Source: Azorhizobium doebereinerae UFLA1-100
GTDB taxonomy: Bacteria; Pseudomonadota; Alphaproteobacteria; Rhizobiales; Xanthobacteraceae
DNA length: 56,567 nt
Direction: 5' to 3'
Assembly (NCBI RefSeq): GCF_000473085.1
Contig: NZ_AXBA01000030.1
Coordinates: 22,083 to 78,649 of the forward strand
Shown: piece after piece, positions 1 through 56,567 of the stretch
How positions within the stretch are numbered: position 1 is the first letter of the stretch
Layout of the letters: each line of letters opens with the position of its first letter
Notes under the pieces: generated by a model
Seen by the model: only the letters and a program-made list of their open reading frames with translations
The model's database searches: none
Told to the model about the DNA's origin: nothing
Program-made: the position numbers and the translations under genes

Positions 1-83
1 CCCCCCTCCCCTGCCCTCCCCCGCAAGGGGGGAGGGAGCGCGTCGTACCGGGCGGCTAGTGCTCCCCCGCAAGCGGGAGAGGG
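1..83. repeat. Two adjacent GC-rich hairpins downstream of urtA
   Basis: Two inverted repeats share a CCCGCAAG-like core. The first has a 9-bp perfect stem (14-22 with 28-36) around the loop GCAAG. The second (about 62-79) is an imperfect stem centred on CCCGC-AA-GCGGG. They lie 3' of urtA on the minus strand, between it and whatever follows off the left edge (urtB is expected). They could be members of a dispersed intergenic palindromic repeat, or could reduce transcription beyond urtA. Neither is followed by a T-run on the minus strand, so a simple Rho-independent terminator is unlikely. Confidence 0.45.
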
Positions 84-128
84 CTTTACGCCGCGCCCTA
101 TGAGCAGCGGATCACTTGCTGCACCCGC

Positions 129-1409
129 TCACTGGTAGCCCTTGGGGAACGGATCGGGCTCGACCAGTTCGGAGGTCTCGAACACCACGTCATACTGGCC
201 GTCAGCGCGCGCCTTGCCGACGCGGGTCTTGCTCCAGAGATGGTGGTTCTCGTGGATGCGCACATAGCCTTCCGGCGCCTTGTCGAAGGCCACCCCGGGC
301 GAGGCCGCCGCCACCTTGTCGATGTCGAACGAGCCGGCCTTCTCCACGGTCAGTTTCCACAGCCACGGCCCGAGATAGGCGGCCTGGGTCACGTCGCCGA
401 TGACGATCTTGTCGCCATAGGTCTTCTTGAACGCCTCAACGAACGCCTTGTTGTTCGGGTTGTCGAGCGACTGGAAGTATTTCATGCAGGCGAAGGCGCC
501 TGCGATATTCTCGCCGCCGATACCCAGGATTTCGTCCTCGGTCACCGAGATGGTCAGCAGGGTCTGCTTGGAGAGGTCGATGCCGGCGGCCTTCAGTTGC
601 TTGTAGAAGGCGACGTTGGAGCCGCCGACGATGATGGCGTAGATCACGTCCGGCTTGGTCAGCTTGATCTTGTTGATCGCCGAATTGAACTGGGTGTGGC
701 CCAGCGGGAAATATTCCTCGCCCACCACCTTCAGCTTGAGGAAATTCTCGATGTGCTTGCGGGCGATCTTGTTGGAGGTGCGCGGCCAGATATAGTCCGA
801 GCCGAGCAGATAGAAGGTCTGCGCGCCGCGCTCCTTCACCACCCAGTTCAGGCCGGCGATAATCTGCTGGGTCGCCTCCTGGCCGGTGTAGATGACGTTC
901 TTGGACTGCTCCAGGCCCTCGTAAAAGGTGGGATAGTACAGCATTCCGTTATACTGCTCGAACACCGGCAGCACCGCCTTGCGCGAGGCGGAGGTCCAGC
1001 AGCCGAACACCGAGGCGCACTTGTCCTGCACCAGCAGCTTCTTGGCCTTCTCGGCGAAGGTCGGCCAGTCGGAGGCGCCGTCCTCCTGGATGTACTTGAT
1101 CTTGCGGCCGAGGATGCCGCCGGCGGCGTTGATCTGGTCGATGGCCAGCTTTTCCGCCTGCACCGAGCCGGTCTCGGAAATGGCCATTGTGCCGGTCACG
1201 GAATGCAGGATGCCGACCGTGACTTCCGTGTCCGTCACCGCAAGTCCCGTCGTATTGACGGCGGACGTGGCCGGAACATCGGCGCGCGCGGCGGACGAGA
1301 ACAGCGTCGTTGCGGGAACAGCCGAAGCAACCGGCAGGGCAGCCAGCCCCTTGAGTACGTGGCGACGCGTGGCGCTCATCTTGTCTTGACGCTCGTCACT
1401 GGAAGACAT
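129..1409 (-). CDS. urtA: Urea ABC transporter, periplasmic substrate-binding protein UrtA
   Basis: This is the periplasmic receptor that delivers urea (and possibly short amides) to the UrtBCDE ABC permease. The product of about 426 residues has a twin-arginine-type leader (SATRRHVLKG, then an Ala-rich hydrophobic stretch ending ARA), followed by a type-I Leu/Ile/Val-like binding fold starting TEVTVGILHSVTG. Typical UrtA stretches are visible, including FGCWTSASRKAVLPVFE and MLYYPTFYEG, and the C-terminus FPKGYQ is family-typical. I chose the ATG at 1409 because GGAGG sits about 8 bases upstream; in-frame alternatives are GTG 1424 and ATG 1379. The permease and ATPase genes would lie beyond the left edge. 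It is divergent from the NCS1-type sensor kinase at 1822, which is a plausible regulator. Confidence 0.93.
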   Translation of the reverse strand: MSSSDERQDKMSATRRHVLKGLAALPVASAVPATTLFSSAARADVPATSAVNTTGLAVTDTEVTVGILHSVTGTMAISETGSVQAEKLAIDQINAAGGILGRKIKYIQEDGASDWPTFAEKAKKLLVQDKCASVFGCWTSASRKAVLPVFEQYNGMLYYPTFYEGLEQSKNVIYTGQEATQQIIAGLNWVVKERGAQTFYLLGSDYIWPRTSNKIARKHIENFLKLKVVGEEYFPLGHTQFNSAINKIKLTKPDVIYAIIVGGSNVAFYKQLKAAGIDLSKQTLLTISVTEDEILGIGGENIAGAFACMKYFQSLDNPNNKAFVEAFKKTYGDKIVIGDVTQAAYLGPWLWKLTVEKAGSFDIDKVAAASPGVAFDKAPEGYVRIHENHHLWSKTRVGKARADGQYDVVFETSELVEPDPFPKGYQ

Positions 1410-1821
1410 GCCCATTCCCTCCACGGCAATTACGTGGCCCCAGCAGATTCACGATCGAACCTGCGATGCCATGCATGCTTCACGGGAGGTGGGCGGTGCA
1501 GCAATACGTCGATTGACGTATATGCGCCGCACACAGCCGCGCTATCCTGCCCTCAAGGTCGGGTTTTCCTCAGCTCCGCCCGCTTCGTGCGCGCGCGAGA
1601 AGTGGAAACAGCGTATTGAGTGGGCAGGGAATGGCGCGTTATTGGGCGTTCGCGGAACAGCATGAGGAACACCTCCACGCTCCAGCCGGAAAGACATGCC
1701 GGCGGCGGGGAAGTTCACGCAATGCACGCCAAAATTGCATGATCTAAATTGCTTGTGGAAGCGAACCGGAGGGCCGTAAAGTCCCTCCGAAATAAAAAAT
1801 GCCAGAGATCGCAGGGAGCGG
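1410..1821. promoter_or_regulatory. Divergent control region between urtA and the sensor kinase
   Basis: This 412-base gap must carry the promoters for urtA (minus) and the kinase operon (plus). It holds a perfect 7+7 dyad at 1504-1521, two AAATTGC direct repeats near 1732-1755, and a small GGAGGG/CCCTCC hairpin at 1768-1788 just before the kinase gene. Part of it (about 1690-1800) is noticeably richer in A and T than its surroundings. I see no protein-coding gene in it. Confidence 0.5.
1504..1521. promoter_or_regulatory. Perfect dyad, candidate operator for the urea regulon
   Basis: The sequence ATACGTC-gatt-GACGTAT is a perfect 7-bp inverted repeat with a 4-base spacer, midway between two divergent genes. 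Dyads of this size are typical binding sites for dimeric response regulators with a LuxR-type HTH, such as the one encoded at 5234. The link to that regulator is inference from position. Confidence 0.4.
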
Positions 1822-5233
<3,412 letters not shown>

Positions 5234-5244
<11 letters not shown>

Positions 5245-6160
5245 CGCGAAACGCCGCGACATCGTCCTCGTCGTGGACGACAGTCCCGAAACCCTGAGCC
5301 TCCTCACCGATGCGCTGGAAGAGGCGGGCGTCACCGTATTGGTGGCGGTGGAGGGGGCGAACGCCCTCGCCCTGGTGGAGCAGATCACCCCGGACGTCAT
5401 CCTGATGGATGCCATGATGCCCGGCATGGACGGCTTCGAGACCTGCCGGCGGCTGAAGACGCTGAAGGCGCTGGCCCATGTGCCGGTGATCTTCATGACC
5501 GGCCTGTCGGAGACCGAGCATATCGTGAAGGGGCTCGACGCCGGCGGCGTCGATTACGTCACTAAGCCGGTGGTGCCGAACGAGATCATCGCCCGCATGC
5601 GGGTGCACCTCGCCAATGCCCGCCAGACCCAGAGCGCCCAGGTGGCGCTGGACGCGGCCGGGCGCTTCCTCATGTCCGCCAGCCTCGACGGCCGGGTGCT
5701 GTGGAGCACGCCGCAGGCCACAAGGCTGATCGGCGGCCTGTTCACCGCTTTGCCCGGCGAGGGCTATCTGCTGCCGGCGCCGGTGCTGGCCTGGCTGCGG
5801 CGCCTGCACGCCGCCCCGGGCACGCCGCCGGAGAGCGTGGCGGTGCCGGACCCGGCGGGCGTGCGCAGCCTGAAGCTGTCCTATGTGGGGCAGATCGGCG
5901 AGCAGGAGGTGCTGCTGCGGGTGATGGACGAGGTCCGCGTGAAGGACGAGGACCTGCTGCGCGCGGCGCTCAACGTCACCCAGCGCGAGGCCGAGGTGCT
6001 GGTGTGGATCGCCCGCGGCAAGCCGAACCGGGACATCGCCGAGATCCTCGGCCTGTCGCCGCGCACGGTGAACAAGCACCTGGAGCAGATCTACGCCAAG
6101 ATCGGCGTGGAGAACCGCGCCGCCGCCGCCATGGCGGTCCGCGCCCTCTCGCCGCGCTAG
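5234..6160 (+). CDS. LuxR/NarL-family response regulator, partner of the NCS1 kinase
   Basis: This 308-residue DNA-binding regulator has an N-terminal receiver with acidic pair VVDDS near residues 14-17, phospho-acceptor D59 in LMDAMMPGMDG, and the conserved Lys in TKPV. A linker of about 110 residues follows, longer than in the compact NarL form. The C-terminal LuxR-type HTH (about 246-300) includes LTQREAEVL-like and LSPRTVNKHLEQIYAKIGV segments. It starts inside the kinase gene (ATGATG at 5234/5237), so the two are translationally coupled and almost certainly cognate. Likely targets are the divergent urt genes. No terminator is obvious after it. Confidence 0.88.
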
Positions 6161-6194
6161 GCGCGCGCGGGGACGCCGCGCAGGCGGCCTCCAG

Positions 6195-6632
6195 CTATTC
6201 CGTTCGCGGAACCTGCTCGACCCGCAGCGCCCGTGCCAAGGCGAGAAAGCGCTCCCGGACGAGGCGAAAGAAGCCCGGCGGCAGCATGCCGAACGCCACG
6301 CTGCCGGCATCCCCGCCCGCCAAGGGGCGCAGGTCCGGCCCGGGCCAGATGAAATCATTCAGTTCGGTGAGCACGATCCAGGATCGTGCGAAGTCCAGCC
6401 CGAGGCGGGCCTTGGTCGCCGCCGGGATCTCCACGGCCATGGCGGGATCAGCCGGCGCGGCATGGGTGATGGGCAGGACCAGGACGCGGCGTTTGCCGCC
6501 GGCATCCTGGGTGACCAGGATCACCGCGCAGGGGCGATCCTTGACCCCTTCCTCCCGGCCTTGCTCGGCCTCGCTGGCCCACAGATAGGAATACCGGATC
6601 ACCAGGCCCGGCTGCGGCTCCGGAAAGCTCAC
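6195..6632 (-). CDS. PemK/MazF-like toxin of a type II toxin-antitoxin pair
   Basis: The 145-residue protein begins PGLVIRYSYLW and has GVKDRPCAVILV, the PemK/MazF-type strand followed by a K-x-RP segment. A second conserved block reads LGLDFARSWIVLTELN-DFIWPGPDLRP. This matches the rhizobial proteins labelled plasmid-maintenance toxin, PemK-like. By family it would be an mRNA endoribonuclease neutralised by the antitoxin encoded immediately upstream, whose gene overlaps it by 4 bases (ATGA). Its activity cannot be judged from sequence alone. It converges on the response-regulator gene with a 34-base gap. Confidence 0.72.
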   Translation of the reverse strand: MSFPEPQPGLVIRYSYLWASEAEQGREEGVKDRPCAVILVTQDAGGKRRVLVLPITHAAPADPAMAVEIPAATKARLGLDFARSWIVLTELNDFIWPGPDLRPLAGGDAGSVAFGMLPPGFFRLVRERFLALARALRVEQVPRTE

Positions 6633-6892
6633 GGCTTCCGGTCTTCCAGCTCCGCATCGAGATGGGCGAATTCCGCGGGCACTTCGGCCTCGGCGATCCG
6701 GGCCAGATCATCTTCGCTCACCTCGCCGGCGCGGACCGCATGACGGTCCCGGCGCTTGAGACGGGCATATTCCTCCGCCGAGAGCAGCACCAGCCGATCC
6801 CGGCCGTTGCGGGTGATGGTGACCGCCTCCGACAAGGCCTTGTCGGTCAGCGCCCCGTAATTCTTGATGAACTCGGCGGACGAGACTCGCAT
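6629..6892 (-). CDS. Phd/YefM-type antitoxin
   Basis: This 87-residue acidic protein has the Phd/YefM N-terminal layout: MRVSSAEFIKNYGALTDKAL, then VTITRNGRDRLVLLSAEEYARL. The latter is the typical strand-turn-strand DNA-binding and dimer region. The C-terminal tail (about 50-87) is Glu/Asp-rich and would wrap the toxin. It is the first gene of the pair and should repress its own promoter together with the toxin. A compact palindromic region lies directly in front of its start codon. Confidence 0.82.
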   Translation of the reverse strand: MRVSSAEFIKNYGALTDKALSEAVTITRNGRDRLVLLSAEEYARLKRRDRHAVRAGEVSEDDLARIAEAEVPAEFAHLDAELEDRKP

Positions 6893-6920
6893 ATCATATA
6901 TCTTTCGAAACTTTCGTTAC
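6893..6920 (-). promoter_or_regulatory. Candidate autoregulatory operator of the toxin-antitoxin pair
   Basis: Immediately upstream of the antitoxin ATG lie overlapping palindromes: TTTCGAAA (6903-6910) and CGAAA-c-TTTCG (6906-6916), next to an A/T-rich ATATATGAT stretch. Phd-family antitoxins usually bind such short palindromes at their own promoter. The assignment is by position and symmetry only. Confidence 0.45.
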
Positions 6921-7309
6921 TTATGAATATGGCAAGTCGGACCGGGGCTTGGCAAGGGAGGAAGGGCCTTTCTTCCGCGGGCGCACACGACTGGCGAACT
7001 GTCGCGCGGCATCCGGCGATCGCGAAAGACGGCATGTAATTCAATCCATTGAACCTCGTTCCGCTGCGGCCGCGCTGCCGCGCGCGTGGACAAACCGCCG
7101 CCGTCCCCTATTCTGGATCCGCCGGTCCCGGCGGCGCGTGCGGGGCGCGCGCGGATCGGAAAGTCGTCTCCTCCTCCGTGGCGGAGGTTGTGCGGGCGAG
7201 AGACGAGGGGTGGAATGCCGGTTCCCAGGAGGGTCCGCCAGGGGCGGACGCGGCGGTGCGCGGGCCAGCGCGCGTACCCGAGGGCTGGCCGCGCGCCGGA
7301 GGCCCGGCC
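6921..7309. other. Non-coding stretch between toxin-antitoxin pair and ECF sigma gene
   Basis: About 390 bases with no convincing gene. The sigma reading frame stays open from 7049, but the conserved sigma sequence begins only after 7310. The stretch should hold the sigma promoter; I could not recognise a -35/-10 pair of the ECF11 type with confidence. A small CCTCCG/CGGAGG hairpin lies near 7175-7195. Confidence 0.4.
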
Positions 7310-7888
7310 GTGAGCGACGCCGCGCCGGCGCCGCCCCCCGTGGACCGGGACGGCTTCAACCGCATGATCCTGGCCATCGCCGCGCACGGCGACCGGGAGG
7401 CGTTCGCCGCCCTGTTCAAGCATTTCGCCCCCCGCCTGAAGACCTTCCTCATGCGCTCCGGCCTCTCCGCCACGGCGGCGGAGGAGATCGCCCAGGAGAC
7501 CATGCTCAGCGTCTGGCGCAAGGCGGCCTATTTCGACCCGGCCAAGGCGGGGGCCGCCACCTGGATCTTCACCATCGCCCGCAACCTGAAGATCGACGCC
7601 CTGCGCCGCGAGCGCCCGGTGGCGCAACTGCCCTCCGACGCGGACGAGACGCCCGACGAGGCGCCGGACGGCGAGGCGCTGGTGCTCACCCAGGAGCGCG
7701 AGGCCAAGGTGCGCGCAGCGCTGGCCGCGCTGTCCGCCGAGCAGGCCCATATCGTCCGCCTGTCCTTCTTCCAGGACAAGCCCCACGTGCAGATCGCCGC
7801 GGAACTGGGGATTCCGCTCGGCACCGCCAAGTCCCGCGTGCGCCTTGCCCTGACGCGCCTGCGCACGCTGCTGGAAGACCTCGGATGA
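7310..7888 (+). CDS. ECF-family sigma factor, RpoE/ECF11 type
   Basis: This 192-residue extracytoplasmic-function sigma factor has sigma region 2 at about residues 25-90 (GDREAFAALFKHFAPRLKTF, then AEEIAQETMLSVWRKAAYFDP and ATWIFTIARNLKIDALRRERP). Region 4 is about 125-185 (HVQIAAELGIPLGTAKSRVRLALTRLR). The sequence closely resembles the RpoE partner of ChrR that controls the singlet-oxygen response in Rhodobacter. I chose GTG 7310 because GGAGG lies 7 bases upstream and the conserved protein begins here. The frame is open back to 7049 but that part is low-complexity. The stop overlaps the anti-sigma start (ATGA), so sigma and anti-sigma are coupled. Confidence 0.88.
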   Translation: MSDAAPAPPPVDRDGFNRMILAIAAHGDREAFAALFKHFAPRLKTFLMRSGLSATAAEEIAQETMLSVWRKAAYFDPAKAGAATWIFTIARNLKIDALRRERPVAQLPSDADETPDEAPDGEALVLTQEREAKVRAALAALSAEQAHIVRLSFFQDKPHVQIAAELGIPLGTAKSRVRLALTRLRTLLEDLG

Positions 7889-8532
7889 CGCACATCCCGC
7901 ACGACGACACCCTCGCCCGCTACGCCGCCGGCACACTGGAGCCCGGCCTCAGCCTGGTGGTGGAGACCCAGATCGAGCTGGCCCCCGCCGTCCGCGCCCG
8001 CCTCGCCGTGTTCCAGGCCGCCGCCGGCACCCTGCTCGCCGCCTTGCCGCCCGCCGACATGGCGGACGACGCGCTGGCCCGGGCGCTGGCCCGCCTCGAC
8101 ACCCCGCCCCCGCCCGCCCCCGCCGCGCCGCCGCCCCGCCAGGCCGCCGCCTTGCCGGACGGCGTGCGCCTGCCGCGCGCGCTCGCCCGCTGCACCACCG
8201 GCCGCTGGATCTGGATCGGCCCCGGCGTCCACTTCAGCCCGGTCGGCATCCCCGGCGCGCGGCGCGCCAGCGTCGGCCTCATCAAGGCCGCGCCGGGCCG
8301 CCACCTGCCGGACCACGGCCATCACGGCAGCGAGCTGACCCTGGTGCTCGACGGCAGCTTCTCCGATGCCGGCGGCCGCTACGGGCCGGGCGACGTGTGC
8401 GAGACCGACGAGAGCGTGGAGCACGCGCCCGTGGCCGACCCGCGCGAGGGCTGCGTCTGCCTCATCGCCATGGACGCGCCGCTGCGCCTCAAGGGCCTGC
8501 TCGGCCTGCTGCTGCGCCCGTTCACCGGCTGA
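7885..8532 (+). CDS. ChrR-like cupin anti-sigma factor lacking the zinc ligands of its N-domain
   Basis: This 215-residue protein is coupled to the ECF sigma gene. The N-terminal domain keeps the ChrR signature ARYAAGTLEPGLSLVVET. However, the ZAS motif (ChrR His31, Cys35, Cys38 in THLSLCDECR) reads TQIELAPAVR here, so the ligands are replaced by Q29, A33 and V36. A proline-rich linker (about 75-95) leads to a C-terminal cupin. The cupin keeps all four metal ligands with ChrR spacing: H144, H146, E150 and H180. By family it should hold the sigma factor inactive until singlet oxygen or organic peroxide appears. Without the N-domain zinc, binding to sigma must differ or be weaker. Identity as ChrR family is firm; activity is open. 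Confidence 0.85.
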   Translation: MTHIPHDDTLARYAAGTLEPGLSLVVETQIELAPAVRARLAVFQAAAGTLLAALPPADMADDALARALARLDTPPPPAPAAPPPRQAAALPDGVRLPRALARCTTGRWIWIGPGVHFSPVGIPGARRASVGLIKAAPGRHLPDHGHHGSELTLVLDGSFSDAGGRYGPGDVCETDESVEHAPVADPREGCVCLIAMDAPLRLKGLLGLLLRPFTG

Positions 8533-8669
8533 GCGCCCGCGCCGGAAGCGCGGCTCAAGTCATCGGCCGGCGCCGGCGGCGCGGCCTCAAGGCAGTTGCA
8601 CCGCCCCCCGCCGAGGGCTTACCACCCGCAGCAGGAGACCCCGCAGCAGGAGATCTGGGAGACGATGCC

Positions 8670-10124
8670 GTGAGCGAGCCCACCCTGGACCCGGCCGACT
8701 GGAGCGCGCTCGGCGCCATCTTCCACGCCGCCGTGGACGATGGCCTCGCCCATCTTCAGGACGCCCTCGACGCCCCGGTGTGGCTGGCCCCGCCGGAAGC
8801 CGCCAAGGCCGCGCTGCACGAGCCGCTGCCGCAGGCGCCGACCCCGGTGGCCGAGGTCTATGAGAGCTTCAAGGCCAATGTGCTGCCCTATGGCGTGGGC
8901 AACGTGCGCCCCGGCTTCTTCGGCTGGGTGCACGGCGCCGGCACCGCGGAGGGCGTGCTCGGCGACCTCATGGCCGCCTTCATGAACTGCAACGTGGGCG
9001 GGCGCGCCCACATGGCCAACGAGCTGGAGCACGTGGTGGTCGGCTGGTGCAAGGAGATCACCGGCCTGCCGGCGAGCGCCAGCGGCCTGCTCACCTCCGG
9101 CACCTCCATGGCCACCATCATTGCCCTCGCCGCCGCCCGCACCGCCCATGCGGACGGCGACATCGGCCGCGACGGCATGGCGGTGGCCGGCCGCGGCATG
9201 GTGGCCTACGGCTCCACCGAGGCCCACAGTTGCCTTGCCAAGGCGTTCGACCTGCTGGGCTTTGGCCGCGCCGCGCTGCGCCCGGTGCCGGTGAACGCCG
9301 CCCGCGAGATGGATTGCGACGCGCTGGAGGCGATGATCGCCGCCGACCGGGCCGCCGGGCTGAAGCCGTTCTGCGTCGCCGCCACCGTCGGCACGGTGAA
9401 CACCGGCGCCATCGACGACCTCGCCCGCATCGCCGACATCTGCGAGCGGGAGGGCCTGTGGTTCCACGTGGACGCCGCCTTCGGCATCGGCGCCCTGTTC
9501 AGCGAAGCCCATCGCGCGAAGGCCGTGCCCATGGCGCGGGCGGCCTCCATCGCGTTCGATTTCCACAAATGGTTCCAGGTGCCCTATGACGCCGGCATCG
9601 TGCTGGTGCGCGACGCCAAGGCGCACTACGCCACCTTCGCCGGGCGCAAGGAATATCTCGCCACCTCCGAGCGCGGGCTGGCGGCGGGCGAGCCCTGGTT
9701 CTGCGACTACGGCCCCGAGCTGTCGCGCACCTTCCGCGCGCTGAAGGTGTGGTTCACGCTGAAGAGCCACGGGCTCGACGGCATCGCCGCCATCGTCAAC
9801 AAGAACATCGCCCAGGCCGCCTATCTGGCCGGGCGCGTCGCCGCCGAGGCCCCGCGCCTGGAGCTGCTCGCCCCCACCAGCCTCAACATCGTCTGCTTCC
9901 GCTACATCGGCCCCGGCGACGCGGCGGCGGTGAACCGGCTGAACAAGGACATCGTGGCCGACCTCCAGGAGGCGGGCATCGCCGCCCCCTCCACCACCAC
10001 GCTGAACGGCCTCACCGCCATCCGCGTCTGCCTGGTCAACCACCGCACCCGCCGGCAGGATCTGGACGCCTTCCTCGCCGGCGTGCTAGAGCTGGGCGCC
10101 CGGCGCGTCGCGGCGGCGGCCTGA
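8670..10124 (+). CDS. Group II pyridoxal-phosphate decarboxylase (aromatic amino acid/glutamate type)
   Basis: This 484-residue PLP enzyme is of the aromatic-L-amino-acid decarboxylase superfamily. Landmarks are GNVRPGFFGWVHGAGT near residue 75, LTSGTSMATI where the cofactor phosphate binds, VDAAFGIGALF with the pyridine-nitrogen Asp, and Schiff-base K300 in FDFHKWFQVPYD. It should decarboxylate an amino acid to an amine, but the substrate cannot be read from the sequence. The GTG start at 8670 has GGGAG about 8 bases upstream, and no in-frame ATG fits. It follows the anti-sigma gene by 137 bases and is 3 bases from the acyltransferase gene, so these two are probably co-transcribed, perhaps downstream of the sigma unit. 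Confidence 0.87.
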   Translation: MSEPTLDPADWSALGAIFHAAVDDGLAHLQDALDAPVWLAPPEAAKAALHEPLPQAPTPVAEVYESFKANVLPYGVGNVRPGFFGWVHGAGTAEGVLGDLMAAFMNCNVGGRAHMANELEHVVVGWCKEITGLPASASGLLTSGTSMATIIALAAARTAHADGDIGRDGMAVAGRGMVAYGSTEAHSCLAKAFDLLGFGRAALRPVPVNAAREMDCDALEAMIAADRAAGLKPFCVAATVGTVNTGAIDDLARIADICEREGLWFHVDAAFGIGALFSEAHRAKAVPMARAASIAFDFHKWFQVPYDAGIVLVRDAKAHYATFAGRKEYLATSERGLAAGEPWFCDYGPELSRTFRALKVWFTLKSHGLDGIAAIVNKNIAQAAYLAGRVAAEAPRLELLAPTSLNIVCFRYIGPGDAAAVNRLNKDIVADLQEAGIAAPSTTTLNGLTAIRVCLVNHRTRRQDLDAFLAGVLELGARRVAAAA

Positions 10125-10127
10125 GCC

Positions 10128-11294
10128 ATGGCGCCCCCCGCCCCATCCCCCGCCCCATCCCCCGCCCAATCCCCCACGGTGCCGCGCGGCGCCCGCGTCA
10201 CCTGCCTCGACGGGCTGCGCGGGGTGGCCGCCTGCGCGGTGGTGGCGTTCCATTTCCTCTATGCCTTCGCCCCCGGGGTGTTCGCCAAGGGGCGCACCGG
10301 CTTCGGCCTGTCCGACACGCCGCTGGCCGTGCTGTGGAACGGCCGCTTCTCGGTGGCCATCTTCTTCGTGCTCAGCGGCTTCGTGCTGGCCGCCTCCTGC
10401 CCGAGGACGCTGCGCGAGGCGCCGCTGCTGATCGCCCTGCGCTACCTGCGCCTCGCCATCCCCGCCCTCATCAGCTCCATCATCGCCTGGGCCTGGCTCA
10501 CCGGCTTTCCCGACGCCGGGCGGGAGGTGCAGGCGCTGACCGGCAGCAGTTGGTTCCGCTGGACCTACCAGCCGCCCATCCCGCCGCTCTCCCAGGCCAT
10601 GTGGGAAGGGGCCATCGGCACCTTCATCGAGGGCACCACGCGCTTCAACAACCCGCTCTGGACCATGCGCACCGAATTCCTCGGCTCGGTGCTGATCTAT
10701 GGCGCCTATGCGCTGGTGCCGCAGCGCCGGCGCGCGCTCGCCATGGCCGCCGGCCTGCTGCCGCTGGTGCTGGCCGACCAGATCAGCCTTGCCGCCTTCT
10801 GCGCCGGCGCGCTGGTGTTCGAGGCGCGAAACCGCCTGCCCGCGCACACCGGCCTCGGGCTCGCGCTCGGCCTCGCCGGCCTCGTGCTCGGCGCCCCCCT
10901 CTCCGGCCATACGGCGGGAATGGGGATGGGCGACCTCGTGCTCTCCGTCCTCGGCAGCCCGGGCCTGAGTGAAATGGGCGCGACGCTCATCGTCCTGTCC
11001 ATCCTGATGACGCCGGCCCTGCGCGCCATGTTCGAGCGCCCGCTGCTGCAACGGCTGGGCGAACTCTCCTTCCCGCTCTATCTGGTGCATGTGCCGCTGA
11101 TCTGCGGCCCGGCCTGCGCGATCTTCCTCCATTTCGCGCCCATGGGTTCGCTCGGGCTGGCGCTGCTGTTCGCGCTCACCGCCACGGCCGCGCTGGCGCT
11201 GGCCATCCCCTTCCTGCTGCTGGTGGAGCGACCCGTGCTTTCGGGCCTGCGCGCATTGCGCACACGCGGAAAGGCACGGCTCGCGGCGCTTTGA
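10128..11294 (+). CDS. Acyltransferase-3 family membrane protein
   Basis: This 388-residue integral membrane protein is of the OafA/acyltransferase-3 type. It has the N-terminal motif TCLDGLRGVAACAVVAFHF, with the catalytic His in VVAFHF, then FSVAIFFVLSGFVLA and about ten hydrophobic segments. Such enzymes O-acylate surface sugars or lipids at the inner membrane; the acceptor here is unknown. The first 20 residues are a Pro-Ala-Ser tail encoded by a 12-base tandem repeat, so the true start could be at or after the repeat. It lies 3 bases after the decarboxylase gene. Confidence 0.82.
   Translation: MAPPAPSPAPSPAQSPTVPRGARVTCLDGLRGVAACAVVAFHFLYAFAPGVFAKGRTGFGLSDTPLAVLWNGRFSVAIFFVLSGFVLAASCPRTLREAPLLIALRYLRLAIPALISSIIAWAWLTGFPDAGREVQALTGSSWFRWTYQPPIPPLSQAMWEGAIGTFIEGTTRFNNPLWTMRTEFLGSVLIYGAYALVPQRRRALAMAAGLLPLVLADQISLAAFCAGALVFEARNRLPAHTGLGLALGLAGLVLGAPLSGHTAGMGMGDLVLSVLGSPGLSEMGATLIVLSILMTPALRAMFERPLLQRLGELSFPLYLVHVPLICGPACAIFLHFAPMGSLGLALLFALTATAALALAIPFLLLVERPVLSGLRALRTRGKARLAAL
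10141..10176 (+). repeat. 12-base tandem repeat, three units
   Basis: CCCCATCCCCCG occurs twice in perfect register, followed by a third unit with three base changes (CCCAATCCCCCA). The repeat encodes APSP-like units at the N-terminus of the acyltransferase. Its 12-base period keeps frame whatever the copy number. Confidence 0.75.
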
Positions 11295-11355
11295 AGCGGC
11301 GGGCGGCGCGCAAAGCCTTGCCCTTCGCCTTCGCGCCTGCGAGAAGAGCCCGATC

Positions 11356-13221
11356 ATGATCGTGCTCGACGACATTTCCCTGCGCATCGCAGGCCGCCTG
11401 TTGCTGGACCACGCCTCCGCCGCCCTGCCGGAGAATGCGCGCGTGGGCGTCGTCGGCCGCAATGGCGCGGGCAAGACCACGCTGTTCAAGGCGCTGATGG
11501 GCGAACTGGAGCTGGAGAGCGGCTCCGTGCGCCTGCCCAACCGCACCCGCATCGGCCGGGTGGCGCAGGAGGCCCCCGCCGGGCCGGACAGCCTGCTGGA
11601 GCGCGTGCTGGCCGCCGACACCGAGCGCGCCGCGCTGCTGGAAGAAAAGAAGACCGCCAGCGATCCGCACCGCATCGCCGAGATCGAGATCCGGCTGGTG
11701 GACATCGACGCCCATTCCGCGCCCTCGCGGGCGGCGCGCATCCTCTCCGGCCTCGGCTTCGACGAGCAGGCGCAGGCGCGCGCCTGCGCCGAATTCTCCG
11801 GCGGCTGGCGCATGCGCGTGGCGCTGGCGGCGCTGCTGTTCACCGAGCCGGACCTGCTGCTGCTGGACGAGCCGACCAACTATCTGGATCTCGAAGGCAC
11901 GCTGTGGCTCCAGGACTATCTGGCCAGCTATCCGCGCACGGTCGTGCTCATCAGCCATGACCGCGACCTCCTGGACACGTCGGTGGACCACATCCTCCAC
12001 GTCTTCAACAGCAAGCTGACCCTTTATCGCGGCGGCTATACCCAGTTCGACCGCCAGCGCCGCGAGCGGATGCTCCAGGACCAGAAGGCGCGCAAGAAAT
12101 CCGAGGCGCAGCGCGCCCACATGGAGGCGTTCGTCGCCCGCTTCCGCGCCAAGGCCACCAAGGCCAAGCAGGCGCAATCCCGCCTCAAGGCGCTGGCCCG
12201 CATGGAGCCCTTGGCCGACGAGATCGGCGAGGCGCCCGCCCACATCACCATCCGCCACCCGGACAAGCTGCTCTCCCCGCCCATCGTCGTCTTCAACGAC
12301 GTGAACGTGGGCTATGTGGAGGGCAAGCCGATCCTGCGCGGGCTGAACCTGCGCATCGACGAGGATGACCGCATCGCCTTGCTGGGGCCGAACGGCAACG
12401 GCAAGTCCACCTTCGCCAAGCTTCTGGCAGACCGGCTGAAGCCGCAGCACGGCAACGTGGTGCGCGCCGACAAGCTGGAGATCGCCTATCTGGCCCAGCA
12501 TCAGGTGGACGAGCTGCGCGTCGGCGAAAGCCCGGTGGAGCATGTGCGCCGCCTGATGCCGGATGCCCCCGAGGCGCGGGTGCGGGCGCGGGCCGCCGAG
12601 ATGGGCTTCTCCGCCGCCGCCGGCGACACCAAGGTGGCGCAGCTCTCCGGCGGCGAGAAGGCGCGGCTGCTGCTGGGCCTTGCCTGCTTCCACGGCCCGC
12701 ACATGCTGATCCTGGACGAGCCCACCAACCATCTGGACATCGAGGCCAGGGCGGCGCTCATCACCGCCATCAACGACTTTCCCGGCGCGGTCATCCTGGT
12801 CTCGCACGACCGGCATTTGCTGGAAGCCTGCGCCGAGCGCCTGTGGGTGGTCGGCAACGGCGCGGTGAAGCCCTATGACGGCGACCTCGACCAGTATCGC
12901 TCCGAGGTGCTGGGCAAGGCCGGGCGCATGACGGGGGACGGGCGCAAGGACAAGGCGCGCGCGGCCGAGGACGCGGCGGACGGCGAGAACGCCGCCCTCG
13001 CCCCCTTGCAGAAGCGGGCCCGCGAGCTGGAGGCGCAGATCGCCAAGTGCGAGAAGGACATCGCCGCCATCGACAAGCGCCTCGCCGACCCGAAGATCGA
13101 GAAGTTTCCCAACGACGCCGCCCGCCTGAAGCGCCAGCGCGAGGAGGCCCTCGCCGCCATGGCCAAGGCGGAGGAAGACTGGCTGGAGGCCAGCGCCGAG
13201 ATCGAGGCACTGGGGGCGTAG
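11356..13221 (+). CDS. ABC-F family ATPase (Uup/YheS type)
   Basis: This 621-residue soluble protein has two ABC ATPase cassettes and no membrane segment. Walker A motifs are GRNGAGKT (about residue 34) and GPNGNGKS (about 344). Signature motifs are FSGGWRMR and LSGGEKAR, and Walker B motifs are LLLDEPTNYLD and LILDEPTNHLD. The cassettes are joined by the charged helical arm typical of ABC-F proteins, and a coiled-coil tail follows about 530. ABC-F proteins act on the ribosome as translation or quality-control factors, and some protect against antibiotics; nothing here marks it as a resistance type. It stands alone, 61 bases after the acyltransferase. Confidence 0.9.
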   Translation: MIVLDDISLRIAGRLLLDHASAALPENARVGVVGRNGAGKTTLFKALMGELELESGSVRLPNRTRIGRVAQEAPAGPDSLLERVLAADTERAALLEEKKTASDPHRIAEIEIRLVDIDAHSAPSRAARILSGLGFDEQAQARACAEFSGGWRMRVALAALLFTEPDLLLLDEPTNYLDLEGTLWLQDYLASYPRTVVLISHDRDLLDTSVDHILHVFNSKLTLYRGGYTQFDRQRRERMLQDQKARKKSEAQRAHMEAFVARFRAKATKAKQAQSRLKALARMEPLADEIGEAPAHITIRHPDKLLSPPIVVFNDVNVGYVEGKPILRGLNLRIDEDDRIALLGPNGNGKSTFAKLLADRLKPQHGNVVRADKLEIAYLAQHQVDELRVGESPVEHVRRLMPDAPEARVRARAAEMGFSAAAGDTKVAQLSGGEKARLLLGLACFHGPHMLILDEPTNHLDIEARAALITAINDFPGAVILVSHDRHLLEACAERLWVVGNGAVKPYDGDLDQYRSEVLGKAGRMTGDGRKDKARAAEDAADGENAALAPLQKRARELEAQIAKCEKDIAAIDKRLADPKIEKFPNDAARLKRQREEALAAMAKAEEDWLEASAEIEALGA

Positions 13222-13313
13222 GGACGGGGCGCCGCCCCCTCCCGGTGAGCCGCGCGCCCGGTTGAGCGGCCGCTCATCTCCTGATCGCCGGCGGCATGCG
13301 CCGGACCGGCGCT

Positions 13314-13342
13314 GCCGGGCGCCGCGCACGGGTGCGCCCGGC
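13314..13342 (-). terminator. GC hairpin at the 3' end of the alpha-glucosidase gene
   Basis: A 9-bp perfect stem GCCGGGCGC/GCGCCCGGC with an 11-base loop starts directly after the alpha-glucosidase stop codon. There is no T-run, so it is a possible transcript-end structure between two convergent genes rather than a classical intrinsic terminator. A 12-base palindrome GAGCGGCCGCTC lies nearby at 13264-13275. Confidence 0.35.
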
Positions 13343-13344
13343 AC

Positions 13345-14994
13345 TCAGCCGGCTTCGGCGGGAAACGCCACGCCCCGGCCGAGCGCCACCACCACGCCCT
13401 CGTTGGCCCGCAGGGCAAGCTCGCCCGCCACCGCCTCATCCACCCGGTCGCACAAGGTGGATTGCAGGATCTGCCCGGCGAGGCCGTCGAAGGCGGCGAG
13501 CAGGGGCTCGCCGCCCAGATTGAGCGCGACGAGGAGGCGCTCGTCCTGCGCCTCGCGGCCATAGACCAGCAGGTTGCCGGTGGCCGCCACCGGGCGATAG
13601 GCGCCGACGGCGAGGGCGGGGTGGGCGCGGCGCAGGCTCAGCAGGGCGTGGGTGAGCGCGTACATTCCATGCGATGACACACGGTGTTGCATCACGTTAA
13701 TTTCGGGGAAGTTCGTGTCCAAAGGCAGCCACGGTGTCACATCGCTGAACCCGCCATTGGCGGACGCATCCCATGGCATGGGGGTGCGCACCCCGTCCCG
13801 CCCGAGCCCCAGGCCGGGCAGGTTCTTCTCCCACGGATCCTGCACCTTGTCGGCCGGAATGGGCACGGTCGTCATGCCGATTTCATCGCCATAATAAAGG
13901 GTTGGCGTACCGCGCAGGGTCAGGAGCAGCATCTGCGCCACCCGCGCCTGGTCCGGCCCCAGCCGGCTCGCCACCCGCGGCCGGTCGTGATTGCCCAGCA
14001 CCCAATTGGGCCAGCCGCCCGGCGGCAGGGCTTTTTCATAGCGGGCAATGAGATCCGCCACCGCCCGAGCCTCCCATGCTACCTCCAAAAGGGCGAAGTT
14101 GAAGGGCAGGTGGGCGCCGTCGAGATTGGCCCCATAATACGCGCCAAGCCGTTCCACCGGCAGGTAGATTTCGCCGATGAGCACACGGTCGTCATAGCCG
14201 TCCACCACCTTCCGCAGGCCGGCTATGACGGTATGGACTTCCGCCAGATCGGTGGTGTGGACCGGCAGCAGCCGCCGGTAGGGGTTCATGCCCGGGCGAT
14301 AGTCCGGATCGGGCGGGTTGTCGCGAAAATCCTTGTCCTTCAACAGGTGCCAGATCACATCCACCCGGAATCCCGCCACCCCGCGATCCAGCCAGAAGCG
14401 CATCGCCTTGTGGATCGCCTGGGCCACTTCGGGGTTGCGCCAGTTGAGGTCGGGCTGGCTGGCGAGGAAGGCGTGGTAATAGTATTGTCCGGTATTCTCG
14501 TCGTATTCCCAGGCACTTCCGCCGAATTCCGACAGCCAGTTGTTGGGCGGCCCGCCATCCGGCGCCGGGTCGCGCCAGATATACCAGTCGCGCCGGGGAT
14601 GGGTCCGCGACGTCCGCGCCTCCCGGAACCAGGGGTGCTGGTCGGAGGTATGGTTGGGCACCAGGTCGAGGATCACCTTGAGATTGCGTGCCCCCGCCTC
14701 CGCCATCAGCCGGTCGAAGTCGTCGAGCGTGCCGAACAGCGGGTCGATTCCCTCATAATCTGCAACGTCATAGCCAAAATCGGCCATGGGCGAGGGATAG
14801 ATGGGCGAGATCCAGACCGCATCCACTCCCAGCTCTTCCAGATAGCCGAGCCGGCGACGGATGCCCTCCAGATCGCCCACCCCGTCACCATTGCTGTCCT
14901 GGAACGAGCGCGGATAGACCTGATAGATCACGCCTTTCTGCCACCACAAAGGCTCGCGCCCCGGCCCCGCCCCCGCGCTCTCCCGATCCGCCAC
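13345..14994 (-). CDS. GH13 alpha-glucosidase (oligo-1,6-glucosidase-like)
   Basis: This 549-residue cytoplasmic glycoside hydrolase hydrolyses alpha-glucosidic bonds at non-reducing ends of small sugars. The (beta/alpha)8 barrel begins [15 protein letters not shown]. The GH13 catalytic triad is intact: nucleophile D212 (FRVDVIWH), acid/base E275 (LIGEIYLP) and transition-state D337 (LGNHDRPR). [14 protein letters not shown] and LYYGDEIGM are further family marks. No signal peptide is seen, so it likely acts on maltose, trehalose-derived or imported oligosaccharides in the cytoplasm. It is divergent from the glgE operon and has its own EcfG-like promoter candidate at 15082-15106, suggesting shared stress control. 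Confidence 0.9.
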
Positions 14995-15081
14995 GCCGTC
15001 CTCCCCTTGCTCCGGGCTGGCATCCTGCGCCCCGCCGACGACACGCCCGCGACCCTGATCCGCGCGTGTCGCATCATCGAT

Positions 15082-15106
15082 AACATACGGTGGCTGAAGG
15101 GGTTCC
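15082..15106 (-). promoter_or_regulatory. EcfG-type promoter candidate for the alpha-glucosidase gene
   Basis: On the minus strand the sequence reads GGAAC-N16-TGTT, against the alphaproteobacterial general-stress consensus GGAAC-N16/17-CGTT. The -35 is perfect and the -10 matches three of four. It would give a leader of roughly 80 bases before the ATG at 14994. Confidence 0.4.
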
Positions 15107-15145
15107 CCCGGGCGACCTTGAGCACGGCGTTTCCAGGCAGGCGGG

Positions 15146-15170
15146 GGAACCCTCGGCCAGCTGCCGCGTT
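15146..15170 (+). promoter_or_regulatory. EcfG-type promoter of the glgE operon
   Basis: The sequence GGAAC (15146-15150), 16 bases, then CGTT (15167-15170) is a perfect match to the EcfG (sigma-EcfG/RpoE2/SigT) consensus. It is placed 76 bases before the glgE start. General-stress control of trehalose genes is established in several alphaproteobacteria. It faces away from the minus-strand candidate 40 bases to the left. Confidence 0.68.
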
Positions 15171-15246
15171 GAGCCGGTGGAGGGGACCGCCCGGCGGCAC
15201 GCGTCGGCGGCGACGCGCCTCTTCGTCACCCGCCACGACGAGTGCC

Positions 15247-18200
15247 ATGCAGATCCTGCGCGCCCCCTTTTCCCATGCCCCTTCCGCCGGTCTGGCCGCG
15301 CCCCTGCCGCGGCTCTATCTCGTGCACCCGCTCTGGCTCGACGGCCTCGATGCCTTCGGTGCGGCCTGCGACCATGCCGCCGGCCTCGGCTTCAACGGCA
15401 TCCTGCTGGCGCCGCCCTTCGCCACCGGCCGCGGCGGCAACATCTTCCTGACCGCCGACCACGACCGCCTGAACGCCGCCTTCGGCACCGAGGCCGACGC
15501 GGTGGACGGCCTCGCCGCGCTGGTCGGCCACGCCCGCAGCCGCGGGCTCGACCTCCATCTGGACCTGGTGGTGGACCGCGTCGCCGCCGACGGCCTGCTG
15601 CCGGCGCTGGAGGGCGGCTGGTTCCTGCCGGCCGAGGCCGCCGAGGCGGCGCCCGACCCGCGCCGGCCCGAGCGTCAGCGCGACGCCGCCCTGCTGGCCC
15701 TCGACCAGCCCGACGTCGCCATCGCCGCGGGCCGCTATTTCGCCGAGTTGGTCGCCCAATGGACCGCCGCCGGAGTGCGCGGATACCGCTGCGACGCTCC
15801 CCATCGGGTCCCTGCGGCGGTGTGGGCCGAGGTGATCGGCGCCGGCCGCCTCACCCGGCCCGACACGCGGTTTCTCGCCTGGACGCCCGGCGTTCCGGCC
15901 GAAGCGGTGGCCGCCCTCGCCGGCATCGGCTTCGACGGCGCGTTCGCCTCCACCGCCTGGTGGGACTTCCGCAAGCCCTGGATGGGCGAGGAACTGGAAC
16001 GGCTGCACGGCCTCGGCGCCGCCTTGGGCTGCCCCGAGACGCCGTTCGGGCCGCGCCTGTCGGCGCATCTGCCTCTGCCCGCCCATGGGGAAATCCCGCA
16101 TCGGCGGGCGCTCGACTTCAGCGCCGCCATCGGCGACGGCCTGCTGGTGCCGGCCGGCTTCGAATATGGCGCCCGCGACCCGCTCGACCCGGCGCGCGGG
16201 TCGCCGTCCGACCTCGCCTTCGCCCGCGAGACCGCCCCGTTCGACCTCGGCCCCGCCATCCGCGCCGCCAACGCCCGCCTCGCCGCCCGGGCCGGAGCCG
16301 CCGCGGGGCCCTGGCGCCCGGCCTCGGCGCCCGGCGCCGACGCGCCGGCCTTCGCGCGGATGGAAGGCGACGGCGCCGCCCTGGTCCTGGCCAATGCCCT
16401 GGTGGATGCCCGCACCACGGTGGACGGCATGGCGATCCTGCCGCGCGCCCTGGGCTTCGGCCGTTTCATGAGCCCGGACGGCCACATGCTCTCGCCCGCC
16501 GCGCCCGCCGACCTCGGGCTGGGGCAGGTGATCCGCTTCACCTCCGCGGCGCTCCCGCCGATCCTGGAAGGCCGGATCGGGCGAGACGCTGCACGCGCCG
16601 CGGCCGAAGCGCCCCGCCTTGCCATCGAGGCGGTGACGCCCGCCGTGGACGGCGGCGCCTTTCCGGTCAGGCGCCTTCTCGGCGAGCGGGTCCGCGTCGA
16701 GGCGGACGTGGTGACGGACGGGCATGACGCCATCGCCGTGGCACTGCTCTGGCGGCCGGCGGATGCCCCGGACTGGGCCGAAATCCCCATGACCGCGCTG
16801 GGCAATGACCGCTATGCGGGGGAATTCCCGCTGGAGCGCCTGGGGCGGCACGTCTTCACCATCGCCGCCTGGCGCGACGCCTTCGGCACCTTCCACCACG
16901 AGTTGGACGCCAAGGTGAAAGCGGGCATCCCCGTCGACCTGGAGATCCGCGAGGGTGCCGCGCTGGTCGCCCAGGCCAGCGCGGCCGAGGACACCGCCGG
17001 CGCGCTGGCGACGCTACAGGACCGGATGGCCCGCGCCACGCCCGAGCAGCAGCGCGACATCCTGCTGGCGGACGACACCGTTCGCCTCATGCGCACCACC
17101 CGCGAACGTCCCTTCCTGTCTCAGCATCCGACGCATTTCGGCGTCGATGCCGAGCGCCAGGGCGCGGCGTTTGCGAGCTGGTACGAGATCTTCCCCCGCT
17201 CCACCAGCGGCGATCCCACGCGGCACGGCACCTTCGACGACGTGATCGCCGACCTGCCGCGCATCCGCGACATGGGCTTCGACGTGCTGTATTTTCCGCC
17301 CATCCATCCCATCGGCAGGCAGAATCGCAAAGGCCGCGACAACAGCCTGACGCCGGGCCCCGACGATCCGGGCAGCCCTTACGCCATCGGTTCCAGCGAC
17401 GGCGGCCACACCGACATCCACCCGCAGCTCGGCACGGCCGAGGACTTCCTGCGCCTCGTTGCGGCCGCGCGGGCACATGGGCTTGAGATCGCGCTCGATT
17501 TCGCCATCCAGTGCGCGCCCGACCACCCCTGGCTCGCCCAGCATCCCGGCTGGTTCGCCTACCGGCCCGACGGCTCGATCCGCTATGCGGAGAATCCGCC
17601 GAAGAAGTACCAGGACATCGTCAACGTCGACTTCTACGCGAAGGACGCGGTGCCCGACCTGTGGCTCGCTCTGCGCGACGTGGTGATCCACTGGATCGAC
17701 CAGGGCGTGCGCCTGTTCCGGGTGGACAATCCCCACACCAAGCCGCTGCCGTTCTGGCAATGGCTGATCGCCGACGTGCGCGGGCGCTATCCCGACACCG
17801 TATTCCTGGCGGAAGCCTTCACCCGCCCGAAGATGATGCTTCGCCTCGCCAAGATCGGCTTCTCCCAGTCGTACAGCTATTTCACCTGGCGCAACACGAA
17901 GGCGGAATTGACCAGCTATCTGGAGGAATTGCGCCAACCGCCGGCGAGCGACGTCTACCGCCCGCACTTTTTCGTCACGACGCCGGACATCAATCCCTAC
18001 TACCTCCAGACTTCAGGTCGCGGCGGCTTCCTCGCCCGCGCGGCGCTGGCGGCGACCCTGTCGGGCCTGTGGGGCGTGTTCTCCGGCTTCGAGCTGTGCG
18101 AGGCCGCCGCCGTTCCGGGCAAGGAGGAATACGTCGCCTCCGACAAATACGAGATCCGCGCCCGCGACTATGCCGCGCCCGGCAACATCGTGGCGGAAAT

Positions 18201-18543
18201 CACCAAGCTGAACCGCATCCGCCGCGAGAACCCGGCGCTGCACACCCACACCTCCGTCCTCTTCCTCAATGCCTGGAACGACCACGTGCTCGCTTTCGCC
18301 AAGGCCACGCCCAGTCGCGACAACCTCCTGGTCGTCGCCGTCAACCTCGATCCCCATGCGGTGCAGGCAGCGGATTTCGAGATCCCACTCTGGGAGCTCG
18401 GCCTGCCCGATGATGCCGCCGTCGAGGTGGAGGACCTGATGGGCGAGACGCGCTTCCGCTGGACCGGCAAGGTGCAGCACGTGCGGCTCGACCCCGCCGT
18501 GCTTCCCTTCGCCATCTGGCGCCTCTCCAAGGCGGAGGGCTGA
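15247..18543 (+). CDS. glgE: GlgE maltosyltransferase with an extra degenerate N-terminal GlgE-like domain
   Basis: GlgE transfers maltose from alpha-maltose-1-phosphate onto the non-reducing end of alpha-1,4-glucan. This 1098-residue protein is about 400 residues longer than a standard GlgE. Residues about 456-1098 form a complete GlgE: an N-terminal beta-domain, then the GH13 barrel from [20 protein letters not shown]. Its nucleophile D827 ([10 protein letters not shown]), acid/base E856 ([10 protein letters not shown]) and D914 (TTPDINPYY) are conserved. Residues 1 to about 400 are a second GH13-like barrel in which D183 (YRCDAPHR) remains but FLAWTP puts W212 where E856 would align, and the third Asp is missing. 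ATG 15247 was chosen; the open frame further upstream lies antisense over the alpha-glucosidase gene. First gene of the six-gene operon, 3 bases before treS. Confidence 0.93.
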
Positions 18544-18546
18544 GCC

Positions 18547-21500
18547 ATGGATGCCATGCGCGCAGGCGACGATCCGCTCTGGTACAAGGACGCGGTTATC
18601 TATCAGATGCATATCAAGTCGTTTTTCGATTCCAACAATGACGGCATCGGCGACTTTCCCGGCCTCATCTCCAAGCTCGACTACATCGCCGAGCTGGGCG
18701 CCGACACCATATGGCTGCTGCCCTTCTATCCCTCGCCGCGCCGCGACGATGGCTACGACATCTCGCTCTACGAGGGCGTGTCACCGGACTACGGCACCAT
18801 GGAGGATGCCCGCCGCTTCATCGACGCCGCGCACGCGCGGGGCCTCAGGGTCATCACCGAGCTGGTGATCAACCACACCTCCGACCAGCATCCCTGGTTC
18901 CAGCGGGCGCGTCACGCGCCGAAGGGCTCGCCGGAGCGCAATTACTACGTCTGGGCCGACGACGACCAGGGCTATGCCGGCACCCGCATCATCTTCCTCG
19001 ACACCGAGAAATCCAACTGGACCTTCGACCCGGTGGCCGGCCAGTATTTCTGGCACCGCTTCTATTCGCACCAGCCGGACCTGAATTTCGATAATCCCGA
19101 AGTGCTGGACCAGGTGCTCTCCGTCATGCGCTTCTGGCTCGACCTGGGCGTGGACGGGCTCCGGCTCGACGCGGTGCCCTACCTGATCGAGCGCGACGGC
19201 ACCTCCAACGAGAACCTGGCCGAGACGCACGACATCCTGAGGCAGATCCGCGCCCATCTCGACGCGAACTATTCCGGGCGCATGCTGCTGGCGGAGGCCA
19301 ACATGTGGCCCGAGGACGCCCAGCAATATTTCGGCGCGGATGCCGACGAATGCCACATGTCGTTCCACTTTCCGCTGATGCCGCGCATGTACATGGCCAT
19401 CGCGAAAGAAGACCGCTTCCCCATCACCGACATCCTGCGCCAGACACCGGAGATTCCGGAAAGCTGCCAGTGGGCCATCTTCCTGCGCAACCATGATGAG
19501 CTGACGCTCGAGATGGTGACGGATTCCGAGCGCGACTATCTGTGGAGCGTCTATGCCGCCGACCGAAGGGCGCGCCTCAACCTCGGCATCCGCCGCCGCC
19601 TCGCGCCGCTGCTGGAACGCGACCGGCGTCGCATCGAGCTGATGAACGGCCTGCTGCTCACCATGCCCGGCACGCCGGTGATCTATTATGGCGACGAGAT
19701 CGGCATGGGCGACAACATCCATCTGGGCGACCGCGACGGGGTGCGCACGCCCATGCAATGGTCGCCGGACCGCAACGGCGGCTTCTCCAGGGCCGACCCG
19801 GAGCAACTGGTGCTGCCTCCCATCCAGGATCCGCTCTACGGCTATTTCGCGCTGAATGTGGAAGCCCAGCTGCGCGACCCTCACTCGCTGCTCAACTGGA
19901 CACGGCAGATGCTCGCCATAAGGCGACGCCACAAGGCGTTCGGCCGCGGCACGTTCCGCCTGCTCTATCCGGGTAACCGCAAGATCCTCGCCTATCTGCG
20001 CGAATATGAGGACGAGGCGATCCTCTGCGTCGCAAATCTCTCGCACACCTTGCAGGCGGTGGAGCTGGAGCTGCAGGAATTCGAGCATCGCGTGCCGGTG
20101 GCCATGGTGGGCGCGACACCCTTCCCGCCCGTCGGCCGGCTGCCCTATCTGCTCACCATCCCGCCGTTCGGCATGTATGCCTTCCAGCTCTCCCGCGAGG
20201 TGGCCGAGCCGAGCTGGCACAGCCCGCCGCCGTCGCAATTGCCGGAGTTCACCACACTGGTGCTGCGCAACGGGCTCGTGGAGGCGGTCTCGGCCAAGCA
20301 TCGCGCGCTGATCGAGAACGAGGCCCTGCCGGCCTATCTTCGCCGCCGGCGCTGGTTTGCCTCGAAGAACGAGAAGATCGGCGGCGCCCGCCTCGCGCTC
20401 ACCGCGGGCATGCCCGGCACGGAGAAGGACTTCCAGTTCGCCGACATCGAGGTGAACGTGGGCGGGCGGACCGAGCATTACGCCATGCCACTCACCATCG
20501 TGTGGGAGGACCAGCAGCCGGCCGCGCTCGTCACCCAGCTGGCCCTCACCCGCGTGCGCCAGGGGCGGCGGGTCGGCTATCTCACCGATGCGCTCACGTC
20601 CGATGCCCTGCCCCACGCGCTCGTCCGGGCGCTCCGGCGTCAGGCGGCGATGCCGCTGCCGGATGGCGGCGAACTGCGCTTCGTGCCGACCCACAAGCTG
20701 GCGGAGATGGAGATCCCCGCCGACGCGCCGATCCAGCGCACGGCGGCCGAACAGTCGAACTCCACCATCATCATCGGCAGCGTCGCGGTCATCAAGGTGG
20801 TCCGCCGCACCCTCTACGGCATGCACCCCGAATCCGAGATGGCGCGCTACCTCACCGAGCAGGGCTACCAGAACACGGCGCCGCTGCTGGGCGAGGTGGT
20901 TCGCATCGCGCCGGACGGCACCCCGGCGGTGCTCGGCCTGATGCTCGGCTTCGTCAGCAACCAGGGTGATGCCTGGTCCTGGACGCTGGATCAGCTGCGC
21001 CGGGCTCTCGATGCCACCGAGGCGATGCCGCAGGAGGCCGAGCATCTGTTCGAGGAACAGATCTCCGGCATCACGCCGTTCGTGCGCGGGCTCGGCCGAC
21101 GACTGGCGGAGCTGCACGAAGTGCTGGCCCGGCCGACCGCGAATCCGGATTTCGCGCCGGGCACCGCGACAGCGGAGGATGCCCGGCGCTGGAGCGAGGA
21201 CATCGCGGCGGAAATGACCGCCGCGCTGGACACCCTGGCCGAGACCACATCCTGGCCCGACGCGGACACGCAGACCATCGCGCGCAGCATCCTGGACGTC
21301 CGGCCGGCGCTGCTGGCGGCGGTCCAGCGCCTCGCCGCCGGGGCGGAGGGCGCGGCCATGACGCGCATCCATGGCGACTTCCACCTGGGCCAGATCCTGG
21401 TCTCCGGTGGAGACGCCTACATTATCGACTTCGAGGGCGAGCCGCGCCGTTCCATTCCCGAACGCCGCATGAAGTCCAGTCCCTGGCGCGACGTGGCCGG

Positions 21501-21852
21501 ACTTTTGCGCTCGCTCGACTATGCCACTGCCACCCTGTCCATGGGCGCGCCGGACCAGGCTTCCTGGTCCGGCGGCCCGCAGCGGACGGACCTGCTGCGC
21601 CGCTTCAAGGTTCGCGCCGCCCGCACCTTCCTCGGCGGCTATGTGGAAGGCGGCGGACCGGCCACCTCCATCGACCGCGCTCTGCTCGATCTCTTCCTGC
21701 TGGAGAAGGCAGCCTATGAGATCGCCTATGAGGCCGCCAACCGCCCCGGCTGGATGGGCTTGCCCGTGCGCGGCCTGCATGGCCTTGCCGTTCGCCTTGC
21801 CGGTGCCGCCGAGCTGGAGGAGGACGCGGAGCTGGAGGGGGTCTCGCCATGA
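18547..21852 (+). CDS. treS: Trehalose synthase/maltokinase fusion (TreS-Mak)
   Basis: This 1101-residue bifunctional enzyme has an N-terminal TreS (about 1-550, GH13) that interconverts trehalose and maltose. Its triad is intact: D208 (LRLDAVPY), E250 (LLAEANMW) and D317 ([10 protein letters not shown]). The C-terminal maltokinase/Pep2 domain (about 570-1101) phosphorylates maltose to maltose-1-phosphate, the GlgE substrate. Its kinase marks are the [10 protein letters not shown] loop (D944, H946) and DFEGEP (D961). The fusion channels trehalose directly into the GlgE pathway and is a recognised architecture. The gene follows glgE by 3 bases and precedes glgB by 55 bases. Confidence 0.95.
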
Positions 21853-21907
21853 GGTCCACCACGCCGTCCGCTTTCGACCGCGCCCATTCCCATTACGGAG
21901 ACCTGCC

Positions 21908-24154
21908 ATGACCATAGCGGAGCGCTTCGCGACCGATCTCATCCTTGATGAGGGCGCGCTCAAGGCCCTGGTTGACGGGCGGCACGGCGATCCGTTCGGC
22001 CTTCTCGGGCCGCATCGCCTGGAAGGCGGAACGGTGGTGCGCACCTTCCAGCCGGGCGCCCGCGCCGTGGAGGTTCTGGAAGGCGGCTCGGGCCGCGCGC
22101 TGATGCCGCTCCAGCAGGTCCATCCCGCCGGCGTGTTCGCCGGGCGGCTGCCCGAGCGCACCGCGGCGCGCGGTCGCGCCGACGCGATGCCGCACTACGT
22201 GCTCGCGATCACATGGCCCGACGGCAGCATCCAGGAGACCGAGGATCCCTACTCCTTCGCCCCGCTGCTCGGAGAACTCGACCTCTATCTGCTGGCGGAA
22301 GGGACCCATCTTGGCATCTCCGAGGTGCTGGGGGCCCATGCCACCACGGTCGAGGGCGTTCCCGGCGTGCGCTTCGCCGTCTGGGCGCCCAACGCGCGGC
22401 GCGTTTCGGTGGTCGGGGAGTTCAACGGCTGGGATGGAAGGCGCCACCCCATGCGCCATCGCCACGCGGGCGGCATCTGGGAGCTGTTCCTGCCCCGCCT
22501 CGGCCCCGGCACGCGCTACAAATACGAGATCATCGCCCGCGACGGCACGCCACTGCCGCTGAAGGCCGATCCCGTCGCGCGGGCGGCGGAGCTGCCGCCC
22601 GCCACCGCCTCCATCGTCGCCGATCCCACGCCCTTCCACTGGAGCGATGCGGCATGGATGGCCGGGCGCGCCGAGCGCCAGTCGGCCGAGGCGCCGCTCT
22701 CCATCTACGAGGTGCATCCCGGCTCGTGGATGCGCGTCCACGAGGACGGCTGGCGCAGCCCGGACTGGGCAGAGCTGGGCGACCGCCTCATCCCCTATGC
22801 CGCCGAGATGGGCTTTACCCATATTGAGCTAATGCCCATCATGGAGCATCCCTTCGGCGGCTCCTGGGGCTACCAGCCGCTCGGCATGTTTGCCCCCACC
22901 TCCCGCTTCGGCACGCCGCACGCCTTCGCCCGCTTTATCGACCGTTGCCACGAGGCCGGCATCGGCGTGCTGCTGGATTGGGTTCCGGCGCACTTCCCCA
23001 GCGATGCGCACGGCCTCGCCCGGTTCGACGGAACGGCGCTCTACGAACATGCGGACCCCCGGGAAGGCTTCCACCACGACTGGAATACGCTGATCTACAA
23101 TTTCGGACGCTCGGAGGTTTCCGGCTTCCTCGTGGCGAGCGCGCTGGAATGGCTGCGGCACTTCCATATCGACGGGCTGCGGGTCGATGCGGTGGCCTCG
23201 ATGCTGTACCGCGACTATTCCCGCAAGCCCGGTGAATGGGTGCCGAACATCCATGGCGGACGGGAGAATCTGGAGGCTGTCGCCTTCCTGCGGCGGCTCA
23301 ACGACGTGGTCCATATGGAAGCGCCCGGAGCCATCGTCATCGCCGAGGAGAGCACCGCCTGGCCGGGCGTGACGGCGCCGGTTGAGGTCGGCGGGCTGGG
23401 CTTCTCCTTCAAGTGGAACATGGGGTGGATGCACGACACCCTGCGCTACATCGGCCATGAGAGCATTCACCGCCGCTATCATCACCACGACATGACGTTC
23501 GGCCTCGTCTACGCCTTCTCCGAGCGCTTCATCCTGCCGATCTCCCATGACGAGGTGGTGCACGGCAAGGGCTCGCTGCTGGCCCGCATGCCGGGCGACG
23601 AATGGCAGCGCATGGCCAACATGCGCGCCTATCTCGGCTTCATGTGGGGCCACCCTGGCAAGAAGCTGCTGTTCATGGGCTGCGAGATCGCCCAGCCGCA
23701 CGAATGGAACCACGACGGCGAGATCGCCTGGGACCTGCTGGACCAGCCGTTCCACCGCGGCATGCAGAAGTTGGTGCGCGACCTCAACGCCTGCTATGCG
23801 GCGCACCCCGCCCTTCATCGGCGCGACGCCACGCCGGACGGCTTCGCCTGGATCGTCGGCGACGACGTGGACAATTCGGTCTTCGCCTTCTTCCGTCTCG
23901 CACCGGACGCCCCGCCGGTGCTGGTGGTCAGCAACATGACGCCGGTGCCGCGCCAAGCCTATCGCATCGGCGTGCCGGTGGGCGGCTGGTGGGCCGAAGC
24001 GGTGAATACGGATGCCGGCGATTACGGCGGCGCCGGAATGGGCAACCTGGGCGGCATCGCGGCGGATGCGCAGGAGAGCCACGGCCAACCGCACAGCCTC
24101 GTCCTCACTCTGCCGCCGCTCTCGACCCTGTTCCTGACACCACAGGTGTCATGA
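21908..24154 (+). CDS. glgB: 1,4-alpha-glucan branching enzyme GlgB
   Basis: This 748-residue enzyme cuts alpha-1,4 chains and re-attaches them through alpha-1,6 bonds, branching the glucan made by GlgE. An N1 and a CBM48 domain (about 1-230, including [21 protein letters not shown]) precede the GH13 barrel with [18 protein letters not shown]. Catalytic residues are D427 (LRVDAVASM), E480 ([10 protein letters not shown]) and D548 ([12 protein letters not shown]). Length is normal for the long bacterial form. ATG 21908 is preferred because the conserved protein begins there, 55 bases after treS. It sits 10 bases before glgX. Confidence 0.95.
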
Positions 24155-24164
24155 GAGGCGCGTC

Positions 24165-26342
24165 ATGACCATGCCGCCCATCCCCGATCGGCTGGAGAAA
24201 GGACGCCCTTACCCGATGGGCGCGACGCCGGACGGACTCGGCACGAACTTCGCCGTCTTCTCGGCCAATGCCGAGAAGATCGAGCTCTGCCTGTTCGAGC
24301 CCACCGGGCGGCGGGAGGTGGCCCGCCTCGCCCTGCCGGACTGCACCGACGAGGTATGGCACGGCTATCTTCCGGGGGCCTTCGAGGGCCTGATCTACGG
24401 CTATCGCGCGTATGGTCCGTTCGATCCCGCGCGCGGCCACAGGTTCAACCCCGCGAAGCTGCTGCTGGATCCCTACGCGAGGCAATTATCGGGACAGCTC
24501 CGCTGGTCCGACGCCCTGTTCGGCTATCGGGTGGGCGGCATGCGGGGCGATCTTTCGCTCGACCGGCGCGACAGCGCGGCCGCAATGCCCAAGGGCATGG
24601 TGGTGGGCAATACGGTGGATTGGGGTGATGACCGCGCGCCCGATGTCGCATGGTCGGACACCGTGATCTACGAGACGCACGTGCGCGGCCTGACCATGCG
24701 TCGCAGCGATGTGAGACCTCACGAGCGCGGCACCTTCTCGGCGCTCGGCAGCCCCCGCATCATTGACCATCTGCTCAAGCTCGGCATCACCAGCGTCGAG
24801 CTGATGCCGATCCACGCTTTCTTGCAGGAGCGCTTCCTGCTGGAGAAGGGGCTGCGCAACTATTGGGGCTATTCGACCCTCGCCTTCTTCGCCCCCGAGC
24901 CCTCGTTCCTCTCCACGGGCTCGCTGCACGAGTTGCGGGCCGCCATCCGGCGCCTGCACGCGGCTGGCATCGAGGTGATCCTGGACGTGGTGTACAACCA
25001 CACCTGCGAGGGCAATGAGCTCGGCCCCACGCTGTCGTTCCGCGGCCTCGACAATGCCAGCTACTACCGCCTCGTCCCCGGAGACGAGCGCTACTACATC
25101 AACGACACCGGCTGCGGCAACACGGTGAACCTCTCCCATCCGCGCGTGCTGCAGATGGTGATGGACAGCCTGCGCTACTGGGCCACGGCCTTTCGCGTGG
25201 ATGGGTTTCGCTTCGACCTCGGGGTCACGCTGGGCCGGGAAGGCAATGGCTTCGATCCCGGCTCCGGCTTCTTCGACGTCATCCGCCAGGACCCGGTGCT
25301 CTCGCGCTGCAAGCTGATTGCCGAGCCCTGGGACATCGGACCGGACGGCTACCAGCTCGGCTGCCTGCCACCGGGTTTTGCGGAGTGGAATGACAGTTTC
25401 CGCGACGGCGTGCGCCGCTTCTGGCGGGGAGAGGAAGGCCAGCGCGGTAATCTCGCGGCGCGCCTGTCCGGATCGGGCGAGCTGTTCGATCGCCGCTTCC
25501 GCAAGCCGTGGGCCTCGATCAATTACGTCGCCTCCCACGACGGCTTCACGCTGGCCGATCTCGTTGCCTACGAGTACAAGCACAATCTGGCCAATGGCGA
25601 GGACAATCGCGACGGGCACGACGGCAATTACAGCGCGAACTGGGGCGAGGAGGGCCCGAGCCCGGACCTGGCCATCCAGGAGACACGCGCGCGCGTCGCC
25701 CGCGCCATGCTGGCGACCGTCTTCTTCTCCCACGGCACGCCCATGCTGCTGGCAGGCGACGAATTCTCCCGCACGCAGAGAGGCAACAACAATGCCTACT
25801 GCCAGGACAACGACATCTCCTGGGTGGACTGGGAGCAGGCGCAGGCGCCACAGGGCCGCAGCCTCACCGCCTTCGTCGCGCGGCTGAACGAGATCCGCGG
25901 CCGCTACCCCATCCTCCGCGCTCCGCGCTTCCTGCATGGGCATGAAGCGCTCAGCGAGAGCCTGCGCGACATCGGCTGGTTCGACGAGACCGGCGCCGAG
26001 CTGGCGGGCGAGGGATGGCATGCGGACGGGGGGCAGACGTTGGCCCTGCGCCGTGCCGGCCGCACCCCCACGGGCGGGTTCGACATCCTCCTCCTGCTGC
26101 TCAACGGGCGACCGCATCCCGTTTCCTTCACCCTGCCCGAACCCGTGCTCACCTGGCGCCTCCTGGTGGACAGCGCTGCGGGCGTCGTTCCCGAGGAGCG
26201 GGGCATCGTCGGGCAGACCGCCGTGGAAGGCCGCAGCGTGCGGCTCCTCGCCGCCCATATGGCACCCCACGCCGCGCCCTCTCCGGCGCCCCGCCCGGCC
26301 GCATCGCCCGCATGGCCGCCACCCACCAGATCGGACTTCTGA
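24165..26342 (+). CDS. glgX: Glycogen debranching enzyme GlgX (isoamylase type)
   Basis: This 725-residue debranching enzyme hydrolyses alpha-1,6 branches of short outer chains. The CBM48 domain (about 12-120: PYPMGATPDGLGTNFAVFS) is followed by a GH13_11 barrel with VYNHTCEGNELGPTLSFRG. Catalytic residues are D351 (GFRFDLGV), E387 (IAEPWDIG) and D459 (ASHDGFTL). The last 25 residues are a Pro/Ala-rich tail outside the conserved fold. GlgX usually feeds linear maltodextrins to MalQ and TreY, which follow in the operon. Confidence 0.94.
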   Translation: MTMPPIPDRLEKGRPYPMGATPDGLGTNFAVFSANAEKIELCLFEPTGRREVARLALPDCTDEVWHGYLPGAFEGLIYGYRAYGPFDPARGHRFNPAKLLLDPYARQLSGQLRWSDALFGYRVGGMRGDLSLDRRDSAAAMPKGMVVGNTVDWGDDRAPDVAWSDTVIYETHVRGLTMRRSDVRPHERGTFSALGSPRIIDHLLKLGITSVELMPIHAFLQERFLLEKGLRNYWGYSTLAFFAPEPSFLSTGSLHELRAAIRRLHAAGIEVILDVVYNHTCEGNELGPTLSFRGLDNASYYRLVPGDERYYINDTGCGNTVNLSHPRVLQMVMDSLRYWATAFRVDGFRFDLGVTLGREGNGFDPGSGFFDVIRQDPVLSRCKLIAEPWDIGPDGYQLGCLPPGFAEWNDSFRDGVRRFWRGEEGQRGNLAARLSGSGELFDRRFRKPWASINYVASHDGFTLADLVAYEYKHNLANGEDNRDGHDGNYSANWGEEGPSPDLAIQETRARVARAMLATVFFSHGTPMLLAGDEFSRTQRGNNNAYCQDNDISWVDWEQAQAPQGRSLTAFVARLNEIRGRYPILRAPRFLHGHEALSESLRDIGWFDETGAELAGEGWHADGGQTLALRRAGRTPTGGFDILLLLLNGRPHPVSFTLPEPVLTWRLLVDSAAGVVPEERGIVGQTAVEGRSVRLLAAHMAPHAAPSPAPRPAASPAWPPPTRSDF

Positions 26343-26349
26343 GAACGCC

Positions 26350-28467
26350 ATGGACGACAGCCTTCGCGACCTCGCTCGTGCCGCCTGTGTCTCCCCCACC
26401 TGGCACGACGCGTTCGGACGCCTCCAGACGGTGCCGGCCGAAGCCTTGCGCACCATCCTCGCCGCGCTCGGTCTGCCAGCAGGCTCGCCCGGAGATCTCT
26501 CCGACAGCCTCGCCCGCGCCCGCCAGGGCGCGGCGTCAACCCCGCCTCTCGTGACGGCAGACGCCGGCGCGCCGGTGCGCGTCCCCCTGCCCGACGCCGA
26601 CGGGCGTGTGCGATGGCACGTCACACTCGATGGCGGCGGCGTGGTGGAGGGAGAGACGGATGTGGAGAGGGGAAGCCTGCTGCTGCCCGCCCTCGACATG
26701 CCCGGCTACCACACCCTGGAGGCGGGCGGAACGCGCTGCACGCTCGCGGTGGCGCCGGCATGCTGCTTCGACATCGGCGACGCCACGGCGCAGGCCGACC
26801 CGCGCCTCTGGGGCCTCGCGGTCCAGCTCTATGCGCTGCGCCGGCAGGGCAAGGAAGGGGCCGGCGACGGCGGCATCGGCGACTTCACCGCCCTCGCCGA
26901 TTTTGCCCGCGGCGCAGCGGCGCAAGGCGCCTCCGCCCTGGTGCTCAGCCCCGTCCATGCCTCCTTCTCAGCGGACATTCGTCATTTCAGCCCCTATGCG
27001 CCGTCGAGCCGCCTGTTCCTGAATGCGCTGCATGCGGACCCTGCCGCCCTGTTCGGCCCCGCAGCGACTGCCGCCGCCATCGCCGCCCTTGGCCTGTCGG
27101 AGCCCCTCTCCCGCTTCGCCCAGGCCGAAGCCGTGCCATGGCAGCCGGCGGGAGATGCCCGGCTCGCCATATTCCGCCGGCTCTACGAGACCGAGCTGCC
27201 CCTCCGTCCTGACCTTGAGGCGGACCTGGCAGCCTTCCGCGCCGCGGGCGGGGAGCCGCTGGAGGACCACGCCCGGTTCGAGGCCCTGCATGCCAGGATG
27301 TTCGGAGCCGATCCGGGCAAGTGGCATTGGCACACATGGCCGGAAGGCTTCCGCGATCCGCGCGGCGCGGCGGTCGCCGCCTTTGCCCGCAAGAGCGCGG
27401 CGGAGGTCGGTTTCCATGCCTTCCTGCAATGGGCCGCGGCGCGGGGGCTCGCGGACGCCCAGGCGGCGGCGCGGGCGGCGGGCATGCCCATCGGCCTCAT
27501 CAGCGACCTCGCCGTGGGCAGCGACGGCGGCGGCAGCCAGGCCTGGAGCCGCCAGCAGGACATGCTCATCGGCCTGTCCATCGGTGCGCCTCCGGATCTT
27601 CTGAATTCCATCGGGCAGGCCTGGGGCCTCGCCGCCTTCTCGCCGCGCGCCATGGTGGAGACCGGGTTCCGGTCCTTCATCGACATGCTGCGCGCCGCCA
27701 TGGCCCATGCGGGCGGGGTGCGCATCGACCACATCATGGGATTGATGCGGCTATGGATGGTACCCGACGGGGCCAAGCCCTCGGAAGGCGCCTATCTCGC
27801 CTATCCGTTCGATGACCTGGAACGTCTCGTCGCGCTGGAATCCCTGCGCCATCGGACCATCGTCACCGGCGAGGACCTCGGCACCGTGCCGGAGGGCTTC
27901 CGGGAGCGGCTGGCCCGGCGGCACATCCTCGGCATGCAGGTGCTGTGGTTCGAGCGCGACGCCGCGCGCTACACGCCGGCGGCCGATTATGCGGCCGCCT
28001 CCATCGCCGTGACCGGCACCCACGACCTGCCCACCGTCGCCGGCTGGTGGCGCGGGCGCGACATCGACTGGCGCACACCGCTGGGGCTGCTGGGCGAGAA
28101 TATCGACGCGCCGCAGGCCAGAAGTGACCGCGAGGCCGACCGCGAGGCCCTGTGGTCCGCCATCGGCGCGGGTGCCCGTCCGGCGGCCGACGACCCCGCG
28201 CCGGTGCTCGACGCCGCCTTGCGCTTCATCGGCCGCACCCCCGCCCCGCTCGTGGTCATCCCCGTCGAGGACGCCCTCGGCCTCGTGGAGCAGCCGAACC
28301 TGCCGGGAACGGTGGACGAGCATCCGAACTGGCGGCGCCGCCTGTCGGCCACGGGGGCCGAACTGCTCGATGCGGCGGATGTGAAGGCACGGCTTGCCGC
28401 GCTCGACGACGCACGCCGCGATGGCCGGTCCGCCGCGGCCGGCGGCCAGCACAGGAGACATGCGTGA
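26350..28467 (+). CDS. malQ: 4-alpha-glucanotransferase MalQ (amylomaltase)
   Basis: This 705-residue disproportionating enzyme (GH77) moves glucan segments between maltodextrins and releases glucose. An N-terminal domain (about 1-150) precedes the barrel. Catalytic residues are D460 (VRIDHIMGLMRLW), E508 (TGEDLGTVP) and D559 (GTHDLPTVAGWW). It starts 7 bases after glgX and its stop overlaps the GTG start of treY by 4 bases (GTGA), so it is firmly part of the operon. It likely reworks the short chains released by GlgX into lengths usable by TreY. Confidence 0.94.
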   Translation: MDDSLRDLARAACVSPTWHDAFGRLQTVPAEALRTILAALGLPAGSPGDLSDSLARARQGAASTPPLVTADAGAPVRVPLPDADGRVRWHVTLDGGGVVEGETDVERGSLLLPALDMPGYHTLEAGGTRCTLAVAPACCFDIGDATAQADPRLWGLAVQLYALRRQGKEGAGDGGIGDFTALADFARGAAAQGASALVLSPVHASFSADIRHFSPYAPSSRLFLNALHADPAALFGPAATAAAIAALGLSEPLSRFAQAEAVPWQPAGDARLAIFRRLYETELPLRPDLEADLAAFRAAGGEPLEDHARFEALHARMFGADPGKWHWHTWPEGFRDPRGAAVAAFARKSAAEVGFHAFLQWAAARGLADAQAAARAAGMPIGLISDLAVGSDGGGSQAWSRQQDMLIGLSIGAPPDLLNSIGQAWGLAAFSPRAMVETGFRSFIDMLRAAMAHAGGVRIDHIMGLMRLWMVPDGAKPSEGAYLAYPFDDLERLVALESLRHRTIVTGEDLGTVPEGFRERLARRHILGMQVLWFERDAARYTPAADYAAASIAVTGTHDLPTVAGWWRGRDIDWRTPLGLLGENIDAPQARSDREADREALWSAIGAGARPAADDPAPVLDAALRFIGRTPAPLVVIPVEDALGLVEQPNLPGTVDEHPNWRRRLSATGAELLDAADVKARLAALDDARRDGRSAAAGGQHRRHA

Positions 28468-31265
28468 TCCCTCCCCGCGCCACCGTCAGGCTGCAATTCC
28501 ATAAGGCCTTCCCGCTGGATGCCGCGATCCCCCTGCTCGACTATTTCCAGGCGCTCGGCATCAGCCACATTTATTCCTCGCCCCTGCTCACCTCCCGCAT
28601 CGGGTCGGGACATGGCTATGACACGGTGGACCACACCTCCCTCGACCCGGAAACCGGCGGGGAGGAAGCCTTGCGCCGCCTCGTGGCCGCGCTGCGGCTG
28701 CGCGGCATGGGGCTGATCCTCGACATCGTGCCCAACCACATGGGCGTGGGCGGCGGCGACAATCGCGTGTGGCTCGACGTGCTGGAATGGGGCCGGGCCA
28801 GCGCTTACGCTGAGGTCTTCGACGTGGACTGGGCCCCCGCCGACCCGCAGCTCGCCGGCAAACTGCTCGCTCCCTTCCTCGACCGCCCCTATGGCGTGGC
28901 GCTTTCCGCCGGGGCGCTGCAACTCACCTATGACGCGGCACGCGGCACGTTCCATGTCTCCCACCACGAGCACGTCTTTCCCATCTGCCCGCTGAACTAT
29001 GCCGAAGTGCTGGCCGCCGCCGAACTGCCCGCCCTGACCGAGGCGCGGCTGCTGTTCGAGGAGATCGCCGCCACGCCCGCCCCCCATCCCGACCGGGTGG
29101 CGAGCGCCCAGGCGCGGCTTGCCCAAGCCGTCGCCGACGCCGGCGGCCCCGACCTCCTCGCCCCCCTCATCGCGGCTTTCGACGCCCGCACCGAGGATGG
29201 CAAGGCCCGCCTCCATGCCCTTCTGGAACGCCAGAACTACCGCCTCGCATGGTGGCGGACGGCGAACGACGACCTGAACTGGCGGCGCTTCTTCGACATC
29301 ACCGGGCTCGCCGGCGTGAAGGTCGAGCGCGCTGACGTATTCGACCAGACCCACGCGCTCATCTTCCGGCTCTATGCCGAAGGGCTCATCGACGGCCTGC
29401 GCATCGACCATGTGGACGGCATCGCCGATCCCGGTGCCTATTGCCAGCGGCTGCGCCGCCAGCTTGAGAGCCTGGACGCCGGCCGGCCGGAGGACCTGCC
29501 CCCCGCCGGCTATGTGGTGGTGGAGAAGATCCTCCATCCGGGCGAGGTGCTGCCCGCCGACTGGCCGGTGGAAGGCACCACCGGATATGATTTCATGGAC
29601 GAAGCCGCAGCCGTGCTGCACGACCCCGCGGGAGCGGCAGCGCTGACCGCCATCTGGCAGGATGCCTCCGGCGAGCGGGCGCCCTATGCGGCACAGCTCG
29701 AAGCAGCGCGGCGCCAGATCCTGCGCGAGGGCTTCGGCGCCGAGATGCAGACCGCCACCCGTTCGGTGCACCAACTCGCCCGCAGCGATCTCGACACGCG
29801 CGACATCACCGAGGCGGCGCTGCGCCGGGTGCTCAATGAGCTGGTGATCGCCTTCCCGGTCTATCGTTCCTATGTCACCGCGCAGGGTCGCACGGCGCAG
29901 GACGTCACCTTCCTCGGGCATGCGGCGGAGGACGCACGCAAGAGGCTGCCGCCCATCGATCATCCGGTGCTGGACCTGCTGTGGCGCTGGGTGAGCGGCG
30001 AAGCCCCGAAGGCGACCGGCGACATCTGGCAGGCCGGCACGCGGGACTATGCGCTGGCGAAATTCCAGCAGCTCACCGCGCCCATCGCGGCCAAGTCCAT
30101 GGAGGACACGCTGTTCTACCGCTATGGCCGGCTGCTTTCGCGCAACGAGGTGGGTTCCGACCCACAGCATCTCGCCATGACGCCGGACGAATTCCACGCG
30201 CAGATGGCGCGGCGCGCGCAGACCCATCCGCACGCCATGCTCGCCACCGCCACCCACGACCATAAGCGCGGCGAGGACGCCCGCCTGCGCCTCGCGGTCC
30301 TGAGCGAACTGCCGCATGTCTGGTGCGACGTTCTCGATGCGCTGATGGCGCAGGCCGCGCCGTTCCGCTCCGAGCTGGCGGGAGGGCCAGCCCCCAGCGC
30401 GGCCGACGAGATCATGCTGTATCAGACCCTCATCGGCGCCTGGCCGCACATGCTGGCTCCCGATGACGCTGCGGGCACCGACGCGCTGTGCGCGCGGGTG
30501 GCCGAATGGCAGCTCAAGGCCCTCCGCGAAGCCAAGAAGCGCACCAATTGGGTGTTCCCGAACGATGCCTATGAGGCCGCTTGCCGTGATTTTCTTGATG
30601 CCTTGCTCAAGAGAGAGGACGGCGCTCCCGCCCGGCGGACCCTCGCGGATTTCGCCGCCCGCATCGGCGTTGCCGGCGCGCTCAACAGCCTGTCACAGAT
30701 CGCACTGAAATATGCCGGGCCCGGCGTGCCCGACCTCTATCAGGGCACGGAATTCTGGGACCTCAGCCTCGTCGATCCCGACAACCGCCGCCCGGTGGAT
30801 TATGAGGCGCGGATGGCCGCGTTCGCCGCCGACGCCCCGCCGCAGGACCTCATGGCGCATTGGCGGGATGGCCGGATCAAGCAGGCCGTCATCGGCCGCA
30901 TGCTCGCGGCCCGTAGCGCCTGCCCCGACCTGTTCGCCTCCGGCAGCTATCGCCCTCTGGACGTGCGGGGCGCGCGCCAGGACAACGGGCTCGCCTTCGC
31001 CCGCGCGCTTGGACACGACAGCCTCATCGTCCTCGTCTCGCGGCTCGCGGCGCCGTTGCTGGACGGCCAGGCCCTTCCCCACATTCCCGCCGCCGCCTGG
31101 GAAGACACGGCGGCGATGGTCCCCGGCGGTTTCGCGGGCTCGTATGTGGACGTGCTGACCGGCGGGACGAGGAGCCTGGGTGAGGGGCCGCTCGCCTTCG
31201 CCGACGGCCTCACGGCCCTGCCGGTTGCCGTGCTGCTCAGATCCCGCGCGATCGCGGCATCCTGA
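28464..31265 (+). CDS. treY: Malto-oligosyltrehalose synthase TreY
   Basis: This 933-residue GH13_26 enzyme turns the reducing-end alpha-1,4 bond of a maltodextrin into an alpha,alpha-1,1 bond, making maltooligosyl-trehalose. The start ATVRLQFHKAFPLDAAI and YSSPLLTSRIGSGHGYDTVDH are family-typical. Catalytic residues are D315 (LRIDHVDGI), E354 (VVVEKILHPGE) and D599 (TATHDHKRGED). The GTG start at 28464 overlaps the malQ stop and has GGAG about 7 bases upstream. The usual partner TreZ, which releases trehalose, is not in the operon. It is the last gene of the unit; no clear terminator follows, only the next promoter candidate. Confidence 0.95.
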   Translation: MIPPRATVRLQFHKAFPLDAAIPLLDYFQALGISHIYSSPLLTSRIGSGHGYDTVDHTSLDPETGGEEALRRLVAALRLRGMGLILDIVPNHMGVGGGDNRVWLDVLEWGRASAYAEVFDVDWAPADPQLAGKLLAPFLDRPYGVALSAGALQLTYDAARGTFHVSHHEHVFPICPLNYAEVLAAAELPALTEARLLFEEIAATPAPHPDRVASAQARLAQAVADAGGPDLLAPLIAAFDARTEDGKARLHALLERQNYRLAWWRTANDDLNWRRFFDITGLAGVKVERADVFDQTHALIFRLYAEGLIDGLRIDHVDGIADPGAYCQRLRRQLESLDAGRPEDLPPAGYVVVEKILHPGEVLPADWPVEGTTGYDFMDEAAAVLHDPAGAAALTAIWQDASGERAPYAAQLEAARRQILREGFGAEMQTATRSVHQLARSDLDTRDITEAALRRVLNELVIAFPVYRSYVTAQGRTAQDVTFLGHAAEDARKRLPPIDHPVLDLLWRWVSGEAPKATGDIWQAGTRDYALAKFQQLTAPIAAKSMEDTLFYRYGRLLSRNEVGSDPQHLAMTPDEFHAQMARRAQTHPHAMLATATHDHKRGEDARLRLAVLSELPHVWCDVLDALMAQAAPFRSELAGGPAPSAADEIMLYQTLIGAWPHMLAPDDAAGTDALCARVAEWQLKALREAKKRTNWVFPNDAYEAACRDFLDALLKREDGAPARRTLADFAARIGVAGALNSLSQIALKYAGPGVPDLYQGTEFWDLSLVDPDNRRPVDYEARMAAFAADAPPQDLMAHWRDGRIKQAVIGRMLAARSACPDLFASGSYRPLDVRGARQDNGLAFARALGHDSLIVLVSRLAAPLLDGQALPHIPAAAWEDTAAMVPGGFAGSYVDVLTGGTRSLGEGPLAFADGLTALPVAVLLRSRAIAAS

Positions 31266-31289
31266 AACCTAACCTGCGCTTTGCGCGTT
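31264..31289 (+). promoter_or_regulatory. EcfG-type promoter candidate for the small repeat protein
   Basis: GAAAC (31264-31268), 17 bases, then CGTT (31286-31289). One base of the -35 differs from GGAAC, and the -10 and spacing fit. It overlaps the treY stop codon and would give a leader of about 160 bases before the ATG at 31456. Confidence 0.35.
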
Positions 31290-31455
31290 CCCCTTGGGAT
31301 CGGCGCCGCATCGGGGTAGATTCATTCGGTCGGCACGCTCGATACGCTGCCAGCATATCGCCGTGCCGCCTCCGTTCGGCCCCGCGCCCGAACGGCGAGT
31401 TGAGCCGCAGATGCCCGAGGAAGGGTATCGCGGCGAGCAGAAACGGGAGAGTGGG

Positions 31456-31734
31456 ATGACCTCGAAGGCAGCGCGCCCCGCGCAGAACGACCAGCCCGCG
31501 AAACGGGTGGACCCGCTCGACGAGGCGCTGGCGGAGAGCTTTCCGGCCAGCGATCCGCCGGCGGCGACGAACATCACAGGCGCCGGCGCGGCGCGCGTGG
31601 ACCAGCATGCCAAGCGCGCGCACGATCAGGCGGAATCGGATCTTCTGGACGAGGCGCTCGACGAGAGCTTCCCGGCCAGCGATCCGCCTGCCGTCACCCT
31701 GAAGCACGGCAAGGATGACGCCGACCCGGCCTGA
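31456..31734 (+). CDS. Small acidic protein with two DEALxESFPASDPPA repeats
   Basis: This 92-residue soluble protein has two near-identical motifs, LDEALAESFPASDPPA (about 26-41) and LDEALDESFPASDPPA (about 68-83), joined by a charged linker. The DEAL-ESFPASDP motif occurs in many short alphaproteobacterial and betaproteobacterial proteins, usually as one copy; I know of no proven function. The ATG at 31456 has GGGAGAG upstream; ATG 31411 and an earlier in-frame start are less likely. It follows treY and precedes dps, both stress-related, and an EcfG-like promoter lies upstream. It may be a stress-induced small protein; this is inferred from context. Confidence 0.72.
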   Translation: MTSKAARPAQNDQPAKRVDPLDEALAESFPASDPPAATNITGAGAARVDQHAKRAHDQAESDLLDEALDESFPASDPPAVTLKHGKDDADPA

Positions 31735-31759
31735 TCATCTGTCATGCTGACCTGTTTGA

Positions 31760-31786
31760 AATCCCCGCCGGAAGCCGGCGGGGATT
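31760..31786. terminator. Bidirectional intrinsic terminator
   Basis: A 12-bp perfect stem, AATCCCCGCCGG/CCGGCGGGGATT, with a 3-base loop lies between the convergent repeat-protein gene and dps. T-rich sequence follows the stem on both strands (TTGCTT on plus, TCAAAC on minus after the ATT of the stem), so it can serve both transcripts. Confidence 0.85.
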
Positions 31787-31802
31787 TTGCTTATGCGCGG
31801 CC

Positions 31803-32330
31803 TCAGGCCGTCTCGCCATGCGCGCGGGTGGTCTCATAGAGGAACCAGGTGCGGCGCTCGGCTTCGTCGATCCAGTTCTCCAGCAGACTGGCCGTGGCCA
31901 CGTCGCCATGCTCGTCGCACAGATCGTGCGTCTCGCGCATGTAGGAGGTGAGCTTGAGGTTGTCGTCCCGCAATTCCGCGAGCATGTCCATCGGCGTGAC
32001 GAACTCGGCGTCATTGTCTTCCAGGCGCTGGAGCCGCGCCGCATGGCCGATCGAGCGCAGCGTCGTGCCGCCGATCTTGCGGGCGCGCTCGGCCATATCG
32101 TCAGTCATGGCGAAAAGCTGGTCGCCATGCTCGTCCAGCAGCAGATGGTAGTCGCGGAAATGCGGGCCGGACATGTGCCAGTGGAAATTCTTGGTCTTCA
32201 TGTAGAGCGCGAACGTATCCGCGAGCAGGGTCGTCAGCGCCGCGGCGATGTCCTTCGTGGCGTTCGACGGCAGATTGCTCGGGGTCTGCAAAGGAGCCGT
32301 GCGGCGGGACTTTGCGGGTTTGCTAGCCAT
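31803..32330 (-). CDS. dps: Dps-family ferritin-like DNA-protection protein
   Basis: This 175-residue mini-ferritin oxidises and stores iron and shields DNA during starvation and oxidative stress. The conserved ferroxidase region is complete: NFHWHMSGPHFRDYHLLLDEH and TDDMAERARKIGG carry the His, Asp and Glu ligands. The N-terminal tail (about 1-20: MASKPAKSRRTAPLQT) is Lys/Arg-rich, as in Dps proteins that bind DNA. ATG 32330 has AGGAG 8 bases upstream. A near-consensus EcfG promoter lies at 32421-32445, in line with Dps being a common general-stress gene. Confidence 0.95.
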   Translation of the reverse strand: MASKPAKSRRTAPLQTPSNLPSNATKDIAAALTTLLADTFALYMKTKNFHWHMSGPHFRDYHLLLDEHGDQLFAMTDDMAERARKIGGTTLRSIGHAARLQRLEDNDAEFVTPMDMLAELRDDNLKLTSYMRETHDLCDEHGDVATASLLENWIDEAERRTWFLYETTRAHGETA

Positions 32331-32420
32331 GGATCTAACTCCTGAAAGGCAAAGGCGGGCAGCCCATCGCCGCCAGCCCATGGAAGGAGATGACGCGCCC
32401 TTCCGGTCACGACCGTAATG

Positions 32421-32445
32421 AACGTCAGCGCAGCCGTATTGTTCG
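32421..32445 (-). promoter_or_regulatory. EcfG-type promoter of dps
   Basis: On the minus strand the sequence reads CGAAC-N16-CGTT: one mismatch in the -35, a perfect -10 and ideal spacing. It sits about 90 bases upstream of the dps ATG. Control of dps by the general stress sigma factor is well known in alphaproteobacteria. Confidence 0.55.
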
Positions 32446-32566
32446 ATCCGGGTATTGCCCGCCCGCCGGAGGCCTGACGGCGCGCGGCTAAAAGCTGCGT
32501 GGCGGATCGCCCCGCCTGCGGCATTGTGGGGGCGCGAGGGGCGCACGCACACCCCGGAGAAGACCG

Positions 32567-33256
32567 ATGAAACTGACGCTTCCCGTGGTCCTGAGCTTCA
32601 ACGGCGGCTATGTGGACACATCCGGCTTCCTGGCGCTCCAGGGCCTGTTCACCGCCCATGTGACGGGCAATTTCGTCACCTTCGGCGCCGCCATGGTGCT
32701 GGGCACGTCCGGGGCCATCGCCAAGCTGCTGGCCCTGCCGGTGTTCTGTGCCGTCATCGTCGGCAGCCGCCTCCTTGGCCTCTCCTTGGCGGCACGCAAT
32801 CTGCCGGACCTGCGCATCCTCATGGGTCTCAAGCTGGTCCTGCTGGCAGCGGCCGCGGCCATATTCATCATGCTCGGCCCGTTCCACAATGCCGACGCCC
32901 TGCCGGCGCTGGCGGCAGGCATGCTGCTGGTGGCGGCCATGGCGATCCAGAACGGCGTTCACCGCACCCACCTGCCGGAAGCAGCCCCGTCCACCCTGAT
33001 GACCGGCAGCACCACCCAGATCATGGTCGATCTCACCGACCTGATGCGCACCATTCCCGAGCCGCAGCGCCATACGGCCCGTGCCCGCCTGAGGCGGCTC
33101 GCGATGAATGTCGCGGCCTTCGCCCTCGGCTGCGGCATGGCCGCCCTGCTGTTCGCCATCGCCGGCGTATGGAGCTTCCTGCTGCCGCCGGTGATCGCCT
33201 TCGCCGGCTTCTTTGTGCCGCTGGCGGATGCGCCTCCGGCGGCGGGAAAGGCCTGA
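32567..33256 (+). CDS. DUF1275/YoaK-family membrane protein
   Basis: This 229-residue integral membrane protein has about six hydrophobic segments. The family signature at the start is recognisable: VLSFNGGYVDTSGFLALQGLFTAHVTGNFV, followed by AMAIQNGVHRTHL and TLMTGSTTQIMVDL. Function of the family is unknown; a transport role is often guessed. It is divergent from dps across 236 bases and converges on the LysR gene with 7 bases between them. Confidence 0.85.
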   Translation: MKLTLPVVLSFNGGYVDTSGFLALQGLFTAHVTGNFVTFGAAMVLGTSGAIAKLLALPVFCAVIVGSRLLGLSLAARNLPDLRILMGLKLVLLAAAAAIFIMLGPFHNADALPALAAGMLLVAAMAIQNGVHRTHLPEAAPSTLMTGSTTQIMVDLTDLMRTIPEPQRHTARARLRRLAMNVAAFALGCGMAALLFAIAGVWSFLLPPVIAFAGFFVPLADAPPAAGKA

Positions 33257-33263
33257 GGCGGCG

Positions 33264-34181
33264 TCAGGAGACCGCAGCCGCCTCGCCGCGCGGGTGATGC
33301 ACGAGAAAGGTGCGGCGGGCCGCCTGCACCTGGGTCGCGATGAAGCCCTCCACCTCGGCAATGCGCCGGAGGCCGCGCATGTCCGCATGCACCGCGATCC
33401 AGTAGCTGCGCTCGAACCGCAGCGCCGGCAGCACCGGCACGAGGTCCGGATACGCCGCCGCGGCATAATCGTGCAGGATGCCGACGCCCGCGCCCGCGCG
33501 CACCGCCTCCATCTGCCCCACCACGCTCGCGCACTCGAAGCGGCGGGCGCAGAGGCCTGTCAGGACGTCCATATAGTCGAGACCCGGACTGTAGGTGAGA
33601 TCCTGCACATAGGTCACCGCCAGCCGGTCGGCGAGGTCCGCCTCGCTGGCGACGGGGCCGTGCCGGTCGAGATGCCCGCGGGCCGCATAGAGGCTGAGCG
33701 AATAGCTGGTCAGCTTGCGCCCCACCAGCCGGCCGGTGCGCGGCCGGTCCAGCACCACGGCGATGTCCGCCTCGCGCTTGGAGAGGGAAAAGGTCTGCGG
33801 CAAGGGCACCAGCTGGATGACCAGATCCGGATGCAGGGCCGCGAAGGCGCCGAGCCGCGCGGCGAGGAAATAGGTGCCGAAGCCGTCCGGCGCGCCGATG
33901 CGCACCGTCCCGGACAGGCGCAGATCCGCATTGCCCAGCAACGACTGGGCCTTGACCATCTCGCCTTCGACCCGTTCAGCGATGGCCAGCAACTGCTCGC
34001 CCGCCGTGGTGAGCACGCAACCGGCAGGACTGCGTTCGAACACCTTGGCCCCGAGGTCGCTCTCCAGCGCATTGAGCCGACGCGTGACTGTGGCATGGTC
34101 GAGGCCGAGCTTGCGGGCGGCGGCCAGCATCTGGCCGTCCCGCGCCACGGCAAGGAACACACGGGCATGGTCCCAGTTCAC
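33264..34181 (-). CDS. LysR-family transcriptional regulator, divergent from mmsA
   Basis: This 305-residue regulator has an N-terminal winged HTH (about 1-60: NWDHARVFLAVARDGQMLAAARKLGLDHATVTRRLNALE) and a C-terminal effector-binding domain of two alpha/beta lobes. The GTG at 34181 is the only start that gives the standard length and N-terminus. It is divergent from mmsA with about 100 bases between the starts, the classical layout for a LysR regulator controlling its neighbour. The effector is unknown. Confidence 0.85.
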   Translation of the reverse strand: MNWDHARVFLAVARDGQMLAAARKLGLDHATVTRRLNALESDLGAKVFERSPAGCVLTTAGEQLLAIAERVEGEMVKAQSLLGNADLRLSGTVRIGAPDGFGTYFLAARLGAFAALHPDLVIQLVPLPQTFSLSKREADIAVVLDRPRTGRLVGRKLTSYSLSLYAARGHLDRHGPVASEADLADRLAVTYVQDLTYSPGLDYMDVLTGLCARRFECASVVGQMEAVRAGAGVGILHDYAAAAYPDLVPVLPALRFERSYWIAVHADMRGLRRIAEVEGFIATQVQAARRTFLVHHPRGEAAAVS

Positions 34182-34283
34182 ATCTTTGCGCCTATTTCCG
34201 CAGAATGGTTTGGCAAACTTAGACGTTGATCCGCGTGGATGCCAGGACCGAGAGTGCGCGACCATTTTCTGCGGAGGCACGCC

Positions 34284-35780
<1,497 letters not shown>

Positions 35781-35788
35781 TCCGCCGG

Positions 35789-36715
35789 CTACACGACCGG
35801 CCGCGAGCGGGCACCAAGCACTCCGCTCGCGGCCACGACCCCCGCCACGATCAGCGCGCAGCCGGCCAGTTGCGTCAGGTCCGGCCGCTCGCCGAGCAGG
35901 AAGACCGCCGTCAGCAGCGCCGCCGGCGGCGTCAAGGCGGTCAGCGCGGTGGCGCGTGCCGCCCCGAGGTTGCGCACCGCCGTCGTATAGGTGAGCAGGG
36001 CCACCACCCCGGCGAGGACGCCCTGGGTGACGAACTGCTGCGCCAGGACCATTCCCGGCGTCGCCTGTGCCGCAGCCCAGATCTCGCCCGCACCGAAGGG
36101 CACGAGCACGATGACCGACCACAGGCCGACGAAGGCCGCCGCCTCAAGCCCGGTGAGCCGGCTGTAGCGGAACGCCACCGTATAGACCGACCAGGCGAGG
36201 GACCCGGCGAGGATGGCGAGATGGCCGCGCCATGTTCCCGCCCCCATGTCGAACAGGCCGCGGCCGGTGATGGCGATCACGCCCACGGTGATGAGGGCGA
36301 CGCCGGCCACCCGCGGCGCGGTGATGCGCTCGCCGAGCGCGACGGCCGAGAGCAAAGCGATGAACAGCGGCAGCGTGCCGGCCAGCAGCGGCCCGGCCTC
36401 CCCGGCGGGAGCGTAGTGGAGCCCCCACAGCACCAGGAACTGATAGGGCAGGCCCGCCGCCATGAGGCCGAGCAGCGCGAGCGGAGGCGCCTTGCGCGGG
36501 ATCAGCCGGAACCGCCACCAGGCCGGCGCCAGGATGATGGTCGCCGTACCGAAGCGGATGAAGGCCAGCAGCGCCGGCGCCAAAGGCTGGCGCCCCTGCA
36601 TGGCGAACCGCGTCGACACGATCCAGGTGGTCCAGATCAATACGGTGAGAACCGCGCCGATGAGGCCGAGGCGAAGAGAACGGCCGGCAGTGGCCGGGTC
36701 GGCTGACGCGGTCAT
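35789..36715 (-). CDS. EamA/DMT-family transporter
   Basis: This 308-residue inner-membrane protein has ten hydrophobic segments in two EamA repeats of about 140 residues each, for example LGLIGAVLTVLIWTTWIVSTRF and LAGSLAWSVYTVAFRYSRL. It is probably an exporter of a metabolite such as an amino acid; the substrate cannot be named. ATG 36715 has GAGG about 7 bases upstream and gives the standard length, although the frame is open further upstream. It converges on mmsA with 8 bases between stops. Confidence 0.83.
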   Translation of the reverse strand: MTASADPATAGRSLRLGLIGAVLTVLIWTTWIVSTRFAMQGRQPLAPALLAFIRFGTATIILAPAWWRFRLIPRKAPPLALLGLMAAGLPYQFLVLWGLHYAPAGEAGPLLAGTLPLFIALLSAVALGERITAPRVAGVALITVGVIAITGRGLFDMGAGTWRGHLAILAGSLAWSVYTVAFRYSRLTGLEAAAFVGLWSVIVLVPFGAGEIWAAAQATPGMVLAQQFVTQGVLAGVVALLTYTTAVRNLGAARATALTALTPPAALLTAVFLLGERPDLTQLAGCALIVAGVVAASGVLGARSRPVV

Positions 36716-37072
36716 CAAGATCCTCTTGGCGCGCGCGAGCGGCCGGAGGCGGGCCGCTTGGACAGATGGAAGCCGGTCGGAAAACACGACGCCGGCGAAA
36801 GGGAAGGCGGCACCATTGCCGCATGTGGCGGAGCGCGCCAACGCATAATTGCAATTGCCATCATGCGATTGCGTGATCCGGCCTGCGCCGCCGCACTCCT
36901 GCACCACCCCATACGCCGATGCCACCACGGACCGCCCGACCCGGCCCGGTCTCCGAAAACGGCCGAGACCCCGGATGGATCCATTTCCGCCCCCCGGCGC
37001 TTTCTCAACGTCAAGCTCGGCCGCGGGGGCGCCGATAGGCCGGAGCAAGGCGGAAAGGGAAAGCGGAACGAC
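36716..37072. promoter_or_regulatory. Divergent region between the EamA transporter and antiporter genes
   Basis: This 357-base gap has no convincing gene. It holds the 10-base palindrome AATTGCAATT (36847-36856) within an A/T-rich spot, a plausible operator for one of the two divergent genes. No consensus promoter could be assigned. Confidence 0.4.
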
Positions 37073-38614
37073 ATGGCGCTATTTGAGAGCATGCTCGTCC
37101 TGGTGCTGCTGGCCATCGCGCTGCTGCAGATCTCCCGCGTGCTGCCGGTGCCCTACCCCACCCTGCTGGCACTGGCCGGCGTGGCCGTGACGGCCGTGCC
37201 ATGGGCACCCGATATCGCCATCGACCCGCAGCTCGCCCTCGTCCTGTTCATCGCGCCGGCGCTGCTGGACGCGGCATATGACATTCCGCCCCGTGTCCTG
37301 TGGCGCAACCGCCTGCCGCTCGTCGCCCTCGTCGCCATGGCGGTAGTGCTGACCACGCTCGCGGTGGCGGCCTTCGGCGTTCTATGGGCTGGGCTGCCCC
37401 TCGTGGCCGCTGTGGCGCTCGGTGCCATCGTCGCCCCGCCGGATGCCGCCGCGGCGTCCGCCATGCTGAACCAGTTCCCCCTGGCGCAACGCACGGTGAC
37501 GGTGCTCAAGGGCGAAAGCCTGCTGAATGACGCCGTGGCCCTTCTCATCCTCGGCACCGCCATCGGCGCCGCGTCGAAGACGGCCCATCTCTCGACGCTG
37601 CTGCCGGAACTCGCCCTCGCGGTGCCCGGCGGCATCCTCGCCGGCTACGGGATCGGCAGGGTCTATCTCGTCCTCGCCACGCGCCTTGCCGGCACACTGG
37701 GGGGAACGTTGTTCGAGTTCGCCGCCACGTTCGCGGTGTGGGTGCTGGCCGAGCGGCTTCACGTCTCCCCCATCCTCGCGGTGGTCGCCTTCGCCATGAC
37801 GGTCGCGCGGGACATGCCCGAGCGCCAGTCGCCCCGCGACCGCGTGCGTTCCTATTCGGTCTGGGAAGCCTGCGTCTTCCTGCTCAACGTATTGGCGTTC
37901 CTGCTCATCGGCCTGCAGGCGCGCGCCATCATCCTGCGCCTTGAGCAGGCGGCGGTCTGGCAGGCCCTGGCATTCGGCGGCGCGGTCCTGGTGTTGGTGA
38001 TCGCCGTGCGCCTCGCCTGGGTCCTCGCCTATCACGCGCTGGTCCGGCTGCTGGCCCGGCCGGGCAGCGGGCGGGACGCCGGCGGCTTCGGGCAGGCGGC
38101 GATCATCGGCTGGTGCGGCATGAGGGGCGTGGTGACGCTCGCCGCTGCCCTCGCCCTGCCATCCGACTTTCCGGCCCGCGACCGGATCGTGCTCGCGGCG
38201 CTGATCGTGGTGTTGGGCACGCTGGTCATCCAGGGGCTGACGCTCGGACCGCTGCTCCGCTGGATGCGGTTCGCCCCCGACGACAGTTTCGATCGCCAGT
38301 TGGCCGCGGCGCGCGTCGCCCTCCTCGACGCCGCCATCGCCCGGCTGGAGGCGAGCGACGGCAAGGCCGCCGCGCTGCTGCGGGAGGACTACCGGCGGGA
38401 ACGGGAGGTGGCCGCCGGCGGCGAACACCCCCGGGCCGTCATCGAGAGCGACCGGCTGCGGCGCAAGGCGATCACGGCTAAGCGCGCTCTTCTGGCCGAC
38501 ATGCGGCGGCGCGGCGAGATCGAGGACGGCGTCTATCACGCGCTGGAGCAGGAATTGGACTGGTCGGAGCTGGCCGCTTCCCCGCCGGACCGTTTCAGGC
38601 TGGTGGAGGGCTAA
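37073..38614 (+). CDS. CPA1-family Na+/H+ antiporter
   Basis: This 513-residue membrane protein has about 12 hydrophobic segments and a cytoplasmic helical tail (about 405-513). CPA1/NhaP marks are GAIVAPPDAAAASAML, LLNDAVALLILGTA (the ND motif of cation exchange) and GWCGMRGVVTLAAALALP. It should exchange Na+ or K+ for protons in pH and salt homeostasis. ATG 37073 gives the conserved N-terminus. Its 3' end overlaps the convergent LysR gene by 20 bases. Confidence 0.9.
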   Translation: MALFESMLVLVLLAIALLQISRVLPVPYPTLLALAGVAVTAVPWAPDIAIDPQLALVLFIAPALLDAAYDIPPRVLWRNRLPLVALVAMAVVLTTLAVAAFGVLWAGLPLVAAVALGAIVAPPDAAAASAMLNQFPLAQRTVTVLKGESLLNDAVALLILGTAIGAASKTAHLSTLLPELALAVPGGILAGYGIGRVYLVLATRLAGTLGGTLFEFAATFAVWVLAERLHVSPILAVVAFAMTVARDMPERQSPRDRVRSYSVWEACVFLLNVLAFLLIGLQARAIILRLEQAAVWQALAFGGAVLVLVIAVRLAWVLAYHALVRLLARPGSGRDAGGFGQAAIIGWCGMRGVVTLAAALALPSDFPARDRIVLAALIVVLGTLVIQGLTLGPLLRWMRFAPDDSFDRQLAAARVALLDAAIARLEASDGKAAALLREDYRREREVAAGGEHPRAVIESDRLRRKAITAKRALLADMRRRGEIEDGVYHALEQELDWSELAASPPDRFRLVEG

Positions 38615-39551
38615 GGTCCCGGTCCGCGTCGGTCCCCGCGGACTGCCGTGCCTCGCTGCAGGCTTGCGCCTGGAGGCGCTGGATGAGCCAGGAGCCGGCC
38701 GGCCCCGGCGGCGTGTCGGCACGATAGATGGCCTGGAGGTGATAGCGGCCGCCGCGCAGGTCCGGCAGGTCCAGCCGCACCAGGCGCCCCGCCGCAAGGT
38801 CCTCCCGAACCATGGGTTCGGGCAGGTTCCCCCAGCCGATGCCCTCGCGCAGCAGCATGTGCTTCGAGCCGATGTCGGCCAGCCGCCAGGTCCGGTTGCC
38901 CAGAACGGCGAATTCGACCCCCTCGGTCAGGCGGGAGCGATCGGTCAGCACAAGCTGCACATGGTCCCGCCCCGCCCCGGGCGGATTGTGGCCGGCCAGC
39001 GCCAGCGGGTGATCCGGCGCCGCCACGGGGATGAGATCGACGAAGCCGATGTCGATATGCTCCAGCGCCGGCGCCATCACCGGCAACGCCCCGCTCACGC
39101 CGATGACGGCCCGGCCGTTCAGGACCATCTCGGCCACCGCGCCGAGGGCCTCCACATAGAGCCGCAAGGTCACCGTGGGAAAGGCTTCGCTGAACGCCTT
39201 CAGGGCATCGACCACGCGCGCCGCGGGCAGCATCACGTCGAGGGCCACATGCACCTCGGCCTCCAGCCCCTCCAGCAGGCCCTTCACCTTGGCGCGCAAC
39301 CCATCCATGCCGCTGGCGATGGTGCGCGCCTCGGCGAGGACGGTGCGCCCGGCCTCGGTCAGCTTCGGGGTCTTGGACTGGGTGCGGTCGAACAGCGCGA
39401 CGCCGAGCTGAGTCTCGAGATTGGCGATGGCATAGCTGACCACCGAAGTGGCGCGGCCAAGCCGCCGCGCGGCGGCGGCGAAGCTGCCGGCCTCCACCAC
39501 CGCAAGAAAGACCTGCAATTGATCATAGGTGGGGGTGCCGAACTGGGCCAT
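38595..39551 (-). CDS. LysR-family transcriptional regulator
   Basis: This 318-residue regulator has an N-terminal HTH (YDQLQVFLAVVEAGSFAAAARRLGRATSVVSYAIANLE, about residues 9-47) and a LysR substrate-binding domain from about 95. It is divergent from nothing: upstream lies the terminator of the ATP synthase operon, so its target is not evident. The last residues overlap the antiporter gene on the other strand. Confidence 0.85.
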   Translation of the reverse strand: MAQFGTPTYDQLQVFLAVVEAGSFAAAARRLGRATSVVSYAIANLETQLGVALFDRTQSKTPKLTEAGRTVLAEARTIASGMDGLRAKVKGLLEGLEAEVHVALDVMLPAARVVDALKAFSEAFPTVTLRLYVEALGAVAEMVLNGRAVIGVSGALPVMAPALEHIDIGFVDLIPVAAPDHPLALAGHNPPGAGRDHVQLVLTDRSRLTEGVEFAVLGNRTWRLADIGSKHMLLREGIGWGNLPEPMVREDLAAGRLVRLDLPDLRGGRYHLQAIYRADTPPGPAGSWLIQRLQAQACSEARQSAGTDADRDLSPPPA

Positions 39552-39645
39552 TCGAAATCCTCGAACGATTCGCCCAATCCTATGCGAGATATTCGCTCAC
39601 GCCAGGTGCCGCAGGGTGCGGCCGCATATGGCATCCCGACAGCAA

Positions 39646-39667
39646 AACGGCCCCCGAAGGGGCCGTT
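39646..39667 (-). terminator. Intrinsic terminator of the atp operon
   Basis: A 9-bp perfect stem AACGGCCCC/GGGGCCGTT closes a tetraloop reading TTCG on the minus strand and continues into TTTTGCT. It sits 18 bases after the atpC stop codon. Confidence 0.88.
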
Positions 39668-39684
39668 GAAGAGAACCGAACCCC

Positions 39685-40104
39685 TCAGTGGGCGGCCGGC
39701 GCGGCGCCGAGGTCGAGAATGGCCGCGACCTGCTGGAGGTCGGCGAGGTTACGCTCCGCCTTCTGGCGGCTCTCGTCGGAACGGGCGTCCGCCACGTCCT
39801 CCTGCGCATCCTTGATCAGCTGCTGGAGCGCGGCCCGGTCGAAGGTTTCCACCGGCGTCGCCTGCTCGGCGAGCACGGTGAGACCGGCCGGATTGGCCTC
39901 GGCGAAGCCGCCGCGCACGAACAGGCGCTTGTCCGCCCCGTCACCCTTCACGGTGAGGATGCCGGCGCTCAGCGTGGAGATGAACGGCGCGTGGCCGGCG
40001 GTGACGCCGAACTCGCCTTCCGTGCCGGGGACGATCACCTCGGTGACCTGCCCGGAGAACACGAGCCGCTCCGGGGAGACGAGCTCGAAAGAAAAGGTGG
40101 CCAT
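39685..40104 (-). CDS. atpC: F1F0 ATP synthase epsilon subunit
   Basis: This 139-residue subunit of the central stalk couples rotation to catalysis and can inhibit ATP hydrolysis. The beta-sandwich is recognisable (TFSFELVSPERLVFSGQVTEVIVPGTEGEFGVTAGHAPFIS), followed by the two-helix C-terminus (about 90-139). It is last in the operon, separated from atpD by an unusual 196-base gap with two strong hairpins. Confidence 0.95.
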   Translation of the reverse strand: MATFSFELVSPERLVFSGQVTEVIVPGTEGEFGVTAGHAPFISTLSAGILTVKGDGADKRLFVRGGFAEANPAGLTVLAEQATPVETFDRAALQQLIKDAQEDVADARSDESRQKAERNLADLQQVAAILDLGAAPAAH

Positions 40105-40231
40105 CTGTTGTCTCCGACCTGAGCGATGCCGTCCGAAGGCCCAAGGCTCCGGGCCGCTCTGTTCCGATGCGCTCGGCTTCGCCCCAAAGGGGCTTCCCCC
40201 GATCCGCTCGGCCTCGCCCCCTCCGCGTCGC

Positions 40232-40286
40232 AGCCGCCGGACCGTGCCGGCGGCTCAATTCCTGCCGGGCGCCGCGCGGGCGCCCG
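40232..40286 (-). other. Two tandem GC hairpins between atpD and atpC
   Basis: Perfect inverted repeats 40232-40240/40247-40255 (9 bp, 6-base loop) and 40266-40273/40279-40286 (8 bp, 5-base loop) lie just after the atpD stop codon on the minus strand. Neither is followed by a T-run. They could stabilise the upstream mRNA or partly attenuate transcription into atpC. Confidence 0.7.
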
Positions 40287-40300
40287 AAAGAGCCTCAGGC

Positions 40301-42647
<2,347 letters not shown>

Positions 42648-42686
42648 CGCACCCGTCCCTTCAACTCAGAGGCCCGAGGGCACCGA

Positions 42687-44779
<2,093 letters not shown>

Positions 44780-45206
44780 CTCTCTCCGATCTGCCTGACT
44801 GGCGCACCATTCCAGAAATGTGCGCTAAGCCCTTGATCTGTAGGGAAGATTTTTCTTGGCCCCAGGACAGCATTGAATGCTGCATCCCGAGCGTCGCGGG
44901 TTCCCTAACACACGCGCTTTCGTGCGGCAACACGGTCAAAATCTGGCCACCGTGCTGCATTGACGCACCGGACGAGGCATAGGCGCGCACAGCGCGTTCC
45001 CAAGGGGAAAAGCAGAGCGCGCCGGAAACCGCACTCGACGCGCTTCAACGAGCCATCCATGCGGCTCGGAACGTCCGGCGATATCTGGAAAATTCTTTTC
45101 AGATCAAGATATTGCCTGGGAGTTCAGCGTCACCGCCCACGGCGCCGGCCCGCCCGTGTCCCATGCAGAACCGGCAGGCCGGGGCTGCCGTGGACGTCCC
45201 CCGGTT
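44780..45206. promoter_or_regulatory. Upstream region of the atp operon
   Basis: This 427-base gap lies between atpH and the end of the amino-acid transporter operon, both on the minus strand. It must hold the atp promoter, but I could not assign a -35/-10 pair. A 13-base palindrome AGCATT-g-AATGCT lies at 44869-44881. The priA gene often found before atpH in rhizobia is absent. No coding sequence is supported. Confidence 0.4.
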
Positions 45207-45909
<703 letters not shown>

Positions 45910-45932
<23 letters not shown>

Positions 45933-46569
45933 TCAGCTTCCTTTCCAGGATCTGGCTGCTCTTCGACAGCGGCCAGCACAAAGCGAAATAGACCAGGGCC
46001 GCGAGCCCATAGACCACGAAGGGCTGGAACGTGGCGTTGGTGATCATGGTGGAGGCCTTGGACAGCTCCACGAAGCCGATGATGGAGGTCAGCGCCGTGC
46101 CCTTCACCACCTGCACCGAGAAGCCCACGGTCGGCGGGACCGCGATGCGCAGGGCCTGCGGCAGCACCACGTGGCGCATCTGCTCGAAATAGGTCATGGC
46201 AAGGCTGGAGGACGCCTCCCATTGGCCGCGGGGGATGGCCTCGACGCAGCCGCGCCAGATCTCCGCCAGGAAGGCGGATGTCCACAAGGTGAGCGACAGG
46301 CCGGCGGCGAACCAGGGGGGCACGTCGAAGCCCAGCAGGGACAGGCCGAAGAAGGACAGGAACAGCTGCATCAGCAGCGGCGTGCCCTGGATCAGCTCGA
46401 TATAGACCATGCTCACCCGCCGCAGCGCCGCATTGCGGCCGGTGCGGGCGAACAGCACGGCCAGCCCGACGATGCCGCCGCCGATGAAGGCGACCAGCGA
46501 CAGCAGGATGGTCCATTCCGCCGCGAACAGCAGGTTGCGCAGGATGTCCCAGGTGGTGAACGGGCTCAT
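45910..46569 (-). CDS. Polar amino-acid ABC transporter, permease
   Basis: This 219-residue HisM/GlnP-type permease has about five membrane segments and the EAA loop EASSSLAMTYFEQMRHVVLPQALRIAVPP that contacts the ATPase. Its ATG overlaps the end of the first permease gene (ATGA), so the two are translated together and likely form the heterodimeric channel. Confidence 0.93.
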
Positions 46570-47240
46570 CGCGCGGCCCTCCGGCGGGGAAACAGCAGTG
46601 TGCCCAGCGAACGCATGACCTGCCGCAGGATGAGCGCCAGCACCAGATAGAGCACGGTGGCGATGATGTAGGCCTCGAAAGCCCGGAAGGTGCGGGACTG
46701 GATGAAGTTCGCGGCGAAGGTGATGTCTTCCACCGCGATCTGCGAGCACACCGCCGAACCGAACATCACGATGACGATCTGCGAAGTGAGCGCCGGCCAG
46801 ATGCGTTGCAGCGCCGGCATCAGCACCACGTGGCGGAAGGTCTGGATCCGCGTCATGGCAAGGCTCGCACCGGCCTCGAACTGGCCGCGCGGCGTCGCCT
46901 CGATGCCGGCGCGGATGATCTCGCAGCCGTAGGCGCCGAGATTGATGACCATGGCGAGGATCGCCGCCTGCATCTCGCCCAGCGAGACGCCGATGGAGGG
47001 CAGGCCGAAGAAGATGAAGAACAGCTGGATGAGGAAGGGGGTGTTGCGGATCAGCTCCACATAGAGCGTCACCGGGGGCCGCAGCCAGCGCGGGCCGAGG
47101 CTGCGCGCCCAGGCGCAGACAATGCCGAGCCCGACGCCGAGCGCGCCGCCGATCACGGTCAGCTCGACCGTGATGCCGACCCCTTTCGCAATCAGCGGGG
47201 CATAGGGGACAATCGCCCCGTAGTCGAAGACATAAGCCAT
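46566..47240 (-). CDS. Polar amino-acid ABC transporter, permease
   Basis: This 224-residue partner permease of the HisQ/GlnP type carries the EAA loop EAGASLAMTRIQTFRHVVLMPALQRIWPA and ELIRNTPFLIQLFFIFFGLP. It follows the binding-protein gene by 70 bases and overlaps the next permease gene by 4 bases. Confidence 0.93.
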   Translation of the reverse strand: MAYVFDYGAIVPYAPLIAKGVGITVELTVIGGALGVGLGIVCAWARSLGPRWLRPPVTLYVELIRNTPFLIQLFFIFFGLPSIGVSLGEMQAAILAMVINLGAYGCEIIRAGIEATPRGQFEAGASLAMTRIQTFRHVVLMPALQRIWPALTSQIVIVMFGSAVCSQIAVEDITFAANFIQSRTFRAFEAYIIATVLYLVLALILRQVMRSLGTLLFPRRRAAR

Positions 47241-47310
47241 GCAATCCGCGCCCTTGGGTTAGCTGCCGCAAAGGCCGGAGGGACACCCCGTCCGGCCCGC
47301 CACGCACGCG

Positions 47311-48105
47311 TCAGAAGGACGCCGGCAGGTCCGCGCCGAGCCACTTTTTCGAGATTGCATTCAGGCTGCCGTCCGCCTTGGCCGCGGTGAGGATGGCGTT
47401 CACCTTCTCCAGCAGCTTGGGCTCGTCCTTGTTGAGGCCCACGTAGCAGGGCGATTCCTTGATGAGGAACTTGACCTCGGGCTTGCGCGGCGGATTGCGC
47501 GCCAGGATCGCGGCAGCGGTGACATTGCCGGTGACGATCACCTTCACCTGGCCCGAGAGGAAGGCCGAGATGGTGGAATTGTTGTCCTCATAACGTTTGA
47601 TCTCCGCCGTGGCGGGGGCGATCTTGGTCAACTCCATGTCCTCGTTGGCGCCGCGGGTGACACCCACGGTCAGGCCCGCCAGGTCCTCGGGCTTCGTCAC
47701 CTTCACGTCGGCGGGCGCGAACGCGCCGTTGAAGAACGGCGCATAGGCGATCGAGAAGTCGATCACCTTCTCCCGGTCCGGATTCTTGCCCAGGCTGGAG
47801 ATGACCAGATCCGCCTTCTTGGTCTGGAGATAGGGGATGCGGTTGGCGGAGGTGACCGGCACCAGCTCGGCCTTCACGCCCAGCTTGGCGGCGATGAGAT
47901 TGGCGACGTCGATGTCATAGCCCACCGGCTTCAGGTCCGGGCCGACCGAGCCGAACGGAGGAAAATCCTGCGGCACCGCCACCTTGATGACGCCGGCCTT
48001 GAGGATGTCGTCGAGCCCCTCCGCCCTCGCCGGCGAGAACGACAGGCCGGCGGCGGCAAGAAGGCCGAAGCCGGCGAGGAGGAGGGAACGGCGGTCAAAC
48101 GGCAT
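47311..48105 (-). CDS. Polar amino-acid ABC transporter, periplasmic binding protein
   Basis: This 264-residue SBP_bac_3-family protein has a cleavable signal peptide (LLLAGFGLLAAAGLSFSPARAEG). The mature start IKVAVPQDFPPFG and the segment GYDIDVANLIAAKLG are family-typical. It captures a polar amino acid for the two permeases and the ATPase encoded downstream. It is the first gene of the operon; a sigma-54 promoter lies about 35 bases before its ATG, pointing to nitrogen control. Confidence 0.94.
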   Translation of the reverse strand: MPFDRRSLLLAGFGLLAAAGLSFSPARAEGLDDILKAGVIKVAVPQDFPPFGSVGPDLKPVGYDIDVANLIAAKLGVKAELVPVTSANRIPYLQTKKADLVISSLGKNPDREKVIDFSIAYAPFFNGAFAPADVKVTKPEDLAGLTVGVTRGANEDMELTKIAPATAEIKRYEDNNSTISAFLSGQVKVIVTGNVTAAAILARNPPRKPEVKFLIKESPCYVGLNKDEPKLLEKVNAILTAAKADGSLNAISKKWLGADLPASF

Positions 48106-48140
48106 CGAAGGCTCCGGGCGGATGATGTGCCCGTTTTCAC

Positions 48141-48156
48141 AGCAAGGCTCATGCCA
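48141..48156 (-). promoter_or_regulatory. Sigma-54 promoter of the amino-acid transporter operon
   Basis: On the minus strand TGGCAT-gagcc-TTGCT matches the RpoN consensus TGGCAC-N5-TTGCA, with the invariant GG and GC at the required spacing of ten bases. Transcription would start about 25 bases before the binding-protein ATG. This implies an activator such as NtrC; no clear activator site was found. Confidence 0.7.
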
Positions 48157-48300
48157 GCCGCACGATGAGCGACATCCGGCATCCCGGCGGAGAAATGCCG
48201 CATCTGTAAGCAGAATTTACACTCTTGCGCACACCTGACAGCTCTATTTTTAGGCAGATCACTCGGCCCGCCATGAGATGAGAGGGACCATGCCGCGCCC

Positions 48301-48335
48301 AAAGAAAAACCCCGCCGCGAGAACGCGGCGGGGTT
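48301..48335 (-). terminator. Intrinsic terminator after ctpA
   Basis: A 12-bp perfect stem AACCCCGCCGCG/CGCGGCGGGGTT closes a 4-base loop and runs into TTTTTCTTT on the minus strand, about 30 bases after the ctpA stop. It separates ctpA from the amino-acid transporter operon. Confidence 0.92.
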
Positions 48336-48367
48336 CATCAGACCAAACCTGAGCGCCGGACGGCGCG

Positions 48368-49714
48368 TCAGTTCGACTGCGTGGTCTTGTTGGGGTTCGG
48401 CGGGAAGGCGGCGTTCTTGACCGTGCCTTCCAGCAGATCCTTCGCCATCTTCAGCTGGGTATCGTCCTTCGGGTCCGGCGGCACGTAGGAGGGCGAGCCG
48501 GTCTGCTCGTCGTCGCCGTTCTTCAGGTGGCCCCGCAGCGAGGCCTCGCCGCGGGTGGTGTCGCCGCCGGCGCTTTCCAGCTTGGCCTTCTGCTCGGCGG
48601 GCATGTCCTGGATGAGAACGATGTCCGGATCGATGCCCTTGGCCTGGATGGAGCGGCCCGACGGCGTGTAGTAGCGCGCCGTGGTGAGGCGCAGGGCGCC
48701 GTTGCCGCCGAGCGGGATGATGGTCTGCACCGAGCCCTTGCCGAAGCTGCGGGAGCCGAGGATGGTCGCCCGCTTGTGGTCCTGCAGCGCGCCGGCAACG
48801 ATTTCCGAGGCCGAGGCGGAGCCGCCGTTGGTGAGCACGATGATGGGCTTGCCCTTCACCAGATCGCCGCCGCGGGCGTTGAAGCGCTGGGTCTCGTCCG
48901 CATTGCGGCCGCGGGTGGAGACGATCTCGCCGCGCTCCAGGAAGGCGTCGGACACCGCGATCGCCTGGTCGAGCAGGCCGCCGGGGTTGTTGCGCAGGTC
49001 GATGATGTAGCCCTTGACCTTGTCCGCGCCGATCTGGGCGGTCAGGTCCTCGATGGCCTTCTTCAGGTTGTCGTAGGTCTGCTCGTTGAACGAGGTGATG
49101 CGCACATAGCCGATGTCGCCGTCCTCGACGCGCGAGCGCACGGCCTTGATCTTGATCGTGTCGCGGACGACCTTGATGTCGATCGGCTTGTCCTGGTTCT
49201 TGCGGGCGATGGTCAGCGTGATCGGCGTGTTGACCGCGCCGCGCATCTTTTCCACCGCCTGGTTCAGCGTCAGGCCCTGGACCTGCTCGCCGTCCAGCTT
49301 GGTGATGATGTCGCCGGCCTGCACGCCGGCCTTGGCGGCGGGGGTGTCGTCGATGGGGGCGATGACCTTCACCAGGCCATCTTCCATCGTGACCTCGATG
49401 CCGAGGCCGCCGAACTCGCCGCGGGTCTGCACCTGCATGTCGCGGAAGCTCTTCGCGTCCATGTAGGAGGAGTGCGGGTCAAGGCTGGTCAGCATGCCGT
49501 TGATGGCAGCTTCGACCAGCTTGGCGTCGTCCGGCTTCTCCACGTAATCGGAGCGGATGCGCTCGAACACGTCGCCGAACAGGCTGAGCTGCCGGTAGGT
49601 GTCCGACGCGGCCGCCTCGGCGGCAGTGCCAAGAAACAGGCGCGGCTGCACGGCGGCGACGGCCACCAGTGCACCGGCCGCAACGCCAAGGAGGAAGAGA
49701 GACGTACGACGCAT
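48368..49714 (-). CDS. ctpA: C-terminal processing protease CtpA (S41 family)
   Basis: This 448-residue periplasmic serine protease has an N-terminal membrane anchor or signal (TSLFLLGVAAGALVAVAAVQP) and a PDZ domain (about 90-170: GGLGIEVTMEDGLVKVIAPI). The S41 domain holds the catalytic Ser in NGGSASASEIVAGAL and the Lys in SFGKGSVQT. It trims exported proteins, often cell-wall hydrolase partners. The start is fixed by a TAATG overlap with the envC stop, so it is coupled to that cell-wall gene. The last 60 residues are a polar tail. Confidence 0.94.
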   Translation of the reverse strand: MRRTSLFLLGVAAGALVAVAAVQPRLFLGTAAEAAASDTYRQLSLFGDVFERIRSDYVEKPDDAKLVEAAINGMLTSLDPHSSYMDAKSFRDMQVQTRGEFGGLGIEVTMEDGLVKVIAPIDDTPAAKAGVQAGDIITKLDGEQVQGLTLNQAVEKMRGAVNTPITLTIARKNQDKPIDIKVVRDTIKIKAVRSRVEDGDIGYVRITSFNEQTYDNLKKAIEDLTAQIGADKVKGYIIDLRNNPGGLLDQAIAVSDAFLERGEIVSTRGRNADETQRFNARGGDLVKGKPIIVLTNGGSASASEIVAGALQDHKRATILGSRSFGKGSVQTIIPLGGNGALRLTTARYYTPSGRSIQAKGIDPDIVLIQDMPAEQKAKLESAGGDTTRGEASLRGHLKNGDDEQTGSPSYVPPDPKDDTQLKMAKDLLEGTVKNAAFPPNPNKTTQSN

Positions 49715-51063
49715 TATCCGCGCACCTTCTGACTGTCCGTTGCCGCCCACCAGGGAGCGGGGTCGATCGAGATTCCGTCTTTGCGGAATTCCACATACAA
49801 TTGGGGCTGTCCGGAGGCCGAACCCGCCGCTGGGGCACGAGAAACGCTTCCCATGATCGCGACGGGCTCACCCGCGAGGACGAACTGGCCCAGCTCTACG
49901 GTGATCCGCTCCATGCCCGCCAGTAGAATATGGTATCCGCCGCCCGCATTGATGATCAAGAGTTGTCCATAGGAGCGGAAGGGCCCGGCATAGACTACCC
50001 AGCCATCCGCCGGCGCCGCAACCTGGGCGCCCGCGCGCGTGGCGAAGGTCATGCCCTTTTCCGCCCCGCCGAGACCGTCCGGCGTCCCGAAGTCGCGCAG
50101 GCGCACCCCGGCGACAGGCAATGGCAGCAAGCCTTTAGCCTGCACGAAGGGCCGTGCGGGGGCGATCCTGGCGGCATTGTTCAGCGCCGCCACCTCGGTC
50201 TTGCCGGGCTCCGGCGGCTTGCTCGCCGACGTCGCCTCGGCCGCGGCGCGGGCGGCGGGAGCCACCTCCGTCTCCAGCCGTGTCACGAGATCGTGCACAT
50301 CGCCGGTGGTCTTGGCGACCGCGTCCGCCTGGGCTTTTTCCGCCGGCAGGTCCGCATTCCCTTCCGTGACCCGCTTCTGGCGCTCCGTCACATAAGCCGA
50401 CAGGCGGCGGCGGTCCTCCTCCATGGAGGTGCGCAGGCCAGTGAGCGTATCGCGGGCAGTCGCAAGGTCCGTGCGCAGGCGGGACAGGTCGGCCAGATCC
50501 GCCGCCAGGGTTTCCGCCTCCACCCGCATTTCCGGCAGCAGCGCGCCGAGCAGGATGGCGGAGCGCACCGCATCCAGCGCATCGTCCGGCCGCATCAGCA
50601 GGGCCGGCGGCGGATTGCGGCCCATGCGCACCAGCGCCCCCAGCACCTCTGCCAGCACGTCGCGGCGCTTGAACAGCGACGCGCGCAGCTCTGCGGCGTT
50701 GCCGTCGAGCGTGGTGATCCGCGCTTCCAGGTCGGTGATCTGCTGTTCGACGGTCCGCAGGCGCGTGGTGGTGTCCACCAGCAACTGGTTGAAGCGCGCC
50801 CGGTCGCCCTTCACCGAATCGAGCTCGGCCCGCACCTGGCTCTGGAACTCCGCCGCCCCGCGGATGTCCGCGTTCAGCGCGTCGGTGTTCACCGGCGACG
50901 CGGGCCGCGGGCGCGGCGCCGGGACGGCCGGGGCCGTTGCGGCGGGCGCGGCGGCGGCGGGCGATCTGGCGGCAGGTGGCGCCTGCGCGCGCGCGGGCGC
51001 TGCCGCGGCAACGGCCGCACAGATCGCCACTGCGCAAAGGATCGGGCCGGAACGGGCATCCAT
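49714..51063 (-). CDS. EnvC-like murein hydrolase activator
   Basis: This 449-residue secreted protein has a signal peptide (LCAVAICAAVAAAAPARAQ), a Pro/Ala-rich stretch, long coiled coils (about 60-290) and a C-terminal LytM/M23 fold (about 320-440: GMTFATRAGAQVAAPADGWVVYAG). The zinc-binding residues of active M23 peptidases are missing: the first HxxxD site reads GGAEKGMTF and the final HxH reads QLYVEF. It is therefore expected to activate an amidase during division rather than cut peptidoglycan. It is coupled to ctpA and lies 74 bases after rlmH. Confidence 0.88.
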   Translation of the reverse strand: MDARSGPILCAVAICAAVAAAAPARAQAPPAARSPAAAAPAATAPAVPAPRPRPASPVNTDALNADIRGAAEFQSQVRAELDSVKGDRARFNQLLVDTTTRLRTVEQQITDLEARITTLDGNAAELRASLFKRRDVLAEVLGALVRMGRNPPPALLMRPDDALDAVRSAILLGALLPEMRVEAETLAADLADLSRLRTDLATARDTLTGLRTSMEEDRRRLSAYVTERQKRVTEGNADLPAEKAQADAVAKTTGDVHDLVTRLETEVAPAARAAAEATSASKPPEPGKTEVAALNNAARIAPARPFVQAKGLLPLPVAGVRLRDFGTPDGLGGAEKGMTFATRAGAQVAAPADGWVVYAGPFRSYGQLLIINAGGGYHILLAGMERITVELGQFVLAGEPVAIMGSVSRAPAAGSASGQPQLYVEFRKDGISIDPAPWWAATDSQKVRG

Positions 51064-51137
51064 ACGGTAGATCTACCCGCGCGAAGTTGAGGAGATGTAA
51101 ACCATAACCAGCCGCCGCGCCCGTTCGGCCCCGCTGT

Positions 51138-51620
51138 TCAGGCCCGGTGGTAGGGATGCCCGGAGAGAATGGTAGTGGAGCGATAGATCTGTTCCGCCAG
51201 CATCACCCGCACCAATTGGTGGGGAAAGGTCGCCGCGCCGAACGCCAGAAGCAGGTCGGCGCGGGCCCGCACCGCCGGGGCAAGGCCGTCGGCGCCGCCG
51301 ATGATGAAGCAGCTGGCGGATGTTCCACCATCCCGCGCGCTCCCGAGCCGCGCGGAAAAATCCTCGCTGGAGAGGCTGCGGCCGCGCGGATCGAGGCAGG
51401 CGACGCTCGCGCCGGCCGGAATGGCCGCCAGGATCGCGCTGCCCTCCTCGACCATCCGGTCATCCGGACGGCGGGCGGAGGATTCCGACAGCTCAATAGT
51501 GTCGAAGCCCGAGAGGCCGAGCGAACGTCCGCCGGCCTTGGCGCGGTCGAGATAGCGGGCCACAAGGTCCCGCTCGGCCCCAGCCTTCAGCCGGCCGACA
51601 CACAGAAGAAGGACGCGCAC
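51138..51620 (-). CDS. rlmH: 23S rRNA pseudouridine-1915 N3-methyltransferase RlmH
   Basis: This 160-residue SPOUT methyltransferase acts on assembled ribosomes. Family marks are [20 protein letters not shown] near the start, [15 protein letters not shown]-like, FIIGGADGL (SAM-binding knot) and the C-terminal [27 protein letters not shown]. It lies between rsfS and envC, the usual alphaproteobacterial order. Confidence 0.97.
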
Positions 51621-51655
51621 CGCGCGTCAGGCCCGCAGGGCCAAGACGCGCGCCA

Positions 51656-52018
51656 TCAGGCGCGCGCGGTTCCCGACCACATCTTCTCGATATTGTAGAA
51701 GCTGCGGACTTCGGGCTGGAAGACGTGGACGATGACATCGCCAGCATCGATCAGCACCCAGTCGCAGGCTGGCTGCCCCTCGACGCGGACCTGACGAACG
51801 CCGGCTGCCTTCAGCGCCTCGATGAGGTGCTCGGCGACGGCGCCCACATGCCGCTGCGAACGGCCGGAGGACACCACCATATAGTCGGCGATCGATGTCT
51901 TGCCGCGCAGGTCGATCGAGACGGTGTCCTCGGACTTGTCGTCTTCGAGCCGGGCGAGAACGAGTGCGAGAATCTCCTCGGCGTCAATCGGCGCCTTCGA
52001 GATCGGTGCGGCCGCCAT
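51656..52018 (-). CDS. rsfS: Ribosome silencing factor RsfS
   Basis: This 120-residue protein binds uL14 and blocks subunit joining under starvation. The conserved core is present: LARLEDDKSEDTVSIDLRGKTSIADYMVVSSGRSQRHV and GQPACDWVLIDAGDVIVHVFQPEVRSFYNIEKMW. ATG 52018 is chosen; a TTG six codons upstream is possible. It lies 35 bases before rlmH and follows nadD. Confidence 0.95.
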   Translation of the reverse strand: MAAAPISKAPIDAEEILALVLARLEDDKSEDTVSIDLRGKTSIADYMVVSSGRSQRHVGAVAEHLIEALKAAGVRQVRVEGQPACDWVLIDAGDVIVHVFQPEVRSFYNIEKMWSGTARA

Positions 52019-52140
52019 GGTCTCTGCGGCCGCCAAGAGAGCCGTCGTGGACAGGGGTCCGGATCCTCTCAGTCAGATGAACGATCCCCTCGGGCGGACG
52101 ATGTCTTACCCTGGGATCACTTTGGCAGAATGCCGCCAAA

Positions 52141-52842
52141 TCAAGGAAATTTCAAGGGATGGTGGAGATCGTCCGTGTTTGGCGCGGTTCCTTGCGTCCG
52201 CTGGGCGGCACGGATCTCGGTGGAGGAGAGCGGGGATTTCAGTCCGTGGAGGAAAGTCCAGGCGGGCGGCGCCATGTCCGCCAGGGCTGCCGCATGCTGC
52301 TCCGGCACCCGATAGGGCGCGAGCGCATGGGAGGCCCGGGAGGAAGTGGCGCACAGGCTGTCGCCCAGCCGGTCCACCACCGCGATCGGCACCAGCCCGG
52401 CCAGCCCGCGCCAGCGCTGCCAGCGGGCGAAATGGGCGAGATTGTCGGCGCCCATGACCCAGACGAAGCGCACCCGCGGCAGGCGCTCCACCAAAGCTGA
52501 AACCGTCTCGAAGCTGTAGCGGGTGCCCAGCGTCGCCTCGACGCCGGTGACGTCGATGAGCGGGTGGTGCGCCACCCGCCGGGCGAAGGCCACACGTTCT
52601 TCGATGGATGGCAGGTCCCAATTGTCCTTCAGCGGGTTGCCGGGCGTCACCAGCCACCAGATACGGTCGAGCTGGAGGCGCTTCAGCGCCAGCAGGCTCG
52701 CCGCCCGATGGGCCGCATGGGCGGGATTGAAGGATCCACCGAACAGCCCCACCCGCATGCCCGGAGCGGTCATGGGCATGCTGACGGCGGCGCGCACGCT
52801 GATCGGCTGCATCGGCGTCCCTATCCGCGGTTCGCAACTCAC
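52141..52842 (-). CDS. nadD: Nicotinate-nucleotide adenylyltransferase NadD
   Basis: This enzyme of about 233 residues makes nicotinate adenine dinucleotide in NAD synthesis. The nucleotidyltransferase motif is [15 protein letters not shown] (usually GGTFDPxHxGH), with [28 protein letters not shown] and the C-terminal SSTEIRAA that closes the site. The GTG at 52842 overlaps the proA stop (GTGA); an ATG ten codons in is also possible, since the first 28 residues are not conserved. Confidence 0.94.
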
Positions 52843-54158
52843 GGGCGTGTCTGCCCGGCGCCGTGAACGCGGTACTTGAACGAGGTGAGTTGTTCCGCCC
52901 CCACCGGCCCGCGGGCGTGCATGCGCCCGGTGGCGATGCCGATCTCGGCACCGAAGCCGAATTCGCCGCCGTCGGCGAACTGGGTGGAGGCATTGTGCAT
53001 GACGATCGCCGAATCCACCTCGCTGAGGAAGCGGTCGGCGGCGGCCGGATCGGCCGTGATGATCGAATCGGTGTGGTGGGAGCCGTGCCCCTCGATGTGG
53101 GCGATGGCGGCGGCGATGTCCGGCACCACCTTCACGGAGATGATCGCGTCCTCATATTCCGTGTCCCAGTCGGTTTCCGCGGCGGGCTTCACCCGCGGGT
53201 CCACCGCCTGGGTGGCGGCATCGCCGCGCACCTCGCAGCCGGCGTCCAGCAGCATTTCCACCAGGGGCTTCAGATGCGTGCCGGCGACCGCCTGGTCCAC
53301 CAGCAGCGTCTCGGCCGCGCCGCAGATGCCGGTCCGCCGCATCTTGGCGTTGAGCAGCACGCTCTTGGCCATGTCGAGGTCGGCGGCGGCGTGGACATAG
53401 ACATGCACGATGCCATCCAGATGGGCGAACACCGGCACCCGCGCCTCGCTCTGCACCCGGGCGACCAGCCCCTTGCCGCCGCGCGGCACGATGACATCGA
53501 GATTGCCGTCGAGGCCGCCGAGCATCAGGCCGACGGCGGCCCGGTCGGCGAACGGGACGAACTGCACGCAATCCGGCGACAGGCCCGCCTCGGCGAGGCC
53601 CGCCACGAAGGCGCGGTGGATGGCACCGGAGGAGTCCAGGCTGTCCGAGCCGCCGCGCAGAATCACGGCATTGCCGGCCCGCACGCAGAGCGCCGCGGCG
53701 TCCGCAGTGACGTTGGGACGGCTCTCATAGATGACGCCGATGACGCCGAGCGGCGTACGCACGCGCTCGATGACGAGTCCATTGGGGCGGGTCCAGCGCT
53801 CGGTGACCGCGCCGACCGGGTCGGGCAGGTCCGCCACCATCTCGATGCCGGCGGCGATCGCCTCGATACGCGCCTCGGTGAGGGCAAGGCGGTCCTGGAA
53901 GGCCGCGCTCATACCGTCCGCGCGGGCACGGGCCATGTCCTGGCCGTTGGCGGCGAGGATCTCCGGGGACGCAGCCCGGATACGGGCGGCGGCGGCCCGC
54001 AAGCCGGCGGTCTTCTGTTCGGCGGAAGCCAGGGCCAAGGTCCGCGCGGCCGCGCGGGCGGCGCGTCCCATCTGCGACAGGACAGCCGGCACGTCCACGG
54101 GCGCGGCGCTCGTCGCGCCTGCTGCCACGGAAAGACGGGCTGCTTGGGGCATGGCCAT
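52839..54158 (-). CDS. proA: Gamma-glutamyl phosphate reductase ProA
   Basis: This 439-residue NADPH-dependent reductase makes glutamate-5-semialdehyde in proline synthesis. The start of the conserved fold, [15 protein letters not shown], is followed by [47 protein letters not shown] and the catalytic Cys in [15 protein letters not shown]. It follows proB by 118 bases and overlaps nadD by 4 bases. Confidence 0.96.
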
Positions 54159-54276
54159 GGTGGAACTCTCTAAGGTTTCCTCGACCCGGCCTGTGAACAG
54201 CCGGCTGCGGCATCCTTAGCATGTGGTGTGGAAAGGTCACAGGGTCGAGCGGATTTTGTGTTTTGGCGCGCGCGAC

Positions 54277-55407
54277 TTACTCCGCGCCGAGCGCCATGTC
54301 GTCGCGATGGACCATTTCCGCCCGCCCCGGCACGCCCAGCAGGTCCTCGATCTCGGCGGTGGAGCGGCCACGGATGCGCTCGGCATGGTCATGGTCGTAG
54401 GCCACCAGCCCGCGGCCGATCTCGCTGCCGTCCGGCCCGCGCAGCAGCACCGCATCGCCGCGCTCGAAATGCCCTTCCACGCGCACCACGCCGGCCGGCA
54501 GCAGGCTCGCGCCGCGCCGCAGGGCGGCCACCGCGCCCTCGTCCAGATGCAGCACGCCGCGCGCCTCCAGCGTCCCGGCGATCCAGGCCTTGCGCGCCCG
54601 CGCCGGTGTGCCGCCGGCGAGAAACCAGGTGCAGCGGCCACCCTCGGCGATCCGCCGCAGCGGGTTCTTCACATGCCCGGACGCGATCAGCATGTGGGTA
54701 CCCGCCGAGGTGGCGATCTTGCCGGCCTCGATCTTGGTGCGCATGCCCCCGCGCGACAGTTCCGAGCCCGCCGCCCCGGCCATGCCCTCGATCTCGCCGG
54801 TGATGCGCGGCACGATGGGGATGTGGGTGGCGTTCGGGTCCTGCGCGGGCGGCGCCGTGTAGAGGCCGTCGATGTCCGACAGCAGGACCAGCAGGTCAGC
54901 GCTGGCCATGGTGGCGACGCGGGCGGCGAGGCGGTCGTTGTCGCCATAGCGGATCTCGCTGGTGGCCACCGTGTCGTTCTCGTTGATGACCGGCACGGCG
55001 CGATATTCCAGCAGCCGCGCCAGTGTGCTGCGGGCATTGAGATAGCGCCGCCGTTCCTCGGTGTCGCCCAGGGTGAGCAGCACCTGCCCGGCGGTGATGT
55101 CCTCATGACTGAGAATCTCGGCCCAGGTTCGGGCCAGCGCGATCTGGCCCACGGCCGCCGCCGCCTGGCTGTCTTCCAGCTTGAGCGGCCCGCGCGGCAA
55201 ATGGAGCACCGTGCGCCCGAGCGCGATGGCGCCGGAGGACACCACCAGCACATCCGCGCCGCGCGCATGCAGCGTGCCGACGTCCTCGGCCAGGGACGTC
55301 AGCCACGGCAGGCGCACCTTGCCCCGGGCCTGATCCACGAGGAGCGCGGACCCCACCTTGATGACGATGCGGCGGAAATCGGAGAGGACGGGAGCGGCTG
55401 CGGTCAC
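54277..55407 (-). CDS. proB: Glutamate 5-kinase ProB
   Basis: This 376-residue kinase catalyses the first, feedback-controlled step of proline synthesis. The amino-acid kinase domain starts [13 protein letters not shown] and includes [32 protein letters not shown] and [13 protein letters not shown]. The C-terminal PUA domain (about 285-376) holds [14 protein letters not shown] and [23 protein letters not shown] 55407 gives the family's normal length; the frame is open further upstream without conserved sequence. In many relatives obgE precedes proB; here it does not. Confidence 0.94.
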
Positions 55408-55757
55408 GGGTCTGGTCTTCGCTTGGGCCCGCGCCGGGCCGGGGCCATCCCCGGGCTCCGCCGCGCGCGGCATGGGCCGCTTCGATAGCCTAAGCCGGCG
55501 CGCGGGAACAGGGGCCGGAAGCGCGCGCCGGCCACGCGAAAACGCCCGGATCACTCGCGCGCGGATACGCCCCAAGCGGCGGCCCGGCTTCGCCACCGTC
55601 ACTCAAGCCAATCAGCATCGGTGGTATCGCGCAGCAATACACCGATGTGTATCATTGCGGCGTCCGTTGGCCGCCGCCCGCCCAATTAATCCTGGCCGGG
55701 AATTGTATTGCTTGATTTTTCGATAATTTGGGCGGCGATGATCCGCATATATCCCAC
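55408..55757. promoter_or_regulatory. Divergent region between proB and the truncated membrane gene
   Basis: This 350-base gap has no supported gene. It contains an 8-bp dyad CATCGGTG/CACCGATG (55616-55623 and 55640-55647) separated by 16 bases. The stretch next to the plus-strand gene (55680-55757) is A/T-richer and probably carries its promoter. Confidence 0.4.
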
Positions 55758-56327
55758 ATGGAAACTGCGATCATCCGCAAGACGCTGACCTTGATTCCCG
55801 CCGGGATCGTGGCGGTTTTCGGCTTCACCTTCCTGCTGTTCTGGCTGCTGGAGCGTCGGCGTCGGCATCTCGCCATCCTCAGTTCGGCATGCCTGCTTTT
55901 CACCCTCGGGGCGTGCACGCAAATCCTGCACCTGCCACCCGGCGTCAACGCCAATGCCGTCGTATCCGCCGTTTTCTACAGCGGCTCGGTGCTGCTCACC
56001 GCGGCGGCGCTGCTCCGTCGCTATGAACGGCCGCTCCCCGCCGTCGCCTATCTGGCCGCCCTCGGCCTGATCGTCATCGCCATCGCCTATTTTTCCTACG
56101 TCCATTCCGACCTGACGCTCCGCATCTACATCCAGAACGTCTCCTACGGCGTGATCTTCACCTATGCCGCTTTGCGCCTGCGCCATCTTGCGCGCGGGCG
56201 GGGCGTGGACCGGCTTCTGTTCTGGATCCTCCTGCTGCTCGGCCTGCACTTCCTGCCGCGCACGCTGCTGACCCTCGGCCTTGCCGCGCCCCGGGGCCTA
56301 GGCTCAGGACCTATTAATTTGCCTTGA
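55758..56327 (+). pseudogene. Membrane-domain remnant of a probable GGDEF sensor protein, cut by an IS
   Basis: The frame encodes about 180 native residues with six hydrophobic segments (RKTLTLIPAGIVAVFGFTFLLFW to LLLLGLHFLPRTLLTLG). This matches the N-terminal membrane domain that in Hyphomicrobiales precedes a GGDEF (diguanylate cyclase) domain. The native sequence appears to end at about 56300, where GGCTCAGGACC begins; the last eight or nine residues (SGPINLP and neighbours) are read from the inserted DNA before a chance stop at 56325-56327. No catalytic domain remains on this side. The rest of the gene, if retained, lies beyond the IS off the right edge. Confidence 0.7.
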
Positions 56328-56567
56328 GTTGTGATTCACAGTCTCCATTGAGGAGGCTGTGATGAGCGATTTGTTCCTGCTGAGCGAAAGGCAGATGTCT
56401 CGGATCTCGCCCTTCTTTCCCTTGGCCCATGGCGTGCCGCGCGTCGATGACCGCCGGGTGGTGAGTGGCATCGTTTATGTGATCCGCAACGGGTTGCAGT
56501 GGAAGGATGCCCCCAAGGACTACGGCCCGCACAAGACGCTGTACAACCGCTTCATCCGCTGGAGCCG
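56301..56567 (+). mobile_element. IS5-family insertion sequence, left part
   Basis: The element's left end is placed at GGCTCAGGACC (56301), directly after CTA of the interrupted gene, which fits the short T/A-type target of IS5-family elements. A transposase frame starts 61 bases inside. The right end and the target repeat are outside the window, so the boundaries are provisional. Confidence 0.75.
56362..56567 (+). CDS. IS5-family transposase, N-terminal part (runs off the edge)
   Basis: Translation from ATG 56362, with GAGGAGG about 6 bases upstream, gives 68 residues beginning MSDLFLLSERQMSRISPFFP. It continues RVVSGIVYVIRNGLQWKDAP and GPHKTLYNRFIRWS, the conserved N-terminal DUF4096-like part of IS5-family transposases. 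This part is usually orfA of a two-frame element. The frame is still open at the window edge, and the DDE catalytic residues are not in view. Confidence 0.9.
   Translation, partial: MSDLFLLSERQMSRISPFFPLAHGVPRVDDRRVVSGIVYVIRNGLQWKDAPKDYGPHKTLYNRFIRWS

Follow-up and report, generated by a model that had tools for sequence, protein, structure and literature searches.

A predicted GlgE maltosyltransferase of Azorhizobium with a probable GH13-derived pseudoenzyme fused at its N terminus

A gene of Azorhizobium doebereinerae UFLA1-100 encodes a GlgE preceded by 455 residues that resemble a second GlgE barrel, which raises the question of what this additional domain is, where it came from and what it might do. 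The gene lies on the plus strand at 15247-18543 of the window, by which we mean the whole stretch of 56,567 nucleotides analysed here (contig NZ_AXBA01000030.1, positions 22,083 to 78,649), and its translation from the ATG at 15247 to the stop at 18543 gives 1098 amino acids. The start is supported by the homologue of Azorhizobium oxalatiphilum, which begins at the aligned ATG and has 77% identity in the N-domain. The glgE frame is open for another 521 codons upstream (13684-15246), mostly antisense to a divergent GH13 gene, and this stretch is probably a high-GC artefact outside the protein. The divergent gene itself (13345-14994, minus strand) is alpha-glucosidase/TreS-like and scores under the cut-off of all eight NCBIfam families listed.

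Judged by its domains and catalytic residues, the segment from residue 456 to 1098 is an ordinary GlgE, with a predicted maltosyltransferase function (alpha-1,4-glucan:maltose-1-phosphate maltosyltransferase, GH13_3). The Pfam families GlgE_dom_N_S, Alpha-amylase and GLGE_C all fall in these C-terminal 643 amino acids, with PF11896 and PF21702 over their cut-offs: domain N/S covers residues 456-637 (16612-17157, plus strand; PF11896, E 5.3e-53), the catalytic barrel follows at 17176-18264 (plus strand; placed by Pfam, residue positions and the full-length model) with the Asp nucleophile D827, the Glu acid/base E856 and the third Asp D914 all present, and the C-terminal domain spans residues 1007-1091 (18265-18519, plus strand; PF21702, E 5.8e-18). 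The genes downstream, all on the plus strand and all over the cut-offs of their families, are those of the GlgE pathway and its glucan partners, namely a TreS-maltokinase fusion that makes the GlgE donor and is the next gene (18547-21852; TIGR02456 and TIGR02457), a GlgB branching enzyme ORF whose true start is probably inside the ORF (21521-24154; TIGR01515), a GlgX debranching enzyme (24165-26342; TIGR02100), a MalQ 4-alpha-glucanotransferase ORF (25936-28467; TIGR00217) and a TreY maltooligosyltrehalose synthase ORF (28152-31265; TIGR02401). The linkage of glgE to treS-mak and glgB is a further mark of a GlgE. TreY is thus encoded inside the glgE cluster, and TreZ is found elsewhere in the genome on another contig (G000:C25:493-2124).

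The N-terminal half was left unnamed by the library search because no Pfam or NCBIfam family reached its cut-off in residues 1-455 (Pfam alpha-amylase scored 18.7 bits, short of its cut-off of 22). Its similarity to the GlgE half is nevertheless far above chance (BLASTP, 30% identity over 169 amino acids, E 2e-13; profile-profile comparison, E 5.9e-18 over 319 columns), and its predicted fold (pLDDT 87, pTM 0.87) is a complete GH13-like barrel at residues about 20-346 (15304-16284, plus strand; predicted fold, Foldseek and alignments) followed by a beta C-domain at residues about 352-433 (16300-16545, plus strand; predicted secondary structure). When the predicted N half was searched with Foldseek, the top 13 PDB matches were all GlgE (TM 0.65-0.71 by query length, best E 2.5e-23), and by sequence, too, GlgE was the solved structure that matched best (E 9e-10).

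Predicted strands 179-182, 208-211 and 258-262 stop just ahead of D183, W212 and P266-F267, and the ends of those strands are the GH13 places of the nucleophile, the acid/base and the third carboxylate; the acid/base is therefore replaced by Trp and the third Asp by Phe. An earlier sequence-only reading of this DNA had aligned D183 (15793-15795, plus strand) with the nucleophile D827, had placed the acid/base position 29 residues further on in both halves (W212 in FLAW against E856 in FLAE) and had taken the third Asp to be lost. All of this agrees with our alignments and with the predicted fold, in which D183 is at the end of strand 4, W212 (15880-15882, plus strand) is at the end of strand 5 with no intact acid/base residue found in its stead, and F267 has the position of D914. 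In the intact relatives described below, W212 is Glu, P266-F267 (16042-16047, plus strand) is His-Asp, and the motif aligned with D110-R111 is Asn-His. The window domain therefore keeps D183 but has W212, P266-F267 and D110-R111 elsewhere in its site, so that it is, as had been proposed, a catalytically altered, GlgE-like barrel fused to GlgE, with no full triad.

Relatives of the N-domain with a full GH13 site carry DLVINHT, GFRCDAAY, AETLGC and PESHD, or close variants, in the same columns, and in 11 aligned relatives D93/N97/H98, R175/D177, E206 and H260/D261 are invariant. We called a member intact if it had D, E and D at the triad columns; the N, the H and the second H, which were not part of that definition, are present in 12/12 of the non-redundant intact set. 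Three intact members stand alone beside glucan genes (L112/L139, L116/L140 and L119/L141): one overlaps treZ, with treY after it (genome G208), one is followed by treZ (G387), and one precedes a separate glgE whose reading frame is open in two pieces (G404). In each of the first two genomes an ordinary, short GlgE is encoded at another locus as well. The run at L139 (4851-12727) consists of a KaiC-like ATPase, the intact stand-alone GH13, TreZ and TreY, and this GH13 is a candidate uncharacterised enzyme of a glucan-to-trehalose route. The G404 GlgE (L141, 7186-9199) lies in two overlapping open pieces, domain N/S and then the barrel, for which a frameshift, an assembly error and a split gene are all candidates. 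Two distant stand-alone members, L132 and L137 (L142 5501-7231; L143 1571-3058), also have the triad intact, and their genomes, which are small, gave no PF11896 match but are just 69 and 75% complete; in L142 the member lies beside a gene for a glycosyltransferase family 2 protein that has a GH17-like stretch. Intact N-domains fused to GlgE were found as well, in Azospirillum sp. B510 (AZL_RS26005, 1106 amino acids) and, within the window's own order, in five genomes of one genus (G343, G562, G569, G584 and G685).

The fused domain is genuine, conserved and spread over many taxa. Searching named genomes gave 234 loci, and the best 80 of these 234, which were used here, include Azorhizobium, Roseomonas, Belnapia, Microvirga, Luteibacter, Caballeronia, Paraburkholderia and Trinickia, with the alphaproteobacterium Azorhizobium oxalatiphilum as the nearest relative of the window protein among them. 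A match to the N half is also present in 158 plasmid records, 139 of them from Rhizobium. Within the window's genus, the locus of genome G002 is identical to the A. oxalatiphilum record over the glgE gene, and no homologue of the protein turned up at E 1e-20 in G001, a single contig of 5.4 Mb; the distribution of glgE across the genus is therefore patchy. Among 385 genomes sampled from the window's class, 41 have PF11896, and 22 of these 41 have the fusion, in frames of at least 1010 amino acids that, in 22/22, also contain an N-family match. Non-fused GlgEs account for 17/41 genomes (frames of 403-839 amino acids; two of these genomes, G208 and G387, have the family as a separate gene), and PF11896 fragments for 2/41, one being the split gene of G404. 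The triad columns of the 22 fusions read D/E/D in seven and N/E/D in one (L126) and are otherwise degenerate in 14, where position 212 is Trp in eight, Glu in two and D/R/G in four. All five stand-alone members of the class sample keep the triad, which fits a loss of catalysis after fusion, on a small sample (n = 5) from a search in which at most four candidates per genome were scored with the N-profile and members may have been missed.

What became of the old active site bears on what the domain does. The 40 non-redundant degenerate rows have Trp at position 212 in 27 cases and Phe or Tyr at position 267 in 32 (with six gaps); 17 of them retain D183, and in degenerate relatives the nucleophile position is otherwise L, E, P, M, G or a further residue. 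The conservation of W212, to which the sequence-only reading had drawn attention, thus holds as a common feature of degenerate relatives and not as a universal one. In the full set of 121 N-domains, which leans towards the window's near relatives and so swells the count, Trp is at 212 in 84, with Phe or Tyr at 267 in 82 of those 84, and Alpha-, Beta- and Gammaproteobacteria all have members that retain the pair. W238, W239, W245, S235 and G298 are near-invariant across intact and degenerate classes, and the motif W238-W239-D240 (15958-15966, plus strand; from the alignment) is common to both, D240 being N in some. An unconstrained nucleophile with paired aromatics at the other two sites is the pattern expected of a re-used site, and a plug is also possible, in which Trp and Phe may fill the cleft instead of binding sugar. 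E264 was considered as a substitute acid/base and rejected, as it is also present in the intact enzymes (12/12).

We tentatively favour glucan binding as the job of the N-domain. An ancestor with a GH13 barrel and C-domain, active to judge by the intact members, would have been fused in front of GlgE; the window's lineage would then have lost the catalytic set (NH to DR, the acid/base Glu to Trp, His-Asp to Pro-Phe) with the fold and scaffold kept. The retained cleft, now aromatic-lined, would bind maltooligosaccharide or branched glucan, and the domain would keep the elongating polymer close to the acceptor site of GlgE, so that the benefit would be mainly for long polymer acceptors. The glucan-pathway neighbours of the intact members, the kept scaffold residues and the aromatic replacements are the observations that speak for such a tether. 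A precedent is reported in passages of PMC5076824, where Streptomyces coelicolor GlgE without its secondary glucan site (Tyr-646) had a 31-fold lower kcat/Km for polymer and near wild-type constants for maltohexaose; on the other side, the same passages describe S. venezuelae with the equivalent secondary-site change as growing normally and making glucan. The faster evolution of the N half, the absence of Trp at 212 from part of the degenerate relatives, the loss of the strand-7 loop in some of them, the lack of a predicted packing on GlgE and the 17/41 GlgE-bearing genomes with a non-fused GlgE also weigh against this account.

The main rival to glucan binding, which we regard as less likely, is a structural or regulatory pseudoenzyme that sets the oligomeric state, stability or allostery of GlgE, or docks TreS-Mak or GlgB, and binds no glucan. 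The fold and many scaffold residues are kept as the nucleophile column drifts, the cleft could be filled by Trp and Phe, and the domain is fused next to domain N/S, all of which would suit such a role; in W. chondrophila GlgA-GlgB, the view of the authors of PMC7935935 is that the fused N-terminal domain probably blocks branching. Against it, W238, W239, W245, E264 and F305-E306, which the intact members share with most degenerate ones, may be signs that the cleft is retained, and the full-length model shows no fixed interface: its pTM is 0.54, and no defined packing of the N-domain on GlgE is therefore predicted.

A functionless, decaying relic of the fusion partner is an improbable account. 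The N half does evolve faster than the GlgE half, with dN/dS (Nei-Gojobori) of 0.24 against 0.17 between the window and Azorhizobium oxalatiphilum and of 0.06-0.37 against 0.03-0.20 in 12 further pairs, and several lineages are very divergent, the strand-7 loop being missing in some of the most degenerate domains. But although dN/dS of the N half exceeds that of the GlgE half in 13/13 pairs, it is also well under 1 in 13/13, in pairs that were hand-picked and not all independent (some share a row or a genus), and the Trp with Phe/Tyr is kept across three proteobacterial classes. The N-domain is under purifying selection, and with its catalytic residues lost, its fold kept (as predicted) and selection maintained it has the features of a pseudoenzyme.

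The sequence-only reading had explained the N-domain as a dead copy arising from internal duplication of GlgE, and this origin we now consider very improbable. In a tree of 47 barrels, from which TreY, GlgB, GlgX, TreZ and one amylase, all long branches, were left out (a first quick tree of 52 rows had a very long TreY branch on the N-family side), the 14 GlgEs form one clade (100/100) and the 28 members of the N-family another (100/98), with a core degenerate set at 100/100. Intact and degenerate N-domains share their clade with or without two far members (100/98 and 100/97). Grouping the N-domains with the GlgE halves of the fused proteins cost 64 log units (AU p 3e-11), and grouping the degenerate N-domains with the GlgE halves of the degenerate fusions cost 200 log units (AU p 2e-6); the groups were chosen after the first quick tree, so that these p-values do not come from a blind test. 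Both duplications tested within the sampled GlgE clade are thus rejected, and the intact stand-alone members carry motifs unlike those of GlgE. The profile of the degenerate N-domains matches the intact N profile at E 1.8e-72, GlgE at 5.9e-18 and 3dhu-like amylases (a label given here to three amylases) at 1.4e-14, so that, as regards origin, the domain does align better with another GH13 family, an outcome that the sequence-only reading had itself named as contrary to its proposal. What speaks for duplication is that GlgE is the best solved-structure match by both sequence and fold, and that GlgE and the N-family are sisters (97/81) relative to the 3dhu-like amylases, which leaves room for a much more ancient duplication that preceded the divergence of the sampled GlgEs. 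On the nearer kin of the N-family, that tree points to GlgE, and the profile scores of the intact set point somewhat more to the 3dhu-like amylases (E 2.4e-33) than to GlgE (E 4.1e-27). An N-only tree built without the catalytic columns from 55 of the 121 rows, under 72% identity and with L126 (nucleophile alone changed) absent, requires two changes between intact and degenerate and nine between D and not-D at the nucleophile. Row L007 is grouped with the degenerate rows in the 47-barrel tree and apart from them (89/85) in the N-only tree, so one or two losses are possible. Equally improbable is that the N-domain is still catalytic through D183 and another acid/base, since D183, present in the window and 17/40 non-redundant degenerate rows, differs in 23/40 while the rest persists, the window is changed at the acid/base, third Asp, NH and second H, and E264 is no replacement.

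By trees and profiles, the N-domain belongs to a GH13 family distinct from the GlgE to which it is attached, and we are highly confident both of what residues 1-455 are (a GH13-derived pseudoenzyme) and of where they came from (a distinct family fused ahead of GlgE). Taken together with the glucan-binding job, this pseudo-amylase identity and origin make an account to which we give an even chance. A bolder and more doubtful extension is that about half of alphaproteobacterial GlgEs have a built-in ex-amylase which, in the window's branch, would have exchanged its catalytic Glu and Asp for Trp and Phe/Tyr to become a lectin-like glucan cradle, handing chain ends to the maltosyltransferase and shaping the polymer, with a natural series from separate active through fused active to fused pseudoenzyme.

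The fused form is the commoner type of GlgE in the class sample (22/41), and it is annotated as GlgE or 'maltotransferase domain-containing protein' in the four plasmid records examined. The biochemically studied GlgEs come, in the parts of the literature covered here, from actinomycetes, Pseudomonas and Chlamydiae. We found no description of a fused pseudo-amylase domain in the open-access papers searched, most subscription papers being outside that search, and a GlgE whose non-catalytic domain derives from a GH13 enzyme would be a new form of GlgE. Separate, fused-intact and fused-degenerate versions exist side by side, which offers a direct way to test how a catalytic domain turns into a non-catalytic helper, and the same series lets one ask whether a tethering site shapes the alpha-glucan made by GlgE.

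Compared with known systems, the window protein is closest to GlgE itself (PDB 3zss, 4u33 and 5cgm): its C-terminal 643 amino acids have the nucleophile, acid/base and third Asp, and its N-domain has the same barrel, with GlgE nearest in the fold search. It differs in the added 455-residue GH13 domain, which lacks the acid/base and third Asp and belongs to another clade. This domain resembles the intact GH13 family, stand-alone or in the Azospirillum sp. B510 fusion, in length, position and scaffold motifs, but the family retains NH, D, E and HD at the sites where the window protein reads DR, D, W and PF. The alpha-amylases 3dhu (L. plantarum) and AmyB 4gkl (T. neapolitana) are the best PDB profile matches of the intact family; in the tree, whose rows did not include 3dhu and 4gkl themselves, similar amylases make up a clade of their own. 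The plant isoamylase ISA2, a second precedent, which passages of PMC12510319 describe as the non-catalytic partner of ISA1 in starch making, is likewise a non-catalytic GH13 relative beside an alpha-glucan enzyme, but it is a separate subunit, an isoamylase and a paralogue of its partner. The secondary site of S. coelicolor GlgE is on domain C of GlgE and not on an added domain, and it provides the functional model, an extra site that aids polymer extension.
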